A DNA stretch of 64,000 nucleotides from Paraburkholderia ginsengiterrae. Lineage in GTDB: Bacteria > Pseudomonadota > Gammaproteobacteria > Burkholderiales > Burkholderiaceae. The DNA is taken from assembly GCF_001645125.1 (NCBI RefSeq), contig NZ_LXKA01000022.1, positions 1 through 64,000 on the forward strand, written 5' to 3'. The notes under the pieces were generated by a model, which was not told the origin of the DNA, did not search any database, and saw nothing but the letters and a program-made list of their open reading frames with translations. Below, one piece after another: positions 1 through 64,000 of this stretch. Position 1 is the first letter of the stretch, and each line of letters opens with the position of its first letter. A program made the translations under genes and the position numbers.

Positions 1-873
1 GATCTGCGTGGTCGAAATATCGGTGTGGCCCAGCAGCAGCTGCACCACGCGCAGATCGGCGCCGTGATTGAGCAGATGCGTCGCGAACGCGTGCCGCAGG
101 GTGTGCGGCGACAGCGGCGCATGCACGCCGGCCGCAGCCGCGTGTCGTTTAATGATGTTCCAGAACTGCTGACGCGTCATGCCCTCCGCGCGGTTCGTGA
201 CGAACAGCGCATCCGCCGCGCGCGCGCCGAGCAACGCGGGGCGAGCCTCGCGCAGATAGCGCTCGATCCAGCCGTGCGCCTCTTCGCCGAACGGAATCAG
301 GCGCTCTTTCGAGCCTTTGCCTAGCACGCGCACTACGCCTTCGTTCAGCCCGACTTCCACCGTTTTCAGCGTGACGAGTTCGGTCACGCGCAAGCCGCTC
401 GCGTACATCAGTTCCAGCATCGTGCGGTCGCGCAGGCCCAGCGGCGTGTCGATGTCGGGCGCGCCAAGCAGCGCTTCGACCTGCGCTTCGCTGAGCGTGG
501 ACGGAAACCGCGGTGGCTGCTTCGCCGAACGGATGCGCACCGTCGGGTCCACCTTCGCCCGATGCTCACGCACCGCCCAGCCGTAGTAGCGCCGAAACAC
601 CGAAAGCCGCCGGTTCGCCGAGGTCGATTTGTCGCCCTGCCGCGCCGCGCTATAGGCGTTGAGATCGGCCTCACTGGCGGTGTCGAGCGAGGTGTTACGA
701 GTCTGCGCGAGCCATTCGCAGAAGAGCCGCAGATCGCGGCGGTACGCATCGAGCGTGTTGCGTGACAGGCCGTGCTCGAGCCAGAGCGCGTCGCAGAATG
801 CATCGATCGACGCCGAGCTGGCGATGAACAGCGGTGACGCGGCGGGCGCGTCGTCAATCAAGGTGTCGCTCAT
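1..873 (-). CDS. xerD: Tyrosine recombinase XerD, 3' end cut by window
   Basis: XerD acts with XerC at dif to resolve chromosome dimers at the division septum. 291 residues are visible: an N-terminal SAM-like core-binding domain (about residues 20-105) and the catalytic domain. Catalytic residues seen are R162 (ASGLR), K186 (GKGSK), H257 and R260 (PHTLRHAFATH) and H283 (LLGHTDIS). The frame ends at TTQI, where XerD proteins continue with the nucleophile tyrosine (QIYTHV), so that residue should be the first codon outside the window. The ATG overlaps the stop of the upstream alkyltransferase gene by ATGA, suggesting translational coupling. XerC is the alternative; the PHTLRHAFATHLLNHGADL stretch looks more like XerD. 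Confidence 0.93.
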   Translation of the reverse strand, partial: MSDTLIDDAPAASPLFIASSASIDAFCDALWLEHGLSRNTLDAYRRDLRLFCEWLAQTRNTSLDTASEADLNAYSAARQGDKSTSANRRLSVFRRYYGWAVREHRAKVDPTVRIRSAKQPPRFPSTLSEAQVEALLGAPDIDTPLGLRDRTMLELMYASGLRVTELVTLKTVEVGLNEGVVRVLGKGSKERLIPFGEEAHGWIERYLREARPALLGARAADALFVTNRAEGMTRQQFWNIIKRHAAAAGVHAPLSPHTLRHAFATHLLNHGADLRVVQLLLGHTDISTTQI

Positions 874-1340
874 GCGTAGGGAATGCCTTCGTGGGTCAAG
901 AGCCAGCGTTTGACGTTGCGGAAGAAACCGTCGCCGGCGTGATGCGCAAAGCCGCCGATGCCGCTCGAGCTCACAACCCGGTGACACGGAATCACGATCG
1001 GAAAGTAATTGGAGCCGCAGGCCTGGCCGACTGCGCGCGGCACGCTGCCCACCTGCTTTGCCAGTTGCCCGTAGGTGAGCACGACACCCGGCGGAATATC
1101 GCGGATCGCCTGCCAGACGCGCCGCTGAAACGCGGTGCCGACCGGCGCGAGCGGCAACTCGAAGGTCGCCGACGCGGTTTCGAAATAGCGCTCGATCTGC
1201 TCAACCGCTTGCCGGGCTAACGGCGTATCGGGCTCGACGCAGGGTATCGAATCCGGCAGATAGACGATCTCGCGCACGGCCTCGCCTTCGAGGCGAATGC
1301 CGACCTTGCCAAACGGTGCATCGATCACTGCATTGAACAT
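870..1340 (-). CDS. ogt: Methylated-DNA--[protein]-cysteine S-methyltransferase
   Basis: Suicidal repair protein that moves an alkyl group from O6-alkylguanine (or O4-alkylthymine) to its own cysteine. The 156-residue product has the active-site motif IPCHRV with nucleophile C119, preceded by the helix-turn-helix region GVVLTYGQLAKQVGSVPRA and the Asn of GSNYFP. The frame is open for another 29 codons upstream, but I chose the ATG at 1340 because GAGGAG sits about 9 bases before it and the protein then begins FNAVIDAPFG as in the family. Length fits the short Ogt/AGT form without an Ada domain. It overlaps xerD by 4 bases. Ogt and the AGT domain of Ada cannot be separated by eye. Confidence 0.92.
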   Translation of the reverse strand: MFNAVIDAPFGKVGIRLEGEAVREIVYLPDSIPCVEPDTPLARQAVEQIERYFETASATFELPLAPVGTAFQRRVWQAIRDIPPGVVLTYGQLAKQVGSVPRAVGQACGSNYFPIVIPCHRVVSSSGIGGFAHHAGDGFFRNVKRWLLTHEGIPYA

Positions 1341-1465
1341 GGTTGCCTGCTCCTCGCTGGCGCGGCGTGCCGGTTTTCGATTGAGTTCCACGGCGCGCAT
1401 TCCAGATGCGCCGCCCAATAACGCCATAACCCAACAACCCGACAGCCCGCCCGATTGCCGCTACT

Positions 1466-2695
1466 TTACGCCGCTTCCAGGGCCCATTCCACGTGCTCTC
1501 GCACGATCGCGGACGGATCGTCGGCACGCGATCTCAGCGCCTGCACGATCGCCTCGCGCGCCGGCACACTCAAACTTTCCGGCGACGCGCGCAGCGCGTT
1601 ACCCATGCCGACTGCGAGATTGCGCAGCCAGCTCTCGTAGCCGATGCGGCGAATCGCGCTGCCCTGCATGCGCGTATCGAACTCGTGCGCGCTCCACGCG
1701 AAGAGTTCGACCAGCGACGCGCGATCGAGCCCATGCCTGACGTCGAAATCGTCGACCGGCGCGGCCTGCGCGAACTTGTTCCACGGACACACGAGCTGAC
1801 AATCGTCGCAGCCATACACACGATTGCCGATTAGCGGCCGCATTTCCAGGGGAATCCTGCCCTTCAATTCAATCGTGAGGTACGAAATGCAGCGCCGCGC
1901 GTCGACCTTGTAAGGCGCGACGATCGCGCCGGTCGGGCAGGCGCCGATGCAGCGGGTGCAACTGCCGCAATGCGAGCCCGGCGTTTCGGGCGCGGCTTCG
2001 GGGACGGTCTCGGCGTCGGTCGGCAAAGGCACGTCGACGTAAATCTCGCCGAGAAAGAACATTGAACCGGCGTCGCGCTGCAGCAGCAGTGTGTGCTTGC
2101 CGCGCCAGCCGATCCCGGCTTTCTGGGCGAGCTCGACTTCCAGCACCGGCGCCGAATCGGTAAATACGCGGTAGCCGAACGCACCGATCTCCGCTTCGAT
2201 TTTCTCGGCCAGATGTTGCAGACGGTTACGCATCACCTTGTGATAATCGCGGCCGCGGGCGTAGATCGACACCACGGCCGCCGACGGGTCCGCTAGCCGC
2301 GCATGCTCGGCCAAACGCCAGTCCTGCCAGTCCTGCGAAGCGCTTTCGTGCGGCTTTCCACTCGATGCATGAGCGGGCAAATAGGCGATGCGCGCGGTAA
2401 TCACACGTCGCGTACCGGCCACAAGCTCGGCGGGACGCGCGCGTTTCATGCCGTGTTTCGCCATATAATCCATCTCGCCGTGACAACCCGCTTCCAGCCA
2501 GGCTGCAAGCGGCGCTTCGGCGGCGGAGAGGTCCGTGTCGCTAATGCCGATCGCTCCAAATCCCAGTTCACGGCCCCAGGTTTTGATATTCAGCGCGAGC
2601 GCCTTCAGCGCCGCTTCATCGAAATGACGCTCGGCACGCGCATCGTCAACAGACGCAGGCGTGCAGGAAACAGGGGACTCCGGACTTCGGTTCAT
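1466..2695 (-). CDS. queG: Epoxyqueuosine reductase QueG
   Basis: Cobalamin-dependent iron-sulfur enzyme for the last step of queuosine synthesis on tRNA, reducing epoxyqueuosine to queuosine. The 409-residue protein has the N-terminal DUF1730 region (WGRELGFGAIGISDTDL), the conserved Asp of FTDSAPVLE near residue 180, and two ferredoxin-like clusters: CGSCTRCIGACPTG around 243-256 and GCDDCQLVCPWN around 295-306. A C-terminal HEAT-like helical part follows. GTG at 2698 is one codon upstream; I use the ATG at 2695. Neither has a clear Shine-Dalgarno, and the start codon lies only 17 bases from the start of the divergent tsaE. Confidence 0.96.
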   Translation of the reverse strand: MNRSPESPVSCTPASVDDARAERHFDEAALKALALNIKTWGRELGFGAIGISDTDLSAAEAPLAAWLEAGCHGEMDYMAKHGMKRARPAELVAGTRRVITARIAYLPAHASSGKPHESASQDWQDWRLAEHARLADPSAAVVSIYARGRDYHKVMRNRLQHLAEKIEAEIGAFGYRVFTDSAPVLEVELAQKAGIGWRGKHTLLLQRDAGSMFFLGEIYVDVPLPTDAETVPEAAPETPGSHCGSCTRCIGACPTGAIVAPYKVDARRCISYLTIELKGRIPLEMRPLIGNRVYGCDDCQLVCPWNKFAQAAPVDDFDVRHGLDRASLVELFAWSAHEFDTRMQGSAIRRIGYESWLRNLAVGMGNALRASPESLSVPAREAIVQALRSRADDPSAIVREHVEWALEAA

Positions 2696-2712
2696 CACGC
2701 CATTTTACGAGA

Positions 2713-3276
2713 ATGCCTGCCAATCCTGATCTCGCGATCCAACCGCCCGCTCCTGTCCTGCTCGAACGCACTTTCGCGCTCGCGGACGAAGCCGCCACGC
2801 TGGCATTCGGCGAGCGCTTCGCGCACGCTATCGAAAGCGTGCGCGAAGCGTCGTCACCCGCACCGGAAGGCCAGGCATTCCACGGACTGCAAGTGCAACT
2901 GGTCGGCGACCTCGGCGCCGGCAAAACCACACTCGTGCGTGCGACCTTACGCGGTCTCGGCCACACCGGCCGCGTGCGCAGTCCCACCTACACGCTCGTC
3001 GAACCCTATGTGCTCGAACGGGCCGGCGGGGAACTCGCGCTCTATCACTTCGATCTGTACAGATTTACCGATCCGGCCGAATGGGCCGACGCGGGCTTTC
3101 GCGAATACTTCGACAGCGGCGCAATCTGCCTCGTCGAGTGGCCGCAACGCGCGGGGGCCCTGCTGGGCGTGCCGGATCTCGTCTTCTCGCTCGACCTGGA
3201 CAACGAGGGTGACGGCCGCGTACTCGTTGCACTGGCATACAGCGAATCAGGAAAGGCATGTCTCGAAAGATGTTAA
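2713..3276 (+). CDS. tsaE: tRNA t6A biosynthesis ATPase TsaE
   Basis: Small ATPase that works with TsaB and TsaD to put threonylcarbamoyl on A37 of ANN-decoding tRNAs. The 187 residues carry a Walker A GDLGAGKTT at 65-73, the switch-like RSPTYTLVEPY near 89-99, FDLYR and the Walker B-like ICLVEWPQ. It is longer than the usual ~150 residues because of an N-terminal extension and an insert before the P-loop (SPAPEGQAFHGLQ). The ATG follows TTTTACGAGA, at best a weak ribosome site. The 3' end overlaps amiC by 19 bases, a tsaE-amiC arrangement common in proteobacteria. Confidence 0.94.
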   Translation: MPANPDLAIQPPAPVLLERTFALADEAATLAFGERFAHAIESVREASSPAPEGQAFHGLQVQLVGDLGAGKTTLVRATLRGLGHTGRVRSPTYTLVEPYVLERAGGELALYHFDLYRFTDPAEWADAGFREYFDSGAICLVEWPQRAGALLGVPDLVFSLDLDNEGDGRVLVALAYSESGKACLERC

Positions 3277-4853
3277 TCAAACCGTTCCGCTCGATCGAAT
3301 CGGCCGCTACCGCAACGCATAACTGGCGGCGCCGGCAGATTCTGCGCGCGGGTGCGTCCACGCTCGTGCTCGGCCTCGTCGCTCCGCGTCTCGCGTGGGC
3401 CAGCTCGGTGCTCGGCGTGCGCGTCTGGCCGGCGCGCGACTATACGCGCGTAACGATCGAATCCGATCAACCATTGCAGAACACGCAGCAGTTGCTGCAG
3501 GGACCGGACCGGCTGGTGGTCGATCTGAGCGGCCTCGACCTGGACCAGGCGCTCAAGGACCTCGTGTCGAAGATCACGCCGAACGACCCGCAGATTCAGT
3601 CGGTGCGGGTCGGGCAATATCAGCCGCACGTGGTGCGCATGGTGTTCGACCTGAAGGGCTCGGTGAAGCCGCAGGTGTTCACGCTGCCGCCGGTCGGCGC
3701 GTACAAGTACCGGCTGGTGTTCGACCTGTATCCGGCGGTCGCGCCTGATCCGTTGATGGATCTGCTCGCTCAGACGGAGCGCAAGCAGCAAACCCTGAAC
3801 GAAGAAAACAGCGCGCCGCCTGCCACGCTGAGCGGACCGGGCACCACGCCGCCCACGCCCGACAACAGCGAGGCGTTCTTCGAGCGGTACGCGCAGAACG
3901 GCGGCAGCGGCGCCTCGTCTGGCGTGCCGCATCCGCCGGTGCATGTCGTGCCGCCGCCCGCGCCGCCGATCATCGGGAAGGCGCCCGCGCCTGCCGTACC
4001 GGTGCCGCCGGTGGCGCCGCCCACGGCAATTGCGCGCAACAAGAACGGCAACAGCAACGGCGCGAGCGCGTTGGGCTCGGACGACGCCGGCGACGACGAT
4101 ACCTACGCCTTCACCAACCCCAAGTCCGGCAAGAGCAACACGGTGCGTCTGCTGACCGTCGCCATCGATCCGGGCCACGGCGGCGAAGACCCGGGTGCGA
4201 TCGGCGGCTCGGGCACGTACGAGAAACACGTCGCGCTCGACATCGCGAAGAAGCTGCGCGCGAAAATCGACGCGCAGCCGAACATGCGCGCCATGATGAC
4301 GCGCGACGCCGACTTCTTCGTGCCGCTCAACGTGCGCGTGCAGAAGGCGCGGCGCGTCGGTGCGGACCTGTTCGTGTCGATCCACGCGGACGCGTTCACC
4401 ACACCCGACGCGAAGGGCTCGTCGGTGTTCGCGCTGTCCGAGCACGGTGCATCGAGCGCCGCGGCGCGTTGGATGGCCAACAAGGAGAACTCGTCGGATC
4501 AGATCGGCGGGATCAACATCAAGTCCACCGACGCCACGGTCAATCGCGCGCTGTTCGATATGTCGACCACCGCGCAGATCCGCGATTCGATGCGTTACGG
4601 CAACTTCGTGCTGAAGGAAATCGGCGGGATCAACAAGCTGCACAAGGGCTCGGTCGAACAGGCCGGGTTCGCGGTGCTCAAAGCGCCGGACATTCCGTCG
4701 ATCCTCGTCGAAACGGCCTTCATCAGCAACCCGGATGAAGAGCGCAAGCTGAACGATGATGCCTACCGCGACAAGATGGCCGATGCGATCATGAGCGGCA
4801 TCAAGCGCTATTTCGCGGCGAATCCGCCGCTGGCGAAAAACCGCATGACGTGA
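3258..4853 (+). CDS. amiC: Periplasmic N-acetylmuramoyl-L-alanine amidase AmiC
   Basis: Zinc amidase that cleaves the amide bond between MurNAc and the stem peptide to separate daughter cells. Of 531 residues, the first ~50 hold a Tat-type signal (WRRRQILRAGAS, then a hydrophobic stretch, APRLAWASS). Next comes an AMIN domain (about 52-165: VRVWPARDYTRVTIESDQP) that targets the septum, a long Pro/Ala linker (about 185-285), and an Amidase_3 domain. Zinc/catalytic residues visible are H in DPGHGG (~307), E in TYEKHVALD (~322), H in VSIHADAF (~376) and E in ILVETAFISN (~485). AGGAAAGGC precedes the ATG. Ends at a hairpin shared with the convergent eamA-type gene. Confidence 0.95.
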   Translation: MSRKMLIKPFRSIESAATATHNWRRRQILRAGASTLVLGLVAPRLAWASSVLGVRVWPARDYTRVTIESDQPLQNTQQLLQGPDRLVVDLSGLDLDQALKDLVSKITPNDPQIQSVRVGQYQPHVVRMVFDLKGSVKPQVFTLPPVGAYKYRLVFDLYPAVAPDPLMDLLAQTERKQQTLNEENSAPPATLSGPGTTPPTPDNSEAFFERYAQNGGSGASSGVPHPPVHVVPPPAPPIIGKAPAPAVPVPPVAPPTAIARNKNGNSNGASALGSDDAGDDDTYAFTNPKSGKSNTVRLLTVAIDPGHGGEDPGAIGGSGTYEKHVALDIAKKLRAKIDAQPNMRAMMTRDADFFVPLNVRVQKARRVGADLFVSIHADAFTTPDAKGSSVFALSEHGASSAAARWMANKENSSDQIGGINIKSTDATVNRALFDMSTTAQIRDSMRYGNFVLKEIGGINKLHKGSVEQAGFAVLKAPDIPSILVETAFISNPDEERKLNDDAYRDKMADAIMSGIKRYFAANPPLAKNRMT

Positions 4854-4881
4854 TGCGCGTGCACGCAGCGCTGCAATGAAA

Positions 4882-4904
4882 AACGGCCGCTCGATGCGGC
4901 CGTT
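4882..4904. terminator. Hairpin terminator between convergent genes
   Basis: Perfect 9-bp stem AACGGCCGC / GCGGCCGTT with loop TCGAT, 29 bases after the amiC stop and 36 bases before the stop of the convergent transporter gene. The trailing tract on the plus strand (GTTTCGTCTCCCTT) is only moderately U-rich; read on minus the stem is followed by TTTTTCATTGC, which is better. Confidence 0.7.
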
Positions 4905-4939
4905 GTTTCGTCTCCCTTCAGACGGGCGAGCCGCTCGGC

Positions 4940-5821
4940 TCAACGCGCCAGGGAAAAGCGCTGCACGGCCCAGCCGCCGAATACGTTCACGGCGAGTCCC
5001 GCCATCACCAGCGCAGCGCCGCCGACCTGCGCCGCGGACAACTGCTCACCGAGAAACAGAGACGCCGACGCCAGACCGACAATCGGCACCAGCAACGAAA
5101 AAGGCGCGACCTGGCTCGCCGGATGGCGCGACAGCAGGCGGCTCCACAACCCGTAGCCGACCAGCGTGGCCACGAAGGCCAGATACACGACAGCGAAGAT
5201 CGACATGGCGCTGATGCCGGACAGCGCCGCAACGATGCGCTGCGGCCCCTCGAACGCATACGACAGCGCGAAGAACGGCAGCGGCGGAATCAGGCTGCCC
5301 CACACCACGAGTCCGACCAGATCGACTTTGCCGACTTTCTTCGTGACGATGTTGCCGAGCGCCCACGAACAGGCGGCGCACAACGTCAGCACAAAACCCG
5401 CCAACGTCATGGCATGGCCGCCTTGCATGCCGATCACGGCAAGGCCTGCCGCCGCGATTAGCAAGCCCACGACGTTCTGCGCGCGAAACCGCTCATGCAG
5501 GAAAGCGGCCGCGAAAATCAACGTGAAAAATGCCTGCGCCTGCAATACCAGCGAGGCAAGACCCGCGGGCATGCCGACATACATGGCCGAAAACAGAAAA
5601 GCGAACTGTCCCAGCGAGATCGTCACGCCGTACGCGAGCAGCCAGCGCCACGGCAAATTCGGCCGCTTGACGAAAAACACCGCCGGCACCGCGGCAAGCG
5701 TAAAACGCAGCGCGCCGAGCAGCATGGGCGGCACGCCGTGGAGGCCCACCTTGATCACGACGAAATTGACGCCCCACGCCACGACGACGACCAGCGCGAG
5801 CAGTAAATCCTTGGGCGACAT
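4940..5821 (-). CDS. EamA/DMT-family inner-membrane exporter
   Basis: Ten-helix drug/metabolite transporter of 293 residues made of two repeated EamA domains: LALVVVVAWGVNFVVIKVGL opens the first and VLTLCAACSWALGNIVTKKVG the second. It resembles the EamA (YdeD) group that exports O-acetylserine/cysteine and related amino acids, but the substrate cannot be read from the sequence. The ATG at 5821 gives MSPKDLLLALVVVVAWG, the usual start for the group. It appears to be a single-gene unit with a 178-base gap to the divergent pirin gene. Confidence 0.88.
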   Translation of the reverse strand: MSPKDLLLALVVVVAWGVNFVVIKVGLHGVPPMLLGALRFTLAAVPAVFFVKRPNLPWRWLLAYGVTISLGQFAFLFSAMYVGMPAGLASLVLQAQAFFTLIFAAAFLHERFRAQNVVGLLIAAAGLAVIGMQGGHAMTLAGFVLTLCAACSWALGNIVTKKVGKVDLVGLVVWGSLIPPLPFFALSYAFEGPQRIVAALSGISAMSIFAVVYLAFVATLVGYGLWSRLLSRHPASQVAPFSLLVPIVGLASASLFLGEQLSAAQVGGAALVMAGLAVNVFGGWAVQRFSLAR

Positions 5822-5999
5822 CCCGGTCTCCGGTTGATGGGCTGATCCGCCAGTTTAGCGGAGCCGGCAACAGCGCGTGCGCGCCCGCGCCACGAATTCC
5901 CGGAGCATGGACGTGCCCCTAACCGTCGTCGTTGCGCCCGCCGCAGTAGAATCGTCCATTAAGCAGGATCCCCACTCACTCTTCTAGCCGAGCCCGACC

Positions 6000-6875
6000 A
6001 TGTCTACCTCGATCAAAGCGGTCCTCAAACCCCATCTGCGTGACGTCGGCAACCTGATGGTGCGACGTGTGCTGCCCGCCATGGCCGCACGCCTGATCGG
6101 TCCGTTCATCTTTTTCGATCACATGGGTCCGGCCGTCCTCGAACCCGGTGTCGGCCTCGACGTGCGCCCGCATCCGCACATCGGCCTCGCCACAGTGACG
6201 TATCTGTTCGAAGGCGCGATCATGCATCGCGACAGCCTCGGGTCGCTGCAGAAGATCGTCCCCGGCGACGTCAACTGGATGACCGCGGGACGCGGCATCG
6301 TCCATTCGGAGCGCACGCCGGACGAAGACCGCGCGAAAGGCCAGACCATGCACGGCATCCAGACGTGGGTCGCGCTGCCGCTCGCAGACGAAGAGATCGA
6401 ACCGTCGTTCGCGCATCACGCGGCGGACACGTTGCCGGTGGTCGAGCGCAACGGCGTCACGCTGCGCGTGATCGCCGGCACGGCGTTCGGCGAAACCTCG
6501 CCGGTCGCCACCTTCTCGGGCACGCTGTACGTCGCCGCCGAGTTCGCGCCAGGCGGCGCCTTCGCGCTCGAACCGGAGCACGAGGAACGCGGCGTCTATC
6601 TGGCGGAGGGCGACCTGGAAATCGACGGCACGCCGCTCGAAGTCGGCCAGATGGCGGTGCTCGCGCTCGACGAAACAGTCACGCTCGCCAGCACGCACGG
6701 CGCGCGTGTCATGCTGCTCGGCGGCGAGAAGCTGGATGGCGAGCGCTTTATCGAATGGAATTTCGTCGCGAGTTCACGCGAGAAAATCGAAGCCGCGAAA
6801 CTCGCCTGGACCAACCAGGAAATGGGCACGGTGCCGGGCGAAACCGAATGGATCCCGCTCCCCACGCGCAAATAA
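6000..6875 (+). CDS. Pirin-family bicupin protein
   Basis: 291-residue pirin with N-terminal and C-terminal cupin domains. The metal site is intact: H58 and H60 in RPHPHIG and H102, E104 in GRGIVHSE, with the same spacing as human pirin (56, 58, 101, 103). Bacterial pirins have been linked to quercetin dioxygenase activity and to regulation of pyruvate dehydrogenase, but the role here is unknown. No partner gene is obvious. The start codon follows GAGCCCGACC, a weak ribosome site. Confidence 0.9.
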   Translation: MSTSIKAVLKPHLRDVGNLMVRRVLPAMAARLIGPFIFFDHMGPAVLEPGVGLDVRPHPHIGLATVTYLFEGAIMHRDSLGSLQKIVPGDVNWMTAGRGIVHSERTPDEDRAKGQTMHGIQTWVALPLADEEIEPSFAHHAADTLPVVERNGVTLRVIAGTAFGETSPVATFSGTLYVAAEFAPGGAFALEPEHEERGVYLAEGDLEIDGTPLEVGQMAVLALDETVTLASTHGARVMLLGGEKLDGERFIEWNFVASSREKIEAAKLAWTNQEMGTVPGETEWIPLPTRK

Positions 6876-6956
6876 TTGCGGGCGGGTTCAGGCGGCATTG
6901 AATCCGCGACGATCGGCCCCAACTAGCCGGCAAACCGTTTTATCGACGAGGACGCA

Positions 6957-7805
6957 ATGGACACCACTCTGGCCACTTTCGAACAGGACGTCATCACGGC
7001 GTCGACACTGGCGCCCGTGCTGGTCGACTTCTGGGCGCCATGGTGCGGCCCGTGCAAGAGCCTCGGCCCGATGCTGGAAAAGCTCGAGGCCGAAGCCGCC
7101 GGCAAATGGAAGCTGGTGAAGGTCAACGTGGACGAGAATCAGGAACTGGCCGCGCACTTCCAGGTGCGCAGCATTCCGCACGTCATGGCGTTTGCCGACG
7201 GCCGCCCGGTCGACCAGTTTGTCGGCGTGCTGCCTGAAGGGCAGTTGCGCGAATTCATCGACCGGCTCGTGCCGCAAGGCGCGGACGCTGCTCGCCTCGA
7301 GGCGCAAACCGCGCTGGCCGAAGGCCGCCGCGAAGACGCCTACGACGCGCTGCAAGCCGCCCTCGCCTACGACCCCGGCTTCGACGAGGCACGCATGGAC
7401 CGCATCGAGATGCTGCTCGAAGACCACCGCATCGACGAAGCTCGTAACGAAGTCGATCTGCTTTCGCCGAAAACGACGCAAGGCATCGACGCGCGCTTCA
7501 ACGCCATCAAGACACGGCTGGATGCAGTGGACGCCGCTGCCGATCTGCCGCCCACGGATGCACTGGAAGCGGCCGTCGCCGCCAACCCGGCCGATCTCGA
7601 AGCGCGTTTCGATCTGGCCAGCGCGCTGATTGCCCGCCGCAACTACGCGGGCGCGCTCGAACATCTGCTGGCGATCGTGCAGCGCGACCGCACGTTCCGC
7701 GACGATATCGGCCGTAAGACGATGCTCTCGGTGTTCGATCTGGCGGCGCATCAGCCGGAGCTGGTGTCGCAATGGCGGCGCAAGTTGAGCGCGTCGTTGT
7801 TCTGA
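6957..7805 (+). CDS. cnoX: Thioredoxin-fold co-chaperone (CnoX/YbbN type)
   Basis: 282 residues: a thioredoxin domain (1-110) with active site WCGPC at 29-33 and the cis-Pro of RSIPHVMAF, followed by a TPR-like C-terminal half (about 115-282). This architecture is that of CnoX/YbbN, which holds unfolded clients and passes them to chaperone systems during oxidative stress. E. coli CnoX lacks a working CxxC pair; this protein keeps both cysteines, so it may also act as an oxidoreductase (family inference). GAGGA lies just upstream of the ATG. Confidence 0.9.
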   Translation: MDTTLATFEQDVITASTLAPVLVDFWAPWCGPCKSLGPMLEKLEAEAAGKWKLVKVNVDENQELAAHFQVRSIPHVMAFADGRPVDQFVGVLPEGQLREFIDRLVPQGADAARLEAQTALAEGRREDAYDALQAALAYDPGFDEARMDRIEMLLEDHRIDEARNEVDLLSPKTTQGIDARFNAIKTRLDAVDAAADLPPTDALEAAVAANPADLEARFDLASALIARRNYAGALEHLLAIVQRDRTFRDDIGRKTMLSVFDLAAHQPELVSQWRRKLSASLF

Positions 7806-7887
7806 TCCGCGCGGTATCCAGATGCGGCTTCCAGGCCGCATCCCGGCACGCCGTGGCAAATGCGGCGGCGTGCCTCAACTCATCACC

Positions 7888-8745
7888 TCAGGCCGTTGCC
7901 TGCTTCGCCAACGCACGCAGCACATGCGCGGCCGCGGCAAATCCAAAGCTCGCGGTCACGCACACGCTTGAACCAAATCCCGCGCAGTTCAATCCCACCG
8001 GCCCGGTGTGACCCGGCGACGTGCTCACGTGTTCGGCTTCTTCGTCGATATCGCACACGGCGGCTTCCGGGTAGATCAGCGGCTCGTCGGAATACACCGC
8101 ACTCACCTTGAAGCGGGCCTTCGGACCACGCGGAAAGCCGTGCAGCTTGCGCAGTTGCCCACGCACTTTCGACAGCAGCGGGTCCTGGATCGTCAGCGCC
8201 AGATCGTCAATGCGAATGCGCGTGGGATCGAGCTGGCCACCGGCGCCGCCGACCGTGATCAACGGCTGTTTCTTTTCGACGCACCATGCGATCAACGCGG
8301 TCTTGGTGCGCACGCTGTCGATCGCGTCGATCACATAGTCGAAGCCACCACCGAGCGTCGCCTCAAAGTTATCCGGCTCAACAAAGTCTTCCACTAGCCG
8401 CACGTCGCAAAACGGATTGATCGCCGCGATGCGCTCAGCCATGGCTTCGACCTTCGGTTTTCCGTAGTTGCCGTCGAGCGCATGGATCTGCCGGTTAGTG
8501 TTGCTCTCTGCGACGTTGTCGAGATCGATCAGCGTCAGCGAGCCAATCGCACTGCGCGCCAATGCCTCGGCGACCCACGAACCGACTCCGCCAATGCCAA
8601 TGACCGCGACGTGCGCGCCTTCGAACGCGGCAAGCGCCGGCGCGCCGTACAGGCGGGCGATGCCGCCGAAGCGCCGTGCGCGGTCGGCGGTTTCATCGCC
8701 GTCAAGGCCGGCTGTATGATCGGATTGCACTGGGGTGCTGGACAT
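7888..8745 (-). CDS. tcdA: tRNA threonylcarbamoyladenosine dehydratase TcdA
   Basis: E1-like ATP-dependent enzyme that cyclises t6A37 of tRNA to ct6A, formerly CsdL/YgdL. The 285-residue protein has the nucleotide-binding fold VAVIGIGGVGSWVAEALAR near 45-65, the LIDLDNVAESNTNRQ motif typical of ThiF/E1 proteins, DAIDSVRTKTALI, and the C-terminal GFGSSVCVTASFGFAAAAHV segment. The frame extends 55 codons further upstream, but the ATG at 8745 gives the normal N-terminus, with RRFGGIARLYG 25 residues in. It is divergent from pdxH across 240 bases. Confidence 0.93.
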   Translation of the reverse strand: MSSTPVQSDHTAGLDGDETADRARRFGGIARLYGAPALAAFEGAHVAVIGIGGVGSWVAEALARSAIGSLTLIDLDNVAESNTNRQIHALDGNYGKPKVEAMAERIAAINPFCDVRLVEDFVEPDNFEATLGGGFDYVIDAIDSVRTKTALIAWCVEKKQPLITVGGAGGQLDPTRIRIDDLALTIQDPLLSKVRGQLRKLHGFPRGPKARFKVSAVYSDEPLIYPEAAVCDIDEEAEHVSTSPGHTGPVGLNCAGFGSSVCVTASFGFAAAAHVLRALAKQATA

Positions 8746-8985
8746 GGTGGCGGGACTCGTTGAAATCAGGCATACGTAAAACGGCGACGCTCGACCGGGA
8801 TGACGGGTCCGGGCGCGCACAGCCCTGTATTTTGCCTGAACGCGCCAATTTGCATTGCAACACCAAAGTCCGCCGCTGCCACCGGCACAAACGCGCAACT
8901 GACAGCGCAAGGCCTTGACCTGGCTGCAGGCAAAAATCCAGCGGCTTAGCTATACTTAAATGAACTGTAGCGTTCGCATAAGAAC

Positions 8986-9627
8986 ATGACCTCACTCGCC
9001 GAACTTCGAAAAAACTATTCGCTGGGTTCGTTGGACGTGGCCGACGTTGACCACAACCCGTTTCGTCAATTCGATACGTGGTTTAAGCAAGCGGTAGACG
9101 CCCAACTCCCCGAACCAAATACCATGACGCTGGCCACGGTGGATTCGCGCGGCCGGCCGTCGGCTCGTATCGTGCTTATCAAGGGCGTCGACGAGCGCGG
9201 CTTTGTTTTCTTCACCAATTACGAAAGCCGCAAAGGCCGTGAACTGGCCGCCAATCCGTACGCGAGCCTGCTGTTCTACTGGATCGAGCTCGAACGCCAG
9301 GTGCGCGTCGAGGGGCGCATTGTCAAAACCAGCGCGGAAGAAAGCGATGCTTATTTCGCGTCGCGTCCGCTCGGTTCACGTATCGGCGCGTGGGCGTCCA
9401 ATCAGAGTCAGGTAATTGAAAGCCGTTCGCAGCTCGAAACACGCGAACGCGAATTCAGCCTGCAATACGGCGACGAGCCTCCGCGCCCGCCGCATTGGGG
9501 CGGGTATCGTTTGGTACCCGAAGCAATTGAATTCTGGCAAGGGCGGCCATCGCGTCTGCACGATCGCCTCCTTTATACGCGTTCAAGCGAACACAGCGGC
9601 TGGCAAATCTCCCGCCTGTCGCCCTGA
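8986..9627 (+). CDS. pdxH: Pyridoxamine 5'-phosphate oxidase PdxH
   Basis: FMN oxidase making pyridoxal 5'-phosphate from the pyridoxine and pyridoxamine phosphates. 213 residues with the family's split-barrel motifs: [21 protein letters not shown] (FMN binding), the KGRELAANP stretch, the SxQSQ motif ([11 protein letters not shown]) and the C-terminal signature [22 protein letters not shown] that contains the substrate-binding Arg and His. Length matches the E. coli enzyme (218). A TATACT element lies 30 bases before the ATG, but no good -35 accompanies it. Confidence 0.97.
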
Positions 9628-9717
9628 GTCGGAACACAACGCCGCCCGCGCGTTGCCATCGCAGCAGCGCGCGCCGGCAGGATGGCACTCGCGGCATAGG
9701 AGTCGCGCCGCACTGAG

Positions 9718-9745
9718 TTGCGGTCCACACAAGCTTTGCTTTAAT
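9718..9745 (+). promoter_or_regulatory. Possible sigma70 promoter of cfa
   Basis: TTGCGG, 16 bases, TTTAAT, ending 23 bases before the cfa start codon. The -10 matches 5 of 6 consensus bases and the -35 only 3 of 6, so this is a weak candidate. Confidence 0.3.
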
Positions 9746-9767
9746 TCATCGGACACGGAGAGATCAC

Positions 9768-10982
9768 ATGTTCTGGGAGAAGAAGCTGGCGCAGTGGGTT
9801 GAAGAAGTAAAAACCAAGGCTAATCTGCCTGCACGCCTCGTGCTGTGGGACGGTCAGCAGCACGACTTCGGGCAGTTTGCCGCGCCTTCGGTCACGCTAC
9901 ACGTCAAAAGCGCGACGGCGCTGCCCTATCTGCTCGAACCGAGCCTCGACAATCTCGGCGAGGCGTACGTGAAGGGCAAGATCGACATCGAGGGCAAGCT
10001 GTCGGACATCATCAATGTCAGCTACCAGCTGGCGCGCAACACGGTCACCAGCGCCGGCAAGCTGGCGCGCGTACGGCGCTATTTCAATCACTCGAAAACG
10101 TCAGACAAGAAAGCGATTCAGTACCACTACGACGTCTCGAACGAGTTCTACAAGCTGTGGCTCGACGAGAACATGGTGTACTCGTGCGCGTACTTCGAGA
10201 ACGGCGACGAAGACCTCGCGACCGCGCAGCTCAAGAAAATCGACCACATTCTCACCAAAATCCAGGTGCAACCCGGGCAGCGCCTGCTCGACATCGGTTG
10301 CGGCTGGGGTGCGCTCGTGCTGCGCGCGGCGCAGAAATTCGGTGCGAAATGCGTGGGCATCACGCTCTCGCAGAATCAGTTCGATCTCGCCACCGCGCGC
10401 GTGAAGGCCGCAGGTCTGGAAAATCAGATCGAGATTCGTCTGCAGGATTACCGCGACGTGCAAGGGCAATTCGACCGCATCACCAGCGTCGGTATGTTCG
10501 AGCACGTCGGCCGCAAGAATCTGCCGGGCTACTTCGAAAAGATGCACGATTTGCTGGCCGACGACGGCATTGCCATGAATCACGGCATTACGTCGAGCGA
10601 TTCGGACAGTGGTGAAACCGCGCTCGGCGGGGGCGAATTCATCGACCGCTACGTGTTCCCGGACGGCGAGCTGCCGCACATCAGCCTCGCGCTTGAATCG
10701 ATGCAGCGCGGCGGGCTCGAAGCGGTTGACGTGGAAAGCCTGCGCCGTCACTATGCGCACACGCTGAATTTGTGGGCAGAACAATTCGAAGCCCATGCGG
10801 ACGAAGCCCGCAAACTGGTCGACGACGAAAAATTCCGCATCTGGCGTGTGTACCTCGCCGGCTGCGCGTATGCGTTCGAAAACGACGACGTCTCGATCTA
10901 TCAGGTGGTGTGCCGCAAAGCCGGCCGCAGCGCGAAAACCTTGCCGTGGTCGCGCCGTTATATGTACGACAAACCGCTGTGA
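9768..10982 (+). CDS. cfa: Cyclopropane-fatty-acyl-phospholipid synthase
   Basis: Adds a methylene from S-adenosylmethionine across cis double bonds of membrane phospholipid acyl chains, a change linked to stationary phase and acid tolerance. 404 residues: an N-terminal lipid-binding region, then the methyltransferase fold with SAM motif RLLDIGCGWGALVL near 170-185. The family's active-site cysteine is present in VYSCAYFEN, and the FDRITSVGMFEHVGRKN and GELPHIS stretches are typical. GGAGAGATCAC precedes the ATG. It stands alone, without the fatty-acid or amine-oxidase partners found around some cfa genes. Confidence 0.95.
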   Translation: MFWEKKLAQWVEEVKTKANLPARLVLWDGQQHDFGQFAAPSVTLHVKSATALPYLLEPSLDNLGEAYVKGKIDIEGKLSDIINVSYQLARNTVTSAGKLARVRRYFNHSKTSDKKAIQYHYDVSNEFYKLWLDENMVYSCAYFENGDEDLATAQLKKIDHILTKIQVQPGQRLLDIGCGWGALVLRAAQKFGAKCVGITLSQNQFDLATARVKAAGLENQIEIRLQDYRDVQGQFDRITSVGMFEHVGRKNLPGYFEKMHDLLADDGIAMNHGITSSDSDSGETALGGGEFIDRYVFPDGELPHISLALESMQRGGLEAVDVESLRRHYAHTLNLWAEQFEAHADEARKLVDDEKFRIWRVYLAGCAYAFENDDVSIYQVVCRKAGRSAKTLPWSRRYMYDKPL

Positions 10983-11054
10983 TACGGTTGCGCCGCGGCG
11001 CCGTGCATGAGCGGCCCGCTTCGGCGCAATCCTTGAACAGCAGGTCGGACATTG

Positions 11055-12362
11055 ATGGACAAGAGCGGGACAAGCGAAGTTGAACAGCCGGTCGAAGGCG
11101 AGACCGGCGCCGGCGGTGAAGCGGTGCAGTTCGATCTGTTTGGAATGCCGGTGGCGCTCGAGTCGACGCCGGCTTCCGCCCCCGCCAGGGCCGAGCCCCG
11201 CGTGAAGGCACGCCGGGAGGCGGCGCACGAGGCCGAGACCACACCGGCCCCCGCCGACACCCCCAAAAAACGCCGTACCCGCGAGATTCTCGCCGCCACG
11301 CCCACCCCCGAACTGCTCGCCCTCGCGGCCCAGTTGCCGCCGCAGGTCCACCTCGGCACCTCCACCTGGTCGTTTCCCGGCTGGAACGGCATTGTCTACG
11401 GCGACGAATACAGCAACAGCAAGCTCTCGCGCGAAGGTCTCACGGCCTACGGCGCGCATCCGCTGCTGACGACGGTCAGCATCGACCGGTCGTTCTATCA
11501 GGCGCTGACGGTCACCGAGTATTTGCGCTACGCGCAGCAGGTGCCTGAGCACTTCCGCTTCATCGTCAAGGCGCCGATGACGATCACCGACGCCACCGTG
11601 CGCGCCGAACGCGGCGAGCCGGTCTCGCTGAACCCGTGCTTTCTGAACGCGCAAATGGCGATCGACGACTTCGTGACGCCCTGTCTCGAAGGCCTCGGCG
11701 CCAAGGCCGGCGCGTTGGTGTTCCAGCTTTCACCGCTGCCGGATCAGATGCTCGCGCAGCCCGCAGCCTTCATCGAGCGGCTCGCCGAATTCCTGAGCGC
11801 CTTGCCGGCGCTGCCGGACCGCACCTGCTACGCGATCGAAATCCGCGACGCGAGCCTGCTCACGCCGCGCTTCATTCGCACGCTCAAGACGGCGGGGGTG
11901 CGCTATTGCGTCGGGATTCATGCGCGGATGCCGGACCCGCTTCGCCAGGCCGCGGCGCTCGCGCTGCTGGACGGCGATCCGGCGGGGCCGCTGATCGTGC
12001 GCTGGAGCCTGCACGGCGGCTTCAAATACGAACAGGCGAAGGCCAAGTACGAACCGTTCAACCAGCTGGTCGACCACGACCCGGCCACACGCGCTTCGCT
12101 CGCCGAGTTGGCCGCGCGTTATGCGTTGGCCGGCCAGCCGGTGGTGATCGCGATCAACAACAAAGCGGAAGGTTCAGCGCCGTTGAGCTGCGTGGAGCTG
12201 GCCCGGGAGATCATCGAGGCTTATGCGCGACTGGCGCACGAGCATGAGCACGAGAACGAGGACGAGGACGAGAACGACGGCGAGCCCTCGCCGCCCGACG
12301 AGGAAGACCAGCCCGCAGGTGGCAACGCCGGTAACGGCGAGCCGGACCCGGTGGCGCCGTAA
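11055..12362 (+). CDS. DUF72 (YecE-like) family protein
   Basis: 435-residue protein whose core (about 95-390) is a DUF72 TIM-barrel-like domain: HLGTSTWSFPGWNGIVYG, FRFIVKAPMTITD and CYAIEIRD are family hallmarks. The biochemical role of the family is unknown. An N-terminal low-complexity Ala/Pro region of ~80 residues precedes the domain, and the C-terminus is very acidic and His-bearing (HEHEHENEDEDENDGE), encoded by degenerate GAG/GAC-rich triplet repeats. I use the ATG at 11055; a TTG codon directly before it is in frame. Single-gene unit. Confidence 0.85.
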   Translation: MDKSGTSEVEQPVEGETGAGGEAVQFDLFGMPVALESTPASAPARAEPRVKARREAAHEAETTPAPADTPKKRRTREILAATPTPELLALAAQLPPQVHLGTSTWSFPGWNGIVYGDEYSNSKLSREGLTAYGAHPLLTTVSIDRSFYQALTVTEYLRYAQQVPEHFRFIVKAPMTITDATVRAERGEPVSLNPCFLNAQMAIDDFVTPCLEGLGAKAGALVFQLSPLPDQMLAQPAAFIERLAEFLSALPALPDRTCYAIEIRDASLLTPRFIRTLKTAGVRYCVGIHARMPDPLRQAAALALLDGDPAGPLIVRWSLHGGFKYEQAKAKYEPFNQLVDHDPATRASLAELAARYALAGQPVVIAINNKAEGSAPLSCVELAREIIEAYARLAHEHEHENEDEDENDGEPSPPDEEDQPAGGNAGNGEPDPVAP

Positions 12363-12436
12363 GCGCATTCAACCGGCAGCCCGCCGACGCGGAACAACAG
12401 GCAGCCGCCAGCCAGGCCGGCCACCCGTTCGTGCGT

Positions 12437-12985
12437 TTAGCTCGCCTTGATCCGGTGAGCAAACTTCTGACGAAACTTCGCCACTTTCGGCGCGACCACG
12501 AACGAGCAGTACCCCTGATTCGGATGCTGCGCGAAATAGTTCTGGTGGTACGCCTCCGCCGGCCAGTAATTGCCGTCGAGCGGCAGCACCTGAGTGACGA
12601 TCTGGCCGTCGTAGATACCTTGCTCGCCGATCTCGCGGATCGCCTGCAACGCCGTTTCCCGCTGTGCCTCGGAGTGCGTGAAAATCACCGACCGGTATTG
12701 CGTGCCGACGTCGTTGCCCTGCCGGTTCAACTGCGTCGGATCGTGGATGGCGAAAAAGATATCGAGAATCTCGCGGTAGCTGATCTTCGCCGGATCGAAG
12801 TCGACGTTCACGACTTCGGCATGGCCCGTCACGCCGTCGCACACCTGTTCATACGTCGGCTGCCGCGTCTGGCCGCCCGCATAGCCGGATTCCACCGAGT
12901 TCACGCCCTCGACGCCCAGATACACCGCTTCGAGACACCAGAAACACCCGCCACCGAGAGTGGCGACTTCGCCTGTCTGACTCAT
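12437..12985 (-). CDS. msrA: Peptide methionine-S-sulfoxide reductase MsrA
   Basis: Reduces the S epimer of methionine sulfoxide in proteins. 182 residues with the signature GGGCFWCLEAVY near the N-terminus (catalytic first Cys), GYAGG, TGHAEVV and the C-terminal GYCSFVVAPK with a possible resolving Cys. The frame is open 21 codons upstream, but the ATG at 12985 has AAGGAG eight bases before it and gives the standard MsrA start. Confidence 0.95.
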   Translation of the reverse strand: MSQTGEVATLGGGCFWCLEAVYLGVEGVNSVESGYAGGQTRQPTYEQVCDGVTGHAEVVNVDFDPAKISYREILDIFFAIHDPTQLNRQGNDVGTQYRSVIFTHSEAQRETALQAIREIGEQGIYDGQIVTQVLPLDGNYWPAEAYHQNYFAQHPNQGYCSFVVAPKVAKFRQKFAHRIKAS

Positions 12986-13241
12986 GCTGCTCGCTCCTTG
13001 AAACTCATAGTCGGCCGATGCCGGTCGTCGGTTCACCGCCACGCTCACATCATCCTCGAGCTTTCCAGCTTAGCGGGTTTTCCGCTTACCGGCTGGGACC
13101 GCGGCCAATGCGCCGCGATTGCAGTTAAAATTGGGACAAATCGACGATTTTCACTATGACTTTCGAATCATTTGTTTCCAGTTACATGCGCAACGGGGTC
13201 GGCCAAGGGTTCACCCGCTTTGCGCCAGAGGCTTGCACCCA

Positions 13242-13751
13242 ATGACGCGCGCCAGCCCACCCAATTTCGACCAGACCGCCTTCAAACAGGCGCTTGGCCA
13301 GTTTGCCACCGGCGTCACCGTCATTACAACGCGTGCGGCATCCGGCCAATTGATCGGCATCACGGCCAGCTCATTCAATTCGGTTTCGCTCAATCCGCCG
13401 CTGGTGCTGTGGAGTCTTGCCACACGCTCAGCGTCGATGCCGGTGTTCCGCGCCAACAGTCACTACGTGGTGAATGTGCTGGCCTCGTCGCAGCTCGATT
13501 TGTGCAAGCGCTTCGCGACGGTGAAGGGCGATCGCTTCGAAGGCGTGTCGCACGCGGAGGGTGACAGCGGCATGCCGGTGCTGGATGGTGCGCTCGCCTG
13601 GTTCGAGTGCCATAACCGCAGCCGTTACGACGAAGGCGACCACGTGATATTCGTCGGCGAAGTGGAACGCTGCGGCGTGCACGGACAGGCCGCGGAAATC
13701 GCGCCGCTGATCTTCCAGCACGGCAAGTTCCACGGACTCAAACCGCTGTAA
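13242..13751 (+). CDS. Flavin reductase family protein (FMN-binding split barrel)
   Basis: 169 residues of the HpaC/flavin reductase-like family, which reduce FMN or FAD with NAD(P)H and hand it to two-component monooxygenases. Seen are QALGQFATGVTVITT, the flavin-contact GITASSFNSVSLNPPLVLWSL, and the C-terminal GKFHGL. The ATG at 13242 fits the family start; the open frame runs 41 codons further upstream without support. No monooxygenase partner is adjacent, so the physiological acceptor is unknown. Confidence 0.88.
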   Translation: MTRASPPNFDQTAFKQALGQFATGVTVITTRAASGQLIGITASSFNSVSLNPPLVLWSLATRSASMPVFRANSHYVVNVLASSQLDLCKRFATVKGDRFEGVSHAEGDSGMPVLDGALAWFECHNRSRYDEGDHVIFVGEVERCGVHGQAAEIAPLIFQHGKFHGLKPL

Positions 13752-13781
13752 GCACGGCCGCCGTCCGCGCTCAGCGGTGGC

Positions 13782-14297
13782 TCAGCGGTCGTTGTGGGCG
13801 GTGCTGTGCCCGCTGGATTTCGTCACCAGCGAGACCGGGACGCCCGAATCTTCCTTCAGCGTCTGCAGCACGATATTCGAACGAATGTCCATCACGCCCG
13901 GCGCCTTGTAGAGGCGCTGCAGCACGAAATCCGAATAGTGTTTGAGGTTGTGCGCGAGGACCCGCAGCAGATAATGCGTCTCGCCGGTCACGACATACGC
14001 GCCGACCACTTCCGGCCAGTCGCGCAGCGCTTCCGCAAAGATTTCGTGCCAGTTCTGCTGGTCGTTGCGCATGGACACCTGCACGAACGCTTCCAGTTCA
14101 AAACCCAACACTTCCCGGTTCAGACACGCGCGGTAATGTTCGATGACGCCCTGCTCCTCGAGCAGGCGCAGGCGTCGCAGACAGGCTGACGGCGAGAGCG
14201 AAATGCGCTCCGCGAGGTCGAGATTGCTGATCCGTCCTTCTTGCTGAAGCACCGTCAAGATACGGCAATCGGTGGCGTCGAGCGAGATCGCATTCAT
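13782..14297 (-). CDS. kynR: Lrp/AsnC-family regulator, probable KynR
   Basis: 171-residue Lrp-type regulator: winged helix at 5-60 (LDATDCRILTVLQQEGRISNLDLAERISLSPSACLRRLRLLEEQGVI) followed by an AsnC ligand-binding domain (about 70-150). It is transcribed away from kynBUA across 130 bases. In Pseudomonas and Burkholderia an Lrp-type KynR senses kynurenine and activates the kyn genes, so that role is inferred from position and family. GGGAGACC precedes the ATG. Confidence 0.85.
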   Translation of the reverse strand: MNAISLDATDCRILTVLQQEGRISNLDLAERISLSPSACLRRLRLLEEQGVIEHYRACLNREVLGFELEAFVQVSMRNDQQNWHEIFAEALRDWPEVVGAYVVTGETHYLLRVLAHNLKHYSDFVLQRLYKAPGVMDIRSNIVLQTLKEDSGVPVSLVTKSSGHSTAHNDR

Positions 14298-14427
14298 ATT
14301 CGGTCTCCCTTTTCCATTTATATCAAATTATGTTCCAAGACACGGCTTAAAAGAAGATTTTTTCGCAATCACATTTCGCGGCAAGCCACCTATCATTCCC
14401 TGATAGACACAAAGCGCAGATGGAGAC
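14298..14427. promoter_or_regulatory. kynR-kynB divergent control region
   Basis: 130 bases, clearly more AT-rich than the flanking genes (ATTTATATCAAATTATG on the kynR side, GAAGATTTTTTCGC in the middle). This must hold both promoters and the KynR site. I see no perfect operator palindrome. GGAG sits 4 bases before the kynB ATG. Confidence 0.55.
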
Positions 14428-15066
14428 ATGCAAACACTCTGGGACATCACCCCCGCCGTCGATACCGCGACACCCGTGTGGCCCGGCGATACGCCGGTCG
14501 GCATCGAGCGCGTCTGGCGCATGGAGGCGGGCTCGCCGGTCAACGTCGCGCGGCTGACCTTGTCGCCGCACACCGGCGCGCACACCGACGCTCCGCTGCA
14601 TTACGACGCCGAAGGCGCCGCGATCGGCATGGTGCCGCTCGACGCGTACCTCGGTCTATGCCGCGTGATTCATTGCATCGGCGCGTCGCCTGTTGTGACG
14701 CCACAACACCTGAACGGCTCGCTCGAGCAACTGCCGCCGCGAGTCTTACTGCGCACTTACAGCGAGGCGCCAGCCGCCGCGTGGGACAGCGCATTCTGCG
14801 CGGTCGCGGCGGAGACGATCGATCTGCTCGCGGCGCACGGCGTGAAGCTGATCGGTATCGACACGCCGTCGCTCGATCCGCAGGAATCGAAGACGATGGA
14901 CGCCCATCATCGGGTTCGCGCGCACCGAATGGCAATTCTCGAAGGCATCGTGCTCGACGATGTCGCGCCCGGCGACTACGAATTGATAGCGCTGCCGCTG
15001 AAGCTGACCTCACTCGACGCAAGTCCAGTGCGCGCGGTATTGCGCGCGCTGCCAGACGCGCACTGA
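14428..15066 (+). CDS. kynB: Kynurenine formamidase KynB
   Basis: Metal-dependent hydrolase turning N-formylkynurenine into kynurenine and formate, the second step of tryptophan breakdown. 212 residues with the cyclase-family metal motif [12 protein letters not shown] near 51-62 and the [10 protein letters not shown] stretch near 150. Start supported by GGAG just upstream. First gene of kynB-kynU-kynA; kynU follows after 47 bases. The length and motif match the bacterial KynB group rather than the eukaryotic alpha/beta-hydrolase type. Confidence 0.95.
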
Positions 15067-15113
15067 GCGCTCCTGATCTGATTGATTGAATTGTTTTGAC
15101 TAACGGAATCGAC

Positions 15114-16364
15114 ATGAACCATCGTGACGAAGCACTGGCGCTCGACAGCGCCGACCCGCTGGCGACACTGCGCGACCAGTTTGCGCTGTCGCCGACCACC
15201 ATCTATCTCGACGGCAATTCGCTGGGCGTGCCGCCCGCGGCTGCCGCGCAGCATGCGCAGACCGTGATCGCCGCCGAATGGGGCGAAGGCCTGATCCGCA
15301 GCTGGAACACCGCCGGCTGGTTCACGCTGCCGCGGCGACTCGGCAACAAACTGGCTCCGCTGATCGGCGCGGCCGAAAACGAAGTGGTCGTCACCGATAC
15401 GATTTCGATCAATCTGTTCAAGCTGCTGTCGGCTGCACTGCGGCTGGCGAATGCACGCGACCCGAAGCGTCGCGTGATCGTCTCCGAGCGCTCGAATTTC
15501 CCTACGGACCTGTACATTGCGCAGGGTTTGATCGAGCAGCTCGACCGCGGTTATGAACTGCGCCTCGTCGACGATCCGTCCGAACTGCCCACCGCGATTG
15601 GCGACGACACCGCCATTGCGATGATTACGCACGTGAACTACCGCACGGGCTACATGCACGACATGGCCGCTCTCACGAAGCTGATTCACGAGAAAGGCGC
15701 GCTCGCGCTGTGGGACCTCGCGCATTCGGCCGGCGCGGTGCCGGTCGATCTGAACGGCGTCGGCGCGGACTACGCGGTCGGCTGTACGTACAAGTACCTG
15801 AACGGCGGCCCGGGTTCGCCCGCGTTTGTCTGGGTGCCCAAGCGCCATCAGAATGATTTTTCTCAACCGCTGTCTGGCTGGTGGGGGCATCGCGCGCCCT
15901 TCAAGATGGACCCGACCTATCAGCCCGATGACGGCGTCGGCCGCTTCTTGTGCGGCACGCAGCCCATGGTGTCGATGTCGCTGGTCGAATGCGGACTCAA
16001 CGTGTTCCTGCAAACCGACATGCAGGCCATCCGCAAGAAGTCACTCGCGCTGACTGATCTCTTTATCGAGCTGGTCGAAACGCGTTGCAGCGAGTTTCCG
16101 TTGACGCTCGTCACGCCACGCGACCATGCGCAACGCGGTTCGCATGCGAGCTTTGAGCATCCGCATGGTTATGAGGTGATGCAGGCGCTGATCGCGCGAG
16201 GTGTGATTGGCGATTATCGCGAACCGCATGTGTTGCGCTTTGGCTTTACGCCGCTTTACACGCGTTTCGTCGATGTATGGGATGCCGTGGAGACGTTGCG
16301 CGAGGTGCTGGTGCATGAGACCTGGCGGGCCCCTGAATTTGCCGCACGCGGCGCTGTGACCTGA
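15114..16364 (+). CDS. kynU: Kynureninase KynU
   Basis: PLP enzyme that hydrolyses kynurenine to anthranilate and alanine. 416 residues with [11 protein letters not shown] near the N-terminus, the [15 protein letters not shown] stretch (Asp facing the PLP ring) and the Schiff-base lysine in [18 protein letters not shown] 18 bases upstream is in frame, but the ATG at 15114 is the normal start. Codon use drifts toward G/T-ending codons in the last ~200 bases, which continues and strengthens through kynA. Confidence 0.95.
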
Positions 16365-16374
16365 GGAGCGCGCG

Positions 16375-17328
16375 ATGACCGATCATATGCAAACGCCGGG
16401 GTTGCCGGAAGAACAGGCGTCGCAGGGATGTCCGTTTGGGCATGGGCGGGCGGCGGCGCCTGCTGCCTCTGCGGCTGATTCCGGCGTGGCCGGCGCCACG
16501 GCTGCCGGTGAGGGCTGGCATGATGCGCAGCTCGATTTTTCGGAATCGATGAGCTACGGCGATTATCTGTCGCTGGGGAAAGTGCTGGATGCTCAGCATC
16601 CCTTATCGCCGGATCACAACGAGATGCTGTTCATCATTCAGCATCAGACGAGCGAGTTGTGGATGAAACTCGCGCTGTATGAATTGCGTGCCGCGTTGAA
16701 GGCCGTGCATCGCGATGAGTTGCCGCCGGCGTTCAAGATGCTCGCGCGTGTTTCGCGGATTATGGAACAACTCGTTCAGGCATGGAGCGTTCTCGCGACG
16801 ATGACGCCGTCTGAGTACACAGCGATGCGGCCTTACTTGGGCAGTTCCTCCGGGTTTCAGTCTTATCAGTATCGGCAGATTGAGTTTTTGCTCGGCAACA
16901 AGAACGAGACGATGCTTAAGCCGCATGCGCATCGGGCTGATGTGTTCGCCGAGGTGAAGGCTTCGTTGGAGGCGCCTTCTTTTTATGATGAGGTTGTGAG
17001 GTTGCTGGCGCGGCGCGGGTTTGCTATTTCGCCTTCCAGGTTGGAGAGGGATTGGACTCAGCCTACTGCTCATGATGCTTCTGTTGAGGCCGCCTGGTTG
17101 GAGGTTTATCGGAATCCGTCCCAGCATTGGGAGTTGTATGAGATGGCTGAGGAGCTTGTTGATCTTGAAGATGCTTTCAGGCAGTGGCGGTTCAGGCATG
17201 TCACTACCGTTGAGAGGATTATTGGGTTTAAGCAAGGGACTGGGGGGACTAGTGGGGCGCCTTATCTCCGCAAGATGCTTGATGTGGTTTTGTTTCCTGA
17301 GCTTTGGCATGTTAGGACGATGCTCTAG
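16375..17328 (+). CDS. kynA: Tryptophan 2,3-dioxygenase KynA
   Basis: Haem dioxygenase that opens tryptophan to N-formylkynurenine, the first step of the pathway. 317 residues: a disordered N-terminus with CPFGHG (about 18-24) as in other Burkholderia enzymes, then [17 protein letters not shown], the distal His of [14 protein letters not shown], and the proximal His of [22 protein letters not shown]. Ten bases after kynU. The 3' half is unusual: codons such as GAT, GAG, GTT, TTG and AGG replace the C-ending codons of neighbouring genes, giving about 65% G+T on the coding strand, although the protein is intact. This borders the large inverted repeat. Confidence 0.95.
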
Positions 17329-17432
17329 GACGCTTTTTTTGCCTGCCCGGCGGTTTTGTTTGTGATCCTAATGTATTGGCCTTTCCTTGAATTCACGGTG
17401 GTCTATTGGCGTTGCCCCTGTGCGGGGCGGCA

Positions 17433-17464
17433 CCTACTTTCTTTGCCGCGGCAAAGAAAGTAGG
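17433..17464. repeat. 32-bp perfect palindrome, left copy
   Basis: Starts CCTACTTTCTTTGCC and ends with its exact reverse complement around a central CGCG. It can form a 16-bp cruciform or, as RNA, a hairpin with almost no loop. Confidence 0.9.
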
Positions 17465-17913
17465 CAAAGAAAGCCGCTTCACACCGCAAATTCTTAAGCG
17501 GGTCCTCTGGCTTGGAGGGGGTAGTGGTGCATCTGGAATCCGTGCCCTCGCACATTCAGCGCCAGTGACAAGGCAGTCATACTTCCGGCGGCGCTGCGCG
17601 CTCCGCAGCGGTACTTCATTACACCGTTCGCCACTTCTTGCGCCCGCGGCATTTCATCAAGCCACTGGCCGCCTCCCAATCCATTAACAATTTCGGCACG
17701 TCGCCGAGGCGAAGCCAATGGCCGCGCTACGCCGAGGCAAAGCCACCGGTTTTCCAGGCGGACCGCTCCGGCGAGCGCGCAGCGCGAGGCGGGAAAAATG
17801 AGTGCCTTGTCACTCACGCGGAGTGTGCGAGATGACAGATTCCAGATGCACCACTACCCCCTCCAAGCCAGGGGACCCGCTTAAGAATTTGCGGTGTGAA
17901 GCGGCTTTCTTTG

Positions 17914-17945
17914 CCTACTTTCTTTGCCGCGGCAAAGAAAGTAGG
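17914..17945. repeat. 32-bp perfect palindrome, right copy
   Basis: Identical to the copy at 17433-17464, inside the right arm of the large inverted repeat. Confidence 0.9.
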
Positions 17946-18002
17946 TGCCGCCCCGCACAGGGGCAACGCTAATAGACCACCGTGAATTCAAGGAAAGGCC
18001 AA

Positions 18003-18288
18003 CACCTTGCAGAGCACAGACAAAGCGGCATGCAGCCAACCACCACATCCACACCAATTTTCCGCACCGCACCACACACGACGACACGCCTCCATACCGT
18101 AAAAACCCACGATAAACCCAGAAAAAACCCAACCTTCACGCCGCGCCGCGCCAAAAAAACCCTCTCCCCTCGCCTTGACATTCGCATCACCGGGTAAGAT
18201 CATTCGCTCACACACAGAGCAAATGCTCCAAACTGCAAAAAAAATCGCACGCCAACGCCGTGCAGGCAAAAACACCCAGGAGACGCAC
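18003..18288. other. Amino-rich (A+C) intergenic region before polyol dehydrogenase
   Basis: 286 bases without a gene. From 18001 to 18180 only about 43 of 180 bases on the plus strand are G or T, the mirror image of the G+T-rich end of kynA on the other side of the inverted repeat. TTGACA occurs at 18175-18180 followed 14 bases later by TAAGAT, too close for a normal promoter. AGGAG at 18278-18282 serves the downstream start. Confidence 0.6.
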
Positions 18289-19701
18289 ATGAACAGCGTG
18301 CAAGGCAGCGGCGCAGCCACCCACACAATCCTGCACATCGGCGCGGGATCGTTTCATCGCGCGCATCAGGCGTGGTATCTCCACCGCCTGAACGAAGCCA
18401 AATTGCCCGGCGAGCCGCACTGGTCGCTAACAGTCGGCAACATCCGCAGCGACATGAACGCCGTACTCGACGCGCTCACCGCGCAAAACGGCGTGTACAC
18501 ACTCGAAACCGTCACGCCCCAAGGCGAGCGCGCATACGAAACGATTCGCTCAATCGAGCGCGTAGTCCCATGGACCGAAAGCCTTGACGCGCTGATCGAA
18601 GCAGGCGCCGATTCCGCCTGCAAGATCATCGCGTTCACCGTCACCGAAGGTGGCTATTACCTCGACGAACAGGACAAGCTCGACACGGCCAACCCCGATC
18701 TGGCTGCCGACCTCAAGGGCGGCCACACCACCATCTACGGCGCACTGGCGGCAATTCTCGCGGCACGCATGCAACGGGGCGCGGGCCCGGTCACGCTGCA
18801 AACCTGCGACAACCTGCGCAGCAACGGCGAGCGATTCCATGCGGGCATGAGCGAATTCCTCGCAAGGCGCGGCGACGACGAACTGGCGCAATGGTTCGAT
18901 GACTACGCCGCCTGCCCGAGTTCGATGGTCGACCGCATCACGCCGCGGCCCACGCCGGACGTGCGTGAACGCGTCAAGGCCGCCACCGGCGTCGACGACG
19001 CCTGCCCGGTGATGGGCGAGGCTTTCATCCAATGGGTGATCGAAAACCGCTTCATCACGGCACGCCCAGCGTGGGAGAAGGTCGGCGCGGAACTGGTCGA
19101 CTCGGTCATGCCGTACGAGGAAGCCAAGATCCGCATTCTCAACGCGACGCATAGCTGCATTGCGTGGGCTGGCACGCTCGTCGGCCTGAACTATATTCAC
19201 GAAGGCACGCTCGACGCGGACATCCGCAAGTTCGCCTTCGATTACGTCACCGAAGACGTGATTCCCTGCCTGACACCGAGTCCGCTCGATCTCGAACGTT
19301 ATCGCGATGTGGTGCTCGAGCGCTTCAGCAATCCCTACATCCAGGACACGAATCAACGTGTCGCGGCGGACGGCTTTTCGAAGCTGCCCGGTTTCATCGC
19401 GCCCACGCTGAGCGAATGTTTCGAGCGTGGTGTCACGCCCGCCGCCACGGCGATGCTGCCCGCCCTGTTCTTCCGTTTTCTCGAACGCTGGCAAGCAGGC
19501 AAACTGCCGTATGCGTATCAGGATGGCGTGATGGACGAGCGCGTCGCGCGCGGCTTCTTCGCGGCAGACGATCCGCTGAAGGCGTTCGCCGCGGACCGGC
19601 TACTGTGGGGCGGCATGGCGCAAACGGCGGGACTTGAGGCGGCGCTGGCGGACGCGGTAGCACGCGTCGATGCGTGGCTCGTCAAACGCGGCGCGGACTG
19701 A
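18289..19701 (+). CDS. Mannitol/arabinitol-type polyol dehydrogenase
   Basis: 470-residue long-chain NAD-dependent polyol dehydrogenase of the mannitol dehydrogenase family. N-terminal Rossmann part opens with ILHIGAGSFHRAHQAWYLHRL; the family active-site signature KxRxxNxxH is present as EEAKIRILNATHSCIAW. With a xylulokinase 132 bases downstream, a D-arabinitol 4-dehydrogenase (DalD) giving D-xylulose is the best guess; mannitol 2-dehydrogenase is the alternative. AGGAG six bases before the ATG at 18289 decides the start over the longer open frame. Its first ~400 bases still show the A+C bias of the upstream region. Confidence 0.88.
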   Translation: MNSVQGSGAATHTILHIGAGSFHRAHQAWYLHRLNEAKLPGEPHWSLTVGNIRSDMNAVLDALTAQNGVYTLETVTPQGERAYETIRSIERVVPWTESLDALIEAGADSACKIIAFTVTEGGYYLDEQDKLDTANPDLAADLKGGHTTIYGALAAILAARMQRGAGPVTLQTCDNLRSNGERFHAGMSEFLARRGDDELAQWFDDYAACPSSMVDRITPRPTPDVRERVKAATGVDDACPVMGEAFIQWVIENRFITARPAWEKVGAELVDSVMPYEEAKIRILNATHSCIAWAGTLVGLNYIHEGTLDADIRKFAFDYVTEDVIPCLTPSPLDLERYRDVVLERFSNPYIQDTNQRVAADGFSKLPGFIAPTLSECFERGVTPAATAMLPALFFRFLERWQAGKLPYAYQDGVMDERVARGFFAADDPLKAFAADRLLWGGMAQTAGLEAALADAVARVDAWLVKRGAD

Positions 19702-19833
19702 GCGCCGCCTGCGCCACGCATCAAGCGCGCCGCACGGCATCGAAGTACCCGCGTTGCCAGGCTTAATGCGCATGGCACAGCGCGTGATGTGAGGCTAAAG
19801 TAGCGCATCTCTAACGACGAAGGTTTCGCGCCC

Positions 19834-21315
19834 ATGTATCTCGGCATCGACCTCGGCACGTCCGAAGTGAAAGTCCTGCTGCTCGCCCCCACCGGACGCG
19901 TGATCGGCACAGCAGGCTCGCCATTCACCGTATCGCGTCCGCATCAGCGCTGGGCCGAACAGAATCCCGAAGATTGGTGGACAGGCACGCGCACCGCGCT
20001 CGCGGCATTGCGCGCGAAACATCCCGACGAGTTCGCGCAAATTCGCGGCATCGGCCTGTCGGGCCAGATGCACGGCGCCGTGCTGCTCGATGCGCAGAAC
20101 CGCGTGCTGCGGCCCGCGATCCTGTGGAACGACATGCGCAGCGACAAGGAGTGCGCAGAACTGACCGAGCGCGCGCCGGACTTGCATAGCGTGGCCGGTA
20201 ATCTCGCCATGCCCGGCTTCACCGCGCCAAAGCTGCTCTGGGTCGCACGCCACGAGCCCGAGATTTTCGCGCAGACCGCCTGCGTGCTGCTGCCGAAAGA
20301 TTACTTGCGCCTGCAACTGACGGGCGGCAAGGTGTCCGATCCATCGGATGCCGCCGGCACGCTGTGGCTCGACGTCGCTCAGCGCGACTGGTCCGAGTCC
20401 CTCCTCGCCGCCTGCAACATGACGCGCGCGCAAATGCCCAGCCTGTGCGAAGGCAGCGCGCCGTCCGGCACGCTGCTACCCGAGGTGGCGCGCGAATTCG
20501 GCCTGAGCGACGGCGTCATCGTCGCGGCCGGCGGCGGCGACAACGCCACCAGTGCGATCGGCATCGGCGCAACGCAACCGGGCGACGGCTTCGTCTCGCT
20601 CGGCACGTCAGGCGTGCTGTGCGTGGTCGGCGACAGCTTCCGGCCGAATCCGGCCTCCGCCGTGCACGCGTTCTGTCACGCGATTCCGGATCGCTGGCAT
20701 CAGATGAGCGTGGTGCTGTCCGCCGCGAGCTGTCTGCGCTGGGTCTGCAAGCTCACCTCGACCGACGAGCCCACCCTGCTCGCCGAAATCGAGGCGCTCC
20801 CGGCTGAAGCGCTGAACACCGCCCCCCTTTTCCTGCCCTATCTGTCCGGTGAACGCACGCCGCACAACGACCCGTATGCGCAAGGCGTCTTCTTCGGCAT
20901 GAACCACGCCACCGATCGCGCGCTGCTCGGCTACGCGGTGCTCGAAGGCGTGACGCTCGCGCTCACCGACGGCCTGGACGCGCTGCGCGCGGCCGGCACT
21001 GAGGCGAAGGCGCTATCCCTGCTCGGCGGCGGCGCACGCAGCGATTACTGGGCGCAGTTGCTCGCCGACGCGCTCGACACCGCCACCCGCAAGCACGGCG
21101 GCGGCGAGACCGGCGCGGCGCTCGGTGCGGCGCGCCTTGGCTGGCTCGCCGCGGGCGGAGATCCGGCCACGGTGCTGACCAAGCCGCCAATCGAAAAGGA
21201 ATTCACACCGAACCCGCGCCGCCATGCCGAACTGCGCGCGCGGCTCGAAGCCTATCGCGCGCTCTATCGCCACGTGCGGCCGCTGTTCGACCCCGCGCGG
21301 CAACCGCTCGCCTGA
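19834..21315 (+). CDS. xylB: Xylulokinase (FGGY family)
   Basis: Phosphorylates D-xylulose to xylulose 5-phosphate, feeding the pentose phosphate pathway. 493 residues: FGGY_N with YLGIDLGTSEVKVLLL at the start and GIGLSGQMHGAVLLD near 70, and FGGY_C with ALSLLGGGARSDYWAQLLADAL near 390. The order polyol dehydrogenase-xylB-regulator makes polyol catabolism through xylulose the likely pathway. GAAGG lies about 12 bases before the ATG. A second xylB-like gene lies at 33702-35159. Confidence 0.92.
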   Translation: MYLGIDLGTSEVKVLLLAPTGRVIGTAGSPFTVSRPHQRWAEQNPEDWWTGTRTALAALRAKHPDEFAQIRGIGLSGQMHGAVLLDAQNRVLRPAILWNDMRSDKECAELTERAPDLHSVAGNLAMPGFTAPKLLWVARHEPEIFAQTACVLLPKDYLRLQLTGGKVSDPSDAAGTLWLDVAQRDWSESLLAACNMTRAQMPSLCEGSAPSGTLLPEVAREFGLSDGVIVAAGGGDNATSAIGIGATQPGDGFVSLGTSGVLCVVGDSFRPNPASAVHAFCHAIPDRWHQMSVVLSAASCLRWVCKLTSTDEPTLLAEIEALPAEALNTAPLFLPYLSGERTPHNDPYAQGVFFGMNHATDRALLGYAVLEGVTLALTDGLDALRAAGTEAKALSLLGGGARSDYWAQLLADALDTATRKHGGGETGAALGAARLGWLAAGGDPATVLTKPPIEKEFTPNPRRHAELRARLEAYRALYRHVRPLFDPARQPLA

Positions 21316-21405
21316 CCGGCAAACCGCAGCCGGTGTCCGCGCGGATTTGAGTTAGCGCGCGCGGACCGGCTGCTATCATCGGCGCACTTCAAGCGAGCCG
21401 TCACC

Positions 21406-22353
21406 GTGCCCAAGTCCACAGAAAAATTAGATCTTGCTACCCGCGCCGCCTGGCTGTACTACGTCGCCGGCAATACCCAGAACGAAATCGCCGAGAAGCT
21501 GCAGGTGTCGCGGCCGGTTGCGCAACGACTGGTTGCCTTCGCGGTGGAAAAGAACCTGATTCGCGTGCGAGTCGATCATCGGCTGGCCGACTGCCTCGCG
21601 CTCGCCGATCAACTGTCGAAGCGCTACGGCCTGAGCATGTGCGAAGTGGTGCCGGTCGACAGCGACACCTCCGAGGAAGTCGACCGCAAGCTCGCGGTGG
21701 CCGGCGCGCAGGTGATGGAACGCTATCTCGGCGAAGAGAAACCGATGGTGGTCGCCGTGAGCAGCGGCCGGACGCTGAAGGCCGCGGTCGATCAGATCGC
21801 GCAGCTTGACCGTCCACAGCATCGGTTGGTATCGATGGTCGGGGCGATCGCCCAGGACGGCTCCTCGAACCGCTATGACGTCGCCCTGCACATTTCGGAG
21901 AAGACCGGCGGCAAGCATTTCCTGCTGCCCGCGCCGCTGCTCGCCGATAGCGAGACGGAGCGCGCGCAATGGTGCAATCACCGGCTGTACCGGATCGTCG
22001 AATCGCTCTCGGCGCAGGCCGATGTCGCGTTCGTCGGCATCGGCAATATCGGGCTGCAATGCCCGCTGCACGAAGACGGCTTCATTACATCGGCGGAAGT
22101 GGATGAGTTGATGCAGAACGGCGCCGTGGCGGAAATGCTCGGACTGCCAATCGATTCCGCCGGCGCCCATGTCGAATCGCCGACCGGCCGGCGCGTGACG
22201 AGCATCGCGCTCGACTCGCCGCCCCGGCGCCCCACTATCGGGTTCGCCGGCGGCCAGCGCAAGCGTGAAGCGCTGATCGCGGTGCTCAAAGGCGGCTGGC
22301 TGTCCGGGCTCGTCACCGACGAGTCCTGCGCGCGGGCCGCGCTCGAAGCCTGA
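21406..22353 (+). CDS. SorC/DeoR-type sugar-binding transcriptional regulator
   Basis: 315 residues: an N-terminal helix-turn-helix (about 10-55: AAWLYYVAGNTQNEIAEKLQVSRPVAQRLVAFA) and a C-terminal SorC sugar-phosphate-binding domain (about 65-310, with VSSGRTLKAAVD and VGIGNIG). GTG start at 21406 with only a weak ribosome site. It sits between the polyol dehydrogenase-xylB pair and the convergent ABC transporter operon, so it probably controls both units in response to a polyol or sugar phosphate. Confidence 0.88.
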   Translation: MPKSTEKLDLATRAAWLYYVAGNTQNEIAEKLQVSRPVAQRLVAFAVEKNLIRVRVDHRLADCLALADQLSKRYGLSMCEVVPVDSDTSEEVDRKLAVAGAQVMERYLGEEKPMVVAVSSGRTLKAAVDQIAQLDRPQHRLVSMVGAIAQDGSSNRYDVALHISEKTGGKHFLLPAPLLADSETERAQWCNHRLYRIVESLSAQADVAFVGIGNIGLQCPLHEDGFITSAEVDELMQNGAVAEMLGLPIDSAGAHVESPTGRRVTSIALDSPPRRPTIGFAGGQRKREALIAVLKGGWLSGLVTDESCARAALEA

Positions 22354-22393
22354 GCGGGCTCGCGATTCACGCGAGCACCGCTTACTCCCATCC

Positions 22394-23503
22394 TCAGGCT
22401 GCCAGCACCTCGACGATCTTGCGCTGGAACGCTTTGCCCGCACTGTCGAACAGGTGACAGTGTTCCGGGGTGGCGCCGAGTTTTTGCGTATCGCCCTTGG
22501 CATGCCGCTCGAGCGGCGGAATCCGCGCGATCAGTCCATCCGGCGCAACGCTCGATTCCGCATATAGGTATGCCGCGTCGCCAAGTGATTCGACCGCCAT
22601 GGTGCGGGCCGACACGCCGTCTTCGGTCATGCCTACGTGCAGATGCTCGGGGCGAATGCCGACCGTCACGTTGTCGCCCTGCTTGACCGTGCCCGGCTCC
22701 ACCGCGACACGCTGCGTCTCGCCGGTTTCGTAGCGCACCGTGACGCCGTCGCGCGTGACCGACTGCACGACGCCTTCCATGAAGTTCATCTTCGGCGAGC
22801 CGATAAAGCCGGCGACGAAGCGGTTGGCCGGCGCGTGATACAGCATGGTCGGGCTGCCCACCTGCTCGAGATTGCCCGCGGACAGCACGACGATCTTGTC
22901 CGCGAGCGTCATGGCCTCGACCTGATCGTGCGTCACATAGATCATCGTGGTCTTCAGCTCGTCATGCAGGCGCGCGAATTCGAGGCGCATTTTCACGCGC
23001 AGGGCGGCGTCGAGGTTCGACAGCGGCTCGTCGAACAGGAACACCTTCGGTTTGCGGGTGATCGCGCGGCCGATCGCCACGCGCTGGCGCTGACCGCCGG
23101 AGAGCTGCTTGGGCTTGCGATCGAGCAGATGGTCGATGTGCAGGATCTTCGCCGCATTGCGCACTGCCGCGTCGATTTCCGGCTTCTTGGTGCCGGCGAG
23201 TTTCAGACCGAATGCCATGTTGTCGTACAGCGTCATGTGCGGATACAGCGCGTACGACTGGAACACCATCGCGATGCCGCGCTTGGCTGGTGCAACGTCG
23301 TTCACACGCATGCCGTCGATGGTCAGATCGCCGCCGCTGATGTCTTCGAGGCCGGCGATCATCCGCATCAGCGTGGATTTACCGCAACCGCTCGGGCCCA
23401 CGAACACGACGAACTCGCCGTCCGCGATATCGAGGTTGATGTCGCGCATCACTTCGTTGTCGTCGTAGGCCTTTCTGATGTTGCGCAGGGTTACGCTTGC
23501 CAT
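22394..23503 (-). CDS. smoK: Polyol ABC transporter ATPase (SmoK/UgpC/MalK type)
   Basis: Nucleotide-binding subunit of a CUT1 sugar importer. 369 residues with Walker A GPSGCGKST near 37-45, Q-loop FQSYALYPHM, signature LSGGQRQRVAIGRA, Walker B VFLFDEPLSNLD, H-loop VTHD, and a C-terminal TOBE/MalK regulatory domain (about 245-369). Last gene of the minus-strand operon SDR, substrate-binding protein, two permeases, HAD hydrolase, ATPase. GGAGACACATC precedes the ATG. The MalK/UgpC group shares ATPases widely; assignment to polyols rests on the neighbours. Confidence 0.9.
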   Translation of the reverse strand: MASVTLRNIRKAYDDNEVMRDINLDIADGEFVVFVGPSGCGKSTLMRMIAGLEDISGGDLTIDGMRVNDVAPAKRGIAMVFQSYALYPHMTLYDNMAFGLKLAGTKKPEIDAAVRNAAKILHIDHLLDRKPKQLSGGQRQRVAIGRAITRKPKVFLFDEPLSNLDAALRVKMRLEFARLHDELKTTMIYVTHDQVEAMTLADKIVVLSAGNLEQVGSPTMLYHAPANRFVAGFIGSPKMNFMEGVVQSVTRDGVTVRYETGETQRVAVEPGTVKQGDNVTVGIRPEHLHVGMTEDGVSARTMAVESLGDAAYLYAESSVAPDGLIARIPPLERHAKGDTQKLGATPEHCHLFDSAGKAFQRKIVEVLAA

Positions 23504-23594
23504 GATGTGTCTCCGTGTAATGCTGTGTGTTGCGTGTTCGCGTGTTCGTTGCTTCAGGAACTCGAGTTGCGTTGAGCTGATCCGGTTCGCCTGC

Positions 23595-24296
23595 TTACGG
23601 CGCGGCCGCCGTCGCGCTCAGCGTCCATTGCGCGGCCAGCTCCGGCAGTTGCTGCATGTCGTCGAACACATGACGCGCGCCGGCTGCATGCAGCTTGTCG
23701 ATCTGCGCATCGCTCGCGTGGCCGCCGCCGATAAACCCGAGCACCGTCATGCCTGCCGCCGCTGCCGCTGTCACGCCCGTGACGCTGTCTTCAACCACGA
23801 GGCAGGCAGACGGTGCAAGACCAAGCCCCTTGGCCGCAGCCAGATAAACATCGGGCGCGGGCTTAGGATTGGGCACCGCGTCGGCGCAGAACAGGCGGTC
23901 GCCGAAAAACCTCACGAGCCCGGTGCGAGTCAGCACGGTTTCCACGTACGGCCGGAAGCTGTTGCTCGCACACGCTTTGATGAGCGGCACCTGGGCGAGC
24001 GCGGTTTCGATACCCTCGACCGTCGGCGCCTGTATCGCCGCCGCCTCGACTGCGCGGCGAATCGCGTCGATGTCTTCAGCAGCGAGGGTCTTGCCGAGCT
24101 GCGCCGCCGTGCCTTCCAACACCTTCTCGATGCGCAATCCCAGCAGCGGCATCACCACCGGTTCGACCTCGACGCCCGGCCAGCGCGCTTCGAGTTCGTG
24201 CACCAGCATGCCCGCCGCCACGGCCTCGCTGTCGATCAGCACGCCGTCGCAATCGCAGATCAGCGCGAATTGAGCCGCACTCGTGCCTGCCGTCAT
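23595..24296 (-). CDS. HAD-superfamily phosphatase/phosphoglucomutase-like protein
   Basis: 233-residue subfamily IA HAD hydrolase. Motif I is ALICDCDGVLIDSE, motif II the Ser of ACASNSF, motif III the Lys of NPKPAPDVYL, and motif IV VVEDSVTGVTAAAAAGM. The helical cap between motifs I and II resembles beta-phosphoglucomutase and small sugar phosphatases. Its ATG overlaps the stop of the preceding permease (ATGA), so it is an integral part of the transporter operon. Possible roles are removing a polyol or sugar phosphate or limiting sugar-phosphate stress; the substrate is unknown. Confidence 0.88.
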   Translation of the reverse strand: MTAGTSAAQFALICDCDGVLIDSEAVAAGMLVHELEARWPGVEVEPVVMPLLGLRIEKVLEGTAAQLGKTLAAEDIDAIRRAVEAAAIQAPTVEGIETALAQVPLIKACASNSFRPYVETVLTRTGLVRFFGDRLFCADAVPNPKPAPDVYLAAAKGLGLAPSACLVVEDSVTGVTAAAAAGMTVLGFIGGGHASDAQIDKLHAAGARHVFDDMQQLPELAAQWTLSATAAAP

Positions 24297-25168
24297 TTGA
24301 CCGCCCCAAACGTGAGGCCGCGCACCAGTTGCTTCTGCGACAGCCAGCCGACGATCAGGATCGGCGCCACCGCCAGCAGCGATGCCGCGGACAGCTTGGC
24401 CCAGAACAACCCTTCAGGACTCGAATACGACGCGATGAACACCGTCAGCGGCGCAGCGTTCGAACTGGACAGGTTGATGCTCCAGAACGCTTCGTTCCAC
24501 GAAAGAATCACGAGCAGCAGCGCGGTGGAGGCAAGCCCCGGCAGCGACATCGGCATCAGCAGATAGACGATTTCCTGCCACGTCGCCGCACCGTCGATCC
24601 GGCCGGCTTCAAGAATGTCGCGCGGAATTTCAGCGAAGTACGTGAACGACATCCACACCGCGATCGGCAGATTGATCAGCGTGTAGACGATCACGAGACC
24701 GGACACCGTATCGAGCAGGCCGCTGTTCTTCCACAGCAGATAGATCGGCACCAGCACGCCGACCGACGGCATCATCTTGGTCGACAGCATCCACAGCAGC
24801 ACTTTCTGCGTGCGTCGCGTCGGGAAGAACGCCATCGCATAGGCCGCCGGCACCGCGAGAATCAGGCACAGCACCGTGACGCCCGCGGAGATCAGAATCG
24901 AATTCCACGCGAACGAAAAGTAATTGCTGCGCGCGAACACCTCGCGAAAGCTATCGAGTGTCGGAATAAAAAAGAGCGACGACGCGTACGCCTGCTGCTC
25001 GGTCTTGAATGCCGTGATCGTCATCCAGAAGATCGGGAAAAACAGCAGCAGTGCAACCAGCCAGGCGATCACGCCGGGAATGCCACGGCGAATGCCTTCG
25101 AAAGGCGACTTGGTGGGCACGGTCATGGGCGTCGCGCTCGACGCCGAGGTGGAGGCAATCTGGCTCAT
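24293..25168 (-). CDS. smoG: Polyol ABC transporter permease (SmoG/MalG type)
   Basis: 291-residue inner-membrane permease with six predicted helices, starting MSQIAS. The EAA loop that contacts the ATPase is EIPRDILEAGRIDGAATWQEIVYLLMP. The frame stays open far upstream into another reading of the neighbouring gene; the ATG at 25168, which overlaps the stop of the other permease (ATGA), is the real start. Coupled translation of the two permeases fits a heterodimeric channel. Confidence 0.92.
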   Translation of the reverse strand: MSQIASTSASSATPMTVPTKSPFEGIRRGIPGVIAWLVALLLFFPIFWMTITAFKTEQQAYASSLFFIPTLDSFREVFARSNYFSFAWNSILISAGVTVLCLILAVPAAYAMAFFPTRRTQKVLLWMLSTKMMPSVGVLVPIYLLWKNSGLLDTVSGLVIVYTLINLPIAVWMSFTYFAEIPRDILEAGRIDGAATWQEIVYLLMPMSLPGLASTALLLVILSWNEAFWSINLSSSNAAPLTVFIASYSSPEGLFWAKLSAASLLAVAPILIVGWLSQKQLVRGLTFGAVK

Positions 25169-26100
25169 TTTTCGTACTCCCCTTTCAGGTTCTTCGCGAG
25201 CATCCGCACGAGGAAGAACGACACGATGTTGGCCAGCACGACAGCGAGAATCCCGCCCGCGGATGCGAGCCCCACGTCGAACTGTTGCAGGCCCAGCGAA
25301 TAGATCAGGTACGACAGATTGGTGGTCGCCGTGCCGGGACCGCCGCCCGTGGTCGTGTAGATTTCGGCGAAGATCGACAGCAGGAAAATCGTTTCCATCA
25401 TCACCACCACCGCGATCGCCCGTTTCAGGTGCGGCAGCGTGATGTAGAAGAACATGGAGAACGGACCCGCACCGTCGATCTTCGCCGCTTCCTTCTGCTC
25501 CTGATCGAGCGACTGGATCGCGGTGAACAGAATCAGGAACGCGAACGGCAGCCACTGCCACGCGACGATCATGATCACCGCCGTGAGCGGGTAGTCGGCG
25601 AACCAGTCGATCGGCTGCATCCCTAGCGCGCGCATGCCCTGCGCGATCAGCCCATACACCGGGTGCAGGATCATGTTCTTCCAGATCAGCGCGCTCACGG
25701 TCGGCATCACGAAGAACGGCGCAATGGCAAGCAGCCGCGCGATCCCCTGGCCGTAGAACTTGCGGTCGAACAGGATCGCCATCAGCACGCCGCCCACCAC
25801 CGTGATCACCAGCACCGAGATGATCAGTTCGAGCGTGTGTCCGATCGAAGGGCCGAACGACGGATCGCCGGCGAGAAACTTGTAGTTGTCGAGACCGGCG
25901 AAGCCTTTGAGATCCGGATTCAACAGGTTGTAGCGCGAGAACGAAAACCAGATCGTCATCGCGAGCGGGATCGCCATCCACAACACCAAGATCGCGACCG
26001 ATGGCGAGACTAGCCAGCGGGCGGAATTGGCTTTGCGGATTTCGCGTTCTTTTTCAGTCTGAGGATGGGCATGCATGAGAGGCAGGCGCAAAGGACGCAT
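25165..26100 (-). CDS. smoF: Polyol ABC transporter permease (SmoF/MalF type)
   Basis: 311-residue first permease, with helices starting at WLVSPSVAILVLWMAIPLAM and the EAA loop QKEAAKIDGAGPFSMFFYITLPH. I chose the ATG at 26100, preceded by AGGTGG; the ATG at 26076 has no ribosome site. It is separated from the substrate-binding protein gene by 176 bases that contain two stem-loops, and overlaps the second permease by 4 bases. Confidence 0.9.
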   Translation of the reverse strand: MRPLRLPLMHAHPQTEKEREIRKANSARWLVSPSVAILVLWMAIPLAMTIWFSFSRYNLLNPDLKGFAGLDNYKFLAGDPSFGPSIGHTLELIISVLVITVVGGVLMAILFDRKFYGQGIARLLAIAPFFVMPTVSALIWKNMILHPVYGLIAQGMRALGMQPIDWFADYPLTAVIMIVAWQWLPFAFLILFTAIQSLDQEQKEAAKIDGAGPFSMFFYITLPHLKRAIAVVVMMETIFLLSIFAEIYTTTGGGPGTATTNLSYLIYSLGLQQFDVGLASAGGILAVVLANIVSFFLVRMLAKNLKGEYEK

Positions 26101-26220
26101 GATTGACCACCTGTTCGGTAAAGCGCGGGCCAGCCGCTGTCGCCGCGTGAGAGCCGCCGGGACATGGCACGACGCTGCGCGGCAAGAGGCGCGGCGGGAA
26201 CGGCCCGCTGTGCTGCGTGG

Positions 26221-26244
26221 GCCGGCTGACGGGCGTCAGCCGGC
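26221..26244. other. 10-bp stem-loop after the binding-protein gene
   Basis: GCCGGCTGAC / GTCAGCCGGC around loop GGGC, 33 bases beyond the stop of the substrate-binding protein gene (minus strand). There is no U-tract, so it looks like an mRNA-stabilising or partial attenuation structure, a common device to make more binding protein than permease. Confidence 0.7.
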
Positions 26245-26248
26245 GCGT

Positions 26249-26267
26249 GCCACGTCACTCACGTGGC
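26249..26267. other. 7-bp stem-loop directly after the binding-protein gene
   Basis: GCCACGT / ACGTGGC around CACTC, 10 bases beyond the stop of the binding-protein gene and just before the 26221 stem-loop. It probably acts together with it. Confidence 0.6.
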
Positions 26268-26276
26268 TGACTTCTC

Positions 26277-27599
26277 CTACTTCTGATAGCCGGCCTGCTT
26301 CACCGCGCGATCCGCGGTGGCGTTGCCCGCTGCCAGCGCCTGATCGATCGTCATCTGACCGGCAATCGCGCCGGAGATGCTCTGGCCGACCACGGTGCCG
26401 AACGACTGGAACTCAGGAATCCCGACGAACTGCACACCGGTGTACGGCACCGGCTTGAGCGTCGGATGATCCGGGTCCGCCGTTTCGATCGCCTTCAGCA
26501 CGAAGTCGCCGAACGGTGCAGCCTGCTTGTATTCAGGACGCGCGTAAGTGGATTGACGCGTTCCCGGGGGCACCGACGCCCAGCCTTCGTCCTTCGCGAC
26601 CAGTTCGATGTACTGCTTCGAGGTGGCCCACGCGATGAACTTCTTCGCCGAATCAGCCTGCTTTGACGACTTCGGAATCGCCAGCGCCCATGCCCACAGC
26701 CAGTGCGAGCCCTTCGGCGTGACCGCGATCGGCGCGGCGGCAAAACCGACCTTGTCCGCGATTTGCGACTGCTGCTTGTTATAGAGCATGCCGGCGGCCA
26801 CCGTGGCGTCGATCCACATCCCGCACTTGCCCGAGGACATCAGGGTGAGGTTCTCGTTGAAGCCGTTCGAGCTCGCCCCCGGAGGGCCGTCTTTCTTCAG
26901 CAGATCGACATAGAACGTGATTGCCTTCTTCCATTCCGGCGAGGTGAGCTGCGCGTTCCACTTCTCGTCGAACCAGCGGCCGCCGAAGGTGTTCACCACC
27001 GTCGTGCCGTACGCCATGTTTTCGCCCCAGCCCGCCTTGCCGCGCAGACAGATGCCGTAGATGCCGTTGGCCTTGTCGGTGAGCTTGTCGGCGAATTGGG
27101 CGATCTGGTCGTAGGTCGGCTGATCGGGCATCTTCAGGCCCTTGGCCGCGAACAGATCCTTGCGGTAATACGTCATCGAGCTTTCGACGTAAAACGGCAG
27201 CGCATACAGCTGGCCGCCGGCGGACAGGCCGTCGCGGGCCGTCTTGACGACGTCGTTCAGATCGTAATCGGCGGGCAGGTTGGTGAGCGGCGTGAGCCAG
27301 CCGCGTTTGCCCCATTGCGGCGTTTCGTACGCGCCGATCGTCATCACGTCGAACTGGCCGCTGCCGGTCGTGATGTCGGTCGTGGCGCGCTGACGCAGCA
27401 CGTTTTCTTCGAGAATCACCCAGTTCAGCTTGATGTCCGGATTGGCCTTTTCGAACTCGGGCGAGAGTTTCTTCAGCTCGATCATGTCCGGATTGTTCAA
27501 CGTGGCGATCGTGACCGTGGCCGCCGACGCGTGCAATGCAAAGCATGCAACAGCGCCGGCACTGACCGCCTTTAGCGCGGATTTGAGGACGGGTTTCAT
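26277..27599 (-). CDS. smoE: Polyol ABC transporter substrate-binding protein (SmoE type)
   Basis: 440-residue periplasmic binding protein of the CUT1 family with a Sec signal peptide (KSALKAVSAGAVACFALHASA, cleavage likely after ASA at 26). The mature part begins ATVTIATLNNPDMIELKKLSPEFEK, as in sorbitol/mannitol binding proteins. It captures the polyol for the SmoF/G/K complex. A SDR gene precedes it by 93 bases and stem-loops follow it. Confidence 0.92.
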   Translation of the reverse strand: MKPVLKSALKAVSAGAVACFALHASAATVTIATLNNPDMIELKKLSPEFEKANPDIKLNWVILEENVLRQRATTDITTGSGQFDVMTIGAYETPQWGKRGWLTPLTNLPADYDLNDVVKTARDGLSAGGQLYALPFYVESSMTYYRKDLFAAKGLKMPDQPTYDQIAQFADKLTDKANGIYGICLRGKAGWGENMAYGTTVVNTFGGRWFDEKWNAQLTSPEWKKAITFYVDLLKKDGPPGASSNGFNENLTLMSSGKCGMWIDATVAAGMLYNKQQSQIADKVGFAAAPIAVTPKGSHWLWAWALAIPKSSKQADSAKKFIAWATSKQYIELVAKDEGWASVPPGTRQSTYARPEYKQAAPFGDFVLKAIETADPDHPTLKPVPYTGVQFVGIPEFQSFGTVVGQSISGAIAGQMTIDQALAAGNATADRAVKQAGYQK

Positions 27600-27692
27600 G
27601 TGTTGTCTCCTTTTCTCGTGCGTTATATCGTGCTGCGTTTGTTTTGCGAAAATGACAAAGAGTAACGATGAAGTTCAGTGAATCTGGCGGAC

Positions 27693-28475
27693 TCAGCTCA
27701 TCCAGTTGCCGCCGTCGACGTTCAGGGTTTGCGCGGTGATGTAGTCGGCATCCGCCGACGCGAGAAACAGGGCGGCGCCGGTCAAGTCGTCCGGCACACC
27801 CATGCGGCCAAGCGGCACCGCTTCGCCCACGAGGCGTTTCTTCTCGCCAAGCGGCCGGTTTTCATAGCGGGCAAACAGCGCGTCGACTTCATTCCACATC
27901 GGCGTATCGACCACGCCCGGCGCAATGCCGTTCACGTTGATCTTGTGCGGTGCAAGCGCCAGTGCCGCCGATTGCGTATAGCTGAGCACCGCCGCCTTGG
28001 TCGCGCAGTAGTGCGAGACGAGCGCCTCGCCGCGCCGCCCGGCCTGCGATGACATATTGATGATCTTGCCGCCGCGGCCCTGCTCGACCATGTGTCGCGC
28101 CGCCGCTTGCATCAGGAAGAACATGCCCTTCACATTGACCGCGAAGAGGCGGTCGAACACGTCCCAGGATTCGTCGAGAATCGGGCGCATATCGAAGAGC
28201 GCCGCGTTGTTGAACAGAATGTCGAGTTGGCCGAAACGCGCCAGGGTGCTCGCCACGATGCGCTCGATATCGTCGCGGCGCGTGACGTCGGCGCTCACGG
28301 TCAGCACGCGCTCGCCGTAGGTGGTGCGCAACGCGTCGCCGAAACTGTCGGCCGGTTTTACGTCGACCAGCACGCAGCGCGCGCCTTCGTCCAGATAGCG
28401 GCGCGCCACGGCTTCGCCGATGCCGCTTGCCGCGCCCGTCAGAATGGCCACCTTGTCTTGTAATCGTGCCGCCAC
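27693..28475 (-). CDS. SDR-family polyol (sorbitol/L-iditol) dehydrogenase
   Basis: 260-residue classical short-chain dehydrogenase: cofactor motif TGAASGIG, NNAALFD, catalytic Ser in INMSSQAG, and YCATK for Tyr and Lys. The whole protein looks like the SmoS/PolS sorbitol dehydrogenase of Rhodobacter, which oxidises D-sorbitol to fructose (also galactitol and L-iditol). It starts at GTG (28475) with GGAGACAAGCA upstream. First gene of the transporter operon, so import and first oxidation are co-expressed. Confidence 0.9.
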   Translation of the reverse strand: MAARLQDKVAILTGAASGIGEAVARRYLDEGARCVLVDVKPADSFGDALRTTYGERVLTVSADVTRRDDIERIVASTLARFGQLDILFNNAALFDMRPILDESWDVFDRLFAVNVKGMFFLMQAAARHMVEQGRGGKIINMSSQAGRRGEALVSHYCATKAAVLSYTQSAALALAPHKINVNGIAPGVVDTPMWNEVDALFARYENRPLGEKKRLVGEAVPLGRMGVPDDLTGAALFLASADADYITAQTLNVDGGNWMS

Positions 28476-28802
28476 TGCTTGTCTCCGGTTCGGTCCGACT
28501 TTTGAGTCGCGGTGAGCGAACGCTCATCACGCGAACAATTGCTCTGTTTGTGATCGAATGATCGGATACGAGCCGGGTCATGTCAAGGCGCGCAACCAGA
28601 TTTCGATGTTGCAGCGCGGAAGGCCACATGCGGCGGCGCCCTGCCCCACACGGCACGAGCACGAATCGATCCACGAGCGCCGACCCGCTTGCGGCACGCA
28701 CCGCTGCCAAAAAATCGAGATACGTTATATCATTTCGACCTCGCTTCACTTCGAGGCCTTCGCCGCTCGATGGCCCCAACCCTCCCGCAACAGGACAGGA
28801 CA
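28476..28802. promoter_or_regulatory. Divergent control region: polyol operon and metal ABC operon
   Basis: 327 bases with no credible gene. Near the polyol side (28513-28526) TGAGCG-AA-CGCTCA is an inverted repeat 38 bases from the SDR start and is a candidate site for the SorC-type regulator. Near the metal side (28722-28736) GTTATATCAT resembles half of a Zur box. Confidence 0.5.
28722..28736. promoter_or_regulatory. Possible Zur half-palindrome before the metal ABC genes
   Basis: ACGTTATATCATTTC. The left half GTTATAT matches the proteobacterial Zur consensus (GTTATA-N-TATAAC); the right half matches only about half of its positions. It lies about 70 bases upstream of the start codon at 28803. 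Confidence 0.3.
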
Positions 28803-29747
28803 ATGAACAGAATCGGCTCGATGTTGAACGCCGCGCGACGCGCACTGAGGCTGTCGAAATATGTCGCCGTCAGCGCCGCCGTGCTCGCGTTCGGCCAAGG
28901 CGCGATGGCCGCCGACGCGAAAATTCCGGTGGTTGCGGCGGAGAATTTTTACGGCGACGTGGTGCAACAATTGGGCGGTGATCGCGTCGAGGTAACGAGC
29001 ATCCTGAGCAATCCGGATCAGGATCCGCATCTGTTCGAAGCCAGCCAGAAGACGGCGCGCGCGTTGCAGCATGCGAGCCTTGTGGTCTACAACGGCGCCG
29101 ACTACGATCCGTGGATGGCAAAATTGCTGGCCGCGTCGAAGGGTACGCAGCGCGTCACGATCGTCGCCGCCGACCTCACGGGTAAGAAAGGCGGCGATAA
29201 TCCGCACCTCTGGTACGACCCGGCGACCATGCCGAAGGTGGCACGCGCGGTGAGGGAAGCGCTCGCCGCGGCTGACCCGGCGCACAAGTCGGCGTACGAT
29301 GCGAACCTCGCGAAGTTTCTCGATTCGCTGAAACCGGTCGACGCCAAGGTGGCCGAGCTGCGCAGCCGCTACGCGGGCGTGCCGGTCACGGCGACCGAGC
29401 CGGTGTTCGGCTATATGTCTGAGGCGGTGGGCCTGACGATGCGCAATCTGCGCTTCCAGCTCGCCACGATGAACGACACTGAAGCCAGCGCGGCCGATAT
29501 CGCCGCGTTCGAACGCGATCTGCGCGAGAAGCGGGTGCGTGTTCTGATCTATAACAGCCAGGCAACCGAGGCCCTGACCAAACGCATGTTGAAGCTCGCC
29601 CAGCAATCGAAGGTGCCGACCATGAGCGTTACCGAGACCGAACCGGCCGGCAAGACCTATCAGACGTGGATGCTGACGCAGCTCGACGCGCTGGCCGCGG
29701 CGCTGGCCTCGGGCGATGCCGGCGCCGCGAAAGGGAAAACTCAATGA
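28803..29747 (+). CDS. Metal ABC transporter substrate-binding protein (TroA/ZnuA-like)
   Basis: 314-residue periplasmic metal-binding protein with a signal peptide (SKYVAVSAAVLAFGQGAMA, cleavage near 36). Likely ligands are His of DPHLFE and His of NPHLWYDP; the third position reads TEPVFGYMSEAVGL, offering a Glu where ZnuA has His, and the last is within NSQATEALTKR. There is no His-rich loop. The ligand set is thus not classic ZnuA and zinc, manganese or another metal is possible. The ATG at 28803 follows AGGACA; a longer frame upstream is not supported. The stop overlaps the ATPase gene (ATGA). Confidence 0.88.
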   Translation: MNRIGSMLNAARRALRLSKYVAVSAAVLAFGQGAMAADAKIPVVAAENFYGDVVQQLGGDRVEVTSILSNPDQDPHLFEASQKTARALQHASLVVYNGADYDPWMAKLLAASKGTQRVTIVAADLTGKKGGDNPHLWYDPATMPKVARAVREALAAADPAHKSAYDANLAKFLDSLKPVDAKVAELRSRYAGVPVTATEPVFGYMSEAVGLTMRNLRFQLATMNDTEASAADIAAFERDLREKRVRVLIYNSQATEALTKRMLKLAQQSKVPTMSVTETEPAGKTYQTWMLTQLDALAAALASGDAGAAKGKTQ

Positions 29748-30667
29748 CACAGACTGGCAGCAGCGCGCCGGATCGTGCGCCCGTCCTCGAACTCGAGCAC
29801 GTCACGCTAGAGCTCGGCGGCCGCACGATTCTGCGCGACGCCGGTTTCGTGGTGAACCAGGGCGAATTTATCGGCGTGCTCGGACCGAACGGCGCCGGCA
29901 AGACCACGTTGATGCGCGCGGTGCTCGGCCTCGTGCCCGCATCGAGCGGTGCGATCCGCGTGCTGGGGCAGCCGGTCGAGCGCGGGCATGCATCGATCGG
30001 TTATATGCCGCAGACGCGCAGCGCGCTCGCCGGACGGCGCGTGCGCGGGCGCGACTTCGTCGCCATGGCCGCCGACGGTCACCACTGGGGCCTACCGCTT
30101 GCGAGCGCCTCAACCCGTGCGGAGGTCGACCGCGTACTGGACCTGGTGGGCGGCAGCACACTGGCGAAGCGGCCGTTGTCGGAACTCTCGGGCGGCGAGC
30201 GTCAGCGGCTGCTGCTCGCGCAATGCCTGCTCGGCAACCCGAAACTCCTGCTGCTGGACGAACCGTTGATCAGCCTCGACCCGCATCATCAGAAGAGCGT
30301 CGTCGAACTGGTGCGGCGCGTGCAGCAGGAGCTCGGCATTGCCGTGCTGTTTTCGGCGCATGAACTGAATCCTCTGCTCAACTCGCTCGACCGCGTGCTG
30401 TATCTCGGCAGCGGCGTGGCGGCGCTCGGCACCGTCGACGAGGTGATTACGCGGCCGGTGCTGTCGCGCCTCTACGGTTCGCCGATCGACGTGATGCGCG
30501 TGAACGGGCGCATCTTCGTGATGTCGGGCGGCGTCGAAGTCGAAAAGCACGATCACGAGCACGAACAGGACGAAGACGGCGGCCACGGTCATTCACATTC
30601 GCACGGCCACTCACATGGCCACTCACACCCGCACGACTCGCACGACGGACACACGCACGATGTTTGA
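29744..30667 (+). CDS. Metal ABC transporter ATPase with His-rich C-terminal tail (ZnuC-like)
   Basis: 307 residues: Walker A GPNGAGKTT near 47-55, signature LSGGERQRLLLAQ, Walker B LLLLDEPLISLD, and H-loop FSAHELN. After the ATPase core (~255 residues) the protein ends in a tail with about 14 His in its last 40 residues (HGHSHSHGHSHGHSHPHDSHDGHTHDV in part), a composition usually found in metal chaperones, cation diffusion exporters or the ZnuA loop. The tail could buffer or sense metal in the cytoplasm (inference). It overlaps the gene before by 4 bases and the permease after by 8. Confidence 0.92.
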   Translation: MTQTGSSAPDRAPVLELEHVTLELGGRTILRDAGFVVNQGEFIGVLGPNGAGKTTLMRAVLGLVPASSGAIRVLGQPVERGHASIGYMPQTRSALAGRRVRGRDFVAMAADGHHWGLPLASASTRAEVDRVLDLVGGSTLAKRPLSELSGGERQRLLLAQCLLGNPKLLLLDEPLISLDPHHQKSVVELVRRVQQELGIAVLFSAHELNPLLNSLDRVLYLGSGVAALGTVDEVITRPVLSRLYGSPIDVMRVNGRIFVMSGGVEVEKHDHEHEQDEDGGHGHSHSHGHSHGHSHPHDSHDGHTHDV

Positions 30668-31442
30668 ATACGACTTCATGGTGAACGCATTCGCGGCGTC
30701 GGGGATCGTCGCGGTGCTGTCCGGCGTGGTGGGCTACTTTCTGGTGATGCGCGGACAGACCTTCGCCGGCCACGCGCTCTCGCACGTCGGCTTCACCGGC
30801 GCGACCGGCGCGGTGCTGATCGGCATCTCGCCGATCTGGGGGATGATCGGCTTCACGCTGGCGGCCGGCGTCGGCATGGGCGCGCTCGGCGAGCGCCTCG
30901 CCGGACGCGATGTGGCGATCGGCGTGATCCTCTCGCTGTCGCTCGGCTTTGGCTTGCTGTTTCTGCACTTCTTCACCGCCTACGCGACCCAGGTCACTGC
31001 TCTGCTGTTCGGCAACGTGCTCGGCGTGAATGCGTCGACGCTCGGTGTGCTGGCGGCGTTGGGCGTCGTGAGCTTGCTGGCGCTCGCGGCGATCATGCGG
31101 CCGCTGCTGTTTGCCTCGTTGCAGCCGGAACTGGCCGAAGCCAAGGGCGTGTCGCTGCGTCTCGTGTCGGTGCTGTTTCTCGCCATTGCCGCACTGGCCG
31201 TGGCGGCGTGCACGCAGATCGTCGGCGTGCTGCTGGTGTTCACACTGATGGTCGGCCCGGCGGCCGCCGCGCAGAACATGACCACGCGGCTGTCGACCGG
31301 CCTCGTGCTCGCGGCGGCGTTTGCGCTGCTGCAGGCGTGGCTCGGTCTGACGCTCGCGTTCTATACGGATTGGCCGACCAGCTTCTGGATCACCGTGCTC
31401 TCGGCAGTGGTGTACGGCGGGAGTTTGTTGAAGCGGCATTGA
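30660..31442 (+). CDS. Metal ABC transporter permease (ZnuB-like, ABC-3 family)
   Basis: 260-residue membrane permease with about eight helices: FMVNAFAASGIVAVLSGVVGYFLVMRG at the start, then the ABC-3 hallmark GQTFAGHALSHVGFTGA and the conserved LVFTLMVGPAAAAQ near the end. The ATG at 30660 overlaps the ATPase stop by 8 bases, so it should be translationally coupled. Forms the channel for the two genes before it. Confidence 0.92.
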   Translation: MFEYDFMVNAFAASGIVAVLSGVVGYFLVMRGQTFAGHALSHVGFTGATGAVLIGISPIWGMIGFTLAAGVGMGALGERLAGRDVAIGVILSLSLGFGLLFLHFFTAYATQVTALLFGNVLGVNASTLGVLAALGVVSLLALAAIMRPLLFASLQPELAEAKGVSLRLVSVLFLAIAALAVAACTQIVGVLLVFTLMVGPAAAAQNMTTRLSTGLVLAAAFALLQAWLGLTLAFYTDWPTSFWITVLSAVVYGGSLLKRH

Positions 31443-31445
31443 AGC

Positions 31446-31474
31446 GATGATGGCGGCATGCCGCCGCCATCATC
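31446..31474. terminator. Hairpin between convergent permease and fghA
   Basis: 12-bp perfect stem GATGATGGCGGC / GCCGCCATCATC with loop ATGCC, beginning 4 bases after the permease stop. No U-tract on either side, so it may be a bidirectional Rho-assisted end rather than a full intrinsic terminator. Confidence 0.5.
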
Positions 31475-31492
31475 CTGCAGGACTGCCAGACC

Positions 31493-32350
31493 TCAGCCGA
31501 GCAGCACCTTCGCGTGATGCGCGAGATGATCTTCGATGAAGGTCTGGATGAAGTAGTAGCCGTGGTCGTATCCTGCGTGACGGCGCAGCGTGAGCGGCTG
31601 TTCGGCAACCCGGCAAGCGGCTTCGAACACATCCGGATTCAACTGCTCCGCGAGGAACTGATCCGCGAGCCCCTGATCGACCAGAATCCCCGCAGCGAAT
31701 TTGTGCGACGCATGCGCCACCAGCTCGCTCGCGTCGTACTGCTTCCACGCTTCACGGTCCTCGCCCAGATAACCGCTGAACGCTTTCTCGCCCCACGGAC
31801 AGCGCATCGGCGCGGCAATCGGCGCGAACGCCGACACCGACCGGTAGATCGAAGGATTGCGCAGCGCCAGCATCAACGCGCCGTGCCCACCCATTGAATG
31901 CCCGAAGATACCGAGGCGCGCGCCGTCCACCGGCAGATTCGCGAGCACCGTTTCGCGCAGCTCGTCGCGCACGTATGAGTACATCCGGTAGTGCCGCGCC
32001 CACGGCTCGCGCGTCGCGTCGACGTAAAAACCCGCGCCCACGCCGAAGTCCCATGCCGCGCTTTCGCCCGGCACACCCGCACCGCGCGGGCTCGTGTCCG
32101 GCGCGATCAGCGCAATGCCGTGCTGCGCCGCGAAGCGCTGCGCGCCGGCCTTGATCGCGAAGGTTTCTTCCGTACAGGTGAGGCCTGCGAGATAGAACAG
32201 CGCGGGCACTTTCGCGCCGGCCTGCAAGGCTTGCGGCGGCAGATACACGGAAAAGCGCATCGGCAGGCCGATGGTGGACGAGTCGTGCTTGTAGAAGCGC
32301 TGCTCGCCGCCATGACAGGCGTGCGACGACAGTAGTTCAAGCATCGCCAT
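31493..32350 (-). CDS. fghA: S-formylglutathione hydrolase
   Basis: Esterase that releases formate and glutathione from S-formylglutathione, the second step of glutathione-dependent formaldehyde removal. 285 residues of the esterase D fold with nucleophile Ser in GIFGHSMGGHGAL and the catalytic His near RRHAGYDHGYYFI. GAGGAGC directly precedes the ATG at 32350. It follows frmA by 18 bases in the same operon. Confidence 0.96.
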   Translation of the reverse strand: MAMLELLSSHACHGGEQRFYKHDSSTIGLPMRFSVYLPPQALQAGAKVPALFYLAGLTCTEETFAIKAGAQRFAAQHGIALIAPDTSPRGAGVPGESAAWDFGVGAGFYVDATREPWARHYRMYSYVRDELRETVLANLPVDGARLGIFGHSMGGHGALMLALRNPSIYRSVSAFAPIAAPMRCPWGEKAFSGYLGEDREAWKQYDASELVAHASHKFAAGILVDQGLADQFLAEQLNPDVFEAACRVAEQPLTLRRHAGYDHGYYFIQTFIEDHLAHHAKVLLG

Positions 32351-32368
32351 GCTCCTCGTTGTGCGGCA

Positions 32369-33475
32369 TCAGTACAGCACGACCGAGCGGATCGACTCGC
32401 CCTTCTTCATCAGATCGAAGCCTTCGTTGATGCGTTCGAGCGGCAGACGGTGCGTGATGAGGTCGTCGATATTGATCTTGCCTTCCATGTACCAGTCGAC
32501 AATCTTCGGCACGTCCGTGCGGCCGCGCGCGCCGCCGAAGGCCGAACCCTTCCACTGGCGGCCCGTCACCAGCTGGAACGGGCGCGTGCTGATCTCCTCG
32601 CCCGCCGCTGCCACGCCGATGATGAACGACTGGCCCCAGCCCTTGTGCGTGCACTCCAGCGCCTGGCGCATCAGCTTCGTGTTGCCGACGCATTCGAAGG
32701 AATAGTCCGCGCCGCCATCGGTGAGTTGCACGATGTGATCGACCACGTTCTCCACTTCGTTCGGGTTGATGAAGTGCGTCATGCCGAATTTCTTCGCCAG
32801 CTCGACACGGCCCGGATTGATATCCACGCCGATAATCTTGTCAGCGCCGACCATCTTCGCACCCTGAATCACATTCAGGCCAATGCCGCCGAGACCGAAC
32901 ACCACCACGTTCGCGCCGGCCTCGACCTTGGCCGAATACACCACGGCGCCCACGCCCGTCGTCACGCCGCAGCCGATGTAGCAGATCTTGTCGAACGGCG
33001 CGTCTTCACGCACCTTCGCGACCGCGATTTCCGGCACGACGATGTAGTTCGAAAACGTGGACGTGCCCATGTAGTGAAAGAGCGGCTTGCCGTCCAGCGA
33101 GAAACGCGAGGTGGCGTCGGGCATCAGCCCTTTGCCTTGCGTCGAACGGATCGCCTGGCACAGATTGGTCTTGCGCGAGAGACAGAACTTGCACTGGCGG
33201 CATTCCGGCGTGTAGAGCGGAATCACGTGATCGCCCTTCTTCAGCGTGCCGACGCCCGGACCCGTATCGACGATCACGCCTGCGCCCTCATGGCCGAGAA
33301 TCGCCGGGAAGAGGCCTTCAGGGTCCGCGCCGGAAAGCGTGTAGTAGTCGGTGTGGCAGATGCCCGTGGCTTTCACTTCGATCAGCACTTCACCGGCGCG
33401 CGGCCCTTCCAGATCGACTTCTTCGATCGTCAACGGCGCGCCGGCTTTCCATGCGATGGCTGCTTTGGTCTTCAT
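32369..33475 (-). CDS. frmA: S-(hydroxymethyl)glutathione dehydrogenase (class III ADH)
   Basis: NAD-dependent zinc dehydrogenase that oxidises the glutathione-formaldehyde adduct. 368 residues with catalytic-zinc motif GICHTDYYTLSG and GHEGAGVI, structural-zinc cysteines in CRQCKFCLSRKTNLC, and the Rossmann motif VFGLGGIGLNVIQG. AGGAGC lies before the ATG. Co-transcribed with fghA. No FrmR-type repressor gene is next to it. Confidence 0.96.
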   Translation of the reverse strand: MKTKAAIAWKAGAPLTIEEVDLEGPRAGEVLIEVKATGICHTDYYTLSGADPEGLFPAILGHEGAGVIVDTGPGVGTLKKGDHVIPLYTPECRQCKFCLSRKTNLCQAIRSTQGKGLMPDATSRFSLDGKPLFHYMGTSTFSNYIVVPEIAVAKVREDAPFDKICYIGCGVTTGVGAVVYSAKVEAGANVVVFGLGGIGLNVIQGAKMVGADKIIGVDINPGRVELAKKFGMTHFINPNEVENVVDHIVQLTDGGADYSFECVGNTKLMRQALECTHKGWGQSFIIGVAAAGEEISTRPFQLVTGRQWKGSAFGGARGRTDVPKIVDWYMEGKINIDDLITHRLPLERINEGFDLMKKGESIRSVVLY

Positions 33476-33701
33476 CGTGAATGCTCCTGTGAGTCTGTCA
33501 GTGCGAGGCGCGTCGCCGTGGCATGCATGGCGGCGCGCGCGTGTTGAGGGTCGGTGCCGCGGGCGATGGATATGTCGCGCAAGGCGCCGGCGTTGTCATT
33601 GCTGCCACGACGCAAGACGCCAAGCTCTACCTTAGCGGGCGAGAAACGTCATGGTATTGCAAAGCGCGTCACGGCATGGTCTGAATCGGACATCGGGAGG
33701 A

Positions 33702-35159
33702 TCATTGATGCGGTGTTTCGGCAAACCAGGTTTCAACCCGGCCGTACAGATCGAGAAAGCGCGCGTAGCGTTCGGCGATGGCCGCATCGCCTTGCGGCGC
33801 CGCGACCCGCGTCGCGCCCGGCGCGAGTGCGGCGAGATCGCGCGCGTGCCAGTGTCCGCTCGCGAGGCCGCCAAGAATAGCCGCGCCACGCGGCGCCGCA
33901 TTGTGACAATCGACCGCATGCAGCTCGACGTTCAGCGCGTCGGCGAGCAACTGCCGCCAGCGCGCGTCGACGGAGCCGCCGCCGGCGAGCTTCAATGACG
34001 TCACCAGCGCGCCGCTCGCGCGAATCGCATCGAGCCCGGCACGCAGCGAGAACGCGACGCCTTCGAACGCGGCGCGCATCAGCGTGCCGCGCGTGTGCTC
34101 GAGCGCGAGACCCAGCCAGCCGCCGCGCGCCATCGGGTTGAGCCAGGGCGTGCGCTCGCCGGTGAGGTACGGCAGGAACGTGAGACCGGTCGCAGCCGCG
34201 GCGGGTGTGCCGGACGCGTCGCCGAACGCTTCGCCGAATGCATCTCCATAAGCCTCCGCCCATTCATACGACAGCCACCCGCGTGCGCGTTCGAGTGCTA
34301 TGCCGACGTTTTGCATCGCCGCCATCCGGTACCAGTGATCGCTCGCCGCCCGGTAGCGATGCAACCCCTTCACCGGCGCGGGCGCCTGCCCGGCAAGCAC
34401 GACGATCTGGCCGCCTGTGCCCGTAGTGAGCAAGGCGTCGCCGTCGCGCGCCAGTCCACTGCCGAGCGCGGCGCAGGGCGTGTCGGCGGCGCCGGTCGCG
34501 AGCACGATGCCGGCACGCAAGCCGAGTGCTTGCGCCGCCTGTTGCGAGAGCACGCCCCCCGCCGCATACGACGGCGCCAATGGCGCGAACCACTCAGGCG
34601 GGATCTCGAGCCGCTCGAGCAGCGCCGTGTCCCACACACCGGCGGGATCGGCGAGCGCGGTTGCACAGGCATCGGAAGGATCGGTCACGATCGCGCCGCC
34701 GAGCGCGACGCGCAGCCAGTCTTTCGGCTGCAGCGCCCAGCGCGTGCGGCTCGCGGAGTGCGGTTCATGCAGCACGATCCAGCGCAACAACGGACCGGCC
34801 ATGCCCGGCGCAACCGGATTCGGCTGCGGGTCGGGCCAAGCGTCGAGCAAGCCCAGCGCGCGCGTGTCGGGCCACAGCATGGCAGGCCGCACCGCTTCGC
34901 CCGCGGCATCGATCAGCACGACACCGTGCATCTGCCCGGAGAAGCCAATCGCCCGCACGTCGCGGCGCAATGCTTCGGGCAAGCGCGCCGCCGCATCGCA
35001 CAGCGCGTGCCACCAGGTTTGCACATCCGTTTCCGCCCAACCCGAGTGCGGCGTGTCGAGTGCATACGCGACGCTCGCCACCGCTCGCTCGTGGCCGTTT
35101 TCGTCGACGATTGCTACTTTGAGGGAACCGGTCCCAAGGTCTATACCAAGAAAACTCAT
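33702..35159 (-). CDS. xylB: Second xylulokinase-like FGGY carbohydrate kinase
   Basis: 485-residue FGGY kinase: FLGIDLGTGSLKVAIVDENG at the N-terminus, AIGFSGQMHGVVLID, and the C-terminal SLKLAGGGSVDARWRQLLADAL. Motifs are those of xylulokinase, but the protein is clearly different from the xylB at 19834, so it is a paralogue, not a recent duplicate. It lies 226 bases upstream of frmA-fghA on the same strand. No Shine-Dalgarno is visible before the ATG, which follows TTTTTCGTCC. Substrate could be another ketose. Confidence 0.85.
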   Translation of the reverse strand: MSFLGIDLGTGSLKVAIVDENGHERAVASVAYALDTPHSGWAETDVQTWWHALCDAAARLPEALRRDVRAIGFSGQMHGVVLIDAAGEAVRPAMLWPDTRALGLLDAWPDPQPNPVAPGMAGPLLRWIVLHEPHSASRTRWALQPKDWLRVALGGAIVTDPSDACATALADPAGVWDTALLERLEIPPEWFAPLAPSYAAGGVLSQQAAQALGLRAGIVLATGAADTPCAALGSGLARDGDALLTTGTGGQIVVLAGQAPAPVKGLHRYRAASDHWYRMAAMQNVGIALERARGWLSYEWAEAYGDAFGEAFGDASGTPAAAATGLTFLPYLTGERTPWLNPMARGGWLGLALEHTRGTLMRAAFEGVAFSLRAGLDAIRASGALVTSLKLAGGGSVDARWRQLLADALNVELHAVDCHNAAPRGAAILGGLASGHWHARDLAALAPGATRVAAPQGDAAIAERYARFLDLYGRVETWFAETPHQ

Positions 35160-35584
35160 GGACGAAAAAGCATCAAATTGGGAGACGCGTACGAGCGCGC
35201 GAAAGTTGCCGGAGCGGCCAGATTTTCCTCGCCGGAGCGAGATGCGGGGAACGCGTCCGAACGCACGCCGAAAACCCCGAATCGCGGGTTAACCCGCCTA
35301 CGCCGCGAGCAACGTCAAAACAGCACTATGCGCAAAACGAGATACACCTCATTGATTCTCACACATATCTCGATGAGCCGGGTTCGCGCGGCGCGCGCCT
35401 TCGGATCGCTGCTGCAAGGGACCTACCGGCCATCAACCGGGGATGCACCTTAATTTTGGCTTTCAAATGACCCTCGCGCATATCGTCACCGCAAATGCCG
35501 GAATAGGCCCCAGTGGTCTTGTTGCACTATTTCATCCCCTATAACTTGGAGCCATCCCAAAACTAGATGGTGGAGAGAGACGAT
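35160..35584. other. 425-base leader/promoter region of the purine permease
   Basis: No gene seen. It holds a 14-bp perfect palindrome GCGGGTTAACCCGC (35284-35297) and a looser inverted pair CGAGATA / TATCTCG (35338-35344 and 35366-35372). I do not recognise a riboswitch. GGAGA at 35572 is the ribosome site for the permease. Confidence 0.5.
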
Positions 35585-36997
35585 ATGCAAGCGAACACGG
35601 TTCACCCGTGCGACGAGCGACTGCCCGCGGGCCAGTTGCTGACCCTCGGCATTCAGCACGTTTTGGTGATGTATGCCGGTGCTGTCGCAGTGCCCCTGAT
35701 CATCGGCGCGGCGCTCAAGCTGCCGAAAGACCAGATCGCGTTCCTGATCAGCGCCGATCTGTTTTCCTGCGGTATCGCCACGCTGATCCAGACGCTCGGT
35801 TTGTGGATCTTCGGCATCCGTCTGCCGGTCATCATGGGCTGCACGTTCGCAGCCGTCGGTCCGATGGTGGCGATCGGCACCAATCCCTCGCTTGGCATTC
35901 TCGACATCTTCGGCTCGACGATCGCGGCCGGCGTGGTCGGCATCCTGCTCGCGCCCGCGGTCGGTAAATTGCTGCGCTTCTTCCCGCCGGTCGTGATCGG
36001 CGTGGTGATCTCGGTGATCGGCTTGTCGCTGATGGAAGTCGGTATCAACTGGGCGGCCGGCGGCGTGGGTAATCCGGATTACGGAAATCCGGTCTATCTC
36101 GGCCTCTCGTTGCTCGTGCTGATGCTGATTCTGCTGATCAACAAGTTCGCCAAGGGCTTCCTCGCCAATATCTCGGTGCTGCTCGGCATTGTCGCGGGCT
36201 TCGTGATCGCGCTCGCGCTCGGCCGCGTCAATATGGACGGCGTCACGCACGCACCGTGGGTCGGCTTCGTCATGCCGTTCCACTTCGGCATGCCGCACTT
36301 CGATCCGCTGTCGATCGCGACAATGGTCACGGTGATGTTCGTCACGTTCATCGAATCGACCGGCATGTTCCTCGCGGTCGGCGACATGGTGGATCGTCCG
36401 GTCGATCAGAAGACACTGGTGCGCGGTCTGCGCGTTGACGGCCTCGGCACGCTGATCGGCGGCATCTTCAACTCGTTCCCGCATACCTCGTTCTCGCAGA
36501 ACGTCGGCCTGATCGGCGTGACCGGTGTGAAGAGCCGTTTTGTCTGCGCGATGGGCGGCGTGATCCTGGTGCTGCTCGGCCTGTTCCCGAAGATGGCACA
36601 AGTGGTCGCGTCGGTGCCGGCTTTCGTGCTCGGCGGCGCGGGTATCGTGATGTTCGGCATGGTCGCGGCGAACGGCATCAAGGTGCTGTCGAAAGTCGAC
36701 TTCGTGAAGAACCACCACAACCTGTTCATCGTCGCGGTCAGTATCGGCCTTGGGCTGGTGCCGGTGGTGTCGCCCCGCTTCTTCTCGCAACTGCCGCCGG
36801 CGCTCTCGCCGCTGCTGCATAGCGGGATTCTGCCGGCGTCGGTGTCGGCGGTCGTGCTGAACCTGATCTTCAACGGCGTGAAGAGCGAGCGGAAGGCACG
36901 CCGCGAAATCCGCAGCGCCGGCCACGACTTCGACGGACGCGGCGGTAATGAGTCGCAGCAAGGCGACAATATGCTGCGTTCGGCGGATCTGCACTGA
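35585..36997 (+). CDS. NCS2-family purine (urate/xanthine) permease
   Basis: 470-residue nucleobase:cation symporter-2 with about 12-14 helices. The family signature reads SFSQNVGLIGVTGVKSR; the QN-x-G-x4-TG form is the one of purine (xanthine, uric acid) carriers, while uracil carriers have a different first and last residue. The preceding FIESTGMFLAVGDMV carries the conserved Glu, and MYAGAVAVPLIIG is in helix 1. An ATG 18 bases upstream is in frame, but GGAGA supports 35585. Followed by three terminators. Confidence 0.9.
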   Translation: MQANTVHPCDERLPAGQLLTLGIQHVLVMYAGAVAVPLIIGAALKLPKDQIAFLISADLFSCGIATLIQTLGLWIFGIRLPVIMGCTFAAVGPMVAIGTNPSLGILDIFGSTIAAGVVGILLAPAVGKLLRFFPPVVIGVVISVIGLSLMEVGINWAAGGVGNPDYGNPVYLGLSLLVLMLILLINKFAKGFLANISVLLGIVAGFVIALALGRVNMDGVTHAPWVGFVMPFHFGMPHFDPLSIATMVTVMFVTFIESTGMFLAVGDMVDRPVDQKTLVRGLRVDGLGTLIGGIFNSFPHTSFSQNVGLIGVTGVKSRFVCAMGGVILVLLGLFPKMAQVVASVPAFVLGGAGIVMFGMVAANGIKVLSKVDFVKNHHNLFIVAVSIGLGLVPVVSPRFFSQLPPALSPLLHSGILPASVSAVVLNLIFNGVKSERKARREIRSAGHDFDGRGGNESQQGDNMLRSADLH

Positions 36998-37046
36998 GCG
37001 AGCCTCGGCAGGCGCGGCGGCTGGACAAATGCCACTGCCTGCCCAA

Positions 37047-37077
37047 GCCTATCGCTTGATCTGTCGATAGGCACTTT
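37047..37077 (+). terminator. Intrinsic terminator 1 of the purine permease gene
   Basis: Stem GCCTATCG / CGATAGGC (37047-37054, 37065-37072) with a 10-base loop, followed by ACTTTTTG. Confidence 0.75.
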
Positions 37078-37088
37078 TTGAGTTCCAG

Positions 37089-37130
37089 AAAAAGCCCCTG
37101 TCAGTCGACGACTGACAGGGGCTTTTTGTT
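37089..37130. terminator. Strong bidirectional terminator 2
   Basis: Perfect 17-bp stem AAAAAGCCCCTGTCAGT / ACTGACAGGGGCTTTTT with loop CGACG, followed by GTT on plus. The A/T ends make it usable from both strands, between the convergent permease and efflux operons. Confidence 0.92.
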
Positions 37131-37160
37131 GGCGGGTCGCTTTGGCTCGCTCAAATAAGA

Positions 37161-37195
37161 CAAAGCCCTTGGGACCATCGGTCCCAAGGGCTTTG
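37161..37195. terminator. Strong terminator 3, for the efflux operon
   Basis: Perfect 16-bp stem CAAAGCCCTTGGGACC / GGTCCCAAGGGCTTTG with loop ATC. On the minus strand it is followed by TCTTATTTG and lies 65 bases after the oprB stop, so it should end the efflux transcript. Confidence 0.88.
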
Positions 37196-37259
37196 AGGCA
37201 GTGCCAAGGCAAGTTTCCCTGAAACAGAAACCCGCCCTAAGCGCCAGCTGCTACAAGAC

Positions 37260-38789
37260 TCAACCCGCCTTGGCTGCCGAAGCCGCCACCGGCGCACTCG
37301 CCGCGCCGTAGTCAACCGGTGCGTCGGCCGGGCGCGGCTGGTCGCCGTTGTGTTCGATCCAGCCGCCGCCGAGTGCCTGATACAAATCGACCAGGTTCTG
37401 CAGGCGCTGCATGCGCGCGGTAATCAACGACTGCTGCGCCAAATACAGATCGGTCTGCGCGGTCAGCACCGACAAATAGCTGTCGACGCCGTTCTTATAA
37501 CGCAGATCCGACAGATCCAGCCGGCGCTGCTCGGCAAAGGTATTGCGCTCGAGCGCCTGGATCTGCTGATCGTACGTGCCGCGTGCCGCGAGGCCGTCTG
37601 CCACTTCGCGGAAGGCCGTCTGGATCGCCTTTTCATACGTGGCGATCTGGACGTTCTTCTGGATGTGGGCGAGATCGAGATTAGCCTTGTTCTGGCCGCC
37701 TTCAAAAATCGGCAACGTGATCGACGGCGAGAAGCCCCATGCCGCCGAACCCGGCTTGAAGAGCCCACCGAGCGTCGGGCTCAGCGTGCCGAAGTTGCCG
37801 GTCAGCGAGACCTTCGGGAAGAACGCTGCGCGCGCCGCGCCGATATTCGCGTTGGCCGCGAGCAGATTCTCCTCGGCCTCCATGATGTCCGGACGACGCG
37901 TCAGCAGATCGGACGGCAGGCCCGCCGGAATATCCGTGAGGAGATTCTGGTCGCTCAACGTCAGACCCGGCGGCAAGTCGGCCGGCAACGGCTCGCCCAC
38001 CAGCAGCACCAGCGCGTTTTCAGCCTGAGCCCGCAAGCGCGCCTGCTGCTGCAGGTTGGCGAGCGCCTGCTCGACCACGGTCTGCGCCTGGCGCAGATCC
38101 AGCTCGGAACCCGTACCGTTGTCGAACTGCAGCTTGGTGATCCGGTACGACTCCTGCGCGGTCGTCAGCGTGTTCTGCGTGACCTTCAGCAGATCGTCCA
38201 GTTCGAGCACCGTCAGGTACTGATCCGCCACCTGCGAGACCAGCGAGATTTCCGCCGCCTTGCGCGCCTGAGCCGTGGCCAGGTACTGCGCCAACGCCTG
38301 ATCCTTCAGGCTCTGAATCCGCCCGAAGAAGTCGATTTCCCAAGACGCGTTCAGACCGACCGAGTACTGGTTGGAAATCGTCTGGCCAGCGAACGACAGG
38401 TCCTTCGGCGTACGCGATTTGCTTTGCGAAGCCGCGGCGTCGAGCGTCGGCAGCAGACCGGCGCGAACGATCCGGTACTGCGCCTGCGACGCCTGCATGT
38501 TCAGCACCGACACGCGCAGATCGCGGTTGTTCTTCAGCGCGATGTCGATCAGCCGCTGCATGCGCGGATCGACGAAGAACTCGCGCCAGCCGATGTCGGC
38601 CGCAGCCACGCCGTTCGCGCTGCGTGCGCTGGCGGCGTCCGGCTGGGTCGCGCCCGGCTGCGTGTCGTACACGCCGCCGGTCGGGAAGGTCGCCGTCACG
38701 GGCGGCGCCGGGCGCTCGTACTTCGGCGCCATCGTGCAACCCGCGGCGAACAACGCGACTGCCACTGCAATCAGAGAATGTTTTTGCAT
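37260..38789 (-). CDS. oprB: RND efflux outer-membrane channel lipoprotein (OprM/NodT family)
   Basis: 509-residue TolC-like factor. The signal peptide ends in a lipobox LFAAGC (Cys near 18), so it is a lipoprotein; two outer-membrane efflux repeats follow. It forms the outer channel of the tripartite pump. The ATG at 38789 lies one base after the stop of the transporter gene; the frame runs 41 codons further upstream but without a lipobox start. Order TetR-divergent, MFP, RND, OMF matches BpeR/BpeAB-OprB of B. pseudomallei; the symbol is by this analogy. Confidence 0.92.
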   Translation of the reverse strand: MQKHSLIAVAVALFAAGCTMAPKYERPAPPVTATFPTGGVYDTQPGATQPDAASARSANGVAAADIGWREFFVDPRMQRLIDIALKNNRDLRVSVLNMQASQAQYRIVRAGLLPTLDAAASQSKSRTPKDLSFAGQTISNQYSVGLNASWEIDFFGRIQSLKDQALAQYLATAQARKAAEISLVSQVADQYLTVLELDDLLKVTQNTLTTAQESYRITKLQFDNGTGSELDLRQAQTVVEQALANLQQQARLRAQAENALVLLVGEPLPADLPPGLTLSDQNLLTDIPAGLPSDLLTRRPDIMEAEENLLAANANIGAARAAFFPKVSLTGNFGTLSPTLGGLFKPGSAAWGFSPSITLPIFEGGQNKANLDLAHIQKNVQIATYEKAIQTAFREVADGLAARGTYDQQIQALERNTFAEQRRLDLSDLRYKNGVDSYLSVLTAQTDLYLAQQSLITARMQRLQNLVDLYQALGGGWIEHNGDQPRPADAPVDYGAASAPVAASAAKAG

Positions 38790-38790
38790 C

Positions 38791-41700
38791 TCAATGTCCG
38801 TCCTTGCCCGAGCCTTCATCCGTGGACGCGCCGGCCGAACCGCCGCCTTGGCCGTCATGCGGATGGTGCTCGTTGTAGTGTGCGAGCGCCACATCCGGGT
38901 CTTCCTTCTCACCGCCGAATTTCGCGCGGATCACGACGAAGAACATCGGGATCATGAAAATCGCGAGGAAGGTCGCCGTCAACATCCCGCCGATCACGCC
39001 CGTACCGATCGCGTGCTGGCTGGCCGAACCCGCGCCGTTACTGATCGCGAGCGGCATCACGCCGAGAATGAACGCGAGCGAGGTCATCAGGATCGGACGC
39101 AACCGCAGACGCGCTGCTTCCAGCGCGGCCTCGATCGGCCCCATCCCTTCGCTCTGCTGCAGCTCGCGGGCGAATTCCACGATCAGAATCGCGTTCTTCG
39201 CCGACAGACCCACCGTGGTCAACAGACCCACCTGGAAGAACACGTCGTTCTCGAGCCCGCGCAGCGTAGCGGCCAGCAGTGCGCCCAGCACCCCGAGCGG
39301 CACCACCATGATCACCGAGAACGGAATCGACCAGCTTTCATACAGCGCCGCGAGACACAGGAACACGACGAGGATCGAGATGCCGTACAGAATCGGCGCC
39401 TGCGAACCGGACTGGCGCTCCTGCAACGACAGGCCCGTCCATTCGTAACCGATACCCGGCGGCAATTTCGCCACGATAGATTCCATGGCCGACATCGCCT
39501 GACCGGTCGACTTGCCCGGCGCGGCCGCACCCTGGATTTCCACCGCCGAAATACCGTTGTAGCGCTCCAGCTTCGGCGAACCATAGCTCCAGCTGCCCGA
39601 CGCGAACGCGTTGAGCGGCGTCATCCCACCCGAAGCGTTACGCACGTACCAGTTGCTGAGGTCATCCGGATTCATCCGGAACGGCGCATCGCCCTGCACG
39701 TACACTTTCTTGATCCGGCCATCGGTATCGAGGAAGTTGTTCACATAGACTGAAGCCCATGCGATCGAGAACGTCTGGTCGACTGCCGCCAGCGAGAGGC
39801 CGAGCGCCGCCGCTTTTTCGTGGTCGATCGAGACCTTGAACTGCGGCGTATCGTTCAGGCCGTTCGGACGCACCTGAGCCAGCGTCGGATCTTTCGATGC
39901 CATGCCGAGCAGCATGTTGCGCGCTTCCATCAGCTTCGCGTGGCCCAGACCGCTACGGTCCTGCAACTCGAAGTCGAAGCCCGACGCCGTACCCAGTTCC
40001 GGAATGGACGGCGGATTCACCGGATACACCAGTGCATCCTTGTACGTCGAGAAGTGCATGAACATCCGGCCAATCAGCGCCTGCACCTTCTGGTTCGCGT
40101 GCTGGCGTTCGGCGTAGCCCTTCAGTTTCACAAACACGAGGCCGGCATTCTGGCCGCGGCCGGCGAAGCTGAAGCCGTTCACCGTAAACGCCGATTCGAC
40201 GATGTCCTTTTCCTGGTTCAGCACGTAGTCGGACACATCCGAGAGGGCATGCGCCGTGCGCTCCTGGGTCGAGCCGGCCGGCGTTTGCACCAGCACGAAC
40301 ATGATCCCCTGGTCTTCGTCAGGCAGGAACGACTTCGGCAGACGCACGAACAGCAGACCGACCGCGACGATCACCACCAGGTAGATGATGAGCCAGCGGC
40401 CCGAGCGCTTGATCACGTGGTGCACGCCGGAGTGATACTTGTCGCGGCTCGACTCGAAGGTCCGGTTGAACCAGCCGAAGAAACCCTTCTTTTCTTCGTG
40501 GTGGCCCTTCGGAATCGGCTTGAGAATCGTCGCGCACAGCGCCGGCGTCAGAATCAACGCGACCAGCACCGACAGCACCATGGCCGCCACGATGGTCAGC
40601 GAGAACTGCCGGTAAATCGCGCCCACCGAACCGCTCGAGAACGCCACCGGCACGAACACCGCCGACAGCACGAGCGCCACGCCGACCAGCGCGCCGGTGA
40701 TCTGGTCCATCGCCTTGCGGGTGGCGTCGCGTGGAGACAAGCCCTCCTCGGCCATCACCCGCTCGACGTTTTCCACCACCACGATCGCATCGTCCACCAG
40801 CAGACCGATTGCGAGCACCAAGCCGAACATCGACAGCACGTTGATCGAGAAGCCCACCGCGCTCATGATCGCAAACGTACCCAGCAGCACCACCGGCACC
40901 GCGATCGTCGGAATCAACGTCGCGCGGAGGTTCTGCAGGAACAGGTACATCACGAGGAACACGAGCACGATACCTTCGAGCAGCGTCTTCACCACGTCTT
41001 CGATCGACAGGCGCACGAACGGCGTCGTGTCATACGGATACTTCACGACGAGGCCGTGCGGGAAGTACTTCGACAGTTCGTCGATCTTCGCCTTCACGTT
41101 CTTCGCCGTCTGCAGCGCGTTGGCGCCCGTCGCGAGCTGAATGCCCAGACCCGCGGTCGGCTTGCCGTTGTAGTGGGTGTCGAAGTTGTAGTTCTCGCCA
41201 CCCAGCTCGACACGCCCCACGTCCTTGATACGCACCTGCGAGCCGTCCGTGTTCACCTTCAGCAGCACGTTGCCGAACTGCTCAGGAGTATTCAGCAGCG
41301 TGGCCTCGGTAATCGTGGCCTGCAGCATCTGGCCCGGCACCGACGGCGTACCGCCGATCGAACCGCCGGCCACCTGCACGTTCTGCGCCTGCAGCGCGGT
41401 CTGGACATCGACCGGCGTCAGATTGAACTTGTTCAGCTTCGTCGCATCGAGCCAGACCCGCATCGCGTACTGCGTGCCGAACAGCGTCACGGTACCCACG
41501 CCGTCGAGACGGCTGATCGGGTCCTTGACGTTCGACGCGACGTAGTTCGCCAGGTCGATCTTGTTCATGCTGCCGTCTTCGGAGTTGAACGCCAGAACGA
41601 GCAGGAAGCTGCTGCTCGACTTGGTGACGTTAATCCCCTGCTGCTGCACGATGGTCGGCAGAAGCGGCGTGGCCAGCTGCAGCTTGTTCTGCACCTGCAC

Positions 41701-42012
41701 CTGGGCGATGTCCGGATTCGTGCCGGCCGCGAACGTCAGCGTGATGGTTGCCGTACCGGAGTCGTCCGAGGTGGACGACAGGTACAGCAAGTGGTCGAGA
41801 CCACTCATCTGCTGCTCGATCACCTGCGTGACGGTGTCTTCCACCGTCTTCGCCGACGCACCCGGGTACACGGCGCTGATCTGCACCGCCGGAGGCGCGA
41901 TGGTCGGGTATTGCGCGATCGGCAGCGTAAACACCGACGCGATACCCGCAAGCATCAGGATGATGGCGATCACCCATGCAAAAATCGGGCGATCAATAAA
42001 GAACTTTGCCAT
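38791..42012 (-). CDS. bpeB: RND multidrug efflux transporter (AcrB/BpeB type)
   Basis: 1073-residue proton-driven pump with 12 helices and two large periplasmic loops. It starts [21 protein letters not shown] as in AcrB/MexB. Proton-relay residues are visible: the Asp pair of [16 protein letters not shown] (helix 4) and the Lys of [13 protein letters not shown] (helix 10). The length and the full HAE1 pattern ([14 protein letters not shown]) put it with drug exporters rather than metal pumps. 15 bases after the adaptor gene. Confidence 0.96.
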
Positions 42013-42027
42013 GAAGCAGGCTCCCTG

Positions 42028-43233
42028 TTATTGCGCGGCCGATGCAGCAGAGGCAGTCTGTGCCACCTGTGCACCGCTAGCCGCCGCGTCGGCGGCGGGC
42101 GCCGGCGCGGGGACCGTCTTGACCGTCATGCCCGGACGCACCTTGTCGGTACCGAGCACGATCACGCGATCGCCCGGGTTCAGGCCGCTCTCGACCACCC
42201 AGTTCGCACCGTAGGTCGCCCCGGTGACGAGCTGACGCACCGTGACCTTGTTGTGTTCGTCGACGACGAGCGCGGTCGGCTGACCCTTTGGATCGTGCGT
42301 AATGCCCGTTTGCGGCACGACGATCGCGCGGTCGTTCACGCCTTCGTCGATGCGCGCGCGCACGAACATGCCCGGCAGCAGCACGCGGTCCTTGTTCTGG
42401 AAGATCGCGCGAACCGTGACCGAGCCGGTGCCCTGGTCGACCGTCACGTCGGTGAACTGCAGCTTGCCCTGCTCCGAATAGGCACGGCCGTCTTCAAGGA
42501 TCAGCGTGACCTTGGCGGCGTCCGGACCGTTCGTCTTCAGACGCCCTTCCTGCATCTGGCGGCGCAGCTTGAGCCCGTCGAGACTCGATTGCGTCAGGTC
42601 CACGTAGACCGGATCCAGTTGCTGAACCGTCGACATCAGCGTGGCCGCGCTCGCCTGCACGTACGCCCCCGGCGTAACCTGGGAAATGCCGACCTGGCCG
42701 GTCACCGGCGAGATCACGTCGGTATAGCCGAGATTGATCTGTGCGGTATCCACGGCGGCCTTGCCCGACGCGACGTCTGCCGCGGCCTGTCCTTCCGATG
42801 CGACGGCGTTGTCGTAGTCCTGCTTGCTGACCGCATTGGCCGCGACCAGCACCTTGTAGCGGTTCGCCTGCGCGGTGGTCGAGGCGAGGTTCGCCTGCGC
42901 CTTGGCAAGCGAAGCCTTGGCGCTGTTCAGCGCGGCGATATACGGCGCCGGATCGATCTTGTACAGGCGCTGGCCGGCCTTGACGAGGCTGCCTTCGACG
43001 AATTCGCGGCGCAGCACGATGCCGTCAACCCGCGCACGCACCTGCGCGACGAGGAACGCATTGGTACGGCCCGGCAATTCAGTGACGACCGGCACCGTGG
43101 TCGGCTGAACCGTGATGATGGCGACCTCGGGCGTTTGTTGCGGCGGGGCAGATTGTTTTGGTCCGCACGCTGCCAGCAATACGGCAGCCGTCGCGGCACT
43201 GATTAAGCGGAATGGAATCCGTTCGACGCGCAT
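42028..43233 (-). CDS. bpeA: RND efflux periplasmic adaptor lipoprotein (AcrA/BpeA type)
   Basis: 401-residue membrane fusion protein. The signal ends with lipobox LLAAC (Cys near 23). Lipoyl-like halves VVTELPGRTNAFLVAQVRARVDGIV and GYTDVISPVTGQVG flank a coiled-coil hairpin (about 105-170), then the beta-barrel and membrane-proximal domains. Joins the inner pump to the outer channel. AGAGGTCGCTCC precedes the ATG at 43233; a longer open frame up to 43419 is not a credible N-terminus. Ala-rich C-terminal tail. Confidence 0.95.
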   Translation of the reverse strand: MRVERIPFRLISAATAAVLLAACGPKQSAPPQQTPEVAIITVQPTTVPVVTELPGRTNAFLVAQVRARVDGIVLRREFVEGSLVKAGQRLYKIDPAPYIAALNSAKASLAKAQANLASTTAQANRYKVLVAANAVSKQDYDNAVASEGQAAADVASGKAAVDTAQINLGYTDVISPVTGQVGISQVTPGAYVQASAATLMSTVQQLDPVYVDLTQSSLDGLKLRRQMQEGRLKTNGPDAAKVTLILEDGRAYSEQGKLQFTDVTVDQGTGSVTVRAIFQNKDRVLLPGMFVRARIDEGVNDRAIVVPQTGITHDPKGQPTALVVDEHNKVTVRQLVTGATYGANWVVESGLNPGDRVIVLGTDKVRPGMTVKTVPAPAPAADAAASGAQVAQTASAASAAQ

Positions 43234-43475
43234 GGAGCGACCTCTGTCAAAGACTGAGAATGAAAAAGTGCGCGCATCCCTACCCCGGGGACGACAGCGC
43301 ACACATGCGTCTTGCGACGCTTGACCTGATGCCCGTGGATGCAAACCGAACCTGCCAGGCAACCGGAGCGAAATGCGCCATACCGGAGGAGATGCCGCAC
43401 GGCGCCGCCCGACGGGCACGACGCAAATAGCGATTTGAAAGGCAACAGTGACGGATATTAACCGGTCGTCACAGC

Positions 43476-43504
43476 TTGGGCTATCCGATCTGGGGTGCTA
43501 TTAT
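43476..43504 (+). promoter_or_regulatory. Possible promoter of the TetR regulator gene
   Basis: TTGGGC, 17 bases, TATTAT. The -10 (5 of 6) overlaps the -10 of the opposite promoter, so the two promoters compete and share one operator just downstream. Confidence 0.45.
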
Positions 43505-43529
43505 ATATACATTCATGAATGCATGTAAA
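43500..43529 (-). promoter_or_regulatory. bpeAB-oprB promoter
   Basis: On the minus strand TTTACA (43529-43524), 18 bases, TATAAT (43505-43500). The -10 is perfect consensus, the -35 matches 4 of 6. The palindromic operator fills the spacer. Confidence 0.75.
43508..43527. promoter_or_regulatory. AcrR-like operator
   Basis: TACATTCATGAATGCATGTA, with a perfect 12-bp core palindrome CATTCATGAATG (43510-43521). It resembles the known E. coli AcrR site (TACATACATT..GAATGTATGTA). Bound repressor would cover the bpeA spacer and the start region of the divergent regulator promoter. Confidence 0.75.
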
Positions 43530-43660
43530 AGTACATTTATCGCTCTTGGGGGAAGGGGCCCGCAAGAACGCTTCGTCATTTGCCTGACGGCAGACAGAAT
43601 GTCACTGGGCGCACTTAAAAATACCCGGGAAAACCCCACAATCAGGGCAGGTCATTCCAC

Positions 43661-44332
43661 ATGGTCAGAAGAACCAAAGAAGAGGCGCAGGAGACGCGCA
43701 ACAGCATCCTCGACGCGGCCGAACGGGTCTTTTTCGAGAAGGGGGTTTCGCGCACGTCGCTCGCCGACATCGCGCAGGCCGCGGGTGTCACACGCGGTGC
43801 GATCTACTGGCACTTCGCGCACAAGAGCGATCTGTTTACGGAAATGTTCGACCGCGTGCTGCTGCCTATGGACGAGCTCATCGCCGCGACGCTGGACCCT
43901 AACGAGCCGGATCCGCTCGGGCGCGTGATGGAAATCTGCACGGTCTGCCTGCGCGACACCGCCACCGATCCGCGTCGCCGGCGCGTGTTCGACATTCTGT
44001 TTCTGAAATGCGAGCTGGTCGAGGAAATGGGTCCGGTCATGCTCCGTTACCAGACCAACATGCGCGAAGGACTCGCGAAGATCGAAGGCGGTTTGCGCAA
44101 TGCCATGTCCAAGGGGCAGATGCCCGCCGATCTCGATTCGAAGCTGGCGGCGGCCATGATGCATGCCTTCGTCACCGGCTCGCTGCGCGACATGCTGTTC
44201 CTGCCCGACGCCACGGATTTCGGCGCGCACGCCGCGCAGATGGTCGAAGGCATGATCGACGCGCTGAGGCTGAGCCCGGCGCTGCGCAAGGGGCATGCGC
44301 AGCGCGCGTTCGGCGCTCAGCGGCCCGTCTAG
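43661..44332 (+). CDS. bpeR: TetR-family repressor of the efflux pump (AcrR/BpeR type)
   Basis: 223 residues: a TetR helix-turn-helix at about 10-56 (TRNSILDAAERVFFEKGVSRTSLADIAQAAGVTRGAIYWHFAHKSDL in part) and a TetR_C_2/AcrR-type ligand-binding domain. The recognition helix VTRGAIYWHFAHKSDLF is nearly that of AcrR, in keeping with the AcrR-like operator. It should repress bpeAB-oprB and itself and be released by pump substrates. Confidence 0.93.
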   Translation: MVRRTKEEAQETRNSILDAAERVFFEKGVSRTSLADIAQAAGVTRGAIYWHFAHKSDLFTEMFDRVLLPMDELIAATLDPNEPDPLGRVMEICTVCLRDTATDPRRRRVFDILFLKCELVEEMGPVMLRYQTNMREGLAKIEGGLRNAMSKGQMPADLDSKLAAAMMHAFVTGSLRDMLFLPDATDFGAHAAQMVEGMIDALRLSPALRKGHAQRAFGAQRPV

Positions 44333-44375
44333 CGAGCCGCGGCCCGCGCCGCGGCATCCGCCCCACCTATATATA

Positions 44376-45008
44376 TCAGGCAGCGGCACGCGCAGCGCGC
44401 GCCTTCTGATTCGACGCATAGATATTGCCTCGTTCCAGCGGCGTGCCGCTCGCCACGGCCGCCAGCCACGCGTCGGTGCTCGCCACCGCCGCGAAGCGCG
44501 ACTGCAGCACCACGCTGAATACCCGGTGGATGTCCTCCGCGCTGGCGAAGCCCGCGCTGTTCTCATACGGCACCGAGCCTGCCGCGTCATGCAGGAATTC
44601 CACCGTCAGCCCCGAGTGAACCGCGTGGTTGATCGTCGATGCGTCGCAGTTGTGCGTCATGTAGCCGGTGACCGTCAGCGTGTCGATCTGGCGCGCGGCC
44701 AGCCAGTCAGCCAGATCCGTGTCCGTGAAAGCGCTCGGCAGCGATTTCTCCACGTAATGATCGTGAGCACGGGAGCTCACTACTGGATGCAACTCCGCGC
44801 CCGCGCTGCCGCGCGCGAACAGCGGCGAGCCGGCCGGCGCGAAATTCTGCACGACCACCACCGGCACGCCGGTGGCCCGCGCCGCATCCATCGCGCGGCC
44901 GATGTTGGCGAGCGAGCTCTGCACCTCCGGATATTCGATCGGCAAATCGCCGCTCACGTATTCGTTTTGCACATCGATAACAATCAGCGCACGGCGCGGT
45001 GTGGTCAT
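44376..45008 (-). CDS. Isochorismatase-like cysteine hydrolase
   Basis: 210-residue alpha/beta hydrolase of the isochorismatase superfamily. The catalytic triad is visible: Asp of IVIDVQNEY (near 11), Lys of YVEKSLPSAF (near 89) and Cys of YMTHNCDAST (near 122). This group covers nicotinamidases, N-carbamoylsarcosine amidases and others; substrate unknown. GGAG precedes the ATG at 45008. It is divergent from a GlxA-type regulator, which probably controls it. Confidence 0.88.
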   Translation of the reverse strand: MTTPRRALIVIDVQNEYVSGDLPIEYPEVQSSLANIGRAMDAARATGVPVVVVQNFAPAGSPLFARGSAGAELHPVVSSRAHDHYVEKSLPSAFTDTDLADWLAARQIDTLTVTGYMTHNCDASTINHAVHSGLTVEFLHDAAGSVPYENSAGFASAEDIHRVFSVVLQSRFAAVASTDAWLAAVASGTPLERGNIYASNQKARAARAAA

Positions 45009-45185
45009 GGCAAGACTCCTGGTTCGGATCAAGGGATAGCGTCGCTCTGCACGCCCCGCTGCGGATTTGCCCCGCACGGGCAGCGGCGATGACTGCATTG
45101 TTCCCTCCCCGCCATTTCCACGACAGCGACCCGAATGACAAGATTCGCTAGAATCGGGCCATCATCGGCTTTCACGAGGTGACTG

Positions 45186-46181
45186 ATGGCAACACCCGCC
45201 GCCTCCGGCGCCGCGCACGACGCTGCACCCCGCCATGTCGTCGCAGTGGTCGCGTTCGACCGTATCAGTCCGTTTCATCTTTCCGTGCCATGTGTGGTGT
45301 TCGGCGAGGACCGCAGCGGCGGCGGCGTGCCGGAATTCGACTTCCGCGTCTGCGCCGCCGAAACGGGCGTGCTAACCACCACCGCGGGTTTTTCCATCGC
45401 CGTCACGCATGGACTCGAAGCGCTAGCCGACGCCGGTACGATCATCGTGCCGAGTTGGCGCGATCCCGCTGAAACACCGCCCGCCGCGCTGCTCGACGCC
45501 CTGCGCGCCGCCCATGCGCGCGGCGCGCAACTGGTCGGGCTGTGCCTTGGCGCGTTTGTGCTGGCCGCGGCCGGCATTCTCGACGGCCGTCCGGCGTCGA
45601 CCCATTGGGCGTGGGCCGACGACTTCGCGCGCCGCTATCCGCGCGTCCGGCTCGACCCCGACGTCCTTTATGTCGACGACGGCAACGTGCTGACCTCGGC
45701 CGGCACCGCCGCCGGACTCGATTGCTGTCTGCATGTGATGCGCAAGATTTGCGGCGCGCAGGTGGCCAACCATGTGGCGCGCAGACTGGTGGTATCGCCG
45801 CACCGGCAAGGCGGCCAGGCGCAGTTTGTTCAGCAGCCCATGCCGCCGAATGTGCGGGGCGACCGGCTGTCGGGCCTGCTCGATTGGGTGAGCGGCAATC
45901 TGGACGTACCGCATACGCTCGACACGCTCGCCGACCGCGCGTTGATGAGCCGCCGCACGTTCACGCGACGTTTCCGGCTCGCCACCGGCGCGACCGTCGG
46001 CGCATGGCTGCTGGCGCAGCGGCTCGCTCGCGCGCAGCATTTGCTGGAAAGCACCGACGAACCGGTGGAAGCGATCGCGGGACTGGCGGGGTTCGGCTCG
46101 ACCGCTTCGCTGCGGCAACATTTCGCGCAAGCGTTCCGCACGTCGCCATCCGCGTGGCGGCGTGAGTTTCGTGGCGTGTGA
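45186..46181 (+). CDS. GlxA/FtrA-type AraC-family regulator
   Basis: 331 residues: an N-terminal DJ-1/PfpI-like domain (about 18-195) with GLCLGAFVLAAAGILDGRPASTHW at the nucleophile-elbow position, here Cys in LCLGAF, and a C-terminal AraC double helix-turn-helix (about 225-325: LDTLADRALMSRRTFTRRFR and AIAGLAGFGSTASLRQHF). Faces the isochorismatase-like gene across 177 bases. Known relatives regulate carnitine, arginine or amide metabolism; the effector here is unknown. Confidence 0.9.
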   Translation: MATPAASGAAHDAAPRHVVAVVAFDRISPFHLSVPCVVFGEDRSGGGVPEFDFRVCAAETGVLTTTAGFSIAVTHGLEALADAGTIIVPSWRDPAETPPAALLDALRAAHARGAQLVGLCLGAFVLAAAGILDGRPASTHWAWADDFARRYPRVRLDPDVLYVDDGNVLTSAGTAAGLDCCLHVMRKICGAQVANHVARRLVVSPHRQGGQAQFVQQPMPPNVRGDRLSGLLDWVSGNLDVPHTLDTLADRALMSRRTFTRRFRLATGATVGAWLLAQRLARAQHLLESTDEPVEAIAGLAGFGSTASLRQHFAQAFRTSPSAWRREFRGV

Positions 46182-46322
46182 GAGTGGTCGGCGAGGCGGA
46201 ACGGCGTGCGAGCCGCACCGCTTGACCAACCTTATCGACGGCCTTTCGTAGCAGGTCACCAGGATTTCGTAGTCGCGCCGACGCTACAACCGTCAGGCCC
46301 ATGCCGGAACGAAACAGAATAA

Positions 46323-47084
46323 TCAGTGCTCGCTGATCCAGCGCGCGACATACAGCAGCAGCGCTACCAGAAAGATCATCGCCGCCCACGCCCAATTCGG
46401 CACGGCGTGCGGACTCGGTTCGTGACGTGACACGCCATGCGAGACACCTTGCGCGGCACCATGCGACGCGCTCGCCGCACGACCGGTCAGCGCGCTGCCG
46501 TGATCCGTGCGCACCCGGCGCGCCATGCCACCAAGCGTGATAGGCCGCAGAAACACATGCTGGCGGCGCACCGCCGAACTGCGCGCGCGATTCGGGCCCT
46601 GGCCATGCTTGGCGCGCACCACTGCGTCGAATTCGGTGAAAAAGTCGTCGGCCAGATGACGCAGCGCGTTTTCGAGCTGACGCGTCGGCAATTCGGCGAG
46701 CGGCCCGGAAGAAGTCGCCCAGATCGTGTAATCAATCCGTGTGCCGCGCTCCTTGCCCGCGGCAAGCGCGCTCTCGTCCGCGCGCAGGCGCACTTCGATC
46801 TGCCCGCGCAATGCGCCGATCCCCTCGGCGCGGGCCTTGAAGTTGATGGTGCGGCGCTGTGCGTCGGCGGGCCCGGAATCCTGGCCCGCCACATGGGCGC
46901 GCGCCGCGTAATGCGCGCGCAACGGGCCGAGCGGCACCGTCATGGTCAGCGCATATTCGCCGTGAGCGAGGCGCGTGAACGACTCGCAGTTGTCGAGGCT
47001 GGCGCGCAACAGCGCAAGATCTTGCAACGCCTCCCAGACGTCGGACGGCGCAAGCGGAATCCGTAACGCGTGGTTCAGTTCCAT
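46323..47084 (-). CDS. CoxG-like SRPBCC protein with C-terminal membrane anchor
   Basis: 253 residues. Residues 1-150 form a CoxG/SRPBCC fold (LNHALRIPLAPSDVWEALQDLALLRASLDNCESF), followed by a basic, His/Ser-rich linker and one helix at the end (WAWAAMIFLVALLLYVARWI). CoxG anchors CO dehydrogenase and recruits its MoCu insertion machinery, and similar anchored proteins occur away from cox genes, as here. The molecular role is therefore open. It follows the DUF427 gene on the same strand after 33 bases. Confidence 0.8.
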   Translation of the reverse strand: MELNHALRIPLAPSDVWEALQDLALLRASLDNCESFTRLAHGEYALTMTVPLGPLRAHYAARAHVAGQDSGPADAQRRTINFKARAEGIGALRGQIEVRLRADESALAAGKERGTRIDYTIWATSSGPLAELPTRQLENALRHLADDFFTEFDAVVRAKHGQGPNRARSSAVRRQHVFLRPITLGGMARRVRTDHGSALTGRAASASHGAAQGVSHGVSRHEPSPHAVPNWAWAAMIFLVALLLYVARWISEH

Positions 47085-47117
47085 GGCAGCCTCCCCGATA
47101 AACGCGTGACAGCGGGA

Positions 47118-47510
47118 TCAGGACGTCTGATCGATGCGGTCGACGCGCGATGCGTAAAACGCGAGATACCCTTTGATCTTGTTGAGCGGCTCGAGCGGCG
47201 TTTCGTAGCTCCACACGGCGTTTTCGATCAGCCCGTCTTCGGTGCGCAAATGAAAGTACGACGCCTCGCCTTTGAACGGGCAGTGCGAAGTGTGCGGGGA
47301 GCGTTCGAGCCGGGCCATGTTCACGTCCGCGCGCGGAAAATAGAACACGTCAGGCATGCCGGTTTCGGTGAGCGTGAGCGCTGCCTGAGTATCGGCCATG
47401 GTCACGCCCCCGTGTATCACGCGCACCCGGTGACGGTTGCCCGAGACCGCGACAGTGTGCCCGCCCGTGCCTGCGCCAGGGCTTATGTGAGGGGTGGAGG
47501 CATCGCTCAT
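47118..47510 (-). CDS. DUF427 domain protein
   Basis: 130-residue member of DUF427, with TLTETGMPDVFYFPRADVNMARLERS, CPFKGEASYF and ENAVWSYETPLEPLNKIKGYLAFY, all typical. The fold is a small beta-barrel of unknown function. The ATG at 47510 has GGAG upstream. Probably transcribed with the CoxG-like gene. Confidence 0.88.
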   Translation of the reverse strand: MSDASTPHISPGAGTGGHTVAVSGNRHRVRVIHGGVTMADTQAALTLTETGMPDVFYFPRADVNMARLERSPHTSHCPFKGEASYFHLRTEDGLIENAVWSYETPLEPLNKIKGYLAFYASRVDRIDQTS

Positions 47511-47549
47511 GTCACGGCTCCGTGATGGTGTGCGGTCGTGCAAACAGTC

Positions 47550-47574
47550 AAGCCACGGGGCGCGCCCGTGGCTT
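47550..47574. terminator. Hairpin after the secreted-protein gene
   Basis: AAGCCACGGG / CCCGTGGCTT with a 5-base loop. On minus it is followed by GACTGTTTG, a weak U-tract. Another stem-loop (GCGTGCGGTC / GACCGCACGC, 47619-47648) lies closer to the stop at 47664. Together they probably end that transcript before the DUF427 gene. Confidence 0.5.
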
Positions 47575-47663
47575 CATTATCAGCCAAAGTCTGATGGATT
47601 GCGCGGCCTTCCTGCACGGCGTGCGGTCTCACCCACGGGACCGCACGCGCAACGGCGCGGCGC

Positions 47664-48161
47664 TTACTGCGTGTTCCAGTAAAAAGCGGCCTTGGTTGAG
47701 CCCTTGGCCGGGATCGTCACCGATCTGGATTGGTCGCGATCCTTGTACTGCGCATGCACCGTGTAACGGCCCGGCCGCAGCTTGACCAGCATGTACGGCC
47801 CGCGCGACGTGGCGCTCAGCACGTCGCTGTCGTGCGCGTCGACCACGCGCACGTGAATGTCGGCGAGAAAGTCCGAACCGGGGCCCGTGAAGCGCAGCGA
47901 CAACGGCCACTGGCTTTCGGCCTGCCGCAGCGCCGTCGATTCGTCGAGACCGACGCCGCCCGACACGAACGAGACGTCACCCTGTTGCTGGATTTGCGGC
48001 AGGCCGCCACCGTTCGCATTGCCCGCGCTGGTCTGGTCGGTGGTGTTGCCGCCGGTGACGCCGCTCGCCTCCTGTGCGTACGCGCCGCCCGCGAGACCAA
48101 GCGTCAGCGCCGCGCAGACTGCGACGGCTGCGATCCTTCGTTGATTGCGTTGGGTTTTCAT
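47664..48161 (-). CDS. Secreted protein with carboxypeptidase-regulatory-like domain
   Basis: 165 residues with a signal peptide (RIAAVAVCAALTLGLAGGAYA, cleavage near 29). After a Gly/Asn/Gln-rich stretch (about 30-60) a beta-sandwich follows: SLRFTGPGSDFLADIHVRVVDAHDSDVLSATSRGPYMLVKLRPGRYTVHAQY in part, which resembles CarboxypepD_reg/PEGA domains. The ATG at 48161 has AAGGAG seven bases upstream and gives the signal peptide. No known function; probably envelope-located. It lies downstream of degP but behind a strong terminator. Confidence 0.75.
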   Translation of the reverse strand: MKTQRNQRRIAAVAVCAALTLGLAGGAYAQEASGVTGGNTTDQTSAGNANGGGLPQIQQQGDVSFVSGGVGLDESTALRQAESQWPLSLRFTGPGSDFLADIHVRVVDAHDSDVLSATSRGPYMLVKLRPGRYTVHAQYKDRDQSRSVTIPAKGSTKAAFYWNTQ

Positions 48162-48331
48162 CGGTTCGCTCCTTACTGAGTTGCCTCGCCCTGCCGGCCG
48201 GGGGCTTTCGATGGGACCATCAAAGGACACGCAACCTGCGTGCCAGATGGCGGATAACGTCGTCTGAAGAATCGCTGCTGCGCCACACCATGCGGCGCAC
48301 GGCCCCCTATTTCCAAACCTGCGCACAGACA

Positions 48332-48373
48332 AAAAAAATGCCGGTCCGTTGGCAGTAAGTGCAACGGACCGGC
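48332..48373 (-). terminator. Intrinsic terminator of degP
   Basis: On minus: GCCGGTCCGTTG / CAACGGACCGGC (12-bp stem, 10-base loop) followed by ATTTTTTTTG. Starts 80 bases after the degP stop. Confidence 0.92.
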
Positions 48374-48452
48374 AAGCTTGACTGCCATAGTTGAGCGGAT
48401 CAGGTGGACGGATCAGCCGGACGCCCGCTCGGAGCGCCGGCCCGGCGGCCTG

Positions 48453-49967
48453 TCAGCCGAGATCGACCGGCACGAAGATCTGCGCGTTGTCGCGCTGGAT
48501 CAGCAGCGCAATGCTGTTGCCGGCGCTGGCGATCATCTGCTTGAGCTGATCCACGCTCGTGACCGGCCGGCCGTTGACCGCCAGAATCACGTCGCCCGGC
48601 TGGATGCCGGCGCTTTCCGCCGCGCCGCCCGATTGCTGCACCAGCAGACCGTGCGACACCGAGGCGCCGCTCTTCTCTTCAGGCGTCAGCGGGCGCACCG
48701 CCACGCCGAGACGGCCTTGCAGCTGGGCCGGCTGATCGGCCTTGTCCGCGGCGACTTTGGCATCCGACAGCGAGCCGATGGTCACCTTCAGGTCCTTGGT
48801 CGCCTTGTCGCGCCACACCTGCACGGTGGCCGAGCTGCCCGGCGCGAGACCCGCGATCTGCGAGGGCAGATCCGACGAGTCGCTGACCGCTTCGCCGTTC
48901 ACCGACAGGATCACGTCGCCCGGCTGCAAACCGCCCTTGGCGGCCGGGCCGCCCGGATCGACCGAGCTGACCAGCGCGCCTTGCGGCGTCTTCATGCCGA
49001 ACGAGTCGGCGAGCGTCTGGTTCATGCCCTGCACCGCGACGCCGAGACGGCCGCGGCTCACGTGGCCGGTCTTGACGATATCGTCCTTGACCTTGATCGC
49101 TTCATTGATCGGGATCGCGAACGAAAGACCCTGGAAGCCACCCGTCTGCGAGTAGATCATCGAGTTGATGCCGATCACTTCGCCTTGCAGATTGAAGAGC
49201 GGCCCGCCCGAGTTGCCCGGATTCACCGGCACGTCGGTCTGAATGAACGGTGTGTAGTTTTCGTTCGGCAGCGAGCGCGACTTCGCGCTGATGATGCCCG
49301 AGGTCACCGTGTTGTCGAAACCGTAGGGCGAGCCGATCGCGACCACCCACTGACCGACCTTGCTTTGACGCGGATCGCCGATCTTCACGGTCGGCAGGTT
49401 GCCGGCGTCGATCTTCAGCACGGCGACGTCGGACTGCTTGTCGGCGCCGACCACCTTTGCCTTGAATTCACGCTTGTCGGTGAGCTTCACCGTCACGACG
49501 TTCGCCCCGTCCACCACGTGCGCATTGGTGAGGATGTAGCCGTCACTGCTGACGATGAATCCCGAGCCCAGGCTCGCGCTCGGCTGATCGGGCGAGTCGC
49601 CGCCGTCGCCGCCCTGCATGCCGGGCATGCCGCCGAAGAAGTGCTTGTAGAACTGGTAGAACGGATCGCTCGGGTCGATCGGCAACTGGCTGCCGCCGCC
49701 GTTGCCGGGGTTACCTCGGAGCGCCGTCTGCTTGACGACGTGCTTCGCGCTGATGTTGACGACGGCCGGGCCGTAGGTTTCGACGAGGCCGGAGAAATCG
49801 GGAATGCCGGTTTTGGCGGCGGCTTCCGCGGGCATTAACGCGGCGGCTTGCGCCTGCGTGATCACCTGCGGCGTGGGCACGTCGCGATGCCCCGCCACGT
49901 AGCCGGCGGAGAGCGCCACGGCGACCGCTATTGCAACAGCGCTGCGGGACAAGGTTTTCGCGTTCAT
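48453..49967 (-). CDS. degP: Periplasmic serine endoprotease DegP/MucD
   Basis: Do-family protease/chaperone that removes misfolded envelope proteins. 504 residues: signal/anchor at 5-25 (SRSAVAIAVAVALSAGYVAG), trypsin-like domain with triad His of ILTNAHVVDG, Asp of KQSDVAVLKID and Ser of PGNSGGPLFN, then two PDZ domains (about 285-375 and 405-495). AGGAG before the ATG at 49967. The two-component genes lie directly upstream on the same strand, and CTTAA direct repeats occur in the intervening 169 bases, so envelope-stress control by that system is likely. Confidence 0.95.
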   Translation of the reverse strand: MNAKTLSRSAVAIAVAVALSAGYVAGHRDVPTPQVITQAQAAALMPAEAAAKTGIPDFSGLVETYGPAVVNISAKHVVKQTALRGNPGNGGGSQLPIDPSDPFYQFYKHFFGGMPGMQGGDGGDSPDQPSASLGSGFIVSSDGYILTNAHVVDGANVVTVKLTDKREFKAKVVGADKQSDVAVLKIDAGNLPTVKIGDPRQSKVGQWVVAIGSPYGFDNTVTSGIISAKSRSLPNENYTPFIQTDVPVNPGNSGGPLFNLQGEVIGINSMIYSQTGGFQGLSFAIPINEAIKVKDDIVKTGHVSRGRLGVAVQGMNQTLADSFGMKTPQGALVSSVDPGGPAAKGGLQPGDVILSVNGEAVSDSSDLPSQIAGLAPGSSATVQVWRDKATKDLKVTIGSLSDAKVAADKADQPAQLQGRLGVAVRPLTPEEKSGASVSHGLLVQQSGGAAESAGIQPGDVILAVNGRPVTSVDQLKQMIASAGNSIALLIQRDNAQIFVPVDLG

Positions 49968-50025
49968 CGTGTACTCCTGACTGGGAGAAAGAGACTTTGG
50001 ATGTCTCGAAGCGTACGTGGCATCG

Positions 50026-50104
50026 CTTAAAAGAGTCTTAAGCAGCGACAGATCGCTTTTCCCCAATTTTCGAGCCCTGCTTGGGCCCGTTAAGCCTCGT
50101 TTAA
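50026..50104. promoter_or_regulatory. Two candidate OmpR-type response-regulator boxes before degP
   Basis: Box 1 (50026-50041) is CTTAA-AAGAGT-CTTAA; box 2 (50089-50104) is GTTAA-GCCTCG-TTTAA. Both are direct repeats with 11-bp period, the layout of PmrA/QseB-type sites. They lie 59-137 bases upstream of the degP start. Confidence 0.55.
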
Positions 50105-50136
50105 GCCACTTTGCGAACAGAAAACCTTACCTTCCT

Positions 50137-51438
50137 TCAGAAGCGCACGTTGACCTGCAAGCCGCCCGCCGGCGACTCGTCGAGCGACACGCTAGCATGA
50201 TGTTGCATGGCAATGCGGCGTACGATCGCGAGGCCGAGGCCGCTGCCCGCCACGTCGGTGCGCGCGCGATTCGCACCGGCGCCCACGCGATAGAAACGAT
50301 CGAACACGCGATCGCGCTCGGCCGGGTCGATCCCCGGGCCGCTGTCGGCGATGCGCACCACCGGGCGCCCTTCCTCGACATGCAGGGCGACATCCACGCG
50401 TCCGCCGCGCGGCGTGTATTTGGTTGCGTTGTCCACGAGGTTGTTGAACAGCACGCGCAGCGCTTCCGCGTCGCCGGTGACGCTAGCGGCTTCCGTCGCC
50501 TCGATGCCGAGATCGACGCCGCGATTCACCGCAAGCGGCGTATAAGCGACCACGCAATCCTGCAGCAGCGCGCGCAGATCGATCATGTCGGTGGCGGCGA
50601 GACCGTCCGGTTCGGAGCGCGCGAGCGCGAGCAGCTGTTCGGCGAGGCGCGTGGCGCGCGTCACCCCCGCTTGCAGATCGGCGAGCGCTTCGCCGCGGCC
50701 GGCTTCGTCTTTCGCGCGCGCCACCAGTTGCGCCTGAATCTGCACGGCGGCGAGCGGCGTGCGCAACTCGTGCGCGGCGTCGGCGACAAAGGCTTTCTGA
50801 ATATCGAGCGCGGTGGCGAGCCGTTCGAGCAGACCGTTCAGCGCGCGCACGAGCGGCTGCACTTCGAGCGGCAGGCGCTGGTCCGGCAGCGGATCGAGCG
50901 CCTCGGGATGACGCGTGTCGAGCGCACTGGTCACGCGCCGCAACGGCCTCAGCCCGCGTCCGACGATCACCCACACCGCCAGCCCCATCAGCGGCAGCAG
51001 CACGATCAGCGGCCACAGCGTGCGCAGCGCGACATTCGCCGCGAGGCGGTTGCGCACGGACACCGGCTGCGCGAGCTGCACCACGTTATCGCCGACGATC
51101 GCGCCATACACACGCCAGTCGCCGCGCTCGGTGTGCTCCGTGGAAAAGCCGATTTCGGCACGCGGCGCGAGCGGCGCACGCGGACGCGAGTAGTACATCA
51201 GCACGCCGTTGCGATTCCAGATCTGCAGCACGATGCCCTCGTCGCCGGTATCGCGCGAACCGAGCACCTGCGAGAACGGTTCCGACGGCAGCGCCGCGGC
51301 GATCTGTTCCAACTGGTAATCGAAGAGTTCGTTGGCTTCGGCAAGCGCTTGCCGGTAGATCAGCCAACCCGCGATACCGACGCCGAGCAGCACCAGCGCC
51401 AGCAGCCAGACCAGCAATTGACGGCGAATCGAACGCAT
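50137..51438 (-). CDS. Two-component sensor histidine kinase (QseC/TctE type)
   Basis: 433 residues: helix at 8-28, a ~130-residue periplasmic sensor of the 2CSK_N type, a second helix near 160-180, HAMP, then the dimerisation domain with AHELRTPLAAVQIQAQL and the ATPase with VLFNNLVDNATKYTP (N box), ADSGPGIDP and GSGLGLAIV. Signal unknown. The stop of the response-regulator gene lies 4 bases before its ATG, so both are co-transcribed. Confidence 0.92.
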   Translation of the reverse strand: MRSIRRQLLVWLLALVLLGVGIAGWLIYRQALAEANELFDYQLEQIAAALPSEPFSQVLGSRDTGDEGIVLQIWNRNGVLMYYSRPRAPLAPRAEIGFSTEHTERGDWRVYGAIVGDNVVQLAQPVSVRNRLAANVALRTLWPLIVLLPLMGLAVWVIVGRGLRPLRRVTSALDTRHPEALDPLPDQRLPLEVQPLVRALNGLLERLATALDIQKAFVADAAHELRTPLAAVQIQAQLVARAKDEAGRGEALADLQAGVTRATRLAEQLLALARSEPDGLAATDMIDLRALLQDCVVAYTPLAVNRGVDLGIEATEAASVTGDAEALRVLFNNLVDNATKYTPRGGRVDVALHVEEGRPVVRIADSGPGIDPAERDRVFDRFYRVGAGANRARTDVAGSGLGLAIVRRIAMQHHASVSLDESPAGGLQVNVRF

Positions 51439-51442
51439 TGGC

Positions 51443-52105
51443 TCAGGCGTCCTTCGCGATCATGTAGCCGAGGCCGCGCACGTTGCGGATCAGATCGGCG
51501 CCGAGCTTCTTGCGCAGCGCGTGAATGTAGACCTCGACGGTATTGCTGCCGATCTCCTCGCCCCAGCCGTACATTTTTTCTTCGAGCTGGCTCTTCGAGA
51601 GCACCGCGCCCGGCCGCGCGAGCAGCGCCTCGAGCAGCGCGAATTCGCGCGCCGACAAGGCGACCGGCGAGCCGTCGAGCGTGACCTGGTGCGACGCGGG
51701 GTCGAGCGTCAGGTTGCCGAGGCGGATGGTCGAGTCGCTGCGTCCGGATTGACGCCGGATCAGCGCGCGCATGCGGGCGCCGAGTTCGTCGAGATCGAAA
51801 GGCTTGACAAGGTAATCGTCAGCGCCGGCGTCGAGGCCCTTGACGCGATCGGCCACCGCATCGCGCGCGGTGAGGATCAGCACCGGCATCGCGAGACTGC
51901 GCGCGCGCAGCGTGCGCAGCACGTCGAGACCGTCGCGCTTGGGCAGGCCGAGGTCGAGCAGCACGAGATCGTAAGGCTGGCTGGACGCCGCGCTGAGCGC
52001 CGCTTCGCCGTCTTCCACCCAGTCGACCGCGAAGCCTTCGCCGCGCAGCGCCTTGCGCACGCCTTCCGCGATCATCCGGTCGTCTTCGACTAGCAAGATG
52101 CGCAT
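51443..52105 (-). CDS. OmpR-family response regulator (QseB/TctD type)
   Basis: 220 residues: receiver domain with acidic pair at MRILLVEDDRM, phospho-acceptor Asp in YDLVLLDLGLPKRDG (about 51), Lys in YLVKPF, and an OmpR winged helix (about 125-218) with LEALLARPGAVLSKSQLEEKMYG and VHIHALRKKLG-like VYIHALRKKLG. Partner of the kinase that follows. Likely target is degP. Confidence 0.93.
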   Translation of the reverse strand: MRILLVEDDRMIAEGVRKALRGEGFAVDWVEDGEAALSAASSQPYDLVLLDLGLPKRDGLDVLRTLRARSLAMPVLILTARDAVADRVKGLDAGADDYLVKPFDLDELGARMRALIRRQSGRSDSTIRLGNLTLDPASHQVTLDGSPVALSAREFALLEALLARPGAVLSKSQLEEKMYGWGEEIGSNTVEVYIHALRKKLGADLIRNVRGLGYMIAKDA

Positions 52106-52360
52106 GGTTCTTCATTCCAAAACGTTCGATGATGCCGCATTCTAGCGCCCGCCCCCGTCGTGCGCGCCGCGTGGCGCTTTTTCCACCGCAGCCTCGCGGC
52201 ATGTCTCTACAATGAGCGCTTTGCGTCGCGCGGCCGGCGCCGGGCCGGATCGGTCCGCCCGCAGCGCGCTGTGCCGGTGTCGCCTGAATTGCCGCGTCCG
52301 TTCGCGGGATTTCGCGCGAAGCGTGCCCCACGCCCTGATATTTTGCTTTTTCGCCCGTTC

Positions 52361-54031
52361 ATGACGCACGCTTTTCTGTCTTCTCTCGCACGCAGGCTGT
52401 CCCAGCTCCCGTCGCGCTCACGCTCATCTCCCGCCTCCCCGCATTGCGCCACTTCCCTGCCTCGCCGGTTCGCTCCGCGTGCGGCCGCCTGGCTGCTCGC
52501 CTGTGCCGCACTCGGCTGCGGCGCATCGCTGCCGCTCGCCGCGCAGGCTCGCCTCAAGGCCAAGCATCCGGCGGTCAACGTCACCACTGTATTGCCGCAA
52601 CCGGTGATGGTGGGCTTGCAGCGCGCGCACGTGCCCCTGTCGTCGATCAGCGTGGTAGTGGAGAAAGTCGGCGACCGCACGCCGATCGTCGCGCTGAACG
52701 CCGTCAAGCCGATGATGCCCGCCTCGACGATGAAGCTCGTCACCACCTACTCGGGCCTGTCGATTCTCGGGCCCGACTACCGCTGGCGCACGAGCGCCTA
52801 CGCGGACGGCACCATCGACGCCAACGGCGTGCTGCACGGCAATCTCTACATTCAGGGCACGGGCGATCCGAAGCTCGTGCCTGAAGAGCTGATCGACCTG
52901 GTGCAGAAAATCCACAAGGCGGGCATCACCGGCATCGACGGCGCGCTGGTGCTCGACAAGCGCTATTTCGACCCTTCCACGCGCGACCTGCCGCCGTTCG
53001 ACGACGACAGCACCGCGCCGTACAACGTCGGCCCCGATCCGCTGCTGTACGCGTTCAAATCGCTGTCGTTCACGCTGACGCCGTCGCCCGACGGCAGCGT
53101 GGCGATCGACGTGCTGCCGGCGCTCAGCCAGTTGCAGATCGACAATCAGATGCACGCCGTGAACGGCCCGTGCCGCGGGGACGCGGCCACCGTGTCGCCC
53201 ACCGTCACGCCACAGCCGAACGGCAAGGTCGTGGCCTCGTTCAGCGGCGAGTATTCGGAGCGCTGCGGCCCGCGCACGATCAACGTGGCGGTGCTCGATC
53301 ACAGCGCGTTTTTTGCGGGCGGCTTTCTCGCGCTGTGGCAGCAAACCGGCGGCACGTTCAATGGCACGACGCGCGACGGCGCCGTGCCCGCCGGCGCCAG
53401 GCTGGTTGCGACACACCAGGGACCGGTGCTGTCGGACATCGTTCGCGACATCAACAAGTTCAGCAACAACACGATGGCGCGCAATCTGTTCCTGACCATC
53501 GGCGCCACCGAGGACCAGCCGCCGGCCACGCCCGCGAAATCCGCGCGCGCGATCAAGGCATTTCTGCGCCGCGACAGCATCGACATGGAATCCCTGACGC
53601 TCGACAACGGTTCGGGCCTGTCGCGCGACGAGCATGTAACCGCGCTCGCGCTCGCCGATCTGCTGCAGCGAGCCAATGCGAGCCCGCTCGCGCAGGTGTT
53701 CGTGGAGTCGTTGCCGATCGCGGGTGTCGACGGCACGATGCGCAACCGCCTGACCAACGACGGCGCGGGCGGCAACGCGCACATCAAGACCGGCACCTTG
53801 CGCGACGTGCGCGCGATCGCCGGCTATGTGGCCTCGGCGGACGGCAACAGCTACATCGTCGTGAGCCTCATCAACGACCCGCATTCGGAAGCCGCGCGCG
53901 CCGCGCACGACGCGCTGCTCGAATGGGTGTATCAGGGGCCGTCTCAGGGCTTCACCAAGGTTGCCGATTCCGTCGCCGAACCGCGCGCCAGCAAGCCCAG
54001 GAAAAACCCGCACAAGCGCGGCGCCCACTGA
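52361..54031 (+). CDS. dacB: D-alanyl-D-alanine carboxypeptidase/endopeptidase DacB (PBP4)
   Basis: Peptidase S13 enzyme that trims and cleaves peptidoglycan peptides in the periplasm. 556 residues: signal region with AAAWLLACAALGCGASLPLAAQA, then the three penicillin-binding motifs SxxK (PASTMKLVTT), SxN (FSNNTMARN) and KTG (HIKTGTLRD). The large insert between SxxK and SxN seen in PBP4 is present. The frame is open 67 codons upstream, but the ATG at 52361 gives a normal signal peptide. C-terminal basic tail. Confidence 0.92.
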   Translation: MTHAFLSSLARRLSQLPSRSRSSPASPHCATSLPRRFAPRAAAWLLACAALGCGASLPLAAQARLKAKHPAVNVTTVLPQPVMVGLQRAHVPLSSISVVVEKVGDRTPIVALNAVKPMMPASTMKLVTTYSGLSILGPDYRWRTSAYADGTIDANGVLHGNLYIQGTGDPKLVPEELIDLVQKIHKAGITGIDGALVLDKRYFDPSTRDLPPFDDDSTAPYNVGPDPLLYAFKSLSFTLTPSPDGSVAIDVLPALSQLQIDNQMHAVNGPCRGDAATVSPTVTPQPNGKVVASFSGEYSERCGPRTINVAVLDHSAFFAGGFLALWQQTGGTFNGTTRDGAVPAGARLVATHQGPVLSDIVRDINKFSNNTMARNLFLTIGATEDQPPATPAKSARAIKAFLRRDSIDMESLTLDNGSGLSRDEHVTALALADLLQRANASPLAQVFVESLPIAGVDGTMRNRLTNDGAGGNAHIKTGTLRDVRAIAGYVASADGNSYIVVSLINDPHSEAARAAHDALLEWVYQGPSQGFTKVADSVAEPRASKPRKNPHKRGAH

Positions 54032-54218
54032 GGGTTCCTTCTAGCGAAGCCGCGCACCGCAACGTTCCTAAGCGTGTACGCTGTCGGGCAGTGTTTGAGG
54101 CGCGCGTAAAACGCCATAGGGAACGCACGAGCCGTGCACCCGTTGCAGTCCGCCCGAACGATAACGACAACACCCGCCGCGCAGCGCGCGGCGGTCAGGG
54201 ACCACGGAGGAAGACACC

Positions 54219-55199
54219 ATGCAATTCGATGCCGAATTGCTGCTGCTCGCCATGGCGCCAGTCTTTCTCGCATGCATCGGCTGGGAGGCGTGGCATCTGA
54301 GGCGCACGCGGCCGGGCGCGCAAATCTATAGCTGGCGCGACACGCTCTGCAATGCGGGGCTCGCGTTGATGCAGCAGGCCGCGGACAAAGTCGCGTGGCT
54401 CGCCATCATCCCGGTCTACGCGTTCTTCTACGATCACTATCGCGTCACCACGTGGCAGGCGAACTGGGTATCGTTCGTCGTGCTGTTCGTCGCTCAGGAT
54501 CTGCTCTATTACGTGTTTCACCGTTGCAGCCACCGCGTGCGCTGGCTGTGGGCCGCGCATGTCGTGCATCACTCGTCGGAGCGCATGAATTTTTCGACCG
54601 CGTTCCGCCAGAGCCTGATGTATCCGATCGCGGGCATGTGGCTGTTCTGGATTCCGCTGGCCGTGCTCGGCTTTCCGCCAAAGCAGATCGTCGCGATCGT
54701 GCTGATCAATCTCGGCTTTCAGTTTTTCGTGCATACGCAGGCCATCGGCAAGCTCGGCTGGCTCGAATATGTGGTCAACACGCCGTCGATTCATCGCGTG
54801 CACCATGCGCGCAACGACCGCTATATCGATCGCAACTATGCGGGCGTGCTGGTGATCTGGGATCGCCTGTTCGGCAGCTACGTCGAAGAAGATCTGCGCG
54901 ACGCACCGGTGTACGGCATCGTCGAACCGCTTCACACTTACAACCCACTGAAGGCGACGTTTCACGAATGGGCGTCGATGGCCCGCGACTTCGCGAGCGT
55001 GCGCGGCTGGCGCAACAAGTGGCGCGCGCTGTTTGCGCCGCCCGCATGGGCCGCGGACTATCACGCGCGACTGGCGGCCGGCTCGCTCGGTTCAGCCGGT
55101 GCTGATGGAGCGGATGGAGCGGCAAACAGGCATTCGGGCGGTGACGTTCGCGTGAATGAAGACCATACGGCGGCGATGCAAACAACGCGCAGACCGTAG
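54219..55199 (+). CDS. Sterol desaturase/fatty acid hydroxylase family membrane protein
   Basis: 326 residues with four or five helices and the di-iron histidine clusters of the family: HRCSHR, HVVHHSSE and HRVHHARN. Members hydroxylate or desaturate lipids; in Burkholderia the substrate is generally not known, and ornithine-lipid or hopanoid-type lipids are possible. GGAGGAAGACACC lies before the ATG. The C-terminal 60 residues beyond the helices are low-complexity. Confidence 0.87.
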   Translation: MQFDAELLLLAMAPVFLACIGWEAWHLRRTRPGAQIYSWRDTLCNAGLALMQQAADKVAWLAIIPVYAFFYDHYRVTTWQANWVSFVVLFVAQDLLYYVFHRCSHRVRWLWAAHVVHHSSERMNFSTAFRQSLMYPIAGMWLFWIPLAVLGFPPKQIVAIVLINLGFQFFVHTQAIGKLGWLEYVVNTPSIHRVHHARNDRYIDRNYAGVLVIWDRLFGSYVEEDLRDAPVYGIVEPLHTYNPLKATFHEWASMARDFASVRGWRNKWRALFAPPAWAADYHARLAAGSLGSAGADGADGAANRHSGGDVRVNEDHTAAMQTTRRP

Positions 55200-55293
55200 A
55201 AGATTCTGTAAGCTGGCGTCACGCCGCCGACGCGGCGGGCGCTGCCTGCAACACATGGCGCAAAGGCCACACATACGAGGAGATGTAGTCAAC

Positions 55294-56541
55294 ATGAAGC
55301 AAACAGCATCGAGGAAACAGCATTGGCTGCGCGTCACGCAGATCGCCATGGCCAGCACGGCGTTTGCCCTGCTCGCGGCTTGCGGCGGTGGTAGCGACAA
55401 TAACAACAACTCCAGCAGCACGCCGGCAGGCGGCGTCAAGCTGCAGATCGTCTCGTTCGGCGACAGCCTGTCGGATGCCGGCACGTATTCGCCGGTGATC
55501 CAGGGCAACTTCGGCGGTGGCCGCTTCACGACCAACCCGGGTGAAGTGTGGACGCAGAAGGTCGCGGAGTACTACGGCGACACGTTAAAACCGGCGTTCC
55601 TCGGGGGCTTCGGCCAGCCGCTGGTGGCAACGGGCGGCTTCGGCTACGCGCAGGGCGGCTCTGACGTCGTCAATGCTCAAGGTATAGGCTGGGCGCCCAA
55701 CAGCATGGCCGCTACGACCGTCCCGGTCGTGGCGCAGGTGGCCAGCTACCTGAGCACGAATACGAGCTTCAACGGCAACCAGCTCGTGCTGATGAACGGC
55801 GGTGCAAACGACATCTTCCAGTTCTCGACCACTGCCAATCTACAAGCGCTCGGCACCGCGCTGCAGACGCAATACCCGCTGCTCGTGCAGGCCGGCAAAC
55901 TGCCGAACTCGCAGGCAGGCCAGGTCGCGTTCATCGTCGGCTATCTGCAGCAGTTGGCCAACCCGCAGATCGCGACGGCCGCCAGCCAGCTCGCCGCGCA
56001 AGTCCAGAAAATCGTCGCCGCGGGCGCGACTCACGTGGTGGTGTCGACGGTGCCAGACATCGGCAATACACCGCTCGGTGTCACCGCTAACGCGAGCTCG
56101 CCTGGCGCAGCCGCACTGCTGTCCGGGATCACCGCGGCGTATAACTACCTGTTGGTACAGAACCTGACGGCCCTCGGCCTGCTGGGTACGGGTAAAGTCA
56201 TCGTGATCGATGCGTTCACGTGGTTCGATCAAACGTTGGCGAACTATCAGGCGCTGGGCTTCACGGTGGCCAACACCGACACGGCGTGTAACGTGAAGGC
56301 AATGCAGGCCAACGCAACCGCGTACGCCACCGCCAATCCGAGCGCAACGAACGGGTTGACCCCGGCCCAGTACGGCCAGCAGTTCGGCTCGTCGCTGTTC
56401 TGCTCGCCGCAGACTTACACGGTGGCTGGCGCTGACCAGACCTACATCTTCGCGGACACGGTCCACGCGAGCACGCACACCAATGCGTTGTTCGCGCAAT
56501 TCGTGCAACAGCAGATCGCGGCGACGGGGTTGGGCAAGTAA
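55294..56541 (+). CDS. GDSL/SGNH-family lipoprotein esterase
   Basis: 415 residues. A signal peptide ends in lipobox LLAAC (Cys near 30), followed by a GGGSDNNNNSSS linker. SGNH blocks are visible: block I VSFGDSLSDAGTY (catalytic Ser), block III GGANDIFQF (Asn) and block V with Asp-Thr-Val-His in FADTVHASTHT. Likely an outer-membrane or extracellular lipase/esterase. GAGGAGAT precedes the ATG at 55294; the upstream open frame has no support. Confidence 0.9.
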   Translation: MKQTASRKQHWLRVTQIAMASTAFALLAACGGGSDNNNNSSSTPAGGVKLQIVSFGDSLSDAGTYSPVIQGNFGGGRFTTNPGEVWTQKVAEYYGDTLKPAFLGGFGQPLVATGGFGYAQGGSDVVNAQGIGWAPNSMAATTVPVVAQVASYLSTNTSFNGNQLVLMNGGANDIFQFSTTANLQALGTALQTQYPLLVQAGKLPNSQAGQVAFIVGYLQQLANPQIATAASQLAAQVQKIVAAGATHVVVSTVPDIGNTPLGVTANASSPGAAALLSGITAAYNYLLVQNLTALGLLGTGKVIVIDAFTWFDQTLANYQALGFTVANTDTACNVKAMQANATAYATANPSATNGLTPAQYGQQFGSSLFCSPQTYTVAGADQTYIFADTVHASTHTNALFAQFVQQQIAATGLGK

Positions 56542-56562
56542 TCAGGCAACGCAGCAAGCGAG

Positions 56563-56594
56563 ACGGCGGATCAGGCGATCCGCCGTTTTTCTTT
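56563..56594 (+). terminator. Intrinsic terminator of the GDSL gene
   Basis: Stem ACGGCGGATC / GATCCGCCGT with loop AGGC, followed by TTTTCTTT, 21 bases after the stop. Confidence 0.9.
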
Positions 56595-56643
56595 GCGATG
56601 ATGGAAGACGCGGCTGGATTCAGCCGGGCTCTGCACGCAAGCG

Positions 56644-57693
56644 CTATCCCTGCGCTTCAAACGCCGCAGCCGCGCGCCCTAGCCGGTCATTGACCGCGAT
56701 CCACTCGATCGTATCCGGCAGCTTCTCGATCAGAATCCGCGTGACGTTCGCGCGGTCGAGCGCCCTCAGCAGGCCATACAGTTCACGCGCATAGACATGC
56801 GGATCTTCCGGCGCGGCGACGAAATGCACGCCGTCGGCATCGACCCAATGTCCGGCGCGCGACGAACGCGCCACCAAGGCCACGCGCTCGCCGGCTTCCC
56901 GCGCGGCAAGCAAAGGCTCCAGCTCGCCGAAAGGCAATAACGCCAGCGGCGTGCGCGGCGCGTAATGCGCCTTCAGCGTGCCGGAAGCCCGCGGCGCGGT
57001 CGCGTCCGAACCGTCGGGCAAGCGCGGCGCCTCGCCGAGCACGTCGGCGATATCCTGCGGGGTCACACGGCCCGGTCTCAACAGCGCCGGAAAGCCGCGC
57101 GACAGATCCAGAATGGTCGACTCGATGCCAACGTCCGACGCGCCGCCGTCCAGCACGTGAATCGTGTCACCGAATTCCTCGCGCACATGTTGCGCGGTGG
57201 TCGGGCTGACATGCCCAAAGCGGTTCGCCGATGGCGCCGCCACCCCGCCGTGCCCGCCACGCAACGCACTGAACGCATCGAGCAAGGCTTGCGCGACAGG
57301 ATGCGATGGGCAGCGCAGCCCCACCGAATCCTGCCCGCCGCTCACCGCGGCCGGAATGCGCGCGGCGCGCTTCAGGATCAACGTAAGCGGCCCAGGCCAG
57401 AACGCGTCGATCAGGCGCTGTGCCTCCGCGGGCAAATGCTCGACCCAGTAACCCGGATCGCCCTGCGGCGCGAGATGCACGATCACCGGATGATTCGCCG
57501 GCCTGCCCTTCGCCGCGTAAATACGCGCGACCGCGTCGGGATTCTCGGCGTCGCCGCCGAGGCCGTACACCGTCTCCGTGGGAAACGCGACCAGACCGCC
57601 CGCGTCGAGCAGCGCCGCCGCATGGTCGATCTGCGTAGCGCTCACAGGCAGTGCGCTCGCGGCACCCTCGGCGGGATTCTGTCGATCTGGCAT
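56644..57693 (-). CDS. tsaC: Threonylcarbamoyl-AMP synthase (Sua5/TsaC)
   Basis: Makes threonylcarbamoyl-AMP from threonine, bicarbonate and ATP for t6A37 of tRNA. 349 residues: YrdC domain (about 15-210) with FPTETVYGLGGDA, KGRPANHPVIVHL and AAPSANRFGHVSPT, then a linker and a Sua5 C-terminal domain (about 245-345), so it is the long Sua5 form. It follows purK by 10 bases, making it the last gene of a purine operon. Confidence 0.94.
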   Translation of the reverse strand: MPDRQNPAEGAASALPVSATQIDHAAALLDAGGLVAFPTETVYGLGGDAENPDAVARIYAAKGRPANHPVIVHLAPQGDPGYWVEHLPAEAQRLIDAFWPGPLTLILKRAARIPAAVSGGQDSVGLRCPSHPVAQALLDAFSALRGGHGGVAAPSANRFGHVSPTTAQHVREEFGDTIHVLDGGASDVGIESTILDLSRGFPALLRPGRVTPQDIADVLGEAPRLPDGSDATAPRASGTLKAHYAPRTPLALLPFGELEPLLAAREAGERVALVARSSRAGHWVDADGVHFVAAPEDPHVYARELYGLLRALDRANVTRILIEKLPDTIEWIAVNDRLGRAAAAFEAQG

Positions 57694-57703
57694 GGCGCGC
57701 GCG

Positions 57704-58933
<1,230 letters not shown>

Positions 58934-58999
58934 CTACCGCAGCAAGCACCCGGCCGGGGGTCGGACAGGGGGACGTCTTAAAGCAATCAGCCTGCGCGC

Positions 59000-59518
59000 T
59001 TACAGCGCCGGCAACACCATGGCGTGCGCCGCTTCGTTCTGGCGCACGCGGAATGCAGCCAGTTTTTCCGCATACTCCGGGCTCGTGCCGCTCAGCAGCG
59101 ACACGGCGAACAGCGCCGCATTCGCCGCGCCCGCTTCGCCGATCGCAAAGGTGGCGACCGGCACGCCCTTGGGCATCTGCACGATCGAATGCAGCGAATC
59201 GACGCCCTTCAGATACTTGCTTGCCACCGGCACGCCGAGCACCGGCACCGTGGTCTTGGCGGCCAGCATGCCCGGCAGATGCGCCGCGCCGCCCGCGCCC
59301 GCGATGATCGCGCGAATGCCGCGCTCGCGCGCGCTTTCAGCATAGGCGAACATTTCGTCGGGCATGCGGTGCGCGGATACGACCTTCGCTTCGTACGGCA
59401 CGCCGAATTCCTGCAGAATCGCCACGGCGTTTTTCATGACTTCCCAGTCGGAACTGGAGCCCATCAGCACGCCGACGACCGGCGCGCCATGCGTATGGGC
59501 GGTTTGTGCTTCACTCAT
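59000..59518 (-). CDS. purE: N5-carboxyaminoimidazole ribonucleotide mutase PurE
   Basis: Moves the carboxyl group to C4 of the imidazole, giving CAIR. 172 residues with [26 protein letters not shown] (catalytic His) and [15 protein letters not shown]. The ATG at 59518 follows AAGGAAG. Lies between purC and purK on the same strand. Confidence 0.97.
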
Positions 59519-59569
59519 CTTACGGCTTCCTTGTGTCTCGATCGCGGCGCAAAGGCCACGCGCTGGCAA

Positions 59570-60460
59570 TCACGCGAGCTTGTGACCGGTCAGGCGCTCG
59601 AGCGCTTCCTGATACTTCTCGCCCGTTTTCGTGACGACTTCGTCGGGCAGCTTCGGCGCCGGCGGCTCTTTCTTCCACGGCTGGGTTTCGAGCCAGTCGC
59701 GCACGAACTGCTTGTCGAACGACGGCGGGTTGGTGCCGACCTGATACTGGTCGGCCGGCCAGAAGCGCGACGAATCCGCGGTCAGCGCTTCGTCCATCAG
59801 GTACAGCTTGCCGTGGTTGTCGAGACCGAATTCGAACTTCGTGTCCGCGATGATGATGCCGCGCGTGGCGGCGTAGTCCGCGGCTTCCTTGTACAGCCGG
59901 ATCGAGATGTCGCGGATCGTGGCCGACAGTTCGGTGCCGATGCGGCGCTCCATCTCGTTGTACGTGATGTTTTCGTCGTGGTGGCCCATTTCGGCCTTGG
60001 CGGCCGGCGTAAAGATCGGCTCGGGCAGCTTCTGCGCATTTTGCAGACCCGGCGGCAACTCGACGCCGCACACCGAGCCGGTTGCCTGGTAGTCTTTCCA
60101 GCCGCTGCCGGCCAGATAGCCGCGCACCACCGCCTCGACGAGGATCGGCTCGAGGCGCTTGACCACCACCGCGCGGCCCTTGACCTGCTCGACTTCGTCT
60201 GCCGCGACCACCGACTCGGGCGCCACGCCCGTGAGGTGATTCGGCACCACGTGCTTCAGCTTCTCAAACCAGAAGTTCGCCATTTCATTGAGCACGCGGC
60301 CCTTATTCGGAATCGGCTCGCCCATGATGACGTCGAACGCCGACAGACGGTCGGTCGTGACGATCAGCAACTGGTCGTTGCCCACCGCATAGTTGTCGCG
60401 GACTTTACCGCGGCCGAGCAGCGGCAGCGAGCGGAGCGTGGATTCGTAGAGGGTAGACAT
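59570..60460 (-). CDS. purC: SAICAR synthetase PurC
   Basis: Joins CAIR and aspartate with ATP to SAICAR, the next purine step. 296 residues with [40 protein letters not shown] and [11 protein letters not shown]. The longer form typical of beta-proteobacteria. A terminator upstream separates it from fba; purE follows after 51 bases. Confidence 0.97.
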
Positions 60461-60499
60461 CGTCGTGGTTCGCTAAAAGTGAGGCAAAAAGTGTGACCG

Positions 60500-60543
60500 G
60501 AACAAAAGGGAAACGCCGTTCCCCGGATGATGCGGGAACGGCG
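60500..60543 (-). terminator. Terminator of fba
   Basis: On minus: CGCCGTTCCC / GGGAACGGCG (10-bp stem, 10-base loop) followed by TTTCCCTTTTGTTCC. It begins 62 bases after the fba stop and ends 54 bases before the purC start. Confidence 0.75.
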
Positions 60544-60604
60544 ATCTGACGACAACCTGGCCGGATGGCCACACGCATGGCGTGGCACCGGCCCGGGCGC
60601 CGGC

Positions 60605-61669
60605 TTAGCGGACGACTTGTGCGAGCTCGCCTGCTTTGTACTTCTCCGCGATTTTATCAAGCGAAACCGGCTTGATCTTGCCGGCCTGGCCTTCGCACCC
60701 GAATTGCGTGTAACGCTCGATACAGATTTTCATCGCCGCTTCGCGCGCCGGCTTCAGATAATCGCGCGGATCGAACTTGCCCGGGTTGGTCGCCATGTAG
60801 CGGCGGATCGCGCCGGTGATTGCCAGACGCAGGTCGGTGTCGATGTTGACCTTGCGCACGCCGTGCTTGATGCCTTCCTGGATTTCCTCGACCGGCACGC
60901 CGTACGTTTCCTTCATGTCGCCGCCGAATTCGCGGATTTCCGCGAGCAATTCCTGCGGCACCGACGACGAACCGTGCATGACCAGGTGCGTGTTCGGAAT
61001 GCGCTGGTGGATTTCCTTGATGCGCTGGATCGACAGAATGTCGCCCGTGGGCTTCTTGCTGAACTTGTAGGCGCCGTGCGACGTGCCGATCGCGATCGCC
61101 AGTGCGTCGCACTGGGTCAGCTTGACGAAGTCGGCGGCCTGCTCCGGATCGGTCAGCAGTTGCTCGCGGGTCATCGTGCCTTCCGCGCCGTGGCCGTCTT
61201 CCTTGTCGCCCTTCATGGTTTCCAGCGAACCGAGCACGCCCAGTTCCGCTTCCACCGTGACGCCGATCGAGTGCGCGGCTTCCACGACCTTGCGCGACAC
61301 TTCGACGTTGTACTCGTACGAAGCGACCGTCTTGCCGTCGGCTTCGAGCGAACCGTCCATCATCACGCTGGTGAAGCCGCTGCGGATTGCCGCCATGCAG
61401 ACCGCCGGCGACTGGCCGTGATCCTGGTGCATCACGACCGGGATGTGCGGATACGATTCGATCGCGGCTTCGATCAGGTGGCGCAGGAACGCCTCGCCCG
61501 CGTACTTACGCGCGCCGGCCGATGCCTGCATGATGACCGGTGCGTTGACCTTGTCGGCCGCCGCCATGATCGCCTGCACCTGCTCCAGGTTGTTCACGTT
61601 GAATGCCGGGAGGCCGTAGCCGTTTTCCGCAGCATGGTCCAGCAGTTGACGCATTGATACGAGAGGCAT
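60605..61669 (-). CDS. fba: Fructose-1,6-bisphosphate aldolase, class II
   Basis: Zinc aldolase of glycolysis and gluconeogenesis. 354 residues, class IIA-like (Calvin-type) with zinc ligands in [29 protein letters not shown] and [22 protein letters not shown] precedes the ATG at 61669, which decides against a start 23 codons upstream. Sits after pgk and pyk. Confidence 0.97.
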
Positions 61670-62049
61670 GCTTAACTCCTTAGATTGAAACGAATTCTTG
61701 TGCCGTCGGCATCTTTTGGGCGATTTTACGCGAAGCAAGCTGCCTACCCGTTCACCCAGTCTCTAAAGCGCATGTTCCCCGGATGCGCGATTGGAGTCTG
61801 TGCGCCGCCTCTCGCGGGGCATGACAACCTGCTTCGTTCAATCAACACGTGTCGGCCAGAGCTAGCGCTTTAGCTGTCGACCGGAGTTCGCGCTTTAGCG
61901 CGTTACTCCAGTCCCATGCAAAGCTCGCTACTCCGGTCCCATGCAAAGCACTTACTTTGGCCCCACGCAGAGCGCACCGATCGAGCTATCCGTGTCGACC
62001 GGAATTAGCGCTTCAACACTTGTTCCGGTCCACGCGGATCGCTGCAGAA
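61670..62049. other. 380-base region between pyk and fba with repeats
   Basis: No gene seen. Its pyk-proximal part (61877-62035) is built of degenerate repeats described separately; the fba-proximal part (61670-61850) must hold the fba promoter but shows no strong one by eye. Confidence 0.5.
61877..62035. repeat. Nested tandem and dispersed repeats downstream of pyk
   Basis: Three adjacent ~25-base units at 61904-61928, 61929-61952 and 61953-61977, built on TACTCC(A/G)GTCCCATGCAAAGC; the third is diverged (TACTTTGGCCCCACGCAGAGC). They are flanked by two copies of GTCGACCGGA(G/A)TT...GCGCTT (61877 and 61994). No spacer/repeat regularity of a CRISPR array. The GACCGGA/TCCGGTC parts are inverted relative to each other and could pair in RNA. 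Confidence 0.75.
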
Positions 62050-63486
62050 TCAATACGGCTCGCCGACCCGCACGATCTTCAGCGTATTGGTACCGCCGGC
62101 CTGGCCCATCGGCTCGCCGACAGTCAGCACCACCATGTCGCCATGCGATGCATAGCCCTTGCGGACCACGGTTTCCAACGCCTGTTGCAACGCGGTGTCA
62201 CGGTCGGTGTTGGTGTCCAGATGCAGCGAGGTCACGTTGCGATACAGCGCCATGGCCCGTTCGCTGCCGACCCGCGGCGTGAGCGCGAAAATCGGCACGT
62301 GGGTCGAATGACGCGACATCCACAGCGCGGTCGAGCCCGATTCGGTGAGCGCCACGATCGCCTTCGCGCCGAGGTGGTAGGCCGTGAACAGCGCGCCCAT
62401 GGCGATCGACTGGTCGATGCGCGTGAACGTGCGGTCGAGGAAATCCTTGTCCAGCTCCGAATGCTCCGATTTCTCGGCTTCGACGCAGATCGCCGCCATC
62501 GTCTCGATGGTCTGCACCGGGTACTTGCCCGCCGCCGATTCCGCCGACAGCATCACCGCGTCCGTGCCGTCGAGCACGGCGTTGGCGACGTCCGACACTT
62601 CCGCGCGGGTCGGCACCGGTGCGTGGATCATCGACTCCATCATCTGGGTCGCGGTGATCACGAACTTGTTCGACTCGCGCGCCATGCGGATCATGCGCTT
62701 TTGCAGCGCGGGCACTGCGGCATTGCCCACTTCCACGGCCAGGTCGCCACGCGCGACCATGATGCCGTCCGAGGCGTCGAGGATGCCTTGCAGCGCCGGA
62801 ATCGCTTCCGCGCGCTCGACCTTTGCGATCATCTTCGGCTTGATGCCGTACGGCGCGCCGGCGATATTCGCCAGCTGGCGCGCCATTTCCATGTCAGTGG
62901 CGTTCTTCGGGAACGACACCGCCACGTAATCCACGCCGAGCGACATGGCCGTGCGGATGTCTTCCATGTCCTTCGCGGTCAGCGCGGGCGCCGACAGGCC
63001 GCCGCCCTGGCGGTTGATACCCTTGTTGTTCGACAGCTCGCCGCCGATCTTGACGATCGTGTGGATCTCGCTGCCGATCACGCGTGCCACGTCCAGCACG
63101 ATCAGGCCGTCGTTGAGCAGCAGCACGTCGCCCGGCTTCAGATCGCGCGGCAGGTCCTTGTAGTCGAGGCCGGCGCGGCTTTCGTTGCCAAGCTCGCATT
63201 CGGCGTCGAGAACGAACGGCTCGCCGGCGACCAGCATGATCTTGCCGTTTTCGAATTTACCAACCCGGATCTTCGGGCCTTGCAGGTCCGCCATGATGGC
63301 GACTTCGCGGCCGGCATGACGGGCCGCCTCGCGCACGAATTCGGCGCGCTGGCGGTGGTCGTCGGCGGTGCCGTGCGAAAAGTTCAGCCGCACGACGTCG
63401 GCTCCTGCCTGAATCATTTGCTGCAGAATCTCCGGCGTGCTGGAAGCCGGTCCGATAGTAGCGACAATCTTGGTGGCGCGATGCAT
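62050..63486 (-). CDS. pyk: Pyruvate kinase
   Basis: Final ATP-forming step of glycolysis. 478 residues from MHRATKIVATIGPAS; seen are RLNFSHG, IMADLQGPKIRVG, the catalytic Lys of KPKMIAKVE, the metal-binding Glu region GIMVARGDLAVEVG, and TATQMMESM. GAGGAG lies 4 bases before the ATG at 63486, giving the usual length. The frame is open for 146 more codons upstream. Confidence 0.95.
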   Translation of the reverse strand: MHRATKIVATIGPASSTPEILQQMIQAGADVVRLNFSHGTADDHRQRAEFVREAARHAGREVAIMADLQGPKIRVGKFENGKIMLVAGEPFVLDAECELGNESRAGLDYKDLPRDLKPGDVLLLNDGLIVLDVARVIGSEIHTIVKIGGELSNNKGINRQGGGLSAPALTAKDMEDIRTAMSLGVDYVAVSFPKNATDMEMARQLANIAGAPYGIKPKMIAKVERAEAIPALQGILDASDGIMVARGDLAVEVGNAAVPALQKRMIRMARESNKFVITATQMMESMIHAPVPTRAEVSDVANAVLDGTDAVMLSAESAAGKYPVQTIETMAAICVEAEKSEHSELDKDFLDRTFTRIDQSIAMGALFTAYHLGAKAIVALTESGSTALWMSRHSTHVPIFALTPRVGSERAMALYRNVTSLHLDTNTDRDTALQQALETVVRKGYASHGDMVVLTVGEPMGQAGGTNTLKIVRVGEPY

Positions 63487-63925
63487 GAGTCTCCTCGTCT
63501 GGGTGAGATCGCTGGAAAGAGCGCTGCGAGTCGGATGCGGAGGCTGCGCACCGAGGGATGCTGCCGGGGGCTGCGCGCCGGCTGGGGCCAGCGTCGCTTT
63601 ATGGGGTGAGGCGGTGTTCGACACCGGCACGGGGCGTGCCGGCGGTTCGGCGAGCGCGACCTCGTCGTCCGCGAGTTCTGCCTGCGATTGAGCGGCTTGT
63701 CCGGTGGACAATTCCGCTGCTTCGACGGCAGTGGTCAACTCCGCGTGCGCGAGGGGCGAGCCGGATTCTTCAGGTTGCGGCGCTTCTGCTTGATTTACCG
63801 CGGTCGGGTCAGCCGCAGCCGCGGAGCGCGCTGCGCGCTCCCCCGCCTTTGCTGCTTCGGTATTACGCGGCGACTTGGCACCGCGCGCTTTTGCAGACTT
63901 TGTCATGGGGGAGCGCGCCGTCACG
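63487..63925 (-). other. pgk-pyk intergenic stretch with in-frame Ala-rich open frame
   Basis: 439 bases. The pyk frame continues without stop up to 63924, encoding a low-complexity Ala/Glu/Pro-rich sequence with candidate ATG codons at 63924 and 63906, neither with a ribosome site. I regard it as untranslated or as an unproven N-terminal extension of Pyk. Confidence 0.4.
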
Positions 63926-64000
63926 TTAAGCCCGCGATTCCAGAACTTCGACGGCCGGCAGCTTCTTGCCCTCGAGGAACTCGAGGAAGGCGCCGCCGCC
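63926..64000 (-). CDS. pgk: Phosphoglycerate kinase, C-terminal end only
   Basis: The last 24 codons and the TAA stop are inside the window. They read FLEFLEGKKLPAVEVL then ESRA, the typical Pgk C-terminus. Upstream neighbour of pyk and part of a glycolytic cluster. Confidence 0.88.
   Translation of the reverse strand, partial: GGGAFLEFLEGKKLPAVEVLESRA

Follow-up and report, generated by a model that had tools for sequence, protein, structure and literature searches.

Among the closest described systems are REPINs with their RAYT transposases. According to the available part of PMC3116915, REPINs are intergenic doublets in which two inverted, conserved ends enclose a less conserved spacer capable of pairing, with no transposase gene inside; the element described here has the same doublet build, less conserved interior, intergenic placement and lack of a transposase, and its spacer may likewise pair. 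Also similar are GTAG-tagged REP dimers, some of which occur in longer palindromes (PMC3733652, main text): they share with our element the dimeric build and a GTAG beside small hairpins in the core. MITEs form a third point of comparison, through their long terminal inverted repeats, their lack of a transposase and their many intergenic copies.

Here, we describe a paired inverted repeat behind the kynA gene of Paraburkholderia ginsengiterrae, together with the family to which it belongs. Such intergenic pairs form a large family across Paraburkholderia and Caballeronia that is apparently undescribed: a literature search, in which subscription papers were thinly covered, listed no paper on this palindrome family. 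Bacterial genomes are not expected to keep long palindromes stably, and yet a genome with this family has tens of them, which persist in different strains at fixed sites. The family offers a natural experiment on palindrome stability and on recombination between dispersed repeats, and it bears on how intergenic repeats turn into landing pads for insertion sequences and into carriers of small regulatory modules. We think it probable that the element is an oversized, REPIN-like, non-autonomous element that spread in trans and was then inherited and reshuffled.

The window copy and its kin in the same genome

The window is the whole stretch of DNA analysed, 64,000 nucleotides at the start of contig NZ_LXKA01000022.1. 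The element occupies 627 bp of it, between two co-directional genes, and is a short form. Its parts and neighbours are as follows.

16375..17328, + strand: flanking gene kynA, tryptophan 2,3-dioxygenase (Pfam PF03301, E 3.2e-70)
17337..17375, no strand: outer module on the kynA side, of a kind found outside many arms, some with extra ~40-bp units
17376..17578, + strand: left arm (203 bp); the genome holds 26 other stretches that match it over 132 bp or more
17409..17494, + strand: conserved core of the left arm, with 92% identity to the query, the P. largidicola element core
17433..17464, no strand: perfect 32-bp palindrome in the left core (repeat search); related copies hold insertion sequences at the palindrome centre
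17579..17799, no strand: spacer or interior (221 bp), with ~40 bp at its start and ~95 bp at its end that match the inner ends of other copies, and a variable middle
17800..18002, − strand: right arm (203 bp), an inverted copy, from alignment with the left arm and genome matches
17884..17969, − strand: conserved core of the right arm, from the search with the P. largidicola core
17914..17945, no strand: perfect 32-bp palindrome in the right core (repeat search)
18003..18041, no strand: outer module on the far side, with a sub-threshold match to Rfam Bp1_684
18289..19701, + strand, the strand of kynA: flanking gene of the mannitol dehydrogenase family (Pfam PF01232 and PF08125)

The arms are ungapped inverted copies with 11 mismatches over 203 positions, nine of them at arm positions 166–201, within the inner 38 bases; the count of about 11, nine in the inner 38, given in the initial annotation is exact by alignment. 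A repeat search extends the arms to 17370–17601 and 17777–18008 (232 nt, 91% complementary, 175 nt between them). Over 86 bp, the window cores are 92% identical to those of the P. largidicola clade. The spacer had been described as lacking a good gene, and indeed the longest ORF overlapping 17579–17799 is on the minus strand, encodes 107 aa and matches no Pfam family at E 0.01. An Rfam scan detected no C4 RNA (RF01695) in the window copy. The sole Rfam match at gathering threshold within the window is the small RNA Bcj14 (RF02836), at 42953–43125 on the minus strand (145 bits, threshold 59).

The structure goes beyond chance, because the left arm recurs at full length, with 88–95% identity, at 24 other places in its own genome (G000; 8.53 Mb, a draft of 393 contigs), the right arm among them. 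With a minimum length of 132 bp, and with the left arm itself counted, there are 27 matches, and 22 of these form 11 inverted pairs of a single polarity, as deduced from match coordinates. The initial description of the arm as usually a single copy does not fit these numbers, nor does it fit three plasmids of the P. largidicola clade, in which all listed arm matches of at least 69 bp belong to pairs. Four of the five unpaired matches lie within ~2 kb of a contig end, and the fifth (C1:443362) is a single arm away from contig ends; elements of this kind may account for some of the breaks in draft Paraburkholderia assemblies. Spacers measure 163–427 bp in ten of the 11 pairs and 1843 bp in the remaining one, and reach ~2.9 kb in another genome, G132. 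The inner ends of the copies are conserved and asymmetric, and recurring modules, some with extra ~40-bp units, lie outside many of the arms.

Gene conversion between the two arms had been suggested as a reason for their persistence. Among ten of the 11 own-genome pairs (the pair with a truncated arm being left out), partner arms are 90.8% alike and non-partner arms 91.0%, and 3413 of 5000 shuffles reach the observed value. Since partners are no more alike than non-partners, arm-to-arm conversion is unsupported in this genome. In the P. largidicola clade, the inner parts of the arms are less alike in partners than in non-partners, a consequence of the difference between left and right inner types. 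As for the cores, those of partners are slightly more alike there, with 360 (W01), 15 (W02) and 1224 (W03) of 5000 shuffles reaching the observed value, so that the cores may undergo weak conversion in that clade. Local conversion may also act at the kynA site of other genomes, for example G027, in which the partner arms are 98.9% alike compared with a mean of 87% to other G027 arms.

Distribution and the kynA site

Arm matches occur in 10 of the 13 genomes of the genus that were examined, the own genome included, and in one of eight genomes of other groups, which agrees with the initial description of a frequent Paraburkholderia repeat. A pattern scan of named genomes yielded at least 119 stretches; the genome labels of the 80 listed read Paraburkholderia, Caballeronia or 'Burkholderia sp.'. 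In a sample spanning the order, with at most three candidates scored per genome, the core was matched in 14 of 300 genomes; matches outside the family extend over no more than 61 of the 92 core bases. Matching plasmid records number 14 (nine from Paraburkholderia, five from Caballeronia) and range from 70 kb to 2.6 Mb. We also considered a phage origin of the element, for which a phage collection gave no match.

We searched 145 genomes for kynA and examined the best 29 matches. At least one near-full arm (a match of at least 160 bp) lies just behind kynA in 12 of these 29, and two arms are present at nine of the 12 sites, as seen in longer stretches; this is the comparison of presence and absence behind kynA that the initial annotation had proposed. 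Because the site is filled in relatives with near-complete genomes of 2–7 contigs, the palindrome is no assembly artefact. Such an artefact, or else an isolated palindrome that arose by local inverted duplication and was kept by gene conversion between its arms, had some appeal given a draft of 393 contigs and the likeness of the two arms at the G027 kynA site. The 11 pairs in the own genome, whose partner arms are no more alike than others, the same paired form in genomes of 2–7 contigs and the circular plasmid records full of pairs leave this explanation highly improbable.

The idea of a recent origin fares less simply. With 12 of the 29 kynA sites filled, an element at this place is no peculiarity of the own genome; a recent replacement there is possible, as the own kynA-site arms are closest to other arms of their own genome: their mean identity is 92.5 and 92.7% to arms elsewhere in the own genome, and 83.9 and 85.4% to the kynA-site arms of other species. 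Judged from these sequence comparisons, the likeness would reflect within-genome homogenisation, recent spread or replacement; it could stem from conversion, but equally from a recent burst or from replacement of whole elements.

The kynA site also marks a change in gene order. Beyond the element, the mannitol-dehydrogenase side is common to G132 and the own genome (88%), while G129, G027 and G083 have another flank in common (90–93%). Within each group, both flanks of the element are common. As the kynA-distal flank (L370–L373) differs between the two groups, the element is a rearrangement breakpoint. The interior is oriented oppositely relative to kynA in G132 and G129, which rearrangement of the flanks may explain; inversion in place was considered and set aside, since the flanks beyond the element differ and rearrangement between copies explains the orientation equally.

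Fixed addresses, exchanged interiors and cargo

We examined the anatomy of the element in three P. largidicola-clade plasmids of 2.3–2.5 Mb (AP023176, AP028202 and AP028998), fetching from each 20 element places picked from detected pairs. All 60 elements are inverted pairs, and 53 of them measure 612–618 bp; one site holds 713 bp in all three strains, and four elements are enlarged by insertion sequences. In an alignment of 18 copies from one strain, each end has a near-invariant core of ~85 bp and the centre holds a conserved inverted 28-mer; the rest is variable. Identity between whole paralogous elements of the clade averages 82% (range 75–90%).

Elements keep their addresses. For 18 of the 20 elements of one plasmid, there are one-to-one counterparts in the two other strains (simple triplets); of the other two, one lies in a rearranged cluster and one forms no cluster by its flanks, its interior being 91–92% identical to one copy in each other strain. 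Interiors behave differently: in four of 16 compared triplets, they differ by 13–21% in at least one strain, with flanks ~99% identical. The differences lie mostly between the cores, and at one site also just outside one core. With flanks so alike and interiors so divergent, these elements have stayed at their address while their interior was replaced. A search of the same plasmids gave no donor for the divergent interiors, and whole-element inversion, considered as their cause, does not explain them. Two further observations concern the surroundings of elements. Between two elements at 1509–1522 kb of AP023176, ~12 kb seem rearranged relative to AP028202 and AP028998, with breakpoints at the elements. 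In G101, two elements 2.5 Mb apart (L326 and L327) have a common flank of 496 bp that is 100% identical, a likeness that may point to recent duplication or exchange at elements.

According to the gene table of the AP028202 record, which is described as possibly incomplete, all 20 elements of this plasmid are intergenic, two of them holding an inserted transposase gene. Twelve lie between convergent, five between co-directional and three between divergent genes. The probability of 12 convergent placements in 20 by chance is 0.0009 to 0.012 if a convergent share of 25–33% is assumed, from which the real share of the genome may differ. This excess would suit a long hairpin, or a pair of them, transcribed at the ends of genes to serve as a bidirectional terminator, mRNA stabilizer or small RNA and selected at the RNA level, and both outer ends of the window element do match the Rfam family Bp1_684 (RF02421; 17337–17443 on the minus and 17935–18041 on the plus strand). 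These matches, at 35.5 and 31.0 bits, stay below the gathering threshold of 44, however, and three of the 20 elements lie between divergent genes. Across 19 elements, pairing is without strand bias (427 G-T versus 449 A-C mismatches), and folding energy is lower on the chosen strand in six; partner arms of the own genome lack co-variation. The absent strand bias speaks against RNA-level selection on the hairpin, and we regard the transcribed-structure explanation as a whole as unlikely.

Longer interiors can carry cargo. From five genomes, we fetched 20 loci, mostly chosen for long or interrupted interiors; they contain insertion sequences, an ORF associated with C4 RNA, or no notable long ORF. 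This ORF, of ~150 residues and without assigned family, is present in ten of the 20. The C4 antisense RNA (RF01695) lies upstream of the ORF and was detected in all four armed loci scanned, above threshold at L019 (another locus of the own genome), L307 and L315 and just below it at L308. The own-genome locus, C383:187201–189449 (L019/L008), has an interior of 1843 bp with the C4 RNA, the ~150-residue ORF, a gene with a Tlde1 domain, which we take to be of the antibacterial-effector type, and a small neighbouring ORF lacking a Pfam match. For the cargo ORF itself, there is no Pfam or PHROGs match and NCBIfam matches are insignificant; a search with one query protein gave no match in viral contigs, phages or plasmids. 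A structure model shows three helices at low confidence.

A search for the ORF in eight genomes returned 34 matches. Each of the 12 best (at least 198 bits) is accompanied by arms: 11 have a detected arm on either side, and the twelfth is beside an arm near a contig end. Among the other strong matches (up to 163 bits), compared by eye in six genomes, none of 14 lies by an arm among the matches listed; the remainder are seven matches in G069, for which arms are not listed, and one weak match in G027. A weaker lineage of the ORF sits directly behind kynA without arms in nine of the 29 relatives (L049, L053, L055, L057, L059, L060, L062, L065 and L067), at the same address as the elements of other species. 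In G111, a shortened kynA-site element retains the end of the cargo ORF, the one copy in which such a remnant was seen.

The arms and a C4-regulated gene might together form one selfish or addictive unit, of which the short copies are the remains. The arms beside all 12 of the best ORF matches and beside none of the 14 weaker ones compared, the C4 RNA in every armed locus scanned and the G111 remnant all agree with this. Most copies, however, are without the C4 module, the ~615-bp elements in the P. largidicola clade have no room for it, and the ORF, with its low-confidence model, is a putative partner. Since ORFs of the weaker lineage occur away from arms, and in nine relatives do so immediately behind kynA, the module may have been captured as cargo, and we consider a dedicated C4 carrier rather unlikely. 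The family could also represent a new class of large palindromic mobile elements of Paraburkholderia and Caballeronia, in which paired cores would serve as recombination and transposition sites that keep the address while copies trade their interior cassettes, some of which consist of a phage-type C4 antisense RNA and the gene it regulates; we hold this to be possible, if doubtful.

Proposed mobility and comparison with known systems

Insertion sequences of several kinds are located in cores. One of ~1.66 kb interrupts the palindrome centre in two arms of G027 and four of G116, in both orientations (L311, L317; L353, L356, L358), the six insertions being judged the same or closely related from their ends; their common position suggests target-specific insertion. 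At GGCAC, G129 and G083 both carry another insertion sequence, of which the G129 copy has a CAC duplication, and a further one at GGCAC, with an 8-bp duplication, encodes a presumably IS256-like transposase. Four insertions occur in plasmid elements: two are annotated as 'IS5 family' in the record, and we assume from their protein sequences that the other two are of the IS481 and IS30 types. Separately, about ten bases at the palindrome centre of the L041 arm at 2181–2398 resemble the end of the insertion sequence that occupies this position in L047; they may be a scar of its excision. Insertion sequences within REPs are already known (PMC8450116, in the part available).

Sites were also compared between G101 and G116 by locating, from flank pieces, eight sites first seen in one of these genomes in the other. 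From the spacing of flank matches, six are filled, one holds ~200 bp, coincident with a single arm (L358 and G101:C2:1575894), and one, on reading its sequence, is a fused palindrome: L345 holds a 658-bp element where L363 holds a 91-bp palindrome of fused arm ends. This palindrome fits a deletion through the small outer hairpins or an insertion of the element into a pre-existing palindrome. Judged in this way, none of the eight is a clean empty site. Stability accounts better than ongoing mobility for sites that strains and species have in common.

A classical MITE, in which deletion has reduced an insertion sequence bounded by long terminal inverted repeats and the DDE transposase of that sequence moves the remainder with target duplication, would account for the 203-bp inverted ends, the missing transposase gene and the many intergenic copies. 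No target duplication was seen for the element, though, among sites that included no clean empty one, and its outer ends grade into ~40-bp units; moreover, in the loci read, each transposase gene inside a copy is part of an insertion sequence that is located in the interior or breaks up an arm, and two of these insertion sequences have their own duplications. We find a MITE origin improbable.

The oversized REPIN-like element remains our preferred explanation. The spreading unit would be the arm pair, its inverted, hairpin-forming cores being recognised by a transposase supplied in trans. Copies would land between genes, often behind stop codons, and be kept for long. Later recombination between copies would exchange or shorten the interior while both cores stay, and would sometimes rearrange the flanking regions; short forms would derive from long ones, a cargo remnant being seen in one copy. 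The own genome has a single Y1_Tnp (RAYT-like) match, on contig C57, which is without arm match; by its type, this Y1 transposase is a candidate for the trans-acting enzyme. Members of the Y1 family also occur in the three genomes of the genus without arm match, and among the 13 examined, presence of a RAYT did not discriminate genomes with the element from those without. As the analysis turned up neither a clean empty site nor a target duplication nor a dedicated transposase, the mobility of the element is something we infer; one of the options in the initial annotation, a mobile non-autonomous element, together with its remark that a transposase is lacking, is supported to this extent.

Set against the known systems, the element resembles REPINs in that two inverted conserved end motifs around a spacer form the repeated unit. 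It differs in its ~85-bp cores and in interiors that are exchanged and sometimes bear genes; at 627 bp, the window element is several times longer than the ~100 bp given for REPINs in the available part of PMC3116915. No linked RAYT was found, and in the own genome copies do not lie beside a cognate RAYT gene. Given its size and the missing RAYT linkage, we do not class it among the REPINs. Compared with the GTAG-tagged REP dimers, the cores are far longer, and the main text of PMC3733652 does not contain the word Burkholderia. Like MITEs, the element has terminal inverted repeats without a transposase; the 20 loci from five genomes held no parent insertion sequence, and no target duplication was seen, the one reduced site read being a fused palindrome. 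Both outer ends align over the whole Bp1_684 model, with scores below its gathering threshold. Long forms in relatives and at one other own-genome locus resemble C4 antisense RNA modules in carrying a C4 RNA upstream of an ORF. Multicopy C4-like RNAs are also described from Acinetobacter baumannii (PMC5320573, in the part available); here, the C4 RNA, absent from the window copy, lies inside the arms of a palindrome.
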